Below are positions 1 to 43,858 of a DNA stretch of 43,858 nt, piece after piece. The notes beneath the pieces are model-generated. The model did not search any database. It saw only the letters and a list, made by a program, of their open reading frames with translations, and was not told the origin of the DNA. This DNA comes from an uncultured Shimia sp. (GTDB lineage Bacteria; Pseudomonadota; Alphaproteobacteria; Rhodobacterales; Rhodobacteraceae), in assembly GCF_913054185.1 (NCBI RefSeq), contig NZ_CAJXIV010000024.1, positions 1 to 43,858 on the forward strand, in the 5' to 3' direction. Made by a program: the position numbers and the translations under genes. Numbering within the stretch: the stretch's first letter is position 1; each line of letters starts with the position of its first letter.

Positions 1-65
1 AGCACCGGGCGTTCCGCAAAGACCGATCCGTCGATCGGAGAAATACACGTCAACATGCCGCTCAT
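1..65 (-). CDS. Aldehyde dehydrogenase, N-terminus only (runs off the window)
   Basis: Only the first 21 or so codons are present. Read on the minus strand from an ATG at 65 they give a peptide containing the segment CISPIDGSVFAERPV, which resembles the substrate-side N-terminus of NAD(P)-dependent aldehyde dehydrogenases. A purine-rich stretch (GGAG) lies just upstream of the ATG. It follows the glutamine-synthetase-like gene on the same strand with about 90 bases between. A ligase of that type followed by an aldehyde dehydrogenase resembles the gamma-glutamylated amine route (PuuA then PuuC in Escherichia coli), so the product may oxidise an aldehyde made from the imported substrate. The call rests on about 20 residues. 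Confidence 0.6.
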   Translation of the reverse strand, partial: MSGMLTCISPIDGSVFAERPV

Positions 66-157
66 GGCAACACTCCATCCAGAGGGGGCACGCGGCCCCG
101 CTTTTCTTAGTTCACTAGCCTGCCGGTGGTGCGAGGGGCGTACCCCGCGCGCCGGTC

Positions 158-1522
158 TTAGGCCCGCTCAAATCCGCGGGCAATTTCCCAATCGGTCACA
201 ACCGCCTCAAAGGCTTCCTGCTCCCATTCTGCCATGCGCACATAGTGGTCAATCACATCGTCCCCCATGGCGTCGCGCAGCATCTTGGACCCACGTAGGG
301 CTTCCGTGGCACCTTTCAACGTGGTCGGGATCTCTTCGTTGCTGTTTTCATAGGCATCCCCAGTCAGTGGCGCACCCGGATCACATTTTTCTTCAATGCC
401 CTTGATACCCGCAGCCAACATCGCCGCAATCGCAAGATAGGGGTTCATGTCTGCCCCGGGCACCCGGCATTCAACCCGTACCGCCTTGCTGCCATCACCA
501 CACAGACGGAACGCCGCCGTACGATTGTCCACCGACCATACTTTGGCAGTGGGCGCAAAGCTGCCTTTTTGGAAGCGTTTATAGCTGTTCACATAAGGTG
601 CTAGGAAAACGGTGATGTCGTCTGCGTATTTCAGCAACCCGCCGAGGTAGTGCCGAGCCAACTCAGACATGCCCAGCTCTGCCTCTGGATCGTAAAACGC
701 TGGAACGCCGTCTTTGGTCCAGAGCGATTGATGCACGTGGCTTGCCGAGCCAACCTTGTCGTGACGCCACTTGGGCAAGAACGACACCGCGTGCCCCTGC
801 TGCCAGCCAATTTCCTTGGCAGCATGTTTGGCCACGGTGTGATTTTCCGCCGCATCCATCGCGCTGCCATAGCGGATGTTAAGCTCTTCCTGCCCAGTTT
901 CAGCCTCGCCTTTGGAGCCTTCAATCGGAATGCCTGATGCATAAAGCGTGTTGCGCATTGTGCGCATCACACCCTCTTCTTTGGTGGTCTGCAGGATGTG
1001 ATAATCTTCATTATAGCGGCTGATCGGGGTCAAGTCGCGGTAACCGCTCTTGGCCAGTTCATCAAAGCTCTGCTCAAAGATAAAGAATTCAAGTTCGGTC
1101 GCAGACACAGCTTCAAAGCCCATCTCCGCCAACCGCGCAATCTGCTTCTTCAACATGCCCCGCGGGGAATGCGCAATGTCATGGTGTCCGTGGTGATCCA
1201 TCACATCACAGATCACAAGTGCCGTGCCTTCCAACCAAGCCGCTTTGCGCAGCGTGGTGAGGTCCGGCTTCATCAGATAGTCGCCATATCCGGCAGACCA
1301 GCTGGTGGAAGCATAGCCTTCTACCGTGTGCATCTCCAGATCGGTGGCCAGCAAATAGTTGCAGCAATGGGTCTCTTCCCAGGCGCTGTCGACAAAATGC
1401 TGCGCCAAAAAACGCTTGCCCATCAAGCGGCCTTGCATATCCACAATGCAGGCCAAAACGGTGTCAATTTCGCCGCTGGCGCTCAGCGCGCCCAACTCTT
1501 CTAGGGTCAAATTGCCCGACAT
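158..1522 (-). CDS. Glutamine synthetase family protein (gamma-glutamyl-amine ligase type)
   Basis: This 454-residue protein belongs to the glutamine synthetase superfamily, which joins glutamate to ammonia or to an amine using ATP. Visible family features are the metal-site segment ATELEFFIF near residue 140, the catalytic-domain motif VGSASHVHQSLW in place of the usual NGSGMHxHxS, and a C-terminal segment with RVECRVPGADMNPYLAIAA. The altered motif and the operon (TRAP importer, amidohydrolase, aldehyde dehydrogenase) suggest a PuuA-like gamma-glutamyl ligase rather than the housekeeping GlnA. That is inference, because the substrate cannot be read from sequence. The ATG at 1522 is chosen. 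An in-frame GTG at 1531 would add three residues. Confidence 0.85.
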   Translation of the reverse strand: MSGNLTLEELGALSASGEIDTVLACIVDMQGRLMGKRFLAQHFVDSAWEETHCCNYLLATDLEMHTVEGYASTSWSAGYGDYLMKPDLTTLRKAAWLEGTALVICDVMDHHGHHDIAHSPRGMLKKQIARLAEMGFEAVSATELEFFIFEQSFDELAKSGYRDLTPISRYNEDYHILQTTKEEGVMRTMRNTLYASGIPIEGSKGEAETGQEELNIRYGSAMDAAENHTVAKHAAKEIGWQQGHAVSFLPKWRHDKVGSASHVHQSLWTKDGVPAFYDPEAELGMSELARHYLGGLLKYADDITVFLAPYVNSYKRFQKGSFAPTAKVWSVDNRTAAFRLCGDGSKAVRVECRVPGADMNPYLAIAAMLAAGIKGIEEKCDPGAPLTGDAYENSNEEIPTTLKGATEALRGSKMLRDAMGDDVIDHYVRMAEWEQEAFEAVVTDWEIARGFERA

Positions 1523-1547
1523 CTGATGCACTTTCTTTTGGTGTCAC

Positions 1548-1577
1548 CGAAGCCCCAGCGATCAAACCGGGGCTTCG
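1548..1577 (-). promoter_or_regulatory. Intercistronic hairpin between dctP and the ligase gene
   Basis: CGAAGCCCC at 1548-1556 is a perfect inverted complement of GGGGCTTCG at 1569-1577, giving a 9-bp stem with a 12-base loop. No run of T follows in the direction of transcription (minus), so it is not a classic terminator. Hairpins placed directly after solute-binding-protein genes often protect the upstream mRNA or reduce read-through, which would let the binding protein be made in excess of the downstream enzymes. That role is inferred. Confidence 0.6.
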
Positions 1578-1605
1578 AATTTCTCATAATTAGGAGATCT
1601 AAGCC

Positions 1606-2634
1606 TTAGCGGTACGGACGGCCAGCCGCCTGCATGTCCGCGTTGTACTTTTTGAAGATCTCAACAACCTTGGCCTTGGTTGGGCTCTCAGCTGCAATCT
1701 CATCCCAGAACTTCACAGCCGCAGTTTCCACGGTTGCCCATTCATCATCAGGGATCGTGGTCAGCTGCATCTTGTCGCCATTCACACGCAGGTTGGCTTC
1801 GCCACCCCAATACCACCACTGACGGTAGTAGTGCGACTGGTCACAGCACACGCGGAACAGGGTTTGCAGATCTTCTGGCAACTCATTCCAACGGCCTTGG
1901 TTGGCAAAGAAGCTGCCCGCCCATGCGCCGGAGATGTTGTTGGTCAGGAAGTAGTTGGTCACGTCAGCCCAACCCACAGTGTAGTCTTCGGTGATGCCGG
2001 ACCATGCGATGCCGTCCAGCTCGCCAGTCTGTACCGCCACTTCGATGTCTTCCCATGGTAGGGTCACTGGCACCACGCCAAACTGACTCAGGAAGCGGCC
2101 AGCAGTTGGGAACGTGAACACACGCTTGCCTTTAAGGTCGGCCAGCGAGTTGATTGGGTCTTTTGTGGCAAAGTGGCACGGATCCCAAGAGCCTGCGCTG
2201 ATGTGCTTCACGCCAACCTTGGAGTACTCTTCGTCCCAAATCTCGTTCAGGCCGTACTGGTTGAACAGCACAGGCACGTCGAGGCTGTACCGTGAGCCAA
2301 ACGGGAAGTAGCCGCCAAACACGGTGACTTCGGTTGGGGACGCCATGGAGTCATCATCGGACTGCACCGCATCAATTGTGCCCTTTTGCATGGCACGGAA
2401 CAGCTCACCAGTTGGGACCAGCTGATCAGCATAAAACAGTTCAATCTGCATGCGGTCGCCCGCAATTTTGTTGAACATTTTGATCGCTGGATCAATCACA
2501 TGTGCGGCCAATGATGGACCTGCATAGGTCTGCATACGCCACTTGATGGTGCTGGATGCCAGCGCCGGTGTCGCCAATGGTGCGGCCATTGCCCCAACAC
2601 CAGCGGTCTGAAGAAACTTACGTCTAGTTGTCAT
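1606..2634 (-). CDS. dctP: TRAP transporter solute-binding protein (DctP family)
   Basis: This 342-residue periplasmic binding protein captures a small, probably carboxylated substrate for the DctQM membrane subunits. The N-terminus TTRRKFLQTAGVGAMAAP carries a twin-arginine motif and a hydrophobic stretch ending in an Ala-rich cleavage region, so export by Tat is likely. The body contains features typical of DctP: an LADLKGKRVF segment near residue 170, TGELDGIAWSG near 210 and several aromatic residues (HYYRQWWYWGG). The fold resembles binding proteins such as TakP, which bind 2-oxo acids, but the ligand here is not proven. The ATG at 2634 has a GGAGAG ribosome site. It lies 54 bases after dctM in the same operon. 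Confidence 0.93.
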   Translation of the reverse strand: MTTRRKFLQTAGVGAMAAPLATPALASSTIKWRMQTYAGPSLAAHVIDPAIKMFNKIAGDRMQIELFYADQLVPTGELFRAMQKGTIDAVQSDDDSMASPTEVTVFGGYFPFGSRYSLDVPVLFNQYGLNEIWDEEYSKVGVKHISAGSWDPCHFATKDPINSLADLKGKRVFTFPTAGRFLSQFGVVPVTLPWEDIEVAVQTGELDGIAWSGITEDYTVGWADVTNYFLTNNISGAWAGSFFANQGRWNELPEDLQTLFRVCCDQSHYYRQWWYWGGEANLRVNGDKMQLTTIPDDEWATVETAAVKFWDEIAAESPTKAKVVEIFKKYNADMQAAGRPYR

Positions 2635-2688
2635 CTCTTACTCTCCTTGTTGCGTGTGGCCCCGTTGTTGCGGCGCTCTTTAGTGTTT

Positions 2689-4011
2689 TTATTTTCCGTA
2701 AACATAGTTTGGCAGCCACAGTGCGATCTGCGGGAAGATCATGACCAACGCGAGGGCCACAAACATCACCCCAACAAAAGGCACGATGCTGCGATAGATG
2801 TCTTTTAGCGTGATCTCTTTGGGCGCCATGGCTCGCATGAGGAACAGGTTGTAGCCAAACGGCGGTGTCATATAGGCGATCTGTGTGGTGATCGTGTAGA
2901 GCACACCATACCAAATCAGATCAAAGCCCAGAACCTGCACCAGCGGCACATAAAGCGGCGCCACAATCACCAGCATGGCGGTGTCATCCAGAAAGGTGCC
3001 CATGATGATAAAGCTCAATTGCATCAGGATCAGGATCATCCACGGGTCCAGCCCCAACTGATCGGTGAACAGATTGTCGATGGCTTTCACCGCGCCCAGC
3101 CCATCAAACACCGCGCCAAACCCAAGCGCCGCCAAAATAATCCACATGAACATGCAGGATATGCCAAGCGTGCTGCGCACCGAGTTCTCAAACACAGTCC
3201 GGTTCATGCGCCCTTTGAGCACAGCTGCCACAAAAGCGGTGATGGCGCCAATCGCAGAGCTCTCCACCAGCGAGGTCCAGCCATTCACAAACGGGATCAT
3301 CATGGTGGCAAAAATCACAATTGGCAGCAGGCCGGCGCGCAACAGACGCATCTTTTCAGCGCGGGTGATATTGCGGTCGGCTTCCGGCAACGCCGGGCCT
3401 AGTTCCGGCTGTATACGACAGCGGATCACCACATAGAGGATGAACATCGCGGCCATCATCAGCCCCGGAAACACCCCGGCAAGCCACAGCTGCCCCACTG
3501 GCTGGCGTGCAATCATCGCGTAAAGCACCAGCACAACCGACGGCGGCACCAGAATACCCAAACTTGATCCCGCCTGAATAACCCCCGTGACCATGCGTTT
3601 GTCGTAACCGCGTTTGAGCAGCTCCGGCAGCGCAATCGTGGCGCCAATTGCCATGCCAGCCACACTCAGACCGTTCATCGCCGACACCAGCACCATCAAC
3701 AGAATGGTGCCAATGGCCAAACCACCTTGCACAGGCCCCATCCAGACGTGGAACATCTTGTAAAGGTCGTCGGCAATTTTGGACTCGCTGAGCACGTAGC
3801 CCATAAAAATGAACATCGGCAGCGTCAGCAGCGGATACCATTTCATCAGCTTCATCGCAGCCGAGAAGCCAATATCGGAGCCCCCTGTGCCCCACAGCAG
3901 CACCGCTGCCAGAACCCCAACAAAGCCGATGGCTCCAAAGACACGCTGCCCGGTCATGAGCATCAGCATCATGGTCGAGAACATCAGAATGGCGATCATT
4001 TCGTAAGACAT
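2689..4011 (-). CDS. dctM: TRAP transporter large permease (DctM family)
   Basis: This 440-residue inner-membrane protein forms the substrate channel of the TRAP transporter, which uses a sodium gradient rather than ATP. Almost the whole length is hydrophobic, with about a dozen membrane segments. Family-typical stretches include PMFIFMGYVLSES near residue 65, GLSVAGMAIGATIALPEL near 120 and LGILVPPSVVLVLYA near 155. The ATG at 4011 overlaps the dctQ stop codon by one base (TAATG), so the two are translationally coupled. The order dctQ, dctM, dctP downstream of the amidohydrolase argues that the carrier serves that enzyme. Confidence 0.94.
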   Translation of the reverse strand: MSYEMIAILMFSTMMLMLMTGQRVFGAIGFVGVLAAVLLWGTGGSDIGFSAAMKLMKWYPLLTLPMFIFMGYVLSESKIADDLYKMFHVWMGPVQGGLAIGTILLMVLVSAMNGLSVAGMAIGATIALPELLKRGYDKRMVTGVIQAGSSLGILVPPSVVLVLYAMIARQPVGQLWLAGVFPGLMMAAMFILYVVIRCRIQPELGPALPEADRNITRAEKMRLLRAGLLPIVIFATMMIPFVNGWTSLVESSAIGAITAFVAAVLKGRMNRTVFENSVRSTLGISCMFMWIILAALGFGAVFDGLGAVKAIDNLFTDQLGLDPWMILILMQLSFIIMGTFLDDTAMLVIVAPLYVPLVQVLGFDLIWYGVLYTITTQIAYMTPPFGYNLFLMRAMAPKEITLKDIYRSIVPFVGVMFVALALVMIFPQIALWLPNYVYGK

Positions 4012-4607
4012 TAGTAGTCCACTCCGCGGATGCGCGCGATATCTTTGAGAAGCTCAGAAATCGCCTGCAAGAGCATAAGAATAAAGCCAAAAACCATGAT
4101 GAGTTTGATAGGCCAAAGAACGGGGCGCCAGGCCGTAGGGCTGCGCTCGATGTATCCAATGATCTCGCTTGCGGCCTCTTTGCCGCCGGTGATGTAGGCC
4201 ATCACAAGATCTTTGTAGAAGGTGTATGGCTCCACGCCAAAATGCCCCAACGAGTACGCGCTCGAACCGACGGCGCCATGGATCAGGATCACCAAGTAAA
4301 ATCCCAAGAAGAATACCGTCATCGCGTCGACAATGGCGCGTTGGCGCAAAGTCCACTCGCCGTAAAACAGGTCCATGCGCACGTTGGAGCCCATCTGCAC
4401 AGAATACGGCCCGCCAAGCACGTAGTAGGCCACCATGGCAAACTGCGCCATTTCCAGCGTCCACATTGACGGCGTCAGGAAGGTCTTGGAGAAAGACGAC
4501 CACAGCAGGATGCCCATCATGACAAAGATGCCATACATGACAAACCGCCCGACCTTGCGATTAAACCAGTCCACCCCGTGGATGTAGTAGCGAATGATAT
4601 TTGGCAT
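4011..4607 (-). CDS. dctQ: TRAP transporter small permease (DctQ family)
   Basis: This 198-residue protein has four predicted membrane segments (around residues 22-42, 55-70, 95-115 and 165-185) and is the small membrane subunit that helps anchor and assemble DctM. The loop between segments 3 and 4 is longer than in many DctQ proteins, roughly 50 residues, with a Tyr-rich part (GHFGVEPYTFYKD). The ATG at 4607 overlaps the preceding TGA stop (TGATG). A GTG one codon upstream (4610) is equally possible and would give a four-base overlap. Tight overlaps on both sides place it in one operon. Confidence 0.88.
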   Translation of the reverse strand: MPNIIRYYIHGVDWFNRKVGRFVMYGIFVMMGILLWSSFSKTFLTPSMWTLEMAQFAMVAYYVLGGPYSVQMGSNVRMDLFYGEWTLRQRAIVDAMTVFFLGFYLVILIHGAVGSSAYSLGHFGVEPYTFYKDLVMAYITGGKEAASEIIGYIERSPTAWRPVLWPIKLIMVFGFILMLLQAISELLKDIARIRGVDY

Positions 4608-5362
4608 CACGCAATCTCCCCGGCTTGGCGCAGCTCCGCCATACCTTGAGCAATCGCTGCCTCTAGCGCACCCGTGACTGCTGCGGCCTTGGCATTATCC
4701 GCGAGCAAGTCGTTGCGCACTTCCAACATCACGTTGGGCAGCTTGTTGGGCAGAGCATAGGCTCTCAAGGAATGAGTCACACCGTGCTCGGGACCATATG
4801 GATCATTGCGGCGCGTGTTGAACGGGCCATCAGCCATGGCACGCAACATCTTATCCGCCAGCCGCGTATCTCGATCATGCAGAATGCCAACCTCTACCGC
4901 GCGCTGTTGGCCGTGATACACAGGCGTAAACGAGTGCACAGTCACAATCGCTTTGGGGTGCACCACCTCAATCACTTGCTGCACCGCCTCTTTGAACGGC
5001 TGATAGATCTGTGACACGCGGGCCTGACGATCTGTAGCGGACAAATCCACATTGCCGGGAATATCAAACACTTCACTTTTGGCTGGTACGGCATCCTGCG
5101 CCTCTGGTGGTCGGTTGCAGTCATACAGCAGGCGCGACACGCCGCCTGCCACAAGTGTACAATCAAACCGTTTGGCCAGCGCGCGTGTGAGAGTCAGCGC
5201 ACCTGGATCCCAGGCCACATGACTGCGACGCACCTCTTCTGTAAGGCCCAGCTCTCCAAACTCTGTCGGAAAATTGCTGGACGCATGTTCGCATACAAAC
5301 AGGATATCACAGGGCGCCACTGCGCCCTCAATCACCACTGCCTCTGAATCGTCTAGAGTCAT
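4607..5362 (-). CDS. N-formylglutamate amidohydrolase family protein
   Basis: The family hydrolyses N-formylglutamate to formate and glutamate or cleaves related N-acyl amino acids with a bound metal. The 251-residue sequence shows the family landmarks: VCEHASSNFP near residue 20, SHVAWDPGA near 48, SRLLYDCNRPP near 75, a TVHSFTPVYHG block near 140 and a C-terminal MLEVRNDLL. It is the first gene of the operon. Its neighbours are a TRAP importer, a glutamine-synthetase-like ligase and an aldehyde dehydrogenase, so the true substrate may be another acylated or glutamylated amine. The ATG at 5362 is preferred because AGGGAC precedes it. A TTG at 5398 would extend the protein without a better ribosome site. 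Confidence 0.85.
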   Translation of the reverse strand: MTLDDSEAVVIEGAVAPCDILFVCEHASSNFPTEFGELGLTEEVRRSHVAWDPGALTLTRALAKRFDCTLVAGGVSRLLYDCNRPPEAQDAVPAKSEVFDIPGNVDLSATDRQARVSQIYQPFKEAVQQVIEVVHPKAIVTVHSFTPVYHGQQRAVEVGILHDRDTRLADKMLRAMADGPFNTRRNDPYGPEHGVTHSLRAYALPNKLPNVMLEVRNDLLADNAKAAAVTGALEAAIAQGMAELRQAGEIA

Positions 5363-5433
5363 GTTGTCCCTGTCGTGCCATTTTGCATTTGTGAACAAAC
5401 TTCTTCAGAGTCACCCGTCCTGTCAATAATTAT

Positions 5434-5455
5434 TCTGAAAATTTTTCTTCTCAGA
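5434..5455. promoter_or_regulatory. Imperfect palindrome, possible RpiR-family operator
   Basis: In the 146-base divergent spacer between the catabolic operon and the regulator gene, TCTGA at 5434-5438 and TCAGA at 5451-5455 are inverted around an AT-rich 12-base centre. RpiR/MurR regulators usually bind AT-rich inverted repeats in the spacer beside their own gene. The match is short, so this is a candidate only. Confidence 0.3.
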
Positions 5456-5508
5456 CGATTGCTTTGAAACTATGCTTACATTTGTAGCAGTTAGTAAGTG
5501 AGCCCTCC

Positions 5509-6372
5509 GTGAAAGACACCGCACAGGAAACCATAAACAAAATTTATGACAGTTTGACCCGCGCCGAGCGTCAGCTCGCTGGGGTGATTTTGGAGAACTA
5601 CCCCATGTCCGGCATGGGCTCGATCACCCGACTCGCGGAGAAAGCATCGGTTTCGACGCCAACCGTGGCCCGCATGGTGCAAAAGCTGGGGTACTCAGGC
5701 TTCCCCGAGTTTCAGGAGGCACTGCGCCAAGAGGTTGAGGCGCGCTTCTCCAATCCAATTGCCAAGCATGAAAGCTGGGCACAAAGCGCTCCAGAAGCGC
5801 ATATTCTCAACCGCTTTACCGATGCGGTGATGAGCAATATCCGCCAAACCCTGGCCAACATCGACCCCGCTCAATTTGACGCCCTCACCGGCCTTTTGGC
5901 GGATGAAAACCGCGCGCTCTATATCACCGGCGGCCGGATCACCCACGCGCTCAGCGAATATTTGCACCTGCACATGCAGGTCATCCGGGCCCGCGTACGT
6001 CACATCCGCTCCACGTCAAATGCCTGGCCGCACGACTTGCTGGATATCTGCGAAGGCGATGTGGTGCTGATCTATGACATCCGCCGCTATGAAAACTCCA
6101 CGCTGCGGCTTGCAGAAATCGCCAAACGACGTGGTGCAAAAATCGCCTTGATCACCGATCAATGGCAAAGTCCCATCAGCCAGTATGCCGACGTCTCTCT
6201 TAAATGTCGGATTGAAGCCCCGTCAGCATGGGATTCCACTGTGGCCATGATGCTGTTGTCGGAAACTCTGATTGCCGCCGTGCAAGAAGCGCGCTGGGAC
6301 CAAACCGAAAGCCGCATGCATGCGCTTGAAGACATGTTTGACCAAACCAAAATCTTCCGAAAGTTTGTCTGA
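5509..6372 (+). CDS. MurR/RpiR family transcriptional regulator
   Basis: This 287-residue regulator has the usual two parts. An N-terminal helix-turn-helix of about 75 residues (SITRLAEKASVSTPTVARMV is the recognition region) is followed by a SIS sugar-isomerase-like domain from about residue 115 to 270 (RALYITGGRITHALSEYLH, then DVVLIYDIRRYENSTLRLA). SIS domains usually sense a phosphorylated sugar, but in roseobacters such regulators also sit by amino-acid and TRAP operons. It is divergent from the amidohydrolase/TRAP/ligase operon and is the obvious candidate regulator for it. The start is a GTG at 5509. The ribosome site is weak. Confidence 0.9.
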   Translation: MKDTAQETINKIYDSLTRAERQLAGVILENYPMSGMGSITRLAEKASVSTPTVARMVQKLGYSGFPEFQEALRQEVEARFSNPIAKHESWAQSAPEAHILNRFTDAVMSNIRQTLANIDPAQFDALTGLLADENRALYITGGRITHALSEYLHLHMQVIRARVRHIRSTSNAWPHDLLDICEGDVVLIYDIRRYENSTLRLAEIAKRRGAKIALITDQWQSPISQYADVSLKCRIEAPSAWDSTVAMMLLSETLIAAVQEARWDQTESRMHALEDMFDQTKIFRKFV

Positions 6373-6490
6373 CAATTGCCTAGGCGCGGATGGGCTCAAG
6401 CACTCTCCTTAAGGGTGATCTCGACGTACCCACGCCGAATTCTCGCCGCATTCCCAACGCCATGGCTGGTTTTGGCCTTAATAACTTAGG

Positions 6491-6505
6491 TTAACAATAT
6501 CTTAA
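6491..6505. promoter_or_regulatory. Perfect CtrA-type box (TTAA-N7-TTAA)
   Basis: TTAA at 6491-6494 and TTAA at 6502-6505 are separated by exactly seven bases (CAATATC), the full consensus for the alphaproteobacterial master regulator CtrA. It lies 151 bases before the ATG of the REC/degenerate-GGDEF gene, in a 284-base spacer with no other plausible gene. In Roseobacter-group bacteria CtrA controls motility, signalling and gene-transfer-agent genes, so control by CtrA is a reasonable inference. Confidence 0.6.
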
Positions 6506-6656
6506 TTTTTCCCCTTGGCAGACCATTGTCGCCCCTTTCTCACCGCAATCTCCCAACATACTGGTCCACGTAAGACCGGCGCAAAGTGTCGGCATAGTGT
6601 GTGACAGAGCTAGGTTGGTTGAGGACATAGAAACAGCGCCAGAAAGGGCTGGGACA

Positions 6657-7736
6657 ATGAAAATTTTGGCCGTTGATGACGATGAACACATCTGCGAACT
6701 GCTGTCCGAAGCGGTTGCAACCAAAACTGAGCACACCATTGTCACTGTGACCTCTGGCCCCGAGGCAATCCGCACAATCGCGAAAGCCAAAATCCCATTT
6801 GATTGCTTCCTTCTGGACGTCCAAATGCCAATTATGGACGGCATCACACTGGCCAAAAAAATTCGCAAAACCAAGCCTTACACTCGAACGCCCATTCTGA
6901 TGCTGACAGCCATGTCACAAAAGAAATACGTCGATGCGGCATTTGAGGCGGGGGCAACCGACTACGTCACCAAACCGTTTGATTTCCTGGAGCTGTTCAC
7001 CCGAATTTCAATCGCAGAACGTCAGATTGTGGAGCACAAGGAACTGATCAGCACCGTGTCCGAGATGGCGTCCCTTAAAAGAGACCTGATCTTCAACACG
7101 GCCCACAGCCTGGGTGAACCCATCGAACTCACTGGCGTGACGCAGCTTATTGGATGTATGGCTTTTGACGCACATGTTTTGGCCATGCCGCGCCGGCAGC
7201 GCATGCGCACGCGCGCATTCGGTGTTAAAATCAGCACCATCGAAAGTGCGTACAAGACACTCTCTGCGGTTGCCTTCCGGCACATGCTGACCGACATCGG
7301 CAGTGAATTGCTGTCGGTGATGGCGCACACCGACACGCAAGTCACCTACAAGGGTGCTGGTGTATTTGTCGGAACCCTGCCCCGCAGCGCAGGTTACTCC
7401 GGCGCCCGTTTGGAAGCTGAATTGAACAGCCGCCTCGACTATGTTCCCTCAACGCACATTGACGGGCTGCAAAATGCAGTTTGCTTTGGGGAAGCTGTGG
7501 AGCTGCGCACTCTCACTCGTGGTGGTGCCCTGCATGCGCTGCAAAAAGCCGTCACAAATGTGCACACTCGCGCACAAGCCCCACGCAGCAGTGGTACCGA
7601 TCTGCGCAAAACCATGCGCCAGCATCCCGCAAGCGGGTTTCAGACAGAACAGGAGCGCCGCGCGTATGAATCGCTTCTGCACGACGCCCTGCATGAAGAC
7701 AGCCAAACACCCCAATCGGCCGCGACATTTGGCTAA
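6657..7736 (+). CDS. Response regulator: receiver plus degenerate GGDEF-like domain
   Basis: Residues 1-120 form a receiver domain with the acidic pair D7/D8, phospho-acceptor D54 (LLDVQMP) and conserved K106 (VTKPFD). A linker of about 60 residues, including a probable signalling helix, leads to residues 165-320, whose pattern follows a diguanylate cyclase fold. The signature loop expected to read GGDEF is KGAGVF at 232-237, so cyclase activity is very unlikely. The domain may bind cyclic di-GMP, GTP or a partner protein instead. The protein is 359 residues, with a purine-rich site before the ATG at 6657. It lies between a CtrA box and the luxI-type gene, with which it converges (13 bases apart). 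It could be the output of the nearby relay. Confidence 0.82.
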   Translation: MKILAVDDDEHICELLSEAVATKTEHTIVTVTSGPEAIRTIAKAKIPFDCFLLDVQMPIMDGITLAKKIRKTKPYTRTPILMLTAMSQKKYVDAAFEAGATDYVTKPFDFLELFTRISIAERQIVEHKELISTVSEMASLKRDLIFNTAHSLGEPIELTGVTQLIGCMAFDAHVLAMPRRQRMRTRAFGVKISTIESAYKTLSAVAFRHMLTDIGSELLSVMAHTDTQVTYKGAGVFVGTLPRSAGYSGARLEAELNSRLDYVPSTHIDGLQNAVCFGEAVELRTLTRGGALHALQKAVTNVHTRAQAPRSSGTDLRKTMRQHPASGFQTEQERRAYESLLHDALHEDSQTPQSAATFG

Positions 7737-7749
7737 CGTCAGGCGCACG

Positions 7750-8337
7750 CTAGTGGTGCGTGCGTGACAAATCCATACGCGCGACCTGGACGGGCGCGCC
7801 ATCAACCAGCATCACCGGACCTGCAGCCTCTGCAAACAGACCCAACCGGCGTATCCACCGAGGCCAAATTGCCGGCACCAGACCAAGCACTTGTTTGGTC
7901 TCCATCTCTCGGGCAGTGTCGATCAACTTTTTCATCAGCCGCGTTTGCACTTCGGTGCGGTCCTCTGCGGGCACATCCCGCGCCACAAAAACACGGCTCG
8001 CATCCAGAATATTTGGATCGATTGGCGCTTCGTCATACAGCAGAGTGGTTGGAATCGACTCGAGCATGCCCTTTTGCGCATCTCGAATCATATAAGAATA
8101 CATGCCGCACCGCGCGGTGGTTGGCGTCAGCCGCACCCCCGCCAGGACACGCTCTCCTTGATGAACCGCAATCCAGCTGGACGCGGGTGTGTCGTATTGG
8201 TCGTACTCCATGCCTGCCACTTCGGGCAGGTCCCAGTTGTTCTGCACTATGAAGGACTGTTTACGCGCCCTCAGCAGATTGACCATCAATTCGCCATGCT
8301 TGTGCATGTTCTCGAATGATAGAGTAGTCGTCAGCAT
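7750..8337 (-). CDS. LuxI-type acyl-homoserine-lactone synthase
   Basis: This 195-residue enzyme makes an N-acyl-homoserine lactone from S-adenosylmethionine and an acylated carrier, providing a diffusible density signal. The conserved residues of the LuxI family are visible in order: R25, F29, W35, D46, D49 and R69. The Glu-x2-Arg pair appears as D112-A-S-R115, so Asp replaces the usual Glu. No LuxR-type receptor gene lies in the window. Neighbours are phosphorelay proteins instead. The ATG at 8337 is preceded by GGGGA close to the start. A short hairpin (CGCACGC and GCGTGCG, 7744-7764) overlaps the stop codon between this gene and the convergent regulator. Confidence 0.85.
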   Translation of the reverse strand: MLTTTLSFENMHKHGELMVNLLRARKQSFIVQNNWDLPEVAGMEYDQYDTPASSWIAVHQGERVLAGVRLTPTTARCGMYSYMIRDAQKGMLESIPTTLLYDEAPIDPNILDASRVFVARDVPAEDRTEVQTRLMKKLIDTAREMETKQVLGLVPAIWPRWIRRLGLFAEAAGPVMLVDGAPVQVARMDLSRTHH

Positions 8338-8887
8338 TTCCCCAATTTCTCCGGATACTCATTGCCCCAGGTACCAAATGAACTCACTCACACAGTGACA
8401 CGGCCATTCTGGCCCGCGCCGGATACACACCAAATTACTCTTCACCACACAAAACACGCACAGGAAGCCAAGGCCACCTGCCCACAATGCAGGCTCCCAC
8501 GAACCATTTTACATCAACCGGAAAACCATACCTGGACCCCAAGCGCCTTCACCGACACAACCTAGCCGCGCACCAGCTCTTAGATCCAAATTCACGCTTA
8601 AATCGATTGAGACACAATTTTTAGCTAAACTCTACAAAAAATGTTTACCTTTCAGATTTTGTCGATTGTTTCCGCTCCTAGAACACAGTTTTTACACTTT
8701 TAAATGAATGTTATGCGAAAAATTTACTCTCTATCAACCAATTAAGGCGAAACCTTTATTAACGGCGGGAGTCGTTAACGAATAGCTTCGCGAAAATTCC
8801 CAGCCCCAAACACCAAAATGCCACCTTGTGACGCCAGGCTTGCACAGAACTGTCACGCGTCACGCTTGAAGGACACCAGGGATTGAG
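8338..8887. other. 550-base divergent spacer between luxI-type and OB-fold genes
   Basis: No convincing gene is seen. The first 240 bases are C-rich with only short, oddly composed frames. About 8580-8800 is AT-rich, as expected of promoters. It holds a near-CtrA match TTAA-N7-TTAT at 8700-8714, a perfect inverted repeat TTAACG-N8-CGTTAA at 8759-8778, the palindrome TTCGCGAA at 8787-8794, and a tandem GTCACGC pair at 8852-8865. The length and the clustered sites suggest a regulated two-way promoter region. Confidence 0.55.
8759..8778. promoter_or_regulatory. Inverted repeat TTAACG-N8-CGTTAA
   Basis: Six-base arms TTAACG (8759-8764) and CGTTAA (8773-8778) are perfectly inverted around eight bases, the size of a dimeric regulator site. 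It lies about 110 bases upstream of the OB-fold-like gene and about 420 bases upstream of the luxI-type gene on the other strand. The TTAA cores recall CtrA half-sites, but the spacing is not the CtrA spacing. Confidence 0.4.
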
Positions 8888-9268
8888 ATGCAGCCATACT
8901 TCCTAAATTTTCACGTTAAAGGTGAAATCGCCCACACCTTGCTTCTGTCAGAACCAGAGCCTCGGCTTTTGATTGATATCTCGGCCAGGGCTGCAACCGA
9001 TGCTGAGGCGCCGGGATTTCGCTATCCCCAGCGGGTCTGCTTTACTGTGACAAATAAGGACCTGATTGCCCGGTTCCGCGACACTGTGTCACCAGGCGAC
9101 GTGATTGAGGCGACGGGTACTTTTGACCAAACCGGGTATGTGCCACACACGCGTGGTCACATCGACACCACGTTTGAGCTGCTGGATTTTGTGCGCAGCG
9201 AAGCCAGCGGCAAACTTGAACATGATGGGCGTGTGTTCCAACCCGACACAAATGCCCGTCCCAGCTAG
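8888..9268 (+). CDS. Conserved-type small protein, OB-fold-like
   Basis: I do not recognise this 126-residue protein as a named family. The middle (residues about 50-100, with VCFTVTNKDLIARF then SPGDVIEATGTFDQ) has the beta-strand, helix, strand spacing of an OB-fold, similar in outline to single-strand-DNA-binding and PriB-like proteins, and ends in a polar tail. No signal peptide or membrane segment is visible. The ATG at 8888 follows an AGGGATTGAG site. It stands at the head of a plus-strand series (OB-fold protein, histidine kinase, Hpt) downstream of a long regulatory spacer, so a role in the same signalling locus is possible. Function is unknown. Confidence 0.65.
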   Translation: MQPYFLNFHVKGEIAHTLLLSEPEPRLLIDISARAATDAEAPGFRYPQRVCFTVTNKDLIARFRDTVSPGDVIEATGTFDQTGYVPHTRGHIDTTFELLDFVRSEASGKLEHDGRVFQPDTNARPS

Positions 9269-9385
9269 GAAAATCGTTTTCCTGCCGAAACCCGACCATT
9301 TTTGAGCCACATTCTGCTGCTTTCTTAAACACAACAGCACCAGCTGCCATTGGTGCGCAAACCGAATACGTCCGGATGTCGCAGA

Positions 9386-10852
9386 ATGCACATTGAACAA
9401 ACGAACCGCTCCCGGTCAGACACGCCGATACTGCGCCGTATCGCCCGTCGTTTTCGGGTGGTGTTCCCCCGCCGCCAACCGCCGGTGGAACACTCCCGAC
9501 GCCTTAAGCAACAAATGCATGATTTTGCCAGCGGCGGGGCCGCGTTGTTTTGGCAACGCCAAGGCATTTACGCCGGTGCCGGTTTTCTGTGTGGCTTTTA
9601 CTTTTCCTGGCCGCTGGCCGCGCTGTGTTATCTCCTCATTCAAGTGGGCGACATCTTTGACAGCATTGTCTGTCACAGGGTTATCAACCGCACCGATCAT
9701 TCGTTGCGGCACAGCCACAGGCTGCTGAAACTGCTCTTTACTTCAAATGCAATATCAGCGGTTTCCATTGCGACGTTCACTCTTTTGTTGGCCCGATTGG
9801 AAGGCCCGGGTGAACACTTCACCTCGCTGTTTTTCCTGTTTGCCGCAGGCCTTTTTGCGGCGGTGAACAATCATCAACTCAAGCAAGTGCTTGCCTTACG
9901 TCTGATCACCTACGGGGCGTTGTTCATCTACATCCCCGCGTCAGACATACTTGCGCATGGGGCACCGTTCACGTCCAAGTTGTGGCTACACTTCGCAACC
10001 TCCCTTTTTGTGCTGTATTTTGTCCTCGAATGTTCCACCATCTTTTTGCGCATGTACCAGCGCACACTGGATCAGATGGACGAGCTGCGCTCGGAGCGCG
10101 ACAAGGCGCGTGAAAGCTATGAGATCAAGTCGCAGTTTGTCTCTGTGGTGAGCCACGAATTGCGCACCCCCCTCACGTCAATCACCGGCTCGCTGACTCT
10201 CATGCGTGAAACCAACTTGTCCAAAGATCCGGAGAAAGCCGACCGGATGCTCGACATCGCCTATAAAAACAGCAAACGCCTGAGCAAACTGATCAACGAC
10301 CTGCTCGACATTCAAAAAATGGAAGCCCGCAAGATGGTTTACCACTTTGCACCGGTTGATCTCGGCCAACTGCTCAACGACGCCGCTCAGTCAATTACGC
10401 CTTATGCGGATCAATATGAAATTGTGGTGCGCACCGATCCGCCCCCCTTCCCGCTTACCATTCGCGCCGACCATGAGCGCATGATGCAAGTGCTGGACAA
10501 CCTTTTGTCCAACGCTGTTAAGTTCTCTCATGAAGGCGGATATGTGGAACTCAGCGCCCGTCTGGTAGACGGCTGCGCAATGCTTGCGGTGCGTGACTAT
10601 GGAGTTGGCATTCCAAATGGCGAGCGCCACCAAATCTTTGGCAAGTTCACCCAGGTCGACAACTCCGACTGTCGCAATTTTGAGGGCACGGGCCTCGGTC
10701 TCTCCATTGCTCGTCAGATCATCGAAGACCACGGTGCTTCAATCGATTTTGACAGCACTTTAGGCGAAGGCACCCGTTTTTACGCCATTTTTCCCCTGTG
10801 TGACACCGAAGACAACATCAGTATCGAATTGCCACAAGCGAGCGCGCCATAA
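9386..10852 (+). CDS. Membrane histidine kinase (no receiver domain)
   Basis: This is a 488-residue sensor kinase. Residues about 50-220 are strongly hydrophobic with five or six likely membrane helices and no large periplasmic domain, so the signal may be membrane-borne or hydrophobic. A short coiled linker (LDQMDELRSERDKARESY) leads to the dimerisation domain with phospho-acceptor H257 in SHELRTPLTS. The ATPase domain has the N box (DNLLSNAVKF), G1 (VRDYGVGIP), F box (IFGKFTQVD) and G2 (GTGLGLSI). No receiver is fused. The partners are probably the adjacent Hpt (11 bases downstream) and the stand-alone receiver. ATG 9386 is preferred over a TTG at 9350. Confidence 0.92.
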   Translation: MHIEQTNRSRSDTPILRRIARRFRVVFPRRQPPVEHSRRLKQQMHDFASGGAALFWQRQGIYAGAGFLCGFYFSWPLAALCYLLIQVGDIFDSIVCHRVINRTDHSLRHSHRLLKLLFTSNAISAVSIATFTLLLARLEGPGEHFTSLFFLFAAGLFAAVNNHQLKQVLALRLITYGALFIYIPASDILAHGAPFTSKLWLHFATSLFVLYFVLECSTIFLRMYQRTLDQMDELRSERDKARESYEIKSQFVSVVSHELRTPLTSITGSLTLMRETNLSKDPEKADRMLDIAYKNSKRLSKLINDLLDIQKMEARKMVYHFAPVDLGQLLNDAAQSITPYADQYEIVVRTDPPPFPLTIRADHERMMQVLDNLLSNAVKFSHEGGYVELSARLVDGCAMLAVRDYGVGIPNGERHQIFGKFTQVDNSDCRNFEGTGLGLSIARQIIEDHGASIDFDSTLGEGTRFYAIFPLCDTEDNISIELPQASAP

Positions 10853-10863
10853 AGGAGCCAACC

Positions 10864-11202
10864 ATGTTTCCAGATGACCATCAGGACAAATTTGATCGCC
10901 TGCGCCGCCACTTCATGTCAGGCCTGCCGCAGCGAGAAGCTGAAATCGAAGAGTACACAGCAACACTCCTGGAACACGGCGCGGACCGCCCTGCTCTCGA
11001 AGGTCTGCACCTTGCGGCCCACAAACTGGCCGGTATCTGCGCAACCTACGGGTTGCACCAATTGGGTCACCTAGCGGAGAAAGCCGAAGCTCTCTTGGAA
11101 CGCGGCACAGCTCACGAACCATGTGACGCCTCGATGCAGGACATTCTTGTTGCCACTGACATGCTGACTGAAGAACTCGGCAGCGTGATTGAAACTGCCT
11201 AA
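10864..11202 (+). CDS. Hpt-domain phosphotransfer protein
   Basis: This 112-residue all-helical protein has the Hpt signature around H53 (LAAHKLAGICATYGLHQLG), where the histidine takes a phosphate from one receiver and gives it to another. Nothing else is fused to it. It starts 11 bases after the histidine kinase stop behind an AAGGAG site, so the two are co-transcribed. It ends six bases before the convergent receiver gene. A kinase without a receiver, a free receiver and a free Hpt are the parts of a split phosphorelay. Confidence 0.88.
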   Translation: MFPDDHQDKFDRLRRHFMSGLPQREAEIEEYTATLLEHGADRPALEGLHLAAHKLAGICATYGLHQLGHLAEKAEALLERGTAHEPCDASMQDILVATDMLTEELGSVIETA

Positions 11203-11208
11203 ATGCGC

Positions 11209-11592
11209 TCAGCCAGCCTGAGCGACAATGGCCCTTAGTTGATCTGGTAGAGCCACTGGATCAAATGGTTTCTGGATGGCGCCGGCGGCACAGTCCGTGA
11301 TATCAGAATGGTGCTTGGACGTAACATCCTTGGACGTCATGAAAATCGCAGGCACATCGGCCAACGCGTCTTGCCTTCGCAATTTGGCCAGCGTCTCCAA
11401 TCCGCTCAGCCCTGGCATCATCACGTCCAGTAACAACAGATCCGGTGCAAACTTTGCGGCATTTTTGATCGCGTCTGTGCCATTGGCACATTGCATCACT
11501 TCAAAGCCGCCAAATTCAGCCAAGGCCAAATAGGTGATCTCGCGAATGTCCGCGTCGTCTTCGACGTGCAGTATTTTTCGGATTTCCGTCAT
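11209..11592 (-). CDS. Stand-alone receiver (CheY-like) response regulator
   Basis: This 127-residue protein is only a receiver domain: acidic residues E11/D12/D13, phospho-acceptor D56 (LLLLDVMMPG), switch T86 (IFMTSKD) and K108 (AIQKPFD). It has no output domain, so it must act as a relay intermediate or by protein contact. Transcribed toward the kinase/Hpt pair, it converges with the Hpt gene. Longer upstream in-frame sequence exists, but the ATG at 11592 has an AGGGGAG ribosome site and begins exactly where the receiver fold starts (KILHVEDD). Confidence 0.9.
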   Translation of the reverse strand: MTEIRKILHVEDDADIREITYLALAEFGGFEVMQCANGTDAIKNAAKFAPDLLLLDVMMPGLSGLETLAKLRRQDALADVPAIFMTSKDVTSKHHSDITDCAAGAIQKPFDPVALPDQLRAIVAQAG

Positions 11593-11777
11593 TTTTTGCT
11601 CCCCTAACATCCCTATGAATTTGACCGTATAGTCAAGATGTATCAAAGGGAAGCACAAGCCCAATACTCGCCTGAAGGGTGAAAATTTGGTGACGTCGCG
11701 TGTCAGCTCTCTCCAGCCACTTGAGCCTGTGACCACAACGCCTAAGCTTGCTGAACAGATGGCCATTAGGAGACCCC

Positions 11778-12542
11778 ATGTCGGACCAACCTCTTCTGTC
11801 AGAACGCATCGACAATGCGTTGGTGCTGACACTCAACGACCCCGCCCGTCTCAACCCGATCCGCGTGGCCACCCGCGAAGCTCTTTCCAAAGCCCTGGAG
11901 CAGGCCGAAGAAGACGCGTCCATCCGCGCCGTGATCTTGACCGGCGCGGGCGGCAACTTCTCCTCCGGTGGCGACATCGCGGCCATGGACGCCCCGGCCC
12001 GTCTCAAACGTATCAATTTTGAACACGTGAAACACATGGTGAACCAGATCACCGGCGGCTCTGTTCCGGTGATCGCAGCTGTGGAAGGTTGGGCCGCGGG
12101 TGCAGGCCTCGCCGTCGCCATGATGTGTGACACCGTGATCGCAGGCAACTCCGCCCGCTTCATGGCCGCCTTCCCCAAAATTGGCCTGATGCCGGACTAC
12201 GGCTTGCTGGCCTCTTTGCCCGCTCGCGTCGGCCAATCCCGCGCCCGCCAGATCATGCTCTATGCCAAACCCGTCAGCGCAGAGTGGGCTGAAAGCATCG
12301 GCATGGTGGACGAGTTGGTTGAGGACGGCAAAGCGTTGGAAGCAGCACTTGCACTGGCCAAACATGTCGAAACGCTGGGGCCCGAGGCCCTACGCGCCAT
12401 CAAGGCGTTTGACAGTGGCCGCATGGATCGCGCGATTGATTATGAGCGGGATTTGCAGCCGCTTCTTCTTGGCAGTGACAACGCCCAAGAAGGCCGCGCC
12501 GCGTTCTTTGAAAAACGCCCGCCAATCTTCAAACCCAGCTAA
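11778..12542 (+). CDS. Enoyl-CoA hydratase/isomerase family protein
   Basis: This 254-residue crotonase-fold enzyme probably hydrates or isomerises an acyl-CoA in fatty-acid or branched-chain degradation. The oxyanion-hole segments are visible as AVILTGAGGNFSSGGDIAAMD (about residues 48-68) and AAVEGWAAGAGLAVAMMCD (about 95-113). The first catalytic Glu expected in hydratases is not obvious at the usual GLMPDYG position, where Asp occurs, so the reaction is uncertain. The ATG at 11778 follows AGGAGA. The gene is monocistronic, closed by a strong terminator, and divergent from the receiver gene. Confidence 0.88.
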   Translation: MSDQPLLSERIDNALVLTLNDPARLNPIRVATREALSKALEQAEEDASIRAVILTGAGGNFSSGGDIAAMDAPARLKRINFEHVKHMVNQITGGSVPVIAAVEGWAAGAGLAVAMMCDTVIAGNSARFMAAFPKIGLMPDYGLLASLPARVGQSRARQIMLYAKPVSAEWAESIGMVDELVEDGKALEAALALAKHVETLGPEALRAIKAFDSGRMDRAIDYERDLQPLLLGSDNAQEGRAAFFEKRPPIFKPS

Positions 12543-12544
12543 GC

Positions 12545-12575
12545 AAAAGGCCCGCCACTCCAGCGGGCCTTTTTT
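12545..12575 (+). terminator. Rho-independent terminator after enoyl-CoA hydratase
   Basis: A stem of AAAGGCCCGC paired with GCGGGCCTTT, separated by a short loop, ends in a run of T. It starts two bases after the stop codon. The A-rich left flank could let it also serve the convergent molybdenum hydroxylase gene ending at 12578. Confidence 0.9.
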
Positions 12576-12577
12576 GT

Positions 12578-14818
12578 CTAGGCAAAATCGATGTGGTGAT
12601 AGAGCGGCAATTCGCGAATGCGCTGCCCAGTGGCCGCAAAGATCGCGTTTGCCAAAGCTGGCGCCGCAGGAGGCACCGGCGGCTCGCCAATCCCCCGCAC
12701 CTGATCGCCATTCTCCAGCCCACGCACCAAAATCTCGGGACATTGCTTCAGGCGCATACCCTCCGCATCCCAATAGTTGGCTTGCTGCGCCATGCCATCC
12801 GAATAGGTGATCTCGCTGTTCATGGCATGGCCCAGCGCAAAAATAACACCGCCTTGCACAAGGTTCTCGAAATTCACCGGATCAATCACCGTACCCACGT
12901 CGGCGGCCACCCAAACCTTGTCGATGGTGATGCCATCCTCAGTGTTGGTGACCTCAATCACTTCAGCGGTTGGCACGCCAAAGCTTTCAACAAAAGCCAC
13001 ACCGCGCCCCTGGTTTGGTCCCAGCGGGCTGCCCCAGTTGGACATCTCGCCAACGGTTTCCAGCACCTTGCGGCTCACGTCATGCTGCATCAGGCGGATA
13101 CGCTCTTCCAACGGATCGGCCCCCGCCTCATGGATCAGCTCGTCCAGCAGGCTGTCAAAGAAGAACCCACCGGCCGAAGCCCCAACTGACCGCCAGCTTG
13201 AGACCGGTGCCAATTCCGGCACGCGATAGGCCCGCATGCGGAAGTTCTCCAACCCATAAGGGTTGTTCCAGGCCCCGGCCGCAATCTGCATGTCCGGCCC
13301 CGGCACATTCATCCCAGCACGACCCATTTGAGATCCAACCACCGATGGCATGGCCACCTGCAAATCGATCGCCGTGACTTTACCGTCTTTCACCGCACCA
13401 CTGCCACGCGCCATGCCAATGTGGCGCGGGAAATCATGCGCAAAGTCTTCTTCGCGGCTGTAAGTGAGCTTAACCGGCGTGCCGCGCATCTGATTGGCGA
13501 TCTCCGCCGCCAACTCGATATGTTTGAACTCCAACCGATGCCCAAAGCTGCCGCCCATAAAGTGGTTCACCAGATCAATCTGATCGGACGTATGCCCGGT
13601 GACCTTCGCGACCTGATCCTGCAACATGCGCGGGATCTGATGCCCGGTCCAAACCGTGACCTTGTCATCCTCAACCAACACCGTCGCGTTGAGTGGCTCC
13701 AACGGGGCATGCGCCACATATGGCACACGGTATGCCGCCTCCACCGCTGTGCCGCCCGCCATGGCAGCCGTCACATCCCCTTCATTGCGCCACTCTTTGT
13801 CGAGTTGCTCTTCAGTAAAAGAAGCTTCGATCGCGGTCCAATGGCCATCCTGCTCAGCAGGATACGGCGCGGCGCCCCAGTCAAAGTCAATCGCCTGCAC
13901 CGCTTGAATGGCGCGCCAGGTGTTGTCAGCTACGACAGCGACCCCGCCACTGACATCCACAACTTTCTGCACGCCGCGCATGCCTTCGGCTGCGCTGGCG
14001 TCATAGCCATTCAGCGCCCCGCCCTGGCGTGGGTTACACATCACCGCCGCATGCACCATGCCGTCAATGTCGACGTCAATGCCATAGTCCAAAGTACCGG
14101 TGGATTTTGCCACCATATCAAGCCGTTGCATCGGCTTGCCAATCAAGCGCCATTCGGACGGCTTGCGCAGCGTGATCTCTGTCACCGGCTCGACCTTCGC
14201 AGCCTCGCCTGCCAAAGCGGTATAGGTCAACTCCGTGCCATCTGGCAGCTGCACCGCGCCATTGGCGGTCTTGAGCTGTGCGACCGGTACGCCACTCACA
14301 TTGGAAGCCGCCAGTTTCAACGTTTCCCGCGCCACCGCGCCAGCCTCACGCAGCTTTTCATAACTGTCCGGCATAGCAGTGGAGCCACCGGTGATCTGCA
14401 TGCCCAAAAGCTTGATCATGCCGCCCATGAAACTGCGGGTCGCCTCAGCTGTAAAGCTCTCATCCGTCGCCATAAACGGAGCACCATCCCCCGCCAGCGC
14501 GCGGTTCCAATACGCTTTGTCCGGCTTGCCAAAGTCGATCTCAAACTGACCAAACTCGACATCGAGTTCCTCGGCAATCAGTGCCGCCTGCGCATGCGCG
14601 ACACCCTGCCCTTTGTCGCCATGCGGCGTGATCAGCGTGATTTTCTCACCATCGATCACCACCCAGGGGTTAAACGTGGAGGCCCCATCTGCCAGCCCGT
14701 CTTTCAACGGATTCTCAAACGGTGTGCGCACTTTGTAGACCCCAAAAGCCACACCACCCGCCACGGCAACGGCGCCAAAAAGGAACGTACGGCGCGCGAT
14801 TTTTCCAACCTTGCCCAT
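12578..14818 (-). CDS. Molybdopterin-binding subunit of a xanthine-dehydrogenase-family oxidase (IorB-like)
   Basis: This 746-residue large subunit of a molybdenum hydroxylase inserts oxygen from water into an aldehyde or N-heterocycle. A twin-arginine leader ([15 protein letters not shown]) predicts Tat export with the small subunit. Two tandem aldehyde-oxidase-type modules follow. Cofactor-binding landmarks include GGSFGHRLE near residue 430 and the C-terminal active-site loop [19 protein letters not shown], whose Glu is the general base. Organisation and length match isoquinoline 1-oxidoreductase beta subunits. No cytochrome c subunit or XdhC-type maturation gene is adjacent, and the substrate is unknown. 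It starts 3 bases after the small-subunit stop. Confidence 0.9.
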
Positions 14819-14821
14819 GCC

Positions 14822-15280
14822 TTACGCCTCCTGCATTTTGGTGGCCGCGGTTTTCACCGCAGCGCGAATGCGTGGATATGTGCCACAGCGGCACAGGTTG
14901 CCACTCATGGCTTCGTCAATCTCCGCATCTGACGGCATCTTGATCTCCGTGAGCAGTGATGCCGCCTGCATGATCTGTCCGGATTGGCAGTAGCCACATT
15001 GCGCCACTTGGTGCTCCACCCAGGCTTCCTGCACCGCGTGCAACGCCTCTGGCTGTCCCAATCCCTCAATGGTGGTCACCGCCCCGTCCACATCTGACAC
15101 TGGCGACTGGCACGACCGCACCGCCACACCGTCAATATGCACGGTGCACGCGCCACAGGCCGCAACCCCGCAGCCGTATTTCACCCCCTTGATACCCAGT
15201 TCGTCCCGAAGCACCCACAGCAGTGGCATGTCCTCTTCGACATCCACCTCATGGGATTTTCCATCCACGATCAGTTGCAT
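14822..15280 (-). CDS. 2Fe-2S small subunit of the molybdenum hydroxylase (IorA/CoxS-like)
   Basis: This 152-residue electron-transfer subunit carries two [2Fe-2S] clusters. The plant-ferredoxin-type cluster is bound by the Cys in [18 protein letters not shown] (about residues 37-54) with a fourth Cys in VRSCQSP. The second is bound in the helical domain by QCGYCQSGQ and NLCRCGTY. The ATG at 15280 is preferred over one at 15307 because GGGAGG lies in front and the sequence [12 protein letters not shown] is the usual N-terminus. It is the first gene of the two-gene unit. It has no signal and would be exported as a complex with its Tat-tagged partner. Confidence 0.93.
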
Positions 15281-15429
15281 AAGCTGCCTCCCGTTCTTTG
15301 GCGCCATTTGCGTTGTTGAGGATAGGATAAACCCTCATACAAATACTCCACTCGCAGATCGCGCCAAAATCCATGCAAGTTACGCCAGCTCTTTGGCAAG
15401 AGGCCAATCCGCTACACCGTAGGGGGACG

Positions 15430-16389
15430 CTAGTGAAAAGTTTTGGTCACTCCAACACCCACCACAGTGGAGTTACTCCCTGGAAAGTAGGAAACGATGC
15501 GCGTCGCCGCCGACCCACCAAACCCATTTGTCGCAACCAAATCCAACGCCCACCCTTTACCGAGATTGGTCCGACCGCCAACCGTCCAGATCGCAACCTT
15601 CTCAAAGTTCCCGCTTGAGGCAATGGCGTTGGTTCCGCTGATCGGCACATTATAACTCCCGTAAAGCGAAAACAAAGGGGACGGCACATAGGTAAACCCG
15701 AGATTGGCGCCGACGATTGTCCCCGCACCAATTTTTGCGTCGATATAGCTGGGCATCACCGATATTCCGGGGGCCACGTGCAGATCCAAGTCAGATGAGG
15801 CGGACCAGGTGATCGGAATATGCGCCGAACCTGCCGGAACAAACTTGACGCCAATAATCTTCTTGGCTACCCGCTCAACCCACTTCAACCGGTCCAACGT
15901 CCCTGCGAAACCGATCTTCAAACGAGGACGGTCAACCAACTTATATTTGGCGCCCACCGAGTAACTCATCAAAGTGGTTTTACCGAAAAACTTGTTTGTT
16001 ACTGTACCTGGCCCGTGCAAATGGGCGTTGCCGCCTGCTGATAATTCCAAGCGGTCGGTCACCCCCCATGCGATCCCAATCCGGCCAAACGTCAGGTTCT
16101 CGTCCAAACGCGGTACGCCGGTCCGCGGGTATAGAACACCGGCCCTCAAGGACACGGCTTTCTTGGGCAGTTGGTAGGCACTGCCTAGATGTAACTGACC
16201 GCCGTCGCGGTGAACATCAAATTCCAGTGTGCCTTTGGATTGTTGCGCTTGGCTTTCAGACATTCCACCGACCAGGTAGAGGCACGCCAGGGCGGCAAAG
16301 GCAAACCGTTTTGCAGTAGTGCCGGATGCGCGCTCCCGCGCAACTGCGCAATCAACATCCTGCCGCTGAATGGCTTTATCTTTTCGCAT
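15430..16389 (-). CDS. Exported protein, probable outer-membrane beta-barrel
   Basis: I do not recognise the family of this 319-residue protein. Residues about 25-48 form a signal peptide (KRFAFAALACLYLVGG then SQAQQ), preceded by an unusually long charged N-terminus. An in-frame later start would also work. The rest is Gly-, Ser- and aromatic-rich with alternating hydrophobic residues and ends in a strand finishing KTFH, close to the terminal aromatic expected of barrel proteins. No adjacent gene explains it. A possible role is an outer-membrane channel or surface protein. Confidence 0.62.
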   Translation of the reverse strand: MRKDKAIQRQDVDCAVARERASGTTAKRFAFAALACLYLVGGMSESQAQQSKGTLEFDVHRDGGQLHLGSAYQLPKKAVSLRAGVLYPRTGVPRLDENLTFGRIGIAWGVTDRLELSAGGNAHLHGPGTVTNKFFGKTTLMSYSVGAKYKLVDRPRLKIGFAGTLDRLKWVERVAKKIIGVKFVPAGSAHIPITWSASSDLDLHVAPGISVMPSYIDAKIGAGTIVGANLGFTYVPSPLFSLYGSYNVPISGTNAIASSGNFEKVAIWTVGGRTNLGKGWALDLVATNGFGGSAATRIVSYFPGSNSTVVGVGVTKTFH

Positions 16390-16649
16390 CTAAATGATTC
16401 CCCATGTCTTCTCCTCCCCCCCAAATCATGCATTTGTCACGCCCTGTTGGAGTAAGGCTGGCAAGAAATACCCTACTCCCAACTCAAATTCCAGCCGTTA
16501 GCGATACCGGCAGCGGAACCGATAGCGACACCGCCGAAGTTTAACGCTAACATCCTAATTTTTATCGGGTTTTCACCTTTCTAAAAGACATCTCCCCGTC
16601 TATAGCCAAGACCATATTTCCACCGTTCAGAGCAGGACAGGAGCTCTTC

Positions 16650-17648
16650 ATGACTGTTACCGTCGGTATCAACGGATTTGGCCGCATTGGTCGTTCCACC
16701 CTCATGCACATTGCCGAAGAGGCCCGCGAGGACGTGCGCGTTGTCAAAATCAACGCCACTGGCCCGCTGGACACCGCAGCACACCTGATCCGCTATGACT
16801 CTGTACATGGTCGTTTCCGCAACGAAGTGATTGCTGGCAACGGCACCATGGATGTGGGCCAAGGCCCAATGCGCATGTATTCTACCTACGACATGGACGA
16901 GCTGGACTGGAGCGGCGTCGATGTTGTTCTGGAATGCACTGGCAACTTCAATGACGGTGAGAAGGCGAAAAAGCACCTGGAGCGTGGCGCCAAAAAAGTG
17001 CTGATCTCTGCTCCTGCCAAAAACGTGCAGAAAACCATCGTGTTTGGCGTGAACGACGCACAGCTCGAAGCCAACGACAACATGATCTCCAACGGCTCCT
17101 GCACCACCAACTGCCTCGCTCCGGTGGCCAAAGTTCTGAACAATGCGTTTGGCATCGAAGAAGGCATCATGACCACGATCCACGCATACACCGGCGACCA
17201 GCCAACGTTGGACCGTCGTCACAGTGATCTATACCGCGCCCGCGCCGCCGGCATGTCGATGATCCCAACCTCCACCGGTGCTGCCAAAGCATTGGGTGAA
17301 GTGTTGCCGGAACTCAAAGGCAAACTTGATGGCTCCGCGATCCGCGTGCCAACGCCAAACGTCTCCGCTGTGGACCTGACCTTCACCGCATCCAAAGACG
17401 TGACCATCGATGACGTAAACGCCGTTATGGCCGAAGCCGCTGCTGGCGAGATGAAAGGTGTGTTGGGCTACAACGACCTGCCGCTGGTTTCCGTGGACTT
17501 CAACCACACCACACAAAGCGCCACCTTTGCCGCTGACCAGACCAAAGTGCTGGGCAAGCGTCTGGTGCGTGTGCTGGCATGGTATGACAACGAGTGGGGC
17601 TTCTCTGCTCGCATGGCTGATGTTGCCGGGTTGATGGGCCGCATCTAA
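16650..17648 (+). CDS. gap: Type I glyceraldehyde-3-phosphate dehydrogenase
   Basis: This 332-residue enzyme converts glyceraldehyde-3-phosphate, phosphate and NAD(P) to 1,3-bisphosphoglycerate. The N-terminal GINGFGRIGR binds the dinucleotide. Catalytic C151 lies in SNGSCTTNCLAP and H178 in TTIHAYTGDQ. The phosphate-site DRRHSDLYRARAAG segment is of the alphaproteobacterial type. The residue after Asn at the end of strand 2, usually Asp for NAD specificity, is A36 in KINATGPLD, so NADP use is possible. GGACAGGAGC precedes the ATG. It is followed by a small membrane-protein gene on the same strand. Confidence 0.95.
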   Translation: MTVTVGINGFGRIGRSTLMHIAEEAREDVRVVKINATGPLDTAAHLIRYDSVHGRFRNEVIAGNGTMDVGQGPMRMYSTYDMDELDWSGVDVVLECTGNFNDGEKAKKHLERGAKKVLISAPAKNVQKTIVFGVNDAQLEANDNMISNGSCTTNCLAPVAKVLNNAFGIEEGIMTTIHAYTGDQPTLDRRHSDLYRARAAGMSMIPTSTGAAKALGEVLPELKGKLDGSAIRVPTPNVSAVDLTFTASKDVTIDDVNAVMAEAAAGEMKGVLGYNDLPLVSVDFNHTTQSATFAADQTKVLGKRLVRVLAWYDNEWGFSARMADVAGLMGRI

Positions 17649-17736
17649 GCACCTTACAACTCACAATAACTTGCGCCCTCGGATGGGGTCGGGCATATCT
17701 GGTCCGACCACGACACATCCGGGGGCGCAGTGCGTC

Positions 17737-17880
17737 ATGACCAATCAAATTGCCATTTTTCTATTTCTGTTTCTTGTGGCATTGCTTGGGATCGACGTGG
17801 TGTTCAACGACAGCGCGGTGTTCCTCCTGTTTGCCAAGAAGTTTTTTGAGCTGATCGAATGGATGGCGTTCTGGCGCTAA
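17737..17880 (+). CDS. 47-residue single-pass membrane protein downstream of gap
   Basis: This small protein has one hydrophobic helix (residues about 4-24, IAIFLFLFLVALLGIDVVF) followed by a short amphipathic tail ending in EWMAFWR. It begins 88 bases after the gap stop, on the same strand. I recall short membrane proteins of this shape beside gap genes in related bacteria, but that is from memory and not checked. The aromatic and Glu-rich tail would sit at the cytoplasmic face. Function is unknown. Confidence 0.62.
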   Translation: MTNQIAIFLFLFLVALLGIDVVFNDSAVFLLFAKKFFELIEWMAFWR

Positions 17881-17949
17881 GCTCTGCGGTGGCGCCTTTG
17901 CCTTGCTCTAACCAACTCCCCGGACATTGTGTGTCAGAAAAAGACTGGC

Positions 17950-18777
17950 TCAGCTTTTCAGTCGGTAGCCTGTTTTGAGCATCGCATAGGCCACCGCAAT
18001 TAGCACCGCTGTCACCGACGCAACCACCACCAACCCCAGCAGTGGCACACCATCAGACACACCAATCATGCCGTAACGCGCGCCATCAATCAGGTAAAAG
18101 ATCGGGTTCACGCGCGTGAAGTTTTGCAAGCTCTCCGGCAGTGCTTCCACGGAATAAAATGTACCCGAGAGGAATGCCAACGGCGTCACAATAAAATTGG
18201 TGATCGCCGCCATCTGGTCAAATTTATTGGCAAAGATCCCGGCCACAATACCCACAGCCCCCATCATCGCTCCGCCCAACAACACAAACGTCAGGGCCCA
18301 GATGGGATGCGCCACACCCTGCCCCAAAACCAAGGCCAACGCGATAGTGATCGCCACCGCCACACAAAGCCCCCGCGCCACGGCACCGGCAAGGTAGCCC
18401 AACACCAACTCCATCGGAGACAGCGGTGGCATCAACGTATCCACAATATTGCCCTGCACCTTGGTAATCACAATAGACGACGACGTATTGGCAAAGGCGT
18501 TCTGGATCACCGTCATCATCATGATGCCCGGGATCAGGAAGGTCAGGAATGGCACCCCCATCACCGCACCACGGCTGGGCCCAATGGCGATGGAAAAAAT
18601 CAACAGGAACAACCCGGCAGTGACCAGCGGCGCCAACAAGGTCTGGGTCCACACCGCCAGAAACCTCAGAACCTCGCGTTTGGCCAACGTACCAAGCCCC
18701 AACCAATTCACCCGGCCAAAGCGCCGCACACCCATTTCTGCTGCCTGATCCTGTGCCATCGTTGCCATTTTCCCCAA
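17950..18777 (-). CDS. ABC-2 type transporter permease
   Basis: This 275-residue integral membrane protein has about six membrane segments and the ABC-2 pattern (GVPFLTFLIPGIMMMTVIQNAF, then NIVDTLMPPLSPMELVLGYLAG), related to NodJ/YadH-type exporters. No ATP-binding subunit is adjacent. The nearest genes are gap on one side and gcrA on the other, so the ATPase must be elsewhere. The start at 18777 could equally be the ATG at 18768. The 50 or so residues before the first membrane helix include a basic stretch (VRRFGRVNWLG). The exported substrate is unknown. Confidence 0.88.
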   Translation of the reverse strand: MGKMATMAQDQAAEMGVRRFGRVNWLGLGTLAKREVLRFLAVWTQTLLAPLVTAGLFLLIFSIAIGPSRGAVMGVPFLTFLIPGIMMMTVIQNAFANTSSSIVITKVQGNIVDTLMPPLSPMELVLGYLAGAVARGLCVAVAITIALALVLGQGVAHPIWALTFVLLGGAMMGAVGIVAGIFANKFDQMAAITNFIVTPLAFLSGTFYSVEALPESLQNFTRVNPIFYLIDGARYGMIGVSDGVPLLGLVVVASVTAVLIAVAYAMLKTGYRLKS

Positions 18778-18837
18778 GTCGCTGTGGTTTTACCTCCCCA
18801 GTCCGGCAATTGCCGCGCACCGGAGTGATTCTTCGCC

Positions 18838-18866
18838 TTGTAACTCGGGCTGGGGTGATTAGAATA
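18838..18866 (+). promoter_or_regulatory. Candidate gcrA promoter with nearby GANTC site
   Basis: TTGTAA at 18838-18843 and AGAATA at 18861-18866 are 17 bases apart and resemble sigma-70 -35 and -10 boxes, which places the start near 18873. A GATTC (GANTC, CcrM methylation type) lies at 18827-18831, just upstream. GcrA in alphaproteobacteria works with GANTC methylation, so this is a plausible control site, though one five-base match can occur by chance. Confidence 0.4.
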
Positions 18867-18890
18867 GGTGCCTGACCAAGAAATGCAGAG

Positions 18891-18915
18891 GCGGCCTTTG
18901 TTGAGGCCGCTTTTT
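18891..18915 (+). promoter_or_regulatory. Terminator-like hairpin in the gcrA leader
   Basis: GCGGCC at 18891-18896 pairs with GGCCGC at 18905-18910 and is followed by five T. It ends 17 bases before the gcrA ATG and would lie within the transcript from the upstream promoter. Nothing on the plus strand upstream would need a terminator, because the preceding gene runs the other way. It may act as an attenuator or mark a short leader RNA. Confidence 0.55.
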
Positions 18916-18932
18916 AGCTGAGGAAGTGACGG

Positions 18933-19523
18933 ATGTCCTGGACCGACGAGCGCGTAGAGCTGTTGAAAAAAATGTGGGGCGAAGGCCAATCGGCCAGCCA
19001 GATTGCCAAGGAACTGGGCGGGGTGACCCGCAATGCGGTGATTGGCAAGGTGCACCGTCTGGGTCTGTCCAACCGCGCCACCGGCGGCGCCAAGGCAGAC
19101 GCCAAACCTAAAGCGGACGCCAAGCCAAAGGCGGCGGCCAAGCCCAAGGCACCGCCCAAAGTCAAAGCAGCGCCCAAAGCGGAGCCCAAGCCGGAACCCA
19201 AAACCGAGCCTGCTGTGGCGCCACGGACGGCAACGTCGCTGCGCAAGCAGATCATTCCTGCGGGCCAGCCGCTGCCGCCGCAGCCGTCCGCCAATGAAAT
19301 CAGCCCGGAAGCCTTGGCCAAGGTCAACGAAGTTGAAAAGACCGCCAAGAAGCTGTCGTTGATGGAGTTGACAGAGCGCACTTGCAAATGGCCTGTGGGT
19401 GACCCGGCCACCGATGAATTCTGGTTCTGCGGCCTGCCGGTTCAAGCTGGTAAACCATACTGCGAAGCCCATGTTGGCGTGGCGTTCCAGCCAATGAGTG
19501 CCCGTCGCGACCGCAAACGCTAA
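18933..19523 (+). CDS. gcrA: GcrA cell-cycle regulator family protein
   Basis: GcrA recruits sigma-70 RNA polymerase to methylated GANTC promoters and helps drive the alphaproteobacterial cell cycle. The 196-residue protein has the N-terminal DNA-binding helix-turn-helix (MSWTDERVELLKKMW, then VTRNAVIGKVHRLGLSNR, residues 1-48). A Lys/Ala/Pro linker of about 45 residues (52-95) contains tandem AKPK-type repeats. A C-terminal segment with CKWPVGDP, FCGLP and YCEAHV holds paired Cys/His. GAGG precedes the ATG. The gene stands alone between a leader hairpin and a strong terminator. The linker is simple-sequence and likely disordered. Confidence 0.95.
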   Translation: MSWTDERVELLKKMWGEGQSASQIAKELGGVTRNAVIGKVHRLGLSNRATGGAKADAKPKADAKPKAAAKPKAPPKVKAAPKAEPKPEPKTEPAVAPRTATSLRKQIIPAGQPLPPQPSANEISPEALAKVNEVEKTAKKLSLMELTERTCKWPVGDPATDEFWFCGLPVQAGKPYCEAHVGVAFQPMSARRDRKR

Positions 19524-19547
19524 GGGTAGTAGAACCCAATTGATTTT

Positions 19548-19580
19548 AGCCCCGACGTCGATTGCGTCGGGGCTTTTTTT
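19548..19580 (+). terminator. Rho-independent terminator after gcrA
   Basis: AGCCCCGACG at 19548-19557 and CGTCGGGGCT at 19565-19574 form a perfect 10-bp stem with a 7-base loop, followed by seven or more T. It lies 25 bases past the gcrA stop. Confidence 0.95.
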
Positions 19581-19659
19581 GATGCCAATTCCCCGATAAA
19601 CTACTGCAATAGACCGCCATAGCGATACCAACCCCGCCACCTTTAGGGCTCAAACCAGT

Positions 19660-20379
19660 ATGTTTTCAATTTTTGAAATGGTGACGCTCACATTGATTGG
19701 CCTTGTGCACGTGGGGTCTGCGCCGTTTTATCATCATCGCCCATCCGCTTCGCGCTGGCTTCTGGACTTCTCCTCCGGTTTGGGGCTTGGCTATGCCTTT
19801 CTTTATCTGTTGCCCAAAATTGGTTACATGACAGTGGCCGTGTCCACACGTGTTCCGGATGCACACCCGCTGATCACCCAGCGATTGTATCTCTATATGA
19901 TGCTTGGTTTTCTGGTGTACTATCTTGTGGATTTCAAAGGCAGCTCCGCCCGGCCCACCCGCGTAGGTCTTGTGGTCAACACCATCGGTTTCTCGATCTA
20001 CAACGCACTGGTTGGCGGCACGATTGTGCATCTCAACCACAGCAACGCATTGGTGTACTTGGTCGCCGCGTTGGTATTCTGCCTGCACCTCTTTGGTGTG
20101 AATAGCTTTCTGATCCGCATGTATCCCAAGTATTTCGCCCGTTGGATGAAGTGGCTCTTCGTTTTGTCTGTTCTACTTGGGGCCATCGCTGGCGGATACA
20201 CGGAAAAACACGGCCACTATGTTTCTGTGGCAACCGCTTTGGTTGGCGGCATCATCATCATCCTTTCGGTCCGGCTCAAGCTTCCCGCACGCGCGCGGGT
20301 CAACGTCCGATCCTTTCTGGCGGGCGTTGCAACTGCTGCAAGCGCCTCAGTTGTTTACAGTCTCTTGGGCGCCTTCTAA
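19660..20379 (+). CDS. Integral membrane protein, about seven helices
   Basis: I do not recognise this 239-residue protein. It has six to eight hydrophobic helices. Charged or polar residues lie inside or beside helices (HVGSAPFYHHRPS at the N-terminus, YYLVDFKGSS in the middle, GYTEKHGHY near the end), and the His cluster recalls metal-transporting membrane families such as ZIP, but no family signature is clear. The ATG at 19660 lacks a strong ribosome site. Its TAA stop overlaps the stop codon of the convergent prephenate-dehydrogenase-like gene. Confidence 0.75.
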   Translation: MFSIFEMVTLTLIGLVHVGSAPFYHHRPSASRWLLDFSSGLGLGYAFLYLLPKIGYMTVAVSTRVPDAHPLITQRLYLYMMLGFLVYYLVDFKGSSARPTRVGLVVNTIGFSIYNALVGGTIVHLNHSNALVYLVAALVFCLHLFGVNSFLIRMYPKYFARWMKWLFVLSVLLGAIAGGYTEKHGHYVSVATALVGGIIIILSVRLKLPARARVNVRSFLAGVATAASASVVYSLLGAF

Positions 20380-21164
20380 GCAGATCGCGCTGCCTCGCTT
20401 ACCACCATTTGCGGCGCAAACTGCGCCTGCAATTCACTGGCCCGCGCAAAAAACGCTTCCCGCACCTCAGCCGCATAAGGATTGGCCACCTCAATCGCAT
20501 GTAACACCGTGGGTGGGTCATCCTGCACCATGCCCACCGCCTCACGTAGCAAGTCAAAGCTCGCCGTGGTCATACGCTCCGGCAGCGGCCCCAAATCCGT
20601 GAGCACCTTACCAATCAAATGGGTCAGCCCCTGCACCATCGCCAGTTCCCGATCATGCTCTTCCGCAGTTGTGACGATAACTTCGAGCCCACGCGCCTTC
20701 AGGAACGCCGCCACCTTACGCCACAGCTCGCCGCGCTCTGGACACAGCGCAATCTTGCGCCCCGCCACGCCGTCTTTGGCGCTCTGAGGCCCAAACAGGG
20801 GGTGCGTGCCCAGGATCTCCACATGTGGCGGCAATAACTCTCGCATGTCGCGCATCGGCGCAACCTTCACCGACCCAACATCCAATACCAGTGTGCCCGG
20901 TCGCAAATGCGGCGCCAAAACCCGGCACACATGCGCCATCCGCGCCACCGGCACCGCCAAGATCACGATGTCACATTGCGCGACCTCGGCGAGCCCCTCC
21001 ATCGGCACCCGCCGCCCATCCGGCAGGCTGGCCCGCGTGTAGCTGGGATCACAGATACGGATTGGACACTCGGCCCAAAGCTCCTGTGCAATCAAGCGGC
21101 CAAAGCCGCCAAACCCCACCAATCCAATGGTGGTCTGATTGTCTATTTGTTGTGTCTGTCCCAT
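20376..21164 (-). CDS. Prephenate/arogenate dehydrogenase family protein
   Basis: This 262-residue enzyme would oxidise prephenate or arogenate with NAD(P) on the way to tyrosine. The N-terminal Rossmann motif is GLVGFGGFGRLIAQ. The family's HPLFGP element appears as ILGTHPLFGPQSA (near residue 120), and a TTAEEHDRELAMVQGLTHLIG helix follows. It is similar in domain order to TyrA but has no chorismate mutase or ACT domain. The ATG at 21164 has GAGG before it. A GTG at 21188 is the alternative. Its TAG stop overlaps the convergent membrane-protein stop by three bases. Confidence 0.85.
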   Translation of the reverse strand: MGQTQQIDNQTTIGLVGFGGFGRLIAQELWAECPIRICDPSYTRASLPDGRRVPMEGLAEVAQCDIVILAVPVARMAHVCRVLAPHLRPGTLVLDVGSVKVAPMRDMRELLPPHVEILGTHPLFGPQSAKDGVAGRKIALCPERGELWRKVAAFLKARGLEVIVTTAEEHDRELAMVQGLTHLIGKVLTDLGPLPERMTTASFDLLREAVGMVQDDPPTVLHAIEVANPYAAEVREAFFARASELQAQFAPQMVVSEAARSA

Positions 21165-21357
21165 AGCGGACCTCGTTTGTGAGGCCACGTTTGCGGGGAC
21201 TAGCTGTCTTGGAAGGTTTCTGTCTCTTCATCCCCGTCAAACGCAGCGGATGAAGATGCCAAAGACCCCGCCACTATGTGGTCAGGGTATAATACGTGCC
21301 AAAAAAGATGTTGTTCTTGGTCATGGGGCAAGTGATGGCATGGGCTAGCCTGCGCCG

Positions 21358-22560
21358 TCAACCCGCTTCCTCTGCCAGTGGTTCGACAACGTCGAGCCAC
21401 CGCACGTACAGCGCGCACAGCAAAGAAGCTGCCACCACGGCCAGCATCATCGCCATCATCAGCACAGCACCGTTGTCCGGCGTTAACACCGCCCCGGTCA
21501 AACTAGTCAAGGCGGCCCCCATCGCGACGCTCATCGCGCCGGACAGGCCAGACGCACTGCCGGCAAGCTTAGGCCGCACCGACATGGCGCCGCTGTTTGT
21601 CGACGGCAGCGTTAACCCGTTGCCCATGCCGACAAAAATCACAGCCCCCACATAGGTCACCGGATGCACAAAACCCGTCAGAACAATCGCAAAGCCAACA
21701 CATAGCCCCACAACCCGCCCGCCAATCATCAACTGCCAAAGCGGCAGCCGTTTTGCCAACCGCCCAGACAAAAACGAGCCCAAGGAAAACCCAACCGCAA
21801 TAGCCCCCACCGTCATGCCGACTGTCGTAGGGCGTAGGCCAAAAACCGACACCCCAATCAAAACGATTCCGGTGATGTAGATATAAAACGCCCCCACCGA
21901 CAGGCTGCTGCACATGGCATACCCCCAAAACCGACGCGACTTCAGCAACTCGGGATAGGTGGCAAACTGTTCCCCCATGGTCGCCGCGCGATTGGTGTTG
22001 GTCTCTCCCAAGTCGCGCCATGTCAACCAAAGCAACCCCGCTCCAATCAGTGCATAAACCGCAAAGTTCGACCGCCAGCCAAACGCTTCGTGCAGAAACC
22101 CGCCAATGGTTGGGCCTGTCATGGGGGCGATGGCCATCACCATCGAAATATAGCCCAACATGCTGGCCGCTTCTTTTGGCTCATGCATGTCGCGCACTAC
22201 AGCTCGGCTCAACGCAATGCCAACCACACCCGCTGCCTGCAGCATCCGCCCGGAGAGAAAGCCCCCAATGTCCTGCGCCCAAAAGCACCAAATGGAACCG
22301 ATTGTGAAAACGACCATCCCAGCCAACATTACAGGCCGTCGCCCATAGCGGTCCGACAAGGGCCCGATGATGACTTGCAACACAACCGTCACGGCCAAAA
22401 ACGCGCCCATCGACAGGTTGGCCACCGCATAGTCCACACCAAATTCATCGGCGATAGCCGCCAGCGACGGCAAAAACATATTCAGGGACAAAACCGACAT
22501 CGCTGTCAGCAAAATCAACGTGTTCAGATGTGGCGCTGCGCGCTGCTCAGCGTCGCTCAA
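21358..22560 (-). CDS. Bcr/CflA-type MFS drug-resistance transporter
   Basis: This 400-residue transporter has twelve expected membrane helices, with the MFS loop motif GPLSDRYGRRPVMLAGM near residue 65 and the family-typical LNMFLPSLAAIADEF in helix 1. Members export antibiotics or small metabolites with proton exchange. Translation appears to start at a TTG at 22560, which overlaps the TGA stop of the upstream AsmA-family gene (TTGA), so the two are coupled. An ATG further in would cut into the first helix. The AsmA gene in front hints at an envelope-linked unit, but the substrate is unknown. Confidence 0.86.
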   Translation of the reverse strand: MSDAEQRAAPHLNTLILLTAMSVLSLNMFLPSLAAIADEFGVDYAVANLSMGAFLAVTVVLQVIIGPLSDRYGRRPVMLAGMVVFTIGSIWCFWAQDIGGFLSGRMLQAAGVVGIALSRAVVRDMHEPKEAASMLGYISMVMAIAPMTGPTIGGFLHEAFGWRSNFAVYALIGAGLLWLTWRDLGETNTNRAATMGEQFATYPELLKSRRFWGYAMCSSLSVGAFYIYITGIVLIGVSVFGLRPTTVGMTVGAIAVGFSLGSFLSGRLAKRLPLWQLMIGGRVVGLCVGFAIVLTGFVHPVTYVGAVIFVGMGNGLTLPSTNSGAMSVRPKLAGSASGLSGAMSVAMGAALTSLTGAVLTPDNGAVLMMAMMLAVVAASLLCALYVRWLDVVEPLAEEAG

Positions 22561-24503
22561 TTGCCGCCCAGCAGGTTCTGCAATCCACGCAGCGCCTCTT
22601 TCTCCAATTTGTCTTTGACCGCGTCTTCAGTCGATTGACCTTCCTGCTTTTCCAGCCCCAGCTCTTTTTCCAGTTTCTGCTTCGCTTCGTCCTCCACTGC
22701 TTTGATTTCCTTATCAAAGCTATGCTTCAACGCCTTTTCCAAATCCGGGACGATACTAGGATTGCTCCAGCTTCCGGTGATTTTCACCGGCACAATTAGG
22801 CTCGGCCCATCGGGCCCACGCAACTGCGGCGAAAACACATAATCAATGGTGCGTAGCCCCAGTCCAACAGTGCCTTTGCCCGTTGCGGCCAACTTTGACA
22901 GGCTCATCAACAGATCCTTGTTGGTCAGCACCCCGTCGGCAATGTCCCAACTCGCTACCATGCTGTTAAACACCGTGGTGCCACCGGTCACATCCCCGCG
23001 CAGCAGCTTGTCCAGATCCATGCCCGCGATCGTGCCACGCCCAATCTCAACACTGCCGTCACCGCTCATATTGTTCATCAACGCATCCAGTGACTCGCCT
23101 GAACTCAAAAACCGGCTCTCAAAATCCGCGTTGCCGGTGAACTTAACCAAATCCGCTGTTGCCGCCAAAAACGGCTGCAACGCAATCTGTGCCACTTTCA
23201 AATCCCCACGCATGGAGAACCCACTGCGGTTGTTGGCAACAAAGGTTCCGGTCACAGCCCCTTCATAGGCCTCCATCTCCTGGAGCGTCGCCACAGCCCG
23301 CGCGCGGTCAATCTCCACCGTCGCCCGGGTTTTGCCAAAAGTGATACCGTTCAAATCCATCGCTTCAGCCGCAAAACTTATGGTGCCGTCCACCAGCCCC
23401 AGCGAGCTGGCATCAATGTGCGCTTTGGACCAGCCCACCGGGGCGACGTCGTCATTTGCCGCACCGCCGCCTTCACCATCGTCCGATACAAACCGCAACG
23501 TCTGTGTCGCCACCTGCGCCGCCACTTTGGGCCGCACGCCGTTTAGGTTCACGTCCGCCTGTACTGACAGCTCATTGCCCAGCGCCGTCACCTGCCCGCC
23601 GCGCACAGACACCACGCCGTCGCGCGTCAGGGTCACATCCCCCTGCACAGCCAGTGGTCCTTCCAAACCGCCTGTACCCAGCGCCGCCAAAAACGCCGCC
23701 GCATCTGCTGCCGCCACATCCAGCTTGCCACTGGCCTCCGGCGCGATCCCGGCGCGTCCAGAAAAACGCGCTGTGCCGCCGCCGGCCTTCATGGCCAGTT
23801 CGACCGCAGAAACGCCACCGCCGACCATTTCCAGCGGCGCGGCAATCGTGGCATCCACCTTTACGGGCGCGCCAAACGGGCTGGCCTCAACGGTCACCTC
23901 TGCCGCCTGATCCACTCCAGGCCAGGCCATCTGCAGCGAAACGCCAGACAACTCCTGCCGCGCCCCGCCATGCTCGATATAGCGCACCTGCGCATTCGTG
24001 ATCACCAAGCGTTCCAGCGCAAAACTCTCAAAACCTGTAGCCGTGTCAGGCGCAGACGTTGGCGCAGTCTCGCCACCGGACGACGCACCAGCGGTCTGCC
24101 CACCAGCCACAGCCGCGCCCCCACTCAAATCCCAGTTCACCCGGCCATCTGCGGTTTTCTCCAGCAACACATCCGGCGCCACCAACTCCACATTCTTCAC
24201 CCGAATGTCCCCGCCAATCGCCGCCATCAGATCAACACCAATCACCGCCTTGTCCGCCGTGAACATCGGCCCGCGCTCCGACCAATCCGCATTGCCAAAG
24301 CTGACCTTCTCGGTGGTCACCCCCAACACCGGATACCAGCTGATGCCAACTTTGCCCTCAAACGTCAGCGTCCGCCCAGTCACCGCCTTGACCTGATCCG
24401 CCGCCAGCTTGGCAATTTTCTCCCCCGGCAACGCCACAATCAGCACCACCGCGCCAATTGCCAAAATCAAAACCGCTGCCACCAATCCCCGGATCACCTT
24501 CAT
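22557..24503 (-). CDS. AsmA family protein
   Basis: This 648-residue envelope protein has an N-terminal membrane anchor (VIRGLVAAVLILAIGAVVLI) followed by the AsmA start region (KVGISWYPVLGVTTEKVSFGN). Long beta-rich repeats and a C-terminal AsmA domain (about residues 440-600, with EIGRGTIAGMDLDKLLRG) complete it. AsmA-type proteins are thought to span the periplasm and influence outer-membrane lipid composition. The last 60 residues are charged and probably helical. The ATG at 24503 follows AGGAGG. It overlaps the MFS gene start by four bases and is divergent from rimO. Confidence 0.9.
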   Translation of the reverse strand: MKVIRGLVAAVLILAIGAVVLIVALPGEKIAKLAADQVKAVTGRTLTFEGKVGISWYPVLGVTTEKVSFGNADWSERGPMFTADKAVIGVDLMAAIGGDIRVKNVELVAPDVLLEKTADGRVNWDLSGGAAVAGGQTAGASSGGETAPTSAPDTATGFESFALERLVITNAQVRYIEHGGARQELSGVSLQMAWPGVDQAAEVTVEASPFGAPVKVDATIAAPLEMVGGGVSAVELAMKAGGGTARFSGRAGIAPEASGKLDVAAADAAAFLAALGTGGLEGPLAVQGDVTLTRDGVVSVRGGQVTALGNELSVQADVNLNGVRPKVAAQVATQTLRFVSDDGEGGGAANDDVAPVGWSKAHIDASSLGLVDGTISFAAEAMDLNGITFGKTRATVEIDRARAVATLQEMEAYEGAVTGTFVANNRSGFSMRGDLKVAQIALQPFLAATADLVKFTGNADFESRFLSSGESLDALMNNMSGDGSVEIGRGTIAGMDLDKLLRGDVTGGTTVFNSMVASWDIADGVLTNKDLLMSLSKLAATGKGTVGLGLRTIDYVFSPQLRGPDGPSLIVPVKITGSWSNPSIVPDLEKALKHSFDKEIKAVEDEAKQKLEKELGLEKQEGQSTEDAVKDKLEKEALRGLQNLLGGN

Positions 24504-24616
24504 CGGAGACCTCCTTTTACTGCCCAATCGGAGCCTAAGCGCCCACGAACACACACGCAATGCATCAAAGCCCCTTCCCCTTTGCCAAACCGCGCACACT
24601 GCCCTATATGCGCCCC

Positions 24617-25999
24617 ATGTCCAGCAATCCGCCAGAACTCCGCCCCGACCTCGCCCGCACCACCCTCACAGGGGACGCGCGCCCCGGCCAGCCAACCATC
24701 GGCATGGTCTCCCTTGGCTGTCCCAAAGCCTTGGTCGACAGCGAACGCATCCTCACCCGTCTGCGCGCCGAAGGGTATGGCATCTCACCGGACTACTCTG
24801 GTGCCGACGCGGTGATTGTGAACACCTGTGGATTTCTGGATTCCGCCAAGGCTGAAAGTCTTCAGGCGATTGGTGAGGCCATTCAGGAAAACGGCAAAGT
24901 GATTGTGACCGGCTGCCTTGGCGCGGAGCCCGAGTACATCACCGGCGCGCATCCCAAAGTGCTCGCCGTGACCGGACCCCATCAATACGAGCAAGTGCTC
25001 GATGCCGTGCACGGCGCCGTGCCGCCCAGCCCCGATCCTTTCATTGATCTGCTGCCGGCCAAAAACGTGTCCCTCACCCCGCGCCACTACAGCTATCTAA
25101 AGATTTCAGAGGGTTGCAACCACAAGTGCAAGTTCTGCATCATCCCGGATATGCGCGGCAAGCTGGCGTCGCGTCCGGTACACGCCATCCTGCGTGAGGC
25201 GGAGAAACTGGTTGAGAGCGGCGTGCGCGAACTCTTGGTGATCTCACAAGACACCTCCGCCTATGGGCTCGACCGCAAATACAGCACCCACCCGTGGAAA
25301 GACCGCGAAGTGCGCAGCCACATCACCGATTTGGCGCGTGAACTTGGCCAATTCGACGCCTGGGTGCGCCTGCACTACGTCTACCCCTACCCGCATGTGC
25401 GTGACCTGATCCCGCTGATGGCAGACGGCCTGATCCTGCCCTATCTGGACATCCCGTTTCAACACAGCCACCCGGACACGCTCAAACGCATGGCCCGCCC
25501 GGCGCACACCTCCAAAACCCTGACCGAGATCGCCGCCTGGCGCGAGATCTGCCCGGACATCACGCTGCGCTCCACCTTCATCGTCGGCTACCCCGGCGAA
25601 ACCGAAGCCGAATTCCAGCACCTTTTGGATTGGATGGACGAAGCCCAACTCGACCGGGTTGGCTGCTTCCAATACGAAAACGTCGACGGCGCCCGCTCCA
25701 ACGACCTGCCGGACCACGTCCCCGCCGAGGTCAAACAAGAGCGCTGGGAACGGTTTATGGAGAAGGCACAAGCCATATCTGAGGCCAAACTCGCCGCCAA
25801 AGTGGGTCAGACCATGGACGTCATTGTCGATGACATTGACGAAGACGGCATCGCCACCTGCCGCACCAAATCTGACGCACCAGAGATTGACGGCAACCTG
25901 TTTATTGACGAAGGCACCGATGGGTTGAAGGTTGGGGACATTGTGTCAGTTGAGGTGGATGAGGCTGGGGAGTATGATTTGTGGGGTAGGCAATTATAG
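24617..25999 (+). CDS. rimO: Ribosomal protein S12 methylthiotransferase RimO
   Basis: This radical-SAM enzyme adds a methylthio group to a conserved Asp of ribosomal protein S12. The 460-residue protein has the MTTase N-terminal domain with three Cys in SLGCPK, VNTCGF and VTGCLG. The radical-SAM domain binds its 4Fe-4S cluster through [16 protein letters not shown]-terminal TRAM domain ends in DLWGRQL. The ATG at 24617 is preferred. In-frame ATGs at 24608 and 24560 would add residues with little conservation. It converges with the foreign DUF3644 gene, and the two stop codons lie side by side. Confidence 0.96.
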
Positions 26000-27184
26000 T
26001 TTGTAGGCCCGCAACTCAGAGTAGTTTTGATCATCCGCGATGAAATTACTTACGAATTCAATCCACTTGTCAGAATAAGTGTAGTCGTCGTGGGCTTGGT
26101 GATAAATGCAGTAGTCACGGTTGGTATTCTCAGGTTGAGCCACGCCTGCCCTAGGCCGAGCATCGAACTTTCGCCATGCTTGAGTGTGGTTGTGGGCGGT
26201 GAACTTCTTGCCCGAATCTTCGGCAATTTTTTGCGCTGCGACACTCGGTTTGTGCGGATAAAGCTGGTCTGATATCTCCTTTTTGATCAACACGTTTTTA
26301 ACATCCTCAGCAACTTCGTCAGTTGGGTGCACGAACTTGATATGGGACTTTGACTTGGTCGAGTTCTCCAGAGTGTAGACAACCCTGAAACGATATTCCA
26401 AATCGGACAACCTGTGGTCACCGAGTTCCTCTTCAAGTTTTGAATCGATTGCTTCAATTTCTGCAGGAACATCGAATTTCTGCAACTGGGTAACTTGGTC
26501 AAATCCGACCTTGGCAAACTGTAGCGAAAACGTAAGCTCGTTTTTGAGAGTTTTTTCTTCTCCAAAAAGTTCACAAAGAGCTTTGTCGAAATTCAAACAA
26601 CAAGCTTGAAATATGGAAAGGAATTTTAGGTCAGACCTTCTCAGAAGAAGGTGTTCGACCTGATCTCTGATTTCCTTAATGGCCGTTAGATTATCTTTCA
26701 TCCCTTGTGACAAAGGCACATCGTTGCGCGCGATCATCTGACTGAGAAGGAGTGATCGACCGTCCACCACAATCTCCTCCCCCTTGCTCGCGTAATATTC
26801 GTGGAGCAGATATGTCCAAGCGATGTTCGCCAACACGGAGAACACTTCGCTTTTGAACTGCATGGCTGGGCTATTGAATACTTGGACAGCAAGGATCATC
26901 GCTTCTCGCGCCCTAATGAGTCGCTCATCTGAATACAGGTTTAGGCCTGTGATTGGGTCATGATGACGTTGCTTCTCTCGAAAGAACTCTACTTCGGATG
27001 GACTACAAGGCGCGATCGAGTTGTCTTGTTTTACTTCAGTTATTCTAGCGCCGTTGATTGTTGCGATTCTCCCAACATTGATAAGTGCCTGAATGTCTTG
27101 ATTTCTTTCATTTTGGGCCAACAGAGCTTTGACTATTTTCTTTTCATAGTCCGTAAGTGCGCCCTCGGATTTCCTAGCTGCCAT
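25994..27184 (-). CDS. DUF3644 protein with HEPN-like motif, foreign in composition
   Basis: This 396-residue protein matches the DUF3644 pattern from memory: a helical core beginning [19 protein letters not shown] and a downstream helix [17 protein letters not shown]. Within that helix R173 and H178 form R-x4-H, the catalytic motif of HEPN RNases. The N-terminal 55 residues ([20 protein letters not shown]) look like a helix-turn-helix. The C-terminus has a His/aromatic-rich block ([14 protein letters not shown], then [17 protein letters not shown]). Composition is markedly poorer in GC than neighbours: about 42% in one 60-base line against 67% in a rimO line. DUF3644 genes are often found in defence or mobile regions. 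Function here is unproven. Confidence 0.8.
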
Positions 27185-27216
27185 TTTAATCGCCCATTAG
27201 TGGAATCATTAACTGA

Positions 27217-27245
27217 ATTAGACTCTCAAAAGTGAATTAACTCAA
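27217..27245 (-). promoter_or_regulatory. Candidate promoter of the DUF3644 gene
   Basis: On the minus strand TTGAGT (27245-27240) and TCTAAT (27222-27217) are 17 bases apart and match sigma-70 boxes in four and five of six positions. They lie just inside the palindrome cluster, so the gene appears to bring its own promoter. Confidence 0.45.
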
Positions 27246-27248
27246 GGT

Positions 27249-27326
27249 CAGCGCCTGACCCTGGGTGGGGGCTGAAAGCGCCCTCCCGTGGGGAGGGTCA
27301 GGCGCTGGCTGAACCAGAGGTTCAGC
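27249..27326. repeat. Nested palindromes at the edge of the DUF3644 insert
   Basis: CAGCGCCTGACCCT (27249-27262) is a perfect inverted complement of AGGGTCAGGCGCTG (27294-27307). Directly after it, GCTGAACC (27308-27315) pairs with GGTTCAGC (27319-27326) around three bases. The space between the outer arms is G/C-rich and can also fold. The unit lies between the foreign gene and the DUF1330 gene. It resembles a small intergenic repeat rather than a terminator, since no T run follows. Confidence 0.75.
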
Positions 27327-27415
27327 TCAAGGAAGGGCCAATCAAAACTCACTTTGGAAAACCAAAGACCCACAACCCTTTCCCTGCTACGCTCCCCAAA
27401 ACAGGGAGCCCCACA

Positions 27416-27703
27416 ATGCCTGCTTATCTGATCTACGATGTCGATATCCACGATCCAGAACCCTACGGCCAATTCATGGCGCAGGTGAAACCGCTGGTCG
27501 AGAAAATGGGCGGCACATACCTCGTGCGCGGCGGCGCCCATGAGGTGCTCGAAGGCGACTGGACGCCGGGCCGCATCGTGTTGTTTGAATTTCCCGATAT
27601 GGACAGCGCCCGCGCACTGTTTAACTCACCGGAGTACGCCCCACTAAAGGCCCTGCGGCAAAGCTGCTCCACCGGCAATGCAGTAATTGTCGAAGGCCTC
27701 TAG
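27416..27703 (+). CDS. DUF1330 family protein
   Basis: This 95-residue ferredoxin-like alpha/beta-barrel-fold protein has the family pattern from its start (AYLIYDVDIHDPEPYGQF) through the RVLEGDW-like block (HEVLEGDWTPGRIVLFEFPD) to the C-terminal NAVIVEGL. The family is common and of unknown function. The fold is that of small dimeric monooxygenase-like proteins. It begins 90 bases after the palindromes and converges with the DUF6455 genes. Confidence 0.88.
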   Translation: MPAYLIYDVDIHDPEPYGQFMAQVKPLVEKMGGTYLVRGGAHEVLEGDWTPGRIVLFEFPDMDSARALFNSPEYAPLKALRQSCSTGNAVIVEGL

Positions 27704-27722
27704 CGGCCTTCACATGGGGCGT

Positions 27723-27971
27723 TTACCCCTGCTGCATCTCTTTGAACAGTTCCACATTCATGCAGTAGTCCGGCGCGTTGGCGGCGCTGTCGTTCAATTC
27801 CTGAAACTTCTGACAGGCCCCCAGTTCCTTGCATTTGGTGCATTGCATCACCGCGCTGCGGTATTCCTTTGCCTTCTCCGGGTTGGCCATGATCACTTCT
27901 TCCCAATCCACGCCAACGCGTTTGGACATGCCTGTGACCAAATCGCTGTGCTGGCTCATTTTCTCAAACAT
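27723..27971 (-). CDS. DUF6455 family protein, copy 1
   Basis: This small 82-residue protein has four Cys in the spacing C44-x2-C47-x5-C53-x16-C70 (MQCTKCKELGAC, then DYCMN), suited to a metal ion or iron-sulfur cluster. The N-terminal half is helical and charged. AGGAG precedes the ATG at 27971. It is the last of three tandem relatives on this strand, spaced by 33 and 72 bases, which look like an old duplication. No enzymatic role is known to me. Confidence 0.8.
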   Translation of the reverse strand: MFEKMSQHSDLVTGMSKRVGVDWEEVIMANPEKAKEYRSAVMQCTKCKELGACQKFQELNDSAANAPDYCMNVELFKEMQQG

Positions 27972-28004
27972 CGCTGGCTCCTTTTCCTATTGTGACACGC
28001 AGGA

Positions 28005-28271
28005 TCATCCCGCCGCCAATCTCTCAAACAGCTCCGCATGACAGCAGAACTCCGGTGCGCTTTTCTCCGCCCCTGCCTGCTGCCCCAGGAAATTCTGGCA
28101 CGCCTCGGTGTGCGGACACATGCGGCAACGCGTGACCATGGCGGCGTAGTCTTCCGCGCTCAGGCTCTGATCCATCATCGCCTCACTCAGCGACACCCCC
28201 AGCACCCGCGCCATGCTGCGCGTCAGCCAGAAATGTGTCACCGGGTCTCCCAAGGGCTGGACGTTTCCCAT
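28005..28271 (-). CDS. DUF6455 family protein, copy 2
   Basis: This middle member of the three has 88 residues with Cys at 49, 52, 58 and 76/77, the same C-x2-C-x5-C spacing as its neighbours (RCRMCPHTEAC) but a slightly longer final gap and an extra adjacent Cys (FCCHAE). A GGAGG site lies about ten bases before the ATG at 28271. Its N-terminus (VTHFWLTRSMARVLGVSLSEAM) differs from the others, so the copies have diverged and may not be interchangeable. Confidence 0.8.
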   Translation of the reverse strand: MGNVQPLGDPVTHFWLTRSMARVLGVSLSEAMMDQSLSAEDYAAMVTRCRMCPHTEACQNFLGQQAGAEKSAPEFCCHAELFERLAAG

Positions 28272-28343
28272 TATGTTTGCGCCTCCAACGCAGATTTCAG
28301 CCGCTTCAAACGGTCTTTGTGTGTTCAGAGCGCCCCAAGACGC

Positions 28344-28613
28344 CTATTGCACGCCTTGCAACCGCTTCAACAGCGCGGTGTTCCGGCAATAATGCGGCGT
28401 GGCCACAACCGCCCCGCCCTCCTGAAGCCGCTGCGCACAATCCTCCGGCTGACTGCAGTGGGTGCAGCGCAGAACCGCCTCTGAAATTTCGTCAAACTTA
28501 AGCGCGCCGCGAATGGCCGCTTCCTGCAAGTCCATGCCAAGACGGCTGGCCGTGTCGTCCAACAGCGCCGCATGGTGGCGCAACTGGGCCGTCCGATCTG
28601 AAACAAGGGTCAT
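28344..28613 (-). CDS. DUF6455 family protein, copy 3
   Basis: This first gene of the trio as transcribed has 89 residues, with Cys at 50, 53, 59 and 76 (LRCTHCSQPEDC, then HYCRN). An N-terminal helix precedes a DLQEAAIRGAL segment resembling the SLSEAMM segment of copy 2. GGAGA precedes the ATG at 28613. Conservation of the four Cys among otherwise divergent copies suggests the metal site is the functional part. Confidence 0.8.
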   Translation of the reverse strand: MTLVSDRTAQLRHHAALLDDTASRLGMDLQEAAIRGALKFDEISEAVLRCTHCSQPEDCAQRLQEGGAVVATPHYCRNTALLKRLQGVQ

Positions 28614-28712
28614 AAGCGCATCTCCAATGGCTGATCCACGCAGTCTACCAGCAGAGGCGCAACCCTCCTTTGACCTGCATCAATCGCCATTTTGAGATGA
28701 ATTTGATCGCGC

Positions 28713-29066
28713 TTAAATCAGCGCTTCAAGGTACGCCCGCACACAGTCCTGCACCCGGCGGAACCGATCTCCGCCAAGCTTTGTACCACCATACCAACGG
28801 GTTACGACCACAATGTGATCTGTGAGTTCTTCCCGCTCCAACATGCGCAGGATCACCAAGCCAGCCCCGCTTTCGCCGTCATCACTTTTGAGCGGCGTGC
28901 CGTCATCCATCAAAACAGCCCAAGTGTTGTGGGTTGCCTTGGCAAATTTCTTGTGGCGTTTGAGCTCTTTGAGAAAGGCGTCCGCCTCTTTGCGGCTGGT
29001 CACTTTGCCACCCGAGACCGCATATTTGCTGCCCCGGTCGGTGACCACATTGGTCAGCTGCAACAC
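28713..29066 (-). CDS. YigZ/UPF0029 (IMPACT) family protein, N-terminal domain only
   Basis: This 117-residue protein has the family signature ATHNTWAV, DDGESGAGL and VVVTRWYGGTKLGGDRFRR, as in the first domain of YigZ. YigZ itself is about 200 residues with a second ferredoxin-like domain that is absent here, so this is a short form. The IMPACT family is linked to translation control in eukaryotes. The bacterial role is unclear. The start is a GTG at 29066, four bases after the M48 gene stop. The two are probably co-transcribed. Confidence 0.8.
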   Translation of the reverse strand: MLQLTNVVTDRGSKYAVSGGKVTSRKEADAFLKELKRHKKFAKATHNTWAVLMDDGTPLKSDDGESGAGLVILRMLEREELTDHIVVVTRWYGGTKLGGDRFRRVQDCVRAYLEALI

Positions 29067-29070
29067 GCGT

Positions 29071-29799
29071 CTACAGCCCCGCCGCCGTCTGTTTCACAAT
29101 CGCTACGCGCGAGGCGTTGGGTGGGTGAGATCCAAGAAACTGGTTGCCCGGATCAGGCGTCCGCTCAAAGAAGTTCACCCCGATCAGCGGATCATACCCA
29201 GACTTCTTGGTGAGGATCGTGCCAAGCTGATCCGCTTCAAGCTCATGGTTCTTGGAGAAACTGCGCGCGCCAACGCCAGCCCCGAGATCCATTGCCGCCT
29301 CAACCGCACTGGAGTTACCGCCAGCCGCAGCCACCAGAATAGCCCCCAGCGCCGCACCGGCCATCGCGTTGCCTTGACTACGTGCAATGTGGCCCTTGAT
29401 GTGGTGCGCCGCCTCATGCCCCATGACAAAAGCCAGTTCGTGATTGTTGCGCGTTTCTGCCACCAAAGGGGCTGTAAAGATGATCAGCGGTCGGCCATTT
29501 TTATCCAGAGTCTGATAGGCATTGGAGATTTTGGTCTCTTTGGGGTCCACATAAATTTTGTAGTCGCAGTTCGTGCCCGGCGCAGTCCGCGCCTTACATT
29601 CCCGCTCTACAACCGCTTCCATGCGGGCCTTCACCGGTGCCAGCCGCGATGCAGCCTGCCCGGTGGAAATCTGTGGCGCGGGCTTTTGTTGGACTGCCTG
29701 TTGCGGTGTTGGACTGGTGGTGGTTGACACACAGCCGCTCAAAAGGGCAGCCACTGCAAGGCCCACAAAGCTGGCTTTCACTGGCATTCTTTGGCGCAT
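29071..29799 (-). CDS. M48-family metalloprotease, lipoprotein
   Basis: This 242-residue zinc protease has the HExxH site H128-E129-A-A-H132 (MGHEAAHHIKGH) and the third ligand E188 (HELEADQLG). The N-terminus carries a lipobox (AALLSGC, C23), so the protein should be lipid-anchored in the envelope, as in the BepA/LoiP group that process or assemble outer-membrane proteins. The ATG at 29799 has GGGAGGGAC before it, preferable to an upstream in-frame start. It is followed directly by the YigZ-like gene. Confidence 0.92.
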   Translation of the reverse strand: MRQRMPVKASFVGLAVAALLSGCVSTTTSPTPQQAVQQKPAPQISTGQAASRLAPVKARMEAVVERECKARTAPGTNCDYKIYVDPKETKISNAYQTLDKNGRPLIIFTAPLVAETRNNHELAFVMGHEAAHHIKGHIARSQGNAMAGAALGAILVAAAGGNSSAVEAAMDLGAGVGARSFSKNHELEADQLGTILTKKSGYDPLIGVNFFERTPDPGNQFLGSHPPNASRVAIVKQTAAGL

Positions 29800-29913
29800 G
29801 ACGTCCCTCCCACAAGTGCCAACTCTATGACACAGGCGTAAATTTATCACCTAAACCCCCAGAGACCAGAGGGAAATGCTTGCGCCCCCTCCCCCATGCG
29901 TTACGCTGGGGAC

Positions 29914-30153
29914 ATGTTCAGCATCGAGCACGAATTTGACGCCACCGTTGTCACCCTGGTCGACGAAGGCACCGCGCCCCTTGGGGAAGATGTCATCATC
30001 AACATGTTTGAGGATTGCGTCACCATTGAGCAATATGATCCCCGCACCGACAGCGTACAAAAGATCACCCTATCCAACACACAGGTACAGGACCTGACCG
30101 CGGCGCTGGATTTGCCGGAAGGCGTCTACATGCTCAAGCGCAAATCGGACTAG
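29914..30153 (+). CDS. Conserved-type hypothetical protein, 79 residues
   Basis: This is a small acidic, soluble protein with no recognisable domain. The sequence (FSIEHEFDATVVTLVDEG, then YDPRTDSVQKITLS) suggests a small beta-sandwich or barrel with one helix. The ATG at 29914, with GGGG just before it, is preferred over an ATG at 29896. It converges with the DUF167 gene with one base between. I have seen similar short proteins in roseobacters but know no function. Confidence 0.6.
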   Translation: MFSIEHEFDATVVTLVDEGTAPLGEDVIINMFEDCVTIEQYDPRTDSVQKITLSNTQVQDLTAALDLPEGVYMLKRKSD

Positions 30154-30154
30154 G

Positions 30155-30412
30155 TCACAATTGGTCGATGCGAAACACTTTATCGCGCGATGTTGTCCCG
30201 CGGATCAAAGACAGGCGTGATTTGGCAAGCCCCAACGCCTTGGCCAACAACTTCTGTACTGCGGCGTTGGCTTTCCCATTTTCCGGCACCACAGTCACAT
30301 AAACACGCACGCCCTCACTGTCCCGCACCACCTTGTTGCGCGAGGCTTTGGGCGTCACACGCACCGCAATCTCAGCACCCTTATAGGCCAAGTCTGATAG
30401 ATCATTGCTCAT
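30155..30412 (-). CDS. DUF167 (YggU) family protein
   Basis: This 85-residue protein has the DUF167 core (VRVTPKASRNKVV, VPENGKANAAVQKLLAKAL and LIRGTTSRDKVFRI), a small alpha/beta fold found across bacteria and eukaryotes without a known activity. It ends one base from the convergent hypothetical gene and is divergent from the deacetylase-like gene. No unusual residues are seen. Confidence 0.92.
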   Translation of the reverse strand: MSNDLSDLAYKGAEIAVRVTPKASRNKVVRDSEGVRVYVTVVPENGKANAAVQKLLAKALGLAKSRLSLIRGTTSRDKVFRIDQL

Positions 30413-30503
30413 TGCCTTGACCCCATGTCGGTTACAGCGATTTACATTTCACAACCGCCCCGCATAGGGTAGCCCTCGCATGAGATGAGGGGAGATTTAC
30501 CAC

Positions 30504-31619
30504 ATGGCAACCGGGTTCTTTTTTGACGAAAAATGCTTCTGGCACGCAGGTGGCAACTACGCCCTCACCCTACCTGTCGGCGATTTGGTACAACCGCTGG
30601 CCGCTGGCGGCCTACCGGAAAGTCCGGAAACCAAACGCCGTCTCAAGAACCTTATGGACGTCACCGGCCTCACTGAGGAACTAGACGTCCGGAGCGCCGC
30701 TCCCGCAACCGATGACATGCTCAAGCGTGTGCATCCGGCTGACTTCCTGGCCAAATTCAAAGAGGTCTCTGACGCGGGTGGCGGCGAAATTGGCCTGCGC
30801 ACCCCGTTTGGCAAAGGCGGTTACGAAATTGCCGCGCTGTCTGCCGGCATCGCGACGGAAGCTTTGCGTGCGGTCACCTCAGGGGACGTGCAAAACGCCT
30901 ATGCCTTGTCGCGCCCGCCCGGCCACCACTGCCTGCCGGACTGGCCCAATGGATTTTGCCTGCTGGCCAACATCGCCGTGGCCATCGAAGAGGTGCAAGC
31001 CCAGGGCCTGGCCAAACGTGTCGCCGTTCTGGATTGGGACGTGCACCACGGCAACGGCACCGAGGCAATCTACTACGATCGCGACGACGTGCTCACCCTC
31101 TCTATCCATCAAGAACACAATTACCCGCTGGATACCGGCGACGTAGTTGACCGAGGCAAAGATGCCGGGCTCGGCACCAATATCAATATCCCGCTCCCAC
31201 CGGGCGCGGGGCACAACACTTACCTGCACGCGATGGACAAAATTGTCCTGCCCGCCTTACACGACTTCAAACCGGACGTGATCATTGTTGCCTGTGGCTT
31301 TGACGCAGGCGCGTTTGACCCGCTGTCCAGAATGCTGGCCACAGCAGACACCTTCCGCCAGATGACCAAACAAGTGATGGATGCCGCAGACACGCTATGT
31401 GACGGAAAACTGCTGCTTGTACACGAAGGCGGCTATTCCGAAGCCTACGTGCCGTTCTGCGGTCACGCCGTGATCGAAGAGCTTGCAGGCTCCAGCACAA
31501 CCGCTGAAGATCCTATGGCCGCCTCACTCTCCATACGCCAGCCCAACGCCCGCGTCGAAGCCTTCTTTGCGACGCTGGTGGATGAGATGGCCGAAATTTT
31601 CGCCAGCCCGCCCGGTTGA
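30504..31619 (+). CDS. Histone-deacetylase-family amidohydrolase (class II)
   Basis: This 371-residue zinc amidohydrolase removes acyl groups from amines such as acetylpolyamines or lysines. Landmarks are LSRPPGHHCLPD (the catalytic His pair), AVLDWDVHHGNGTEAI (zinc Asp and His), ACGFDAGAFDPL (second Asp) and LLVHEGGYSEAYVP, which supplies the active-site Tyr. The order is that of bacterial class II and acetylpolyamine amidohydrolases. A GAGGGGAGA site precedes the ATG at 30504. The nitroreductase gene follows 52 bases later. Confidence 0.93.
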   Translation: MATGFFFDEKCFWHAGGNYALTLPVGDLVQPLAAGGLPESPETKRRLKNLMDVTGLTEELDVRSAAPATDDMLKRVHPADFLAKFKEVSDAGGGEIGLRTPFGKGGYEIAALSAGIATEALRAVTSGDVQNAYALSRPPGHHCLPDWPNGFCLLANIAVAIEEVQAQGLAKRVAVLDWDVHHGNGTEAIYYDRDDVLTLSIHQEHNYPLDTGDVVDRGKDAGLGTNINIPLPPGAGHNTYLHAMDKIVLPALHDFKPDVIIVACGFDAGAFDPLSRMLATADTFRQMTKQVMDAADTLCDGKLLLVHEGGYSEAYVPFCGHAVIEELAGSSTTAEDPMAASLSIRQPNARVEAFFATLVDEMAEIFASPPG

Positions 31620-31671
31620 AACCCATCCGTGCCACGCCAACATACCCAAACAACTCCTGAGGGAATAACAC

Positions 31672-32250
31672 ATGCCTCACCCAAACCAAGCCGCGCTGGA
31701 TTTCCTGCTGAGCCGTCGCTCACGCCCGGCCAAAACCTTGATCGGCCCTGCGCCCACCCGCGCGGAACTGGAACCGCTTTTGGAGGCTGCCCTACGCAGC
31801 CCGGACCATGGCAAACTTGAACCCTGGCGCCTGATCGTGCTGGAAGACACTGCCCTCACCAAGCTTGCCAAACTGGCCCAAGAGCGCGGTGACGCGCTAA
31901 ACATGGAGCCGGAAAAAGTCACCAAGGCGCACGACCAATTTGACCGCGCCGATCTGGTTGTGGCGGTGATCGAAGCCCCGGTGATCAGCGAGAAGGTGCC
32001 GGAAATCGAGCAAACCTACTCTGCCGCCTGCGTCTGCCTGCAACTTCTAAACGCGGCGCTGGCCGCTGGTTGGGGTGCCAACTGGCTCTCCGGCTGGGCC
32101 AGCCATGATCGTGGCTTTGTCGAAAAAGGCCTCGACCTCACCCCGCGGGAACGCGTCGCAGGCTTCATCCACATCGGCACCGAAAAAACCGCGCCGCCCG
32201 AGCGCCCCCGCCCCAATATGGAGACCAAGGTCACATGGCTGTCAGCCTAG
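31672..32250 (+). CDS. Nitroreductase family protein (YdjA-like)
   Basis: This 192-residue FMN-dependent oxidoreductase has an N-terminal RRSRPAKTLIGPAPT and an ALRSPDHGKLEPWRLIVLED block that binds FMN phosphate, and a later GWGANWLSGWA segment. Size and spacing fit the compact YdjA class. GAGGGA precedes the ATG. The gene's final 16 bases overlap the start of the EI24 membrane protein, indicating co-translation. Its substrate is unknown. Confidence 0.9.
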   Translation: MPHPNQAALDFLLSRRSRPAKTLIGPAPTRAELEPLLEAALRSPDHGKLEPWRLIVLEDTALTKLAKLAQERGDALNMEPEKVTKAHDQFDRADLVVAVIEAPVISEKVPEIEQTYSAACVCLQLLNAALAAGWGANWLSGWASHDRGFVEKGLDLTPRERVAGFIHIGTEKTAPPERPRPNMETKVTWLSA

Positions 32251-32957
32251 CAATCACGTCTTTTGGCAAAACCCTGTCACAAATCGGGGACCCGCGCTTT
32301 CGCCGGGTCCTCTTCAAGGGCATTGGGCTCACCTTTGTGCTTTTGATCGCGGTCTACACCGCCTTCTTAATGTTCTTGAACTGGATTGGCGCCGGCCAAA
32401 CCGTGCAGGAACTTTTGGGCAATGTCTCTTGGGTGGGCGACCTGTTCACCTTCGCCTCCCTCTTTTTGATGATCTTTTTGTCGATCTTCTTGATGGTGCC
32501 CGTGGCCTCTGCCATCACATCGCTGTTTCTGGACGAAGTGGCGGATGCGGTCGAAGACAAACATTATCCGGAATTGCCTGATGTCGAAGGCGTGTCTTTT
32601 TCTGAAGGGCTCAAAGACAGCGTGAATTTTCTGGGATTGCTGATCGCCGCAAACATCTTTGCGTTGGTGCTTTACGCAATCTTCCCACCGTTTTCACTGT
32701 TCATCTTTTGGGGGCTAAACGGCTTCTTGCTGGGTCGGGAATATTTCCAGCTTGTTGCCATGCGTCGTGTCGGACGGGCCGAAGCCAAGAAGCTACGCAA
32801 GAAACACATCGGCACCATTTGGCTTGCTGGCACACTCATGGCAATGCCGCTGGTCGTGCCTTTGTTGAACCTAGTGATCCCAATCTTAGGCGCGGCAACT
32901 TTTACCCATCTGTACCATCAACTGGAGCCGTCACCTCGGCGGGGCCCATCACGTTAA
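32235..32957 (+). CDS. EI24-domain integral membrane protein (CysZ-like)
   Basis: This 240-residue protein has four or more membrane helices (about residues 30-52, 70-98, 130-160 and 195-225) and the EI24 pattern: VAITSFGK-like start, LFLDEVADAVEDKHYP and FLLGREYFQLVAMRR. CysZ of the same fold imports sulfate, but more divergent members lack a known role. It starts inside the nitroreductase gene. Its last 56 bases are overlapped on the opposite strand by the DUF1467 gene, an unusually long 3-prime overlap. Confidence 0.85.
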   Translation: MAVSLAITSFGKTLSQIGDPRFRRVLFKGIGLTFVLLIAVYTAFLMFLNWIGAGQTVQELLGNVSWVGDLFTFASLFLMIFLSIFLMVPVASAITSLFLDEVADAVEDKHYPELPDVEGVSFSEGLKDSVNFLGLLIAANIFALVLYAIFPPFSLFIFWGLNGFLLGREYFQLVAMRRVGRAEAKKLRKKHIGTIWLAGTLMAMPLVVPLLNLVIPILGAATFTHLYHQLEPSPRRGPSR

Positions 32958-33207
32958 ACCAGTCAATATCACGCACGGTGATCACGCCGGACGAGATGAT
33001 CCAGTACAAAATCACCCACATCACTGCGGCGACGCCTGTGGTGATCCAGGCCTTGGTTTTCAGGTAATGGTGCTCAGGGCTGCTGGCGTGGGTGCCGGGC
33101 ACAACCTCACCCACGTCGCCCTGCGTTTGCAGGCGAATCGGGATCACCATCAAAAAGGTCATGAACCAAAGCACGGCGTATAAAACGAGGGCTGAAGTGA
33201 TGGTCAT
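32902..33207 (-). CDS. DUF1467 family membrane protein
   Basis: This 101-residue protein has two membrane helices (residues about 5-25 and 52-72), with FMTFLMVIPIRLQTQGDVG and HYLKTKAWITTG typical of the family. AGGAG precedes the ATG at 33207. Downstream of methylmalonyl-CoA epimerase on the same strand, it is commonly found with that gene in these bacteria. A hairpin with a T run lies between the two. Its final 56 bases overlap the EI24 gene antisense. Confidence 0.9.
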   Translation of the reverse strand: MTITSALVLYAVLWFMTFLMVIPIRLQTQGDVGEVVPGTHASSPEHHYLKTKAWITTGVAAVMWVILYWIISSGVITVRDIDWFNVMGPAEVTAPVDGTDG

Positions 33208-33221
33208 TGCGCGCTCCTGAT

Positions 33222-33248
33222 AAAAAAGGCGGACACGTTTGGCCCGCC
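33222..33248 (-). terminator. Terminator-like hairpin between mce and DUF1467
   Basis: On the minus strand GGCGG pairs with CCGCC (33248-33244 and 33232-33228) around an 11-base loop, followed by six T. It would end transcripts from the epimerase gene, with partial read-through to DUF1467 likely. Confidence 0.6.
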
Positions 33249-33276
33249 AATCCTAGTCTGTTTTGGGGTTGGCCTC

Positions 33277-33681
33277 TTAGACCTGTTCCAGTTCCACAAG
33301 GCAACCGTTGAAATCCTTGGGATGCAGGAACAACACCGGCTTGCCATGTGCGCCAATCTTAGGTTCACCACTGCCCAAAACACGTGCGCCTGTGGATTTC
33401 AGATGATCCCGCGCCGCCAGAATATCGTCGACCTCATAGCACACATGGTGAATGCCACCCGACGGGTTCTTTTCGAGGAAGCCGTTGATCGGGCTGTCTT
33501 CTCCCAATGGATAGAGCAGTTCGATTTTGGTGTTGGGCAGTTCGATGAACACCACGGTTACGCCGTGATCCGGCTCATCCTGCGGTGCGCCTACGTTGGC
33601 ACCCAGCGCATCGCGATACTGCGCAATTGCAGCGTCAAGATCTGGCACCGCAATGGCCACGTGGTTCAATCGTCCGATCAT
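33277..33681 (-). CDS. mce: Methylmalonyl-CoA epimerase
   Basis: This 134-residue vicinal-oxygen-chelate enzyme interconverts the two stereoisomers of methylmalonyl-CoA in propionyl-CoA degradation. Metal-binding positions are visible: H7 (GRLNHVAIAVPDL), later FIELPNTKIELLYP, GGIHHVCYEVDD and the C-terminal GCLVELEQV. Length and order are those of the family. The ATG at 33681 has GGAGGAG before it. A longer in-frame start would add only nine residues. It is followed by DUF1467 on the same strand. Confidence 0.94.
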   Translation of the reverse strand: MIGRLNHVAIAVPDLDAAIAQYRDALGANVGAPQDEPDHGVTVVFIELPNTKIELLYPLGEDSPINGFLEKNPSGGIHHVCYEVDDILAARDHLKSTGARVLGSGEPKIGAHGKPVLFLHPKDFNGCLVELEQV

Positions 33682-33774
33682 ATTTGTCTCCTCCCAAAGG
33701 GGCATGTATCCCGCTCGCAGCTCTTATGTGCGCTGATATGCGCCGGTGCAAGAGACAGGGCGTCGCGGCTGATC

Positions 33775-33789
33775 TTAACCTTTCGTTAG
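33775..33789. promoter_or_regulatory. Near-consensus CtrA-type box
   Basis: TTAA at 33775-33778 and TTAG at 33786-33789 have the correct seven-base spacing, matching seven of eight consensus positions. It lies about 70 bases before the receiver-protein gene, a likely promoter position, and echoes the perfect box at 6491. Confidence 0.4.
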
Positions 33790-33856
33790 GCATGTGTTCT
33801 TAGCCTGTTTGTACGTTTCGGTATCTGTAGTTTTCGCTTCGTTGAGGATTTCAAAC

Positions 33857-34570
33857 ATGGACGACAAATCGCCTTTCTCACCGCTGACCACCCCATCGGC
33901 CGCGCGCCCGCTTCTGGGCATGACTGTTCTTGTGGTGGAAGACAGCCGTTTTTCCTCCGACGCGCTGCGTCTGATGTGTGTGCGTTCCGGTGCCCGCATC
34001 CGCCGCGCTGACTGTTTGACTTCCGCCCGACGACATCTGCAAGTTTACCTGCCAACCGTGGCCATTGTGGACATGGGTCTGCCGGATGGCTCCGGCGCCG
34101 ACCTGATTGAAGAATTGAACAAAGCCACCCCACGGATCGAGCTGATCATCGGCACCTCTGGGGATGATTTTGCCCAAGAGGCCGCGCTGGCCGCCGGTGC
34201 GGACGGCTTTATTGCCAAGCCATATGGCACGCTGACCGATTTCCAACAGGCCATTCTGCGCCGCCTGCCCGACGCCTATCGCCCAACAGTGGCCCGTGTG
34301 GCGGACAACGAAGCCATCAAACCTGATCCGGTGGCATTCCGCGATGATCTGCTCCACGCGGCGGACACGCTCAAAGAAGCGGATGAGGATTTAATCGACT
34401 ACGTGGCCCAATTCCTTGGCGGCTTGGCCCGCAGCGCCGGCGACCAACGTTTGCTGAGCGCCGTCAAAGCGGTGGAATGCGCCCGCAAAGAAGGCACAGG
34501 CGTACGGGCCAATGTGGCGGAACTCAACGGTCTGGTGGAAAGTCGCCTAACCGAAGCGGCCGTTATCTAA
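33857..34570 (+). CDS. Response regulator with uncharacterised C-terminal domain
   Basis: Residues 22-140 form a receiver: acidic E28/D29, phospho-acceptor D72 (AIVDMGLPDG) and K121 (IAKPYGT). Residues 165-237 are helical (LLHAADTLKEADEDLIDYVAQF), with no known output motif. This part might be a docking or Hpt-like remnant, but no HxxxG-type His is evident. No kinase is adjacent. The ATG at 33857 follows GAGG. A GTG at 33794 would extend the frame into the CtrA-like box region, so it is less likely. A near-CtrA site upstream suggests cell-cycle control. Confidence 0.82.
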   Translation: MDDKSPFSPLTTPSAARPLLGMTVLVVEDSRFSSDALRLMCVRSGARIRRADCLTSARRHLQVYLPTVAIVDMGLPDGSGADLIEELNKATPRIELIIGTSGDDFAQEAALAAGADGFIAKPYGTLTDFQQAILRRLPDAYRPTVARVADNEAIKPDPVAFRDDLLHAADTLKEADEDLIDYVAQFLGGLARSAGDQRLLSAVKAVECARKEGTGVRANVAELNGLVESRLTEAAVI

Positions 34571-34614
34571 AACGAACACAACCGGAACAACTACTCACGA
34601 ACACGGGACGGTGA

Positions 34615-34645
34615 GGCGGGGCCATTTGGTCCCGTCTTGCTTTTT
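34615..34645 (+). terminator. Imperfect terminator after the receiver gene
   Basis: GGCGGGGCC (34615-34623) and GGTCCCGTC (34628-34636) pair with G-T wobbles around ATTT, then a T-rich tail follows. It lies 44 bases beyond the stop and just before the convergent acetyltransferase gene. Confidence 0.5.
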
Positions 34646-34650
34646 GAGGC

Positions 34651-35367
34651 TTAGCCCTGCTCCGGATCATTTGCGGCGCGGACCAATCCCGTCAAATCAC
34701 TCAACCGCTCGCGCTGCTGGCCGCTCCCATCAAAGTTGCTGGGTGACAGCCACGCGCCAAAGGCCGCCTTAAGCGCGGGCCACTCGCGATCAATTGCGGC
34801 AAACCAAGCGGTGTCCCGGTTGCGCCCCTTGTAGACAAGCGCCTGTCGAAAAATGCCCTCATAGCTTAGGCCCAAACGCTGCGCCGCCCGCCGAGACGGC
34901 GCATTGAGCGCATCACATTTCCACTCATAGCGGCGATATCCGGTATCAAAGGCCCACTGCATCATCAGGAACATCGCTTCCGTTGCGGCTGGAGTACCCT
35001 GCATCATTGGCGCAAAGTTGATGTTGCCCACCTCAATGGACCCACGCTCCGGATAAATGCGCAAATAGGAGGCCACACCCGTAAAGGTGCGCTCGGTTTT
35101 GCAATAGATCGCATAGAAAAAGTGGTCTTGGTTCTCGACCGTTTCCCGCACCCAGCGGTGATACTGCGCCGCCGAATGGAACGGTCCGTACGGCATGTAA
35201 TCCCAAACCCAGTCATCCGCTTGATAGGCACGGTACAGAAGCGCCGCGTGAGCCTCTGCATTAAGTGGCTCCAGCCGCACAAATTGGCCGTCCAATACCT
35301 CGCCTGATGGCCGTGGTGGCACGGTCCAATCAGGCACGGCAAAGCCCACGGGGCGTGATGTTTGCAT
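34651..35367 (-). CDS. GNAT family N-acetyltransferase
   Basis: This 238-residue acetyltransferase transfers acetyl from acetyl-CoA to an amine. The GNAT region runs from about residue 25 (GQFVRLEPLNAEAHAALL) through YRRYEWKCDALNAPSRRAAQRLG, the RimJ/RimL-type part, to GIFRQALVYKGRNRDTAWFA. The last 30 residues are a divergent tail (QQRERLSDLTGLV). The ATG at 35367 with GGAAG is chosen, not the longer frame at 35421. No partner gene indicates the substrate. Confidence 0.92.
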   Translation of the reverse strand: MQTSRPVGFAVPDWTVPPRPSGEVLDGQFVRLEPLNAEAHAALLYRAYQADDWVWDYMPYGPFHSAAQYHRWVRETVENQDHFFYAIYCKTERTFTGVASYLRIYPERGSIEVGNINFAPMMQGTPAATEAMFLMMQWAFDTGYRRYEWKCDALNAPSRRAAQRLGLSYEGIFRQALVYKGRNRDTAWFAAIDREWPALKAAFGAWLSPSNFDGSGQQRERLSDLTGLVRAANDPEQG

Positions 35368-35432
35368 GGGTGATCTTCCTTCAGTTGGCCAAGTAGTGGC
35401 ACAGCGCGTCCCTTGCGCCAAGCCCTTCTGTC

Positions 35433-36683
35433 TTAAGCCAACAATCCCGGCGCATCCCCCAACTTCATTCCCGGGAACACCACTGTCTCAAGAGCCGATC
35501 GGTCGAGCCCAAAGCTCTCGCGAATGGCCCAGGCTGCATACCGCCGCACATCATCGGTCGGCATCAGATCGCGCCCTTGAAACAGGTCTACTTCTTCCAA
35601 TCCCGCCAGCCGCCCATGCACTGTCTGACCTCGGATCGCGCCACCAGCCATGACCATCATACCACCTGTGCCGTGATCGGTGCCTTTGGTGCCATTCTCA
35701 GCCACTGTGCGGCCAAATTCCGTCATCGCCAACACCGTGGTGCGGGCCCAAACTTTCTCGCCTACACCCGCTTTTAATGCCAACAGACTGTCGCTCAGAT
35801 GTTTGAGCGGCGCTTTCAACGTCCGGCTTTGCGCAGCGTGTGTGTCCCAGCCGCCAATCGAGAAACACGCCACCCGTGCCGCGTCGCGCAACTGCTCAGC
35901 TGCAAATTCTGCTACCCGCAAATGCGCTCCGGCACGCCCCCGGCCTTGCGGGCTCATTTGCGCATCCATCATGGTTTCCAGCTCGTCCATCATCATGCTG
36001 CTGTCAGCCATCTCAAGCACCCCGCCGCCGCCTTCACCCGCCAGTGCCATGGCTTTCTGCATCGCCTGCGCCATGGCTGGATCGCGCTCCATGGTCATCT
36101 CCAGCAACCGCGCGCCCTGGCTGGACAACACAAATCCCACGTCTGGGGACCATGTTTCCACATCCGCTGCGCCTTGGCTCAGCAACATTGGATCCGCCCC
36201 TACCGCATAGGCCGTGGTCATTTGACTGTTTGGCATGTGCTGCAACATGCGATTGAGCCACCCGTCCCGCGCGGCACCCGATGGCAGTTGTGTGGTGCCC
36301 GCTTCCAGTAAATCCTGCCCGTCAAAATGGCTGCGCTTGTTGCGATACGGGGTCGAGACCCCCTGCACAAACGCCAACTCACCCGCCTGCCACATCGGCC
36401 ATAGCGGCTTGGCGGCGGCGTGCAACATCATGCCCTCTGACAGTTCCATGCCCGACGGCGCACGCGCGGCCAGCGTCGGCCGCATCAATTTTAACGCAGC
36501 AACATCCGGCTGCAACAAATCCAACCCATCCAGACCACCCCGCAGAATAATTACCACGAGCCGGTTCTCGCCACCTGTCGCAGCAAAACTCACCGGCGTC
36601 ATCAAGGGACTGGCCGCCAGCGAACATCCAACGGCCAATCCGCGCCCAAGAAACCCACGTCGATCCATCACAGTCTTATTCAT
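35433..36683 (-). CDS. DUF1501 protein, Tat-exported
   Basis: This 416-residue member of the DUF1501 family (alkaline-phosphatase-like superfamily) begins with MDRRGFLGRG, a twin-arginine signal, then a hydrophobic and Ala-rich leader. Landmarks are LRGGLDGLDLLQP near residue 50, SHFDGQDLLEAG near 118 and SIGGWDTHAAQ near 275. The C-terminal TEFGRTVAENGTKGTDHGTGG carries the family's metal-like residues. GGAGAG precedes the ATG. It starts 10 bases after the DUF1800 gene stop. This pair is conserved in many bacteria, and the function is not known. Confidence 0.92.
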   Translation of the reverse strand: MNKTVMDRRGFLGRGLAVGCSLAASPLMTPVSFAATGGENRLVVIILRGGLDGLDLLQPDVAALKLMRPTLAARAPSGMELSEGMMLHAAAKPLWPMWQAGELAFVQGVSTPYRNKRSHFDGQDLLEAGTTQLPSGAARDGWLNRMLQHMPNSQMTTAYAVGADPMLLSQGAADVETWSPDVGFVLSSQGARLLEMTMERDPAMAQAMQKAMALAGEGGGGVLEMADSSMMMDELETMMDAQMSPQGRGRAGAHLRVAEFAAEQLRDAARVACFSIGGWDTHAAQSRTLKAPLKHLSDSLLALKAGVGEKVWARTTVLAMTEFGRTVAENGTKGTDHGTGGMMVMAGGAIRGQTVHGRLAGLEEVDLFQGRDLMPTDDVRRYAAWAIRESFGLDRSALETVVFPGMKLGDAPGLLA

Positions 36684-36693
36684 GACGCTCTCC

Positions 36694-38112
36694 TCACACC
36701 CGTTGAAACGCGGGCGACATCAGCACCAACGCAATTCCTTCGCGCCGGTTTTCTGCCGCTTCGGCCGCAAACCGCGCCGACGCTGGCGCACTTGTCCCAA
36801 GTGTAGTCTGCACAAAATCACGCGGGTCCGGCAGCGCGTCCAGAACCTCCGCAGGCACGCCCAACGCCCACTGCAACCGCGCCGCCATGCCCTGCGCGGT
36901 GAGCCAATGGGTGTCACCTTCCTCAAAGCCGTCCGGCCCAAAGGGTCGACGCCAAGGTTGGCCCATCGTGCGCAACGGCGTGCCAAGCAGACGCTCCAAC
37001 TGATGGCTCTTCACCTCCCGAAGCTGTATTTTGGGGACGGCCAGTGCCCGCAAAGCCGAACTGACAAACAACTCCGGTTGTTTAAAATTCCCAGCGCCAT
37101 TGCCCACTGCAGCCCAAGCCGCAGGGTGCCGCAACATCGCTTCGATAACCTCAGCCAGATCCCCGTCAGTCTCTAAATACCGGGCGCCCATCGACACGAG
37201 CAAATCTTCATCCGGTGTGTCGGAGACAAAATGCACCGCCAGCTTGCGTGCGATATGACGCGCCGTATCCGGGTGCCGCGCCAAATCCCGCAATACCGCA
37301 TGTACATCCGACATCCGCGCCCGCCGCGTCCCATAGTCTTTGCCCAGAATGGTTTCAGCCCCAGGTTCCGCCCGCTTGGAAAGATAGGCCGTTCCCTCTT
37401 TCTGGATCGTCGTCACCCCGGTCAACAGCTCCGCAAGCTGGCGTACGTCCTCTTGGGTATACCCGCCTCCCACACCCAGCGTGTGCAGCTCCAAGATCTC
37501 TCGCGCGAGGTTCTCGTTCAGCCCAAGGTTTTTTTGCGGCCGCTTCTTCGCAATGGAGCTGTTGGGCCCCACGGAATTATTCTGATCCAGAAAATGCAGC
37601 ATCTGCGGATGCAGCACAGCGGCAATAAGCATGTCCTCAAACCGTCCACCCACATGAGGCCGAATGGCGTTTGCCACATAGGCGGGCTCGGTATAGCGGT
37701 AGATCACGTTTTTCCCCGGTGCGGAAAAATGGTCGTTCCAAAACGCAACCAGCCGCTCGCGCAGGGCGTCGCGGCTCCATACACGGCGCGCCAATGTCGC
37801 GCCGATCCATTTTGCACCCTCTTGTTTTGAGGCGCGTCTGGCAGCCTTATACGCCTTTTGCAGCGCCTGCTGCGCATCACTGCCTTTTTCCGCTTTTGAA
37901 ATCTTGCGACGTGCATTCAACAGCGCCAGCATTTTTTCCCGCATCTCCGCATCACTGGGAAAAGGGAACCGCGGCATTTGCACTTCTTGCGCGCGCAGAA
38001 ATGCCATCATCTCCGCAACATCTGCTGGTCCCGCCACTTTGGGCGACAGCCCATAACCAAATCGGGTCTGTGCAATATCAGGATCAAAACCCACCGCTGC
38101 GGTACTCCTCAT
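36694..38112 (-). CDS. DUF1800 protein
   Basis: This 472-residue protein is the regular partner of DUF1501. Its family blocks are visible: FGYGLSPKVAGPAD at the start, LVAFWNDHFSAPGK near residue 165, LNENLAREILELHTLGVGGGYTQEDV near 250 and KLAVHFVSDTP near 290. The C-terminal MSPAFQRV is also typical. No signal peptide is apparent, while its partner has one. The ATG at 38112 has a weak ribosome site. The pair forms an operon, and the terminator-like stem at 38234 separates it from aspS. Confidence 0.9.
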   Translation of the reverse strand: MRSTAAVGFDPDIAQTRFGYGLSPKVAGPADVAEMMAFLRAQEVQMPRFPFPSDAEMREKMLALLNARRKISKAEKGSDAQQALQKAYKAARRASKQEGAKWIGATLARRVWSRDALRERLVAFWNDHFSAPGKNVIYRYTEPAYVANAIRPHVGGRFEDMLIAAVLHPQMLHFLDQNNSVGPNSSIAKKRPQKNLGLNENLAREILELHTLGVGGGYTQEDVRQLAELLTGVTTIQKEGTAYLSKRAEPGAETILGKDYGTRRARMSDVHAVLRDLARHPDTARHIARKLAVHFVSDTPDEDLLVSMGARYLETDGDLAEVIEAMLRHPAAWAAVGNGAGNFKQPELFVSSALRALAVPKIQLREVKSHQLERLLGTPLRTMGQPWRRPFGPDGFEEGDTHWLTAQGMAARLQWALGVPAEVLDALPDPRDFVQTTLGTSAPASARFAAEAAENRREGIALVLMSPAFQRV

Positions 38113-38233
38113 TCACCCGGCGCCAAACGCACGCCCACTATCACTTTACCATATAGAAAAGCCCCGACTATGCCGCTTGCGAAAGCCAGCCACTTTTCTA
38201 CAAAAATCCGCCGATGTCGTTCTTCACAAACGA

Positions 38234-38262
38234 AAACCGCCCACAACACTGTTGCAGGCGGC
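38234..38262 (-). terminator. Terminator after aspS
   Basis: On the minus strand a near-perfect stem (outer CCGCC/GGCGG, inner CAACA/TGTTG) spans 38262 to 38238 and is followed by four T. It lies 26 bases beyond the aspS stop. Confidence 0.65.
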
Positions 38263-38288
38263 TGAAATCTTAAACGCTTAGAGCAGGA

Positions 38289-40145
38289 TCACTCCTGCGG
38301 GATCACCCGCAGGCCCAGCTCCATCAGCTGATCGCTGGACGGATCGCTTGGCGCGTTCATCATCAGGTCTTCCGCGCGCTGGTTCATCGGGAACATCATC
38401 ACTTCACGGATGTTCTGTTGATCAGCCAGCAGCATCACGATGCGGTCCACACCCGCGGCACAGCCACCGTGCGGAGGGGCACCGTATGAGAACGCTTTGT
38501 AAAGCGCACCAAATCGCTCTTTCACTTCATTCTCATCATACCCGGCAATATCAAACGCCTTCAGCATCACCTCAGGAATGTGGTTCCGGATCGCCCCAGA
38601 CACCAGTTCATAGCCGTTACAGGCCAGATCATACTGATAGCCTTTCACCGTCAGCGGGTCGCCGTTCAGCGCCTCAAGGCCACCCTGCGGCATGGAGAAC
38701 GGGTTGTGCTCAAAATCGATCTTGCCGCTCTCTTCGTCCGCCTCATAGATCGGGAAATCCACGATCCAGGCAAAGGCAAAGCGGTCTTTGTCGATCAGAC
38801 CCAGCTCTTCGCCAATCACGTTGCGGGCACGACCAGCCACCGCTTCAAACGCCTTAGGCTTGCCGCCTAGGAAGAAGGCTGCGTCACCCACGCCCAGACC
38901 CAGCTGCTGACGGATGGCTTCGGTGCGCTCAGGGCCGATGTTCTTGGCCAGCGGACCCGCCGCCTCTTCGCCCAGAACAATCTCACCGGCTTTGATCTTC
39001 GCGTTCACCTCTTTCACAGAGATTCCCTGCTCCTGCGCAATGGTGTCCGCAGACTGCTTGCGCCAGAAGATGTAGCCCATGCCCGGCAGGCCTTCGCCTT
39101 GGGCAAACTTGTTCATGCGGTCACAGAACTTGCGCGAGCCACCGGTTGGCGCTGGGATGGCGCGCACTTCGGTGCCTTCCTGTTCCAGCAGCTTGGCGAA
39201 GATTGCAAAGCCGGAACCGGCAAAGTGCTCAGACACTACTTGCATCTCAATTGGGTTGCGCAGGTCTGGCTTATCAGAGCCATACTTCAGCGCCGCTTCG
39301 GCATAGGGGATCTGTGGCCACTCATTTGGCGCGTCCACTTTGCGGCCACCACCAAACTCTTCGAACACACCCGCGATCACTGGCGAGATGGTGTCAAAGA
39401 CGTCCTGCTGCTCCACAAAGGACATTTCCATGTCGAGCTGGTAGAAGTCGGTGGGCGAGCGATCGGCACGTGGGTCTTCGTCCCGGAAGCACGGCGCAAT
39501 CTGGAAATACTTGTCAAAGCCCGCCACCATCATCAGCTGTTTGAACTGCTGTGGCGCCTGTGGCAGCGCGTAGAACTTGCCAGGGTGAATACGGGACGGC
39601 ACGAGGAAGTCACGCGCACCTTCTGGCGAAGACGCGGTGATGATCGGCGTCTGATACTCACGGAAGCCTTTGTCCCACATGCGCTTGCGCATCGACGTCA
39701 CAACATCCGCACGCATGGTCATGTTCTGCTGCATCTGTTCGCGACGCAGGTCGAGGAAGCGATACTTCAGGCGGGTTTCTTCAGGATATTCCTGATCGCC
39801 AAACACCAGCAGCGGCAGTTCGTCCGCCGCGCCCAGAACCTCAAGGTCGCGCACAAACACTTCAACTTCACCGGTTGGGATCTTGTCGTTCACCAACTCA
39901 GGATCACGCGCTTTGACGTTGCCGTCGATGCGGATACACCACTCGCTGCGCACTTTCTCCAGATCGGAAAAGACCGGGCTGTCCGGATCGCAGAGCACCT
40001 GTGTGATGCCATAGTGGTCACGCAGGTCGACAAACAGAATGCCGCCGTGGTCACGGATGCGGTGCACCCAGCCAGACAGGCGGACGGTTTCGCCCACGTT
40101 GGATTTGGTCAAGTCGGCGCAGGTATGGCTGCGATAGGCGTGCAT
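38289..40145 (-). CDS. aspS: Aspartyl-tRNA synthetase
   Basis: This class II synthetase charges tRNA-Asp (and, in non-discriminating forms, tRNA-Asn). The 618-residue protein has the OB-fold anticodon domain ([21 protein letters not shown]), the class II motif 2 [19 protein letters not shown], the bacterial GAD insertion (about residues 290-420) and motif 3 [19 protein letters not shown]. The ATG at 40145 follows a GAGGG site. The length is slightly above the usual of about 590. It is monocistronic with its own terminator. Confidence 0.97.
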
Positions 40146-40265
40146 GTGCGGGCCCTCTTTCAGGGTGAATAACTACAGTCGGCCCGATACACCTTTTTGG
40201 GCCGACAAAGTCAAGGGAACGGCGCGGGTTTGGGTGGAAAAAGCGGGCCTCTTTGCCCAACCGCA

Positions 40266-40401
40266 GGGAGGGCTGCGCCTGCCTGCCCCCCGGCAGGCGC
40301 ATTTGCAACGCAGCAGCGGGACTATCTGTACCGTCAAAATCACTGTCGTTCGGCGCACAAATGGGGTCGAAAGCGCCTACCCAGGCAGGCGCAGCCCTCC
40401 C
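40266..40401. repeat. Large inverted repeat with nested hairpin between aspS and pabC
   Basis: Twenty bases at 40266-40285 are a perfect inverted complement of 40382-40401, about 96 bases apart. Inside, TGCGCCTGCC at 40274-40283 pairs with GGCAGGCGCA at 40292-40301, so the left arm can fold with either partner. The centre contains no gene. The 259-base spacer 40146-40404 seems to hold only this element and the aspS promoter. It resembles a mobile palindromic repeat, similar in style to the one at 27249. Confidence 0.85.
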
Positions 40402-40404
40402 CCC

Positions 40405-41043
40405 TCATCCATCGCAAACAGCCAAAATCTCGCCGCGCAGGGCGTTGGTCACATGAACCGATTTCGCTTGTCGCAAGTCCACCTCCGCCAAAACCGCCTC
40501 TTGCACCAATCCAGAATCCAACAAGCTCTGCCGATACACCCCCGGCAAACATCCCGATGACAGCGCTGGCGTCAGCCGCCCCCCATCCGCCATGGTCAGC
40601 ACCACATTGCAAATTGTGCCCTCACAGAGTTCTCCACGCTCATTTAGAAACAGCCACTCCTGCACGCCGTCTGGCAACTCAGCTCGCCAGCCGTCATAAA
40701 CCTCGCGCCGCGTTGTCTTGTGCCGCAAAAGCTCATCGTCGGAGCGCAACCGCGCCGGCGCTATTCGCACCGTCCACTGGTCCGCCGCCGCAGGCAAGGC
40801 GGCTGTGGTGATCTCAACATCCCCTTCAGTCCCAAGCGTCAACCGACAGCGCAGCGGTTCGTTGACGCTCAGCACGTCAATTGCGTCCGCAACACGTACA
40901 GGATCAAACACAAACCCCAACTCATGCGCCGACCGTGCCAACCGCTCCAGATGCAAATCCAGCCGCGCAATCCCCTCGGGACGCCAGGCAAAGGTCTCGA
41001 TCAGGCGGGTTCCGGTTGGAACTGTGCAAACCGTGCTTTCCAC
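40405..41043 (-). CDS. pabC: Class IV aminotransferase, probable aminodeoxychorismate lyase
   Basis: This 212-residue PLP enzyme probably releases pyruvate and p-aminobenzoate from aminodeoxychorismate in folate synthesis. The PLP-binding Lys lies in LLRHKTTRREVYD and the phosphate-binding part in CEGTICNVVL. The fold matches the class IV family, which also includes branched-chain enzymes. The assignment to PabC rests on its position directly behind pabB, overlapping its end by 43 bases. The ATG at 41043 (MESTVC) is accepted. Confidence 0.85.
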   Translation of the reverse strand: MESTVCTVPTGTRLIETFAWRPEGIARLDLHLERLARSAHELGFVFDPVRVADAIDVLSVNEPLRCRLTLGTEGDVEITTAALPAAADQWTVRIAPARLRSDDELLRHKTTRREVYDGWRAELPDGVQEWLFLNERGELCEGTICNVVLTMADGGRLTPALSSGCLPGVYRQSLLDSGLVQEAVLAEVDLRQAKSVHVTNALRGEILAVCDG

Positions 41044-42131
41044 AGCGCTTCCTCATATTCATCTGGCGCGGTGCTGTCCCAGACAACGCCGCCACCCACA
41101 TTCAATGTCATCTGCCCCGCTTGTGCCATCAATGTGCGGATTGCCACACTGAACTCAGACCGCCCATCCGGCGCCGCCCAGCCAATTGACCCGCAGTAAA
41201 TCTCACGCGGCCAGGGCTCCAGATCGCGCAAGATCTCCATCGCCCGCAGCTTTGGCGCGCCCGTAATGGACCCGCAAGGAAACAACGCCTTCAGGATATC
41301 ACTTGTCCGCACATCGTCCTGCAACTCCGCCGCCACCGTGGAGGTCATCTGATGAACCGTTGCGTAGCTCTCAATCTCAAACAGCTTTGGCACATGCACC
41401 GATCCCGGCTTACTCACCCGGCTGATATCATTGCGCAGCAGGTCGACAATCATCAGGTTCTCAGCCCGGTTCTTCTCATCTGTCGCCAGCCAGTCCCGAC
41501 GCCGCGCATCCTCACGCGGATCATCACTTCTTGGCTGCGTGCCTTTCATCGGACGGGTTTCAATCCGGCCTTTGTCGTCAGTGCGGAAAAACAGTTCCGG
41601 CGACCGTGAAAGAATATCCGGCAAGCCATCTTGTCGAATATACGCCCCGTGCCCTACCGCCTGCCGCGCCGCCAGCGCGCCATAAAGCGCCACCGCGTCA
41701 CCTTCAAACTTCGCCTCCATCGGGAAGGTCAAATTGGCCTGATAGATATCCCCGGCCCCAATGTAGCCATGCACCCGGTCAAACGCCGCCCGATAGGTGG
41801 CCGCACTCCAGCGCGCCTCAAAGGGACGCAGATCAAACGTGCCATCCCGCGGCACCGGTCCCGCCATCTCCGGCGCGCGGAACACCCCAAAATTGATCAG
41901 CGGCACCCGCCGCGTTTTTGGCAACAGCCGCCGCAGCTTTGACTCCAGCACATACCCCAGCTCATAGCTGACATATCCCGCCAGCCAAAACCCGGCGTCC
42001 TGCGCCTGATTGAGCACCTCAAAAGCCATGCCCACGTCATTGGGATCGGTGATAGAGATCACATGTTCTGGCTTTTGAAACAGCGTCGCGCCACCATCCG
42101 GCCCATGATCAAATCGAATCTGCACGCCCAT
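41001..42131 (-). CDS. pabB: Aminodeoxychorismate synthase component I
   Basis: This 376-residue chorismate-binding enzyme makes aminodeoxychorismate with a glutaminase partner (pabA, not in this window). Motifs include the LSRSPELFF strand near residue 195, a METxPMKGT-like element seen as IETRPMKGTQPR, ENLMIVDLLRNDI and ALFPCGSITGAPKLRAMEIL. The C-terminal part is GQMTLNVGGGVVWDSTAPDEYEE. The ATG at 42131 follows a G-rich stretch. The same frame stays open much farther but only because it lies opposite carB. The protein is shorter than E. coli PabB (453 residues), lacking part of the N-terminal region. Confidence 0.93.
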   Translation of the reverse strand: MGVQIRFDHGPDGGATLFQKPEHVISITDPNDVGMAFEVLNQAQDAGFWLAGYVSYELGYVLESKLRRLLPKTRRVPLINFGVFRAPEMAGPVPRDGTFDLRPFEARWSAATYRAAFDRVHGYIGAGDIYQANLTFPMEAKFEGDAVALYGALAARQAVGHGAYIRQDGLPDILSRSPELFFRTDDKGRIETRPMKGTQPRSDDPREDARRRDWLATDEKNRAENLMIVDLLRNDISRVSKPGSVHVPKLFEIESYATVHQMTSTVAAELQDDVRTSDILKALFPCGSITGAPKLRAMEILRDLEPWPREIYCGSIGWAAPDGRSEFSVAIRTLMAQAGQMTLNVGGGVVWDSTAPDEYEEALWKARFAQFQPEPA

Positions 42132-42326
42132 CCCCCGGTCGATGTTAAATCCTTGCCTGCCATATACGTTGCATTTTATTAAAAAACAGTGGTCAAATGC
42201 GGCACTATAGGCCAAATTCCCGATCCCCCTTGCGCCCGCCCTTCTGATCCGTATAACGCACGACAATTTGCGTATTTGGCGTTTCCTGCCCGCCAAGACA
42301 TCGCTGCCACCAGCCCGAGGTCCACC

Positions 42327-43858
42327 ATGCCCAAAAGAACCGACATCTCCTCGATCATGATCATCGGGGCCGGCCCCATTGTAATTGGTCAAGCCTGTGA
42401 ATTTGACTACTCCGGTGCCCAAGCCTGCAAAGCACTGCGAGAAGAGGGATATCGTGTCATCCTGGTGAACTCGAACCCGGCAACGATCATGACCGACCCC
42501 AACATGGCGGACGCAACCTATATCGAGCCAATCACACCAGAGATTGTCGCCAAGATCATCGAGAAAGAGCGCCCCGATGCGTTGCTGCCCACCATGGGTG
42601 GGCAGACAGGTCTGAACACCGCTTTGGCTGTCGAAGAAATGGGTGTGCTGGAAAAATTTGGCGTGGAGATGATTGGCGCGGACCGCGACGCCATCGAAAT
42701 GGCCGAAGACCGAAAACTGTTCCGCGAAGCCATGGACCGGCTTGGCATCGAAAACCCCCGCGCCTCGATTGTGACCGCGCCGAAGAAAGACGACGGCTCC
42801 GCTGATCTCGACGAAGGCATCCGCCTCGCACTGGAAGAACTCGACGACATTGGCCTGCCGGCCATCATTCGTCCAGCTTTCACTATGGGCGGCACCGGTG
42901 GCGGTGTGGCGTATAACCGCGAAGACTACATCCACTACTGCCGCACCGGCATGGACGCCTCCCCGGTGAACCAGATCCTCGTAGATGAAAGCCTGCTGGG
43001 CTGGAAAGAATTCGAAATGGAGGTTGTGCGCGACAAAGCGGACAACGCCATCATCGTTTGCGCCATTGAAAACATCGATCCCATGGGCGTGCACACCGGT
43101 GACTCCATCACTGTGGCCCCTGCGCTCACGCTGACCGACAAAGAATATCAGATCATGCGCAACGACTCGATCGCTGTGCTGCGGGAAATCGGCGTGGAAA
43201 CCGGCGGCTCCAACGTGCAGTGGGCAGTGAACCCAGCCGACGGCCGCATGGTTGTGATCGAAATGAACCCACGGGTGAGCCGCTCATCAGCGCTTGCGTC
43301 CAAAGCCACCGGTTTCCCAATTGCCAAAATCGCTGCAAAATTGGCGGTGGGTTTCACGCTGGACGAGCTCGACAACGACATCACCAAAGTCACCCCAGCG
43401 TCGTTTGAGCCATCCATCGACTATGTTGTGACCAAAATTCCGAAGTTCGCTTTTGAGAAATTCCCGGGCTCCAAGCCAAACCTGACCACGGCGATGAAAT
43501 CCGTCGGTGAAACCATGGCCATCGGCCGCACCATCCACGAATCCATGCAAAAGGCGCTGGCTTCTATGGAAAGTGGCCTGACCGGGTTTGACGAGGTCGA
43601 AATCGACGGCGCAGATGACACGGCTGACGGCAAAGCTGCGGTGATCAAAGCGATCAGCTTGGCCACACCGGACCGCATGCGCACCATCGCGCAAGCCATG
43701 CGCCATGGCCTAACCAACGACGAAATCCACAACGTCACCATGTTTGACCCGTGGTTCCTAGACCGTATCCGCGAGATTGTGGACACCGAAGCCGTGGTAG
43801 CCGCCAATGGCCTGCCAACAGATGAAAAGGCCATGCGCCAGCTCAAGATGCTGGGCTT
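42327..43858 (+). CDS. carB: Carbamoyl-phosphate synthase large subunit, 5-prime half
   Basis: The first 510 codons are present and the gene continues past the window end. The enzyme makes carbamoyl phosphate for pyrimidines and arginine. The N-terminal half contains [20 protein letters not shown], the carboxyphosphate ATP-grasp domain ([11 protein letters not shown] near residue 174, [18 protein letters not shown] near 312) and the start of the oligomerisation domain. GAGG precedes the ATG. The 195-base spacer to pabB carries divergent promoters. No deviation from the family is seen in the part present. Confidence 0.97.

Follow-up and report, generated by a model that had tools for sequence, protein, structure and literature searches.

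Organization and conservation of the locus

The window analyzed here, a stretch of 43,858 nucleotides from an uncultured marine Shimia sp., contains a group of six genes. The first (6657–7736, + strand) encodes a response regulator of 359 residues, designated RECX, that combines a receiver domain (PF00072; phospho-site D54) with a degenerate GGDEF domain. A CtrA-type box, TTAA-N7-TTAA (6491–6505, + strand), begins 166 bp 5′ of its start codon. On the opposite strand lies luxI (7750–8337), which encodes a LuxI-type acyl-homoserine-lactone (AHL) synthase matching PF00765 with 43.1 bits against a cut-off of 24. An intergenic region of 550 bp (8338–8887) separates luxI from three genes on the + strand, which encode a 126-residue protein (8888–9268), a membrane histidine kinase (9386–10852; phospho-site H257) and a free Hpt protein (10864–11202; PF01627, 34.8 bits; phospho-site H53) that starts 11 bp past the kinase stop codon. 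A single-domain receiver with a full acidic pocket (11209–11592, − strand; PF00072; phospho-site D56) closes the group.

The ORF and domain scans place the six genes, their domains, the four phospho-site residues and the lone perfect CtrA box exactly where an earlier note on this DNA had put them. The note had also treated the parts as a unit whose gene order should recur in related genomes, and this holds: the group is complete, with gene order and strands unchanged, in 18 of the 19 relatives with a RECX at least 44% identical (17 scored by tblastn, and L038 added by profile, which recovered at 77 bits an Hpt gene that tblastn had missed), and the nineteenth lacks LuxI. All four phospho-acceptors are invariant: D54 in 24 aligned sequences, H257 in 16, H53 in 13, and D56 in 15, where receiver residues D12, D13, T86 and K108 are invariant as well. 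The parts constitute one conserved gene group, and its flanking genes are also often conserved within the genus.

Structural features of the encoded proteins

The degenerate GGDEF domain of the window RECX has no Pfam match. Its AlphaFold model (mean pLDDT 82, pTM 0.48) finds WspR, PleD and DgcR as best Foldseek matches, with both domains aligned, which suggests a GGDEF fold. Whole-chain superposition on these proteins is poor (TM-scores by query of 0.33 to 0.53), as a different mutual orientation of the two domains would predict. The sequence signal is weak: a profile built on the C-terminal region matched six solved sequences at E values up to 10 (best E 0.003), five of which are diguanylate cyclase or GGDEF proteins. 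The REC-GGDEF architecture is common to WspR, PleD and DgcR, but RECX has neither their catalytic nor their inhibitory motif. In two overlapping alignments of 24 sequences each, GG[DE]EF occurs in none, and RxxD upstream of that position occurs in 1/24 and 0/24, respectively. An active diguanylate cyclase and a c-di-GMP receptor acting through the inhibitory motif are both rejected on these grounds, and the cyclic di-GMP branch of the circuit drawn in the earlier note is not supported.

The kinase has HisKA (PF00512) and HATPase_c (PF02518) domains above cut-off and no receiver. Its sensor region (9491–10093, + strand), the candidate AHL receptor domain, contains five or six hydrophobic segments according to hydropathy analysis of the window kinase, those of L022–L040 and L047, and that of Sulfitobacter pontiacus. 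This membrane domain gave no convincing match in Pfam, NCBIfam or PDB sequences, and no quorum-sensing model is among the NCBIfam matches listed for the sensor region. The domain is present in 39 of 295 family genomes.

The 126-residue protein has no Pfam match, but models as an SSB-like OB fold (AlphaFold pLDDT 76.5). Mitochondrial single-stranded-DNA-binding proteins make up all 18 Foldseek matches with E ≤ 0.001 (best E 1.5e-4, 12–15% identity).

CtrA box and intergenic region

The box at 6491–6505 is the only match in the window, where 0.13 are expected by chance; at least one box appeared in 12 of 100 shuffles. Of 18 relatives, 5 have a strict box upstream of the RECX gene, two more have a near-match, and 11 have none at that place. 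Three of those 11 have a box just before the kinase gene (strict in L032, near-matches in L034 and L035). A box upstream of the RECX gene is confined to the closest species, where it is real; CtrA input may shift its position between loci instead of being lost. The stretch from luxI to the OB gene yielded nothing better than relaxed matches (4 of 19 sequences), and a box there was discarded as a candidate. Alignment of nine close relatives reveals conservation blocks in the 550-bp region, and no Rfam match up to E 1 was found in 6300–11800. The CtrA gene of this genome lies on another contig, and only that gene (G000:C10) passes the curated cut-off of 350 bits; with 58.6 and 37.6 bits against the same model, the two receivers of the group are ruled out as CtrA.

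The LuxI synthase and its probable signal

Apart from the window LuxI, no full-length PF00765 match occurs in the genome, which is 93.85% complete, and the LuxI of this gene group is the sole such match in 15 of 25 genus genomes. Eight residues, R25, F29, W35, E44, D46, D49, R69 and R115, which we take, as to both selection and roles, to be the conserved ones of LuxI proteins, are invariant in an alignment of 16 sequences. Three residues ahead of R115, the window LuxI and its closest relatives have aspartate where glutamate is usual. The enzyme probably makes an AHL quorum-sensing signal.

A single AHL has been reported from Shimia sp. SK013, which a count of the columns in the published table identifies as a C18:2-HSL (PMC6356624), also described as a product of D. 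shibae LuxI1 (PMC6009203). As far as the relevant part of the SK013 genome paper goes, the AHL gene is Shim_31370 and S. marina is marked as lacking it; contrary to this marking, S. marina carries the LuxI described here. In G008, a genome resembling SK013, 34 kb separate luxI from the Shim_31260 gene family, more than 11 locus tags would span. Shim_31370 may therefore be a gene other than this LuxI, or G008 may be a strain other than SK013. An assignment of the SK013 C18:2-HSL to this LuxI by way of G008 and Shim_31260 is not supported.

A kinase or a LuxR beside LuxI

The window's contig has no PF03472 LuxR-domain gene; the canonical luxI-luxR pairing is absent there, and a kinase is found instead. 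We counted partners at 127 loci with a related LuxI, a set that holds some genomes fetched twice, taking the kinase sensor domain within 6 kb of LuxI and LuxR within 3 kb. The sensor domain accompanies LuxI at 77 loci, LuxR at 49, both at none and neither at one, where LuxI sits at a contig edge. Removal of identical LuxI proteins leaves 112 distinct loci (62 kinase, 49 LuxR, none with both, one with neither), and 80 loci picked by LuxI similarity alone divide into 49 with LuxR, 30 with the kinase and one with neither. Within this last set, a degenerate GGDEF is nearby in 26/30 kinase-type versus 0/49 LuxR-type loci. The kinase thus occupies LuxR's place beside the nearest LuxI relatives, the most telling point of the comparison and one missed by the earlier note. 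A pairing of LuxI with a kinase in roseobacters has been proposed before (PMC3824088).

When the search was started from the sensor domain, LuxI was close by in 25 of 38 fetched loci. The other 13 have no LuxI in the fetched stretch, some of these stretches being short; in two cases the genome holds a further copy, which does have LuxI, and in L154 and L169 a LuxR is located beside the kinase. On the LuxI tree, the kinase/LuxR label switches about three times, and a single switch is compatible with the data (p-AU 0.41), which implies that the kinase–LuxI association rests on few independent events. Several independent receptor swaps are not demonstrated: a single origin passes the test, and just one independent pair is supported. 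A Fisher test (p 5e-17) disregards relatedness and is not counted as evidence.

Near the kinase of the 62 distinct kinase-type loci, an Hpt gene was found by profile in 31 and none was detected in 31, although the profile may miss divergent Hpt genes. Ten loci combine RECX, kinase and LuxI with no Hpt detected, which points to direct transfer from kinase to RECX as the simpler core; the four-step relay, with an Hpt in half of the loci, would be at best a lineage elaboration. An Hpt gene after the RECX gene recurs elsewhere (L146, L155, L162 and L166). The His-Asp-His-Asp chain of the earlier note stands as to its parts and their invariant residues, but the order of transfer cannot be read from them.

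Relation to known systems

In the LuxM/LuxN-LuxU-LuxO system of Vibrio, an AHL synthase gene lies beside that of a multi-transmembrane kinase, and an Hpt protein acts in the pathway, a likeness to the present locus. LuxM belongs to a family separate from the LuxI type, whereas the window synthase is a PF00765 LuxI; LuxN is a hybrid kinase with a receiver, whereas only HisKA and HATPase_c lie above cut-off in the window kinase; and, in contrast to the LuxO pathway, no sigma-54-type regulator is present among the eight window proteins scanned. The CckA-ChpT-CtrA pathway of alphaproteobacteria shares with this locus a kinase, an Hpt and receivers, with a possible CtrA input at the promoter; however, the window kinase has no receiver, CtrA is encoded on another contig, and the group has an Hpt of its own. 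Osp, the CckA inhibitor of Cereibacter sphaeroides, likewise is a free receiver and also belongs to a CtrA setting within the Rhodobacterales, but the account consulted describes it as lacking the acidic pair and lysine (PMC9430884), which the window receiver keeps as D12, D13 and K108. Osp is single-domain, and its identity with RECX or with the free receiver is ruled out.

Also close are the orphan luxI topologies H, I and J of roseobacters, in which a LuxI without LuxR adjoins a histidine kinase and for which Cude and Buchan (2013) already suggested a LuxN-like system (PMC3824088). The group treated there is the I-delta LuxI, whereas the window LuxI falls among synthases with many LuxR-linked relatives; from its Sulfitobacter member, we infer that the distant kinase-type clade is I-delta. 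The text of section 5 of that paper mentions no sensor domain, RECX-type partner, OB protein, Hpt, free receiver or mutual exclusion of kinase and LuxR.

Proposed function and alternative explanations

We tentatively propose, at somewhat less than even confidence, that the locus is a two-component AHL quorum-sensing module, similar to LuxM/LuxN, in which the partner of a LuxI-type synthase is a dedicated membrane kinase and not LuxR. Sensing of the AHL by this kinase is inferred with the same reserve. LuxI would make an AHL, perhaps with a long chain as in a C18:2-HSL, that partitions into the membrane and binds the multi-transmembrane sensor region, shifting the kinase/phosphatase balance at H257. 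Phosphate would then pass to D54 of RECX, directly in the simplest loci and in the window perhaps by way of receiver D56 and Hpt H53; the free receiver could alternatively act as a phosphate sink. Because RECX has neither a cyclase nor a c-di-GMP inhibitory motif, its output would be exerted by protein contact.

In the principal alternative, which we hold to be possible but rather doubtful, the kinase senses another cue (redox, lipid or envelope state), the module times AHL synthesis, and an unlinked LuxR solo hears the AHL. LuxR-domain genes lie above the Pfam cut-off in 25/25 genus genomes, so that one of them could be the receptor, which counts against the kinase; the best such gene of this genome adjoins phoB-like and phoU-like genes, as read by eye. 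Control of luxI by the kinase would in itself be enough to produce the linkage, and L040 (genome G005) keeps sensor kinase, receiver, Hpt and RECX at the locus with LuxI absent. This locus, together with the failure to tie the SK013 signal to the module LuxI, lowers our confidence in the kinase proposal. CtrA-controlled AHL synthesis has been published for D. shibae (PMC4046655). A LuxR solo alone, however, leaves unexplained why no LuxI locus carries both this kinase and a LuxR (0/127), and why the LuxR type of the sister synthases lacks a close counterpart in the genus: for a 203-residue LuxR, the partner of one of the closest LuxR-type synthases, the best match in the 25 genus genomes shows 32% identity over most of its length.

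The reading of the earlier note, in which a His-Asp-His-Asp phosphorelay under CtrA control links AHL to cyclic di-GMP signalling, we consider improbable. It draws on the four invariant acceptors, the box of the closest species with the pre-kinase boxes of three others, and the recurrent RECX–Hpt gene pair, but is opposed by the loss of the cyclase motif and almost complete loss of the inhibitory one, the absence of the box at that place in 11/18 relatives, and the 31/62 kinase-type loci with no Hpt detected. An accidental neighbourhood, in which a recent clade passed on unrelated signalling genes as one block, would fit the often conserved flanks and the high identity of the closest species. 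It is already disfavoured, and very improbable in our estimate, since kinase, LuxI and mostly RECX stay linked despite varied gene order and flanks and LuxI identities down to ~45–50%; the kinase–LuxI linkage outlasts rearrangement, with luxI either divergent upstream of the kinase gene or co-directional downstream.

The kinase-receptor proposal can be extended to an ancient receptor exchange, an extension we regard as speculative and would rather doubt than accept. One Rhodobacterales LuxI family would comprise two forms, the first read by a LuxR in the cytoplasm and the second by a membrane kinase with an uncatalogued multi-transmembrane domain. The kinase form would be a whole portable quorum-sensing system with a pseudo-GGDEF output acting by contact, and its SSB-like OB protein might connect AHL signalling with DNA handling.

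Orphan luxI genes have been described as common in several roseobacter genera (PMC3824088). A dedicated kinase replacing LuxR would, if true, explain many of these orphans and give AHLs that are very long and dissolve poorly a route by way of the membrane. Species in which the LuxI of this module is the only one found make a direct test of the kinase receptor possible. Many relatives share the grouping of synthase and membrane kinase, which hints at a mode of AHL perception that has received little study.

Gene content and conservation of the module

The module lies on contig 24 of a Shimia-type genome of 4.04 Mb in 176 contigs (G000), where positions 6657–11592 hold six genes. These encode a REC protein that joins a receiver to a degenerate GGDEF domain (6657–7736, +), a LuxI-type synthase (LuxI, 7750–8337, −), a 126-aa protein (OB gene, 8888–9268, +), a membrane histidine kinase (9386–10852, +), an Hpt (10864–11202, +) and a single receiver (11209–11592, −). 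The genes and residues reported in the earlier note are present as described: H257 of the kinase, D54 of the REC protein, D56 of the free receiver and H53 of the Hpt carry the right numbers and do not vary among the 16, 24, 15 and 13 sequences aligned, respectively, and the kinase contains no receiver. Gene spacing suggests four units: the REC gene, luxI, the free receiver, and a group of OB gene, kinase and Hpt pointing away from luxI.

When 40 genomes were searched with the REC protein, 20 matches reached 44% identity or more, the window itself among them. The remaining 19 loci (L022–L040) were taken into the analysis along with nine weaker or second matches, including L041. The order and strand of all six genes are kept in 18 of the 19 relatives, 17 of which were recognized by tblastn and one (L038) via an Hpt recovered by profile. 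The nineteenth, L040 from genome G005, is without LuxI and the OB gene but retains the sensor kinase, receiver, Hpt and REC protein, and is possibly a listener without a synthase of its own; G005 carries a LuxR–LuxI pair on a different contig. All six genes are present in S. marina (L058, L173), and a more distant LuxI adjoins the same kinase type in G001, G006 and G022 of the same genus. A LuxI of the module's kind occurs in 23 of 25 genus genomes. At two loci (L023, 4492–6294; L026, 3149–4951) the usual kinase stop is missing and the frame extends over the Hpt in another frame.

The CtrA box proposed to control the group is real (6491–6505); the window has no other, and the genome has a CtrA gene. 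Before the REC gene, a strict box is found in 5 of the 18 relatives and a near-match in two; it is missing there in the other 11, one close species (L024) and ten more distant ones. Control of the REC gene by CtrA is therefore likely in the closest species only. Elsewhere in the module, CtrA input is possible in other species. A CtrA-type match stands approximately 51–56 bp before the kinase gene in three of the ten distant relatives (strict in L032, relaxed in L034 and L035). A TTTCTC-ACGCA-TC block upstream of the REC gene (~6515–6560), which may be a general promoter, is partly kept genus-wide, even where the CtrA box is missing.

Domain analysis

Pfam returned no match for the C-terminal part of the window REC protein, and only one of 24 family members touched GGDEF, at E 0.05. 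A profile of this part, compared with sequences of solved structures, gave six matches at E ≤ 10, five of them diguanylate cyclases or GGDEF proteins (best 0.003). The best structural matches of the AlphaFold model (pLDDT 82, pTM 0.48) are WspR, PleD and DgcR. These cover both domains, but TM-scores over the whole chain are low (0.33 to 0.53). The GG[DE]EF motif is kept in no sequence of two overlapping alignments of 24 REC proteins each, and the upstream RxxD occurs in 1/24 and 0/24, respectively. Because the former is lost and the latter almost absent, we infer that the protein is a pseudo-enzyme working by contact. A gene of this type followed by an Hpt gene recurs as a cassette outside the layout of the window (L146, L155, L162, L166 and L045).

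The 126-aa protein likewise has no Pfam match. It was modeled with moderate confidence (pLDDT 76.5); all 18 structures that Foldseek matches to the model at E ≤ 0.001 are mitochondrial single-stranded-DNA-binding proteins of 12–15% identity. An SSB-like OB-fold protein outside the Pfam families is kept between luxI and the kinase (8888–9268); it might bind single-stranded DNA or some other ligand. At E 0.001, the genome has a single match to the profile of this protein and a single match to that of the REC C-terminal domain. In the N-terminal sensor region of the kinase, five or six segments are hydrophobic; searches of Pfam, NCBIfam and PDB sequences returned nothing convincing for this region.

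LuxI is accompanied by a kinase or by a LuxR

A LuxI-alignment scan of named genomes detected at least 525 relatives, of which the best 80 by similarity were kept. Within these 80, a LuxR lies within 3 kb of luxI in 49 loci, the kinase sensor lies within 6 kb in 30, and neither is found in one, at a contig end. A degenerate GGDEF is near 26 of these 30 kinase-type loci and none of the 49 LuxR-type loci. Pooling all queries gives 127 LuxI loci (77 kinase-type, 49 LuxR-type, none with both and one with neither), in which some genomes were fetched twice; removal of identical LuxI leaves 62, 49, 0 and 1. The 80-locus set is the cleaner frequency sample, since the pooled total mixes several query routes. 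Among five LuxR-type loci inspected by eye, L067, L080 and L115 have rplQ-like genes nearby.

In the reverse direction, the sensor domain occurs in 39 of 295 family genomes. With G000, G004 and two fragments of G251 excluded, 38 loci were compared; LuxI is in the stretch in 25 and in none of the other 13. Of these 13, two (L154 and L169) have LuxR genes adjoining the sensor kinase, and L161 comes from a contig of 5 kb; L165 and L167 are each the second copy of a genome in which the other is accompanied by LuxI. L132, a viral-collection contig from IMG/VR, has LuxI together with this kinase type and a receiver; a prophage border or mis-sorting of the contig may explain it.

The best match to the 203-aa LuxR of L067 among 25 genus genomes is 32% identical across most of that protein, and all 25 have other LuxR-domain genes. 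The best such gene of the window genome (L178, 6265–7131) is a solo, adjoining phoB-like and phoU-like genes by eye.

On a tree of 112 LuxI sequences the partner label changes 3 times (2 to 4 in bootstraps) versus 36.5 in shuffles. A constraint uniting all kinase-type synthases is not rejected (p-AU 0.41), and a single independent pair is supported. The partner thus tracks the LuxI lineage, and independent swaps cannot be counted. The layouts differ: in 30 of the 62 distinct kinase-type loci, LuxI is upstream and divergent, accompanied by the OB gene, Hpt and degenerate GGDEF; in 10 it lies downstream, on the kinase strand, with a degenerate GGDEF, OB and Hpt not being detected; and 22 show other combinations. 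That the linkage persists across these layouts argues for a functional tie between kinase and LuxI.

The AHL signal

According to the SK013 paper (PMC6356624), Shimia sp. SK013 makes one AHL, a C18:2-HSL as counted from the table columns; its AHL gene is Shim_31370, its trimethylamine methyltransferase gene is Shim_31260, and S. marina is marked as without an AHL gene. S. marina has the module LuxI, contrary to that mark. In G008, a genome resembling that of SK013, the single PF00765 match is the module LuxI, and the nearest PF06253 (trimethylamine methyltransferase) gene is 34 kb away, whereas Shim_31370 and Shim_31260 are expected about 11 genes apart. Given this distance and the S. marina mismatch, assignment of C18:2-HSL to the module LuxI is unsupported. 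Leaving aside short partial matches (≤31 bits), 15 of 25 genus genomes have no full-length PF00765 match other than the module LuxI.

A proposed LuxI–kinase signaling unit

The earlier note read the locus as a CtrA-controlled four-step relay linking AHL and cyclic di-GMP. The idea of one signaling unit holds, but the cyclic di-GMP branch is unsupported, given the motif losses in the REC protein, and the four-step relay is over-specific, since the search for an Hpt close to the kinase succeeded at 31 of the 62 distinct loci. A LuxI–kinase link in roseobacters was already suggested in 2013 (PMC3824088); no experimental test of it was found among the open-licence papers listed. The module is best read as a LuxI–kinase quorum-sensing system comparable in function to LuxM/LuxN, with the kinase in place of LuxR and as the putative AHL receptor.
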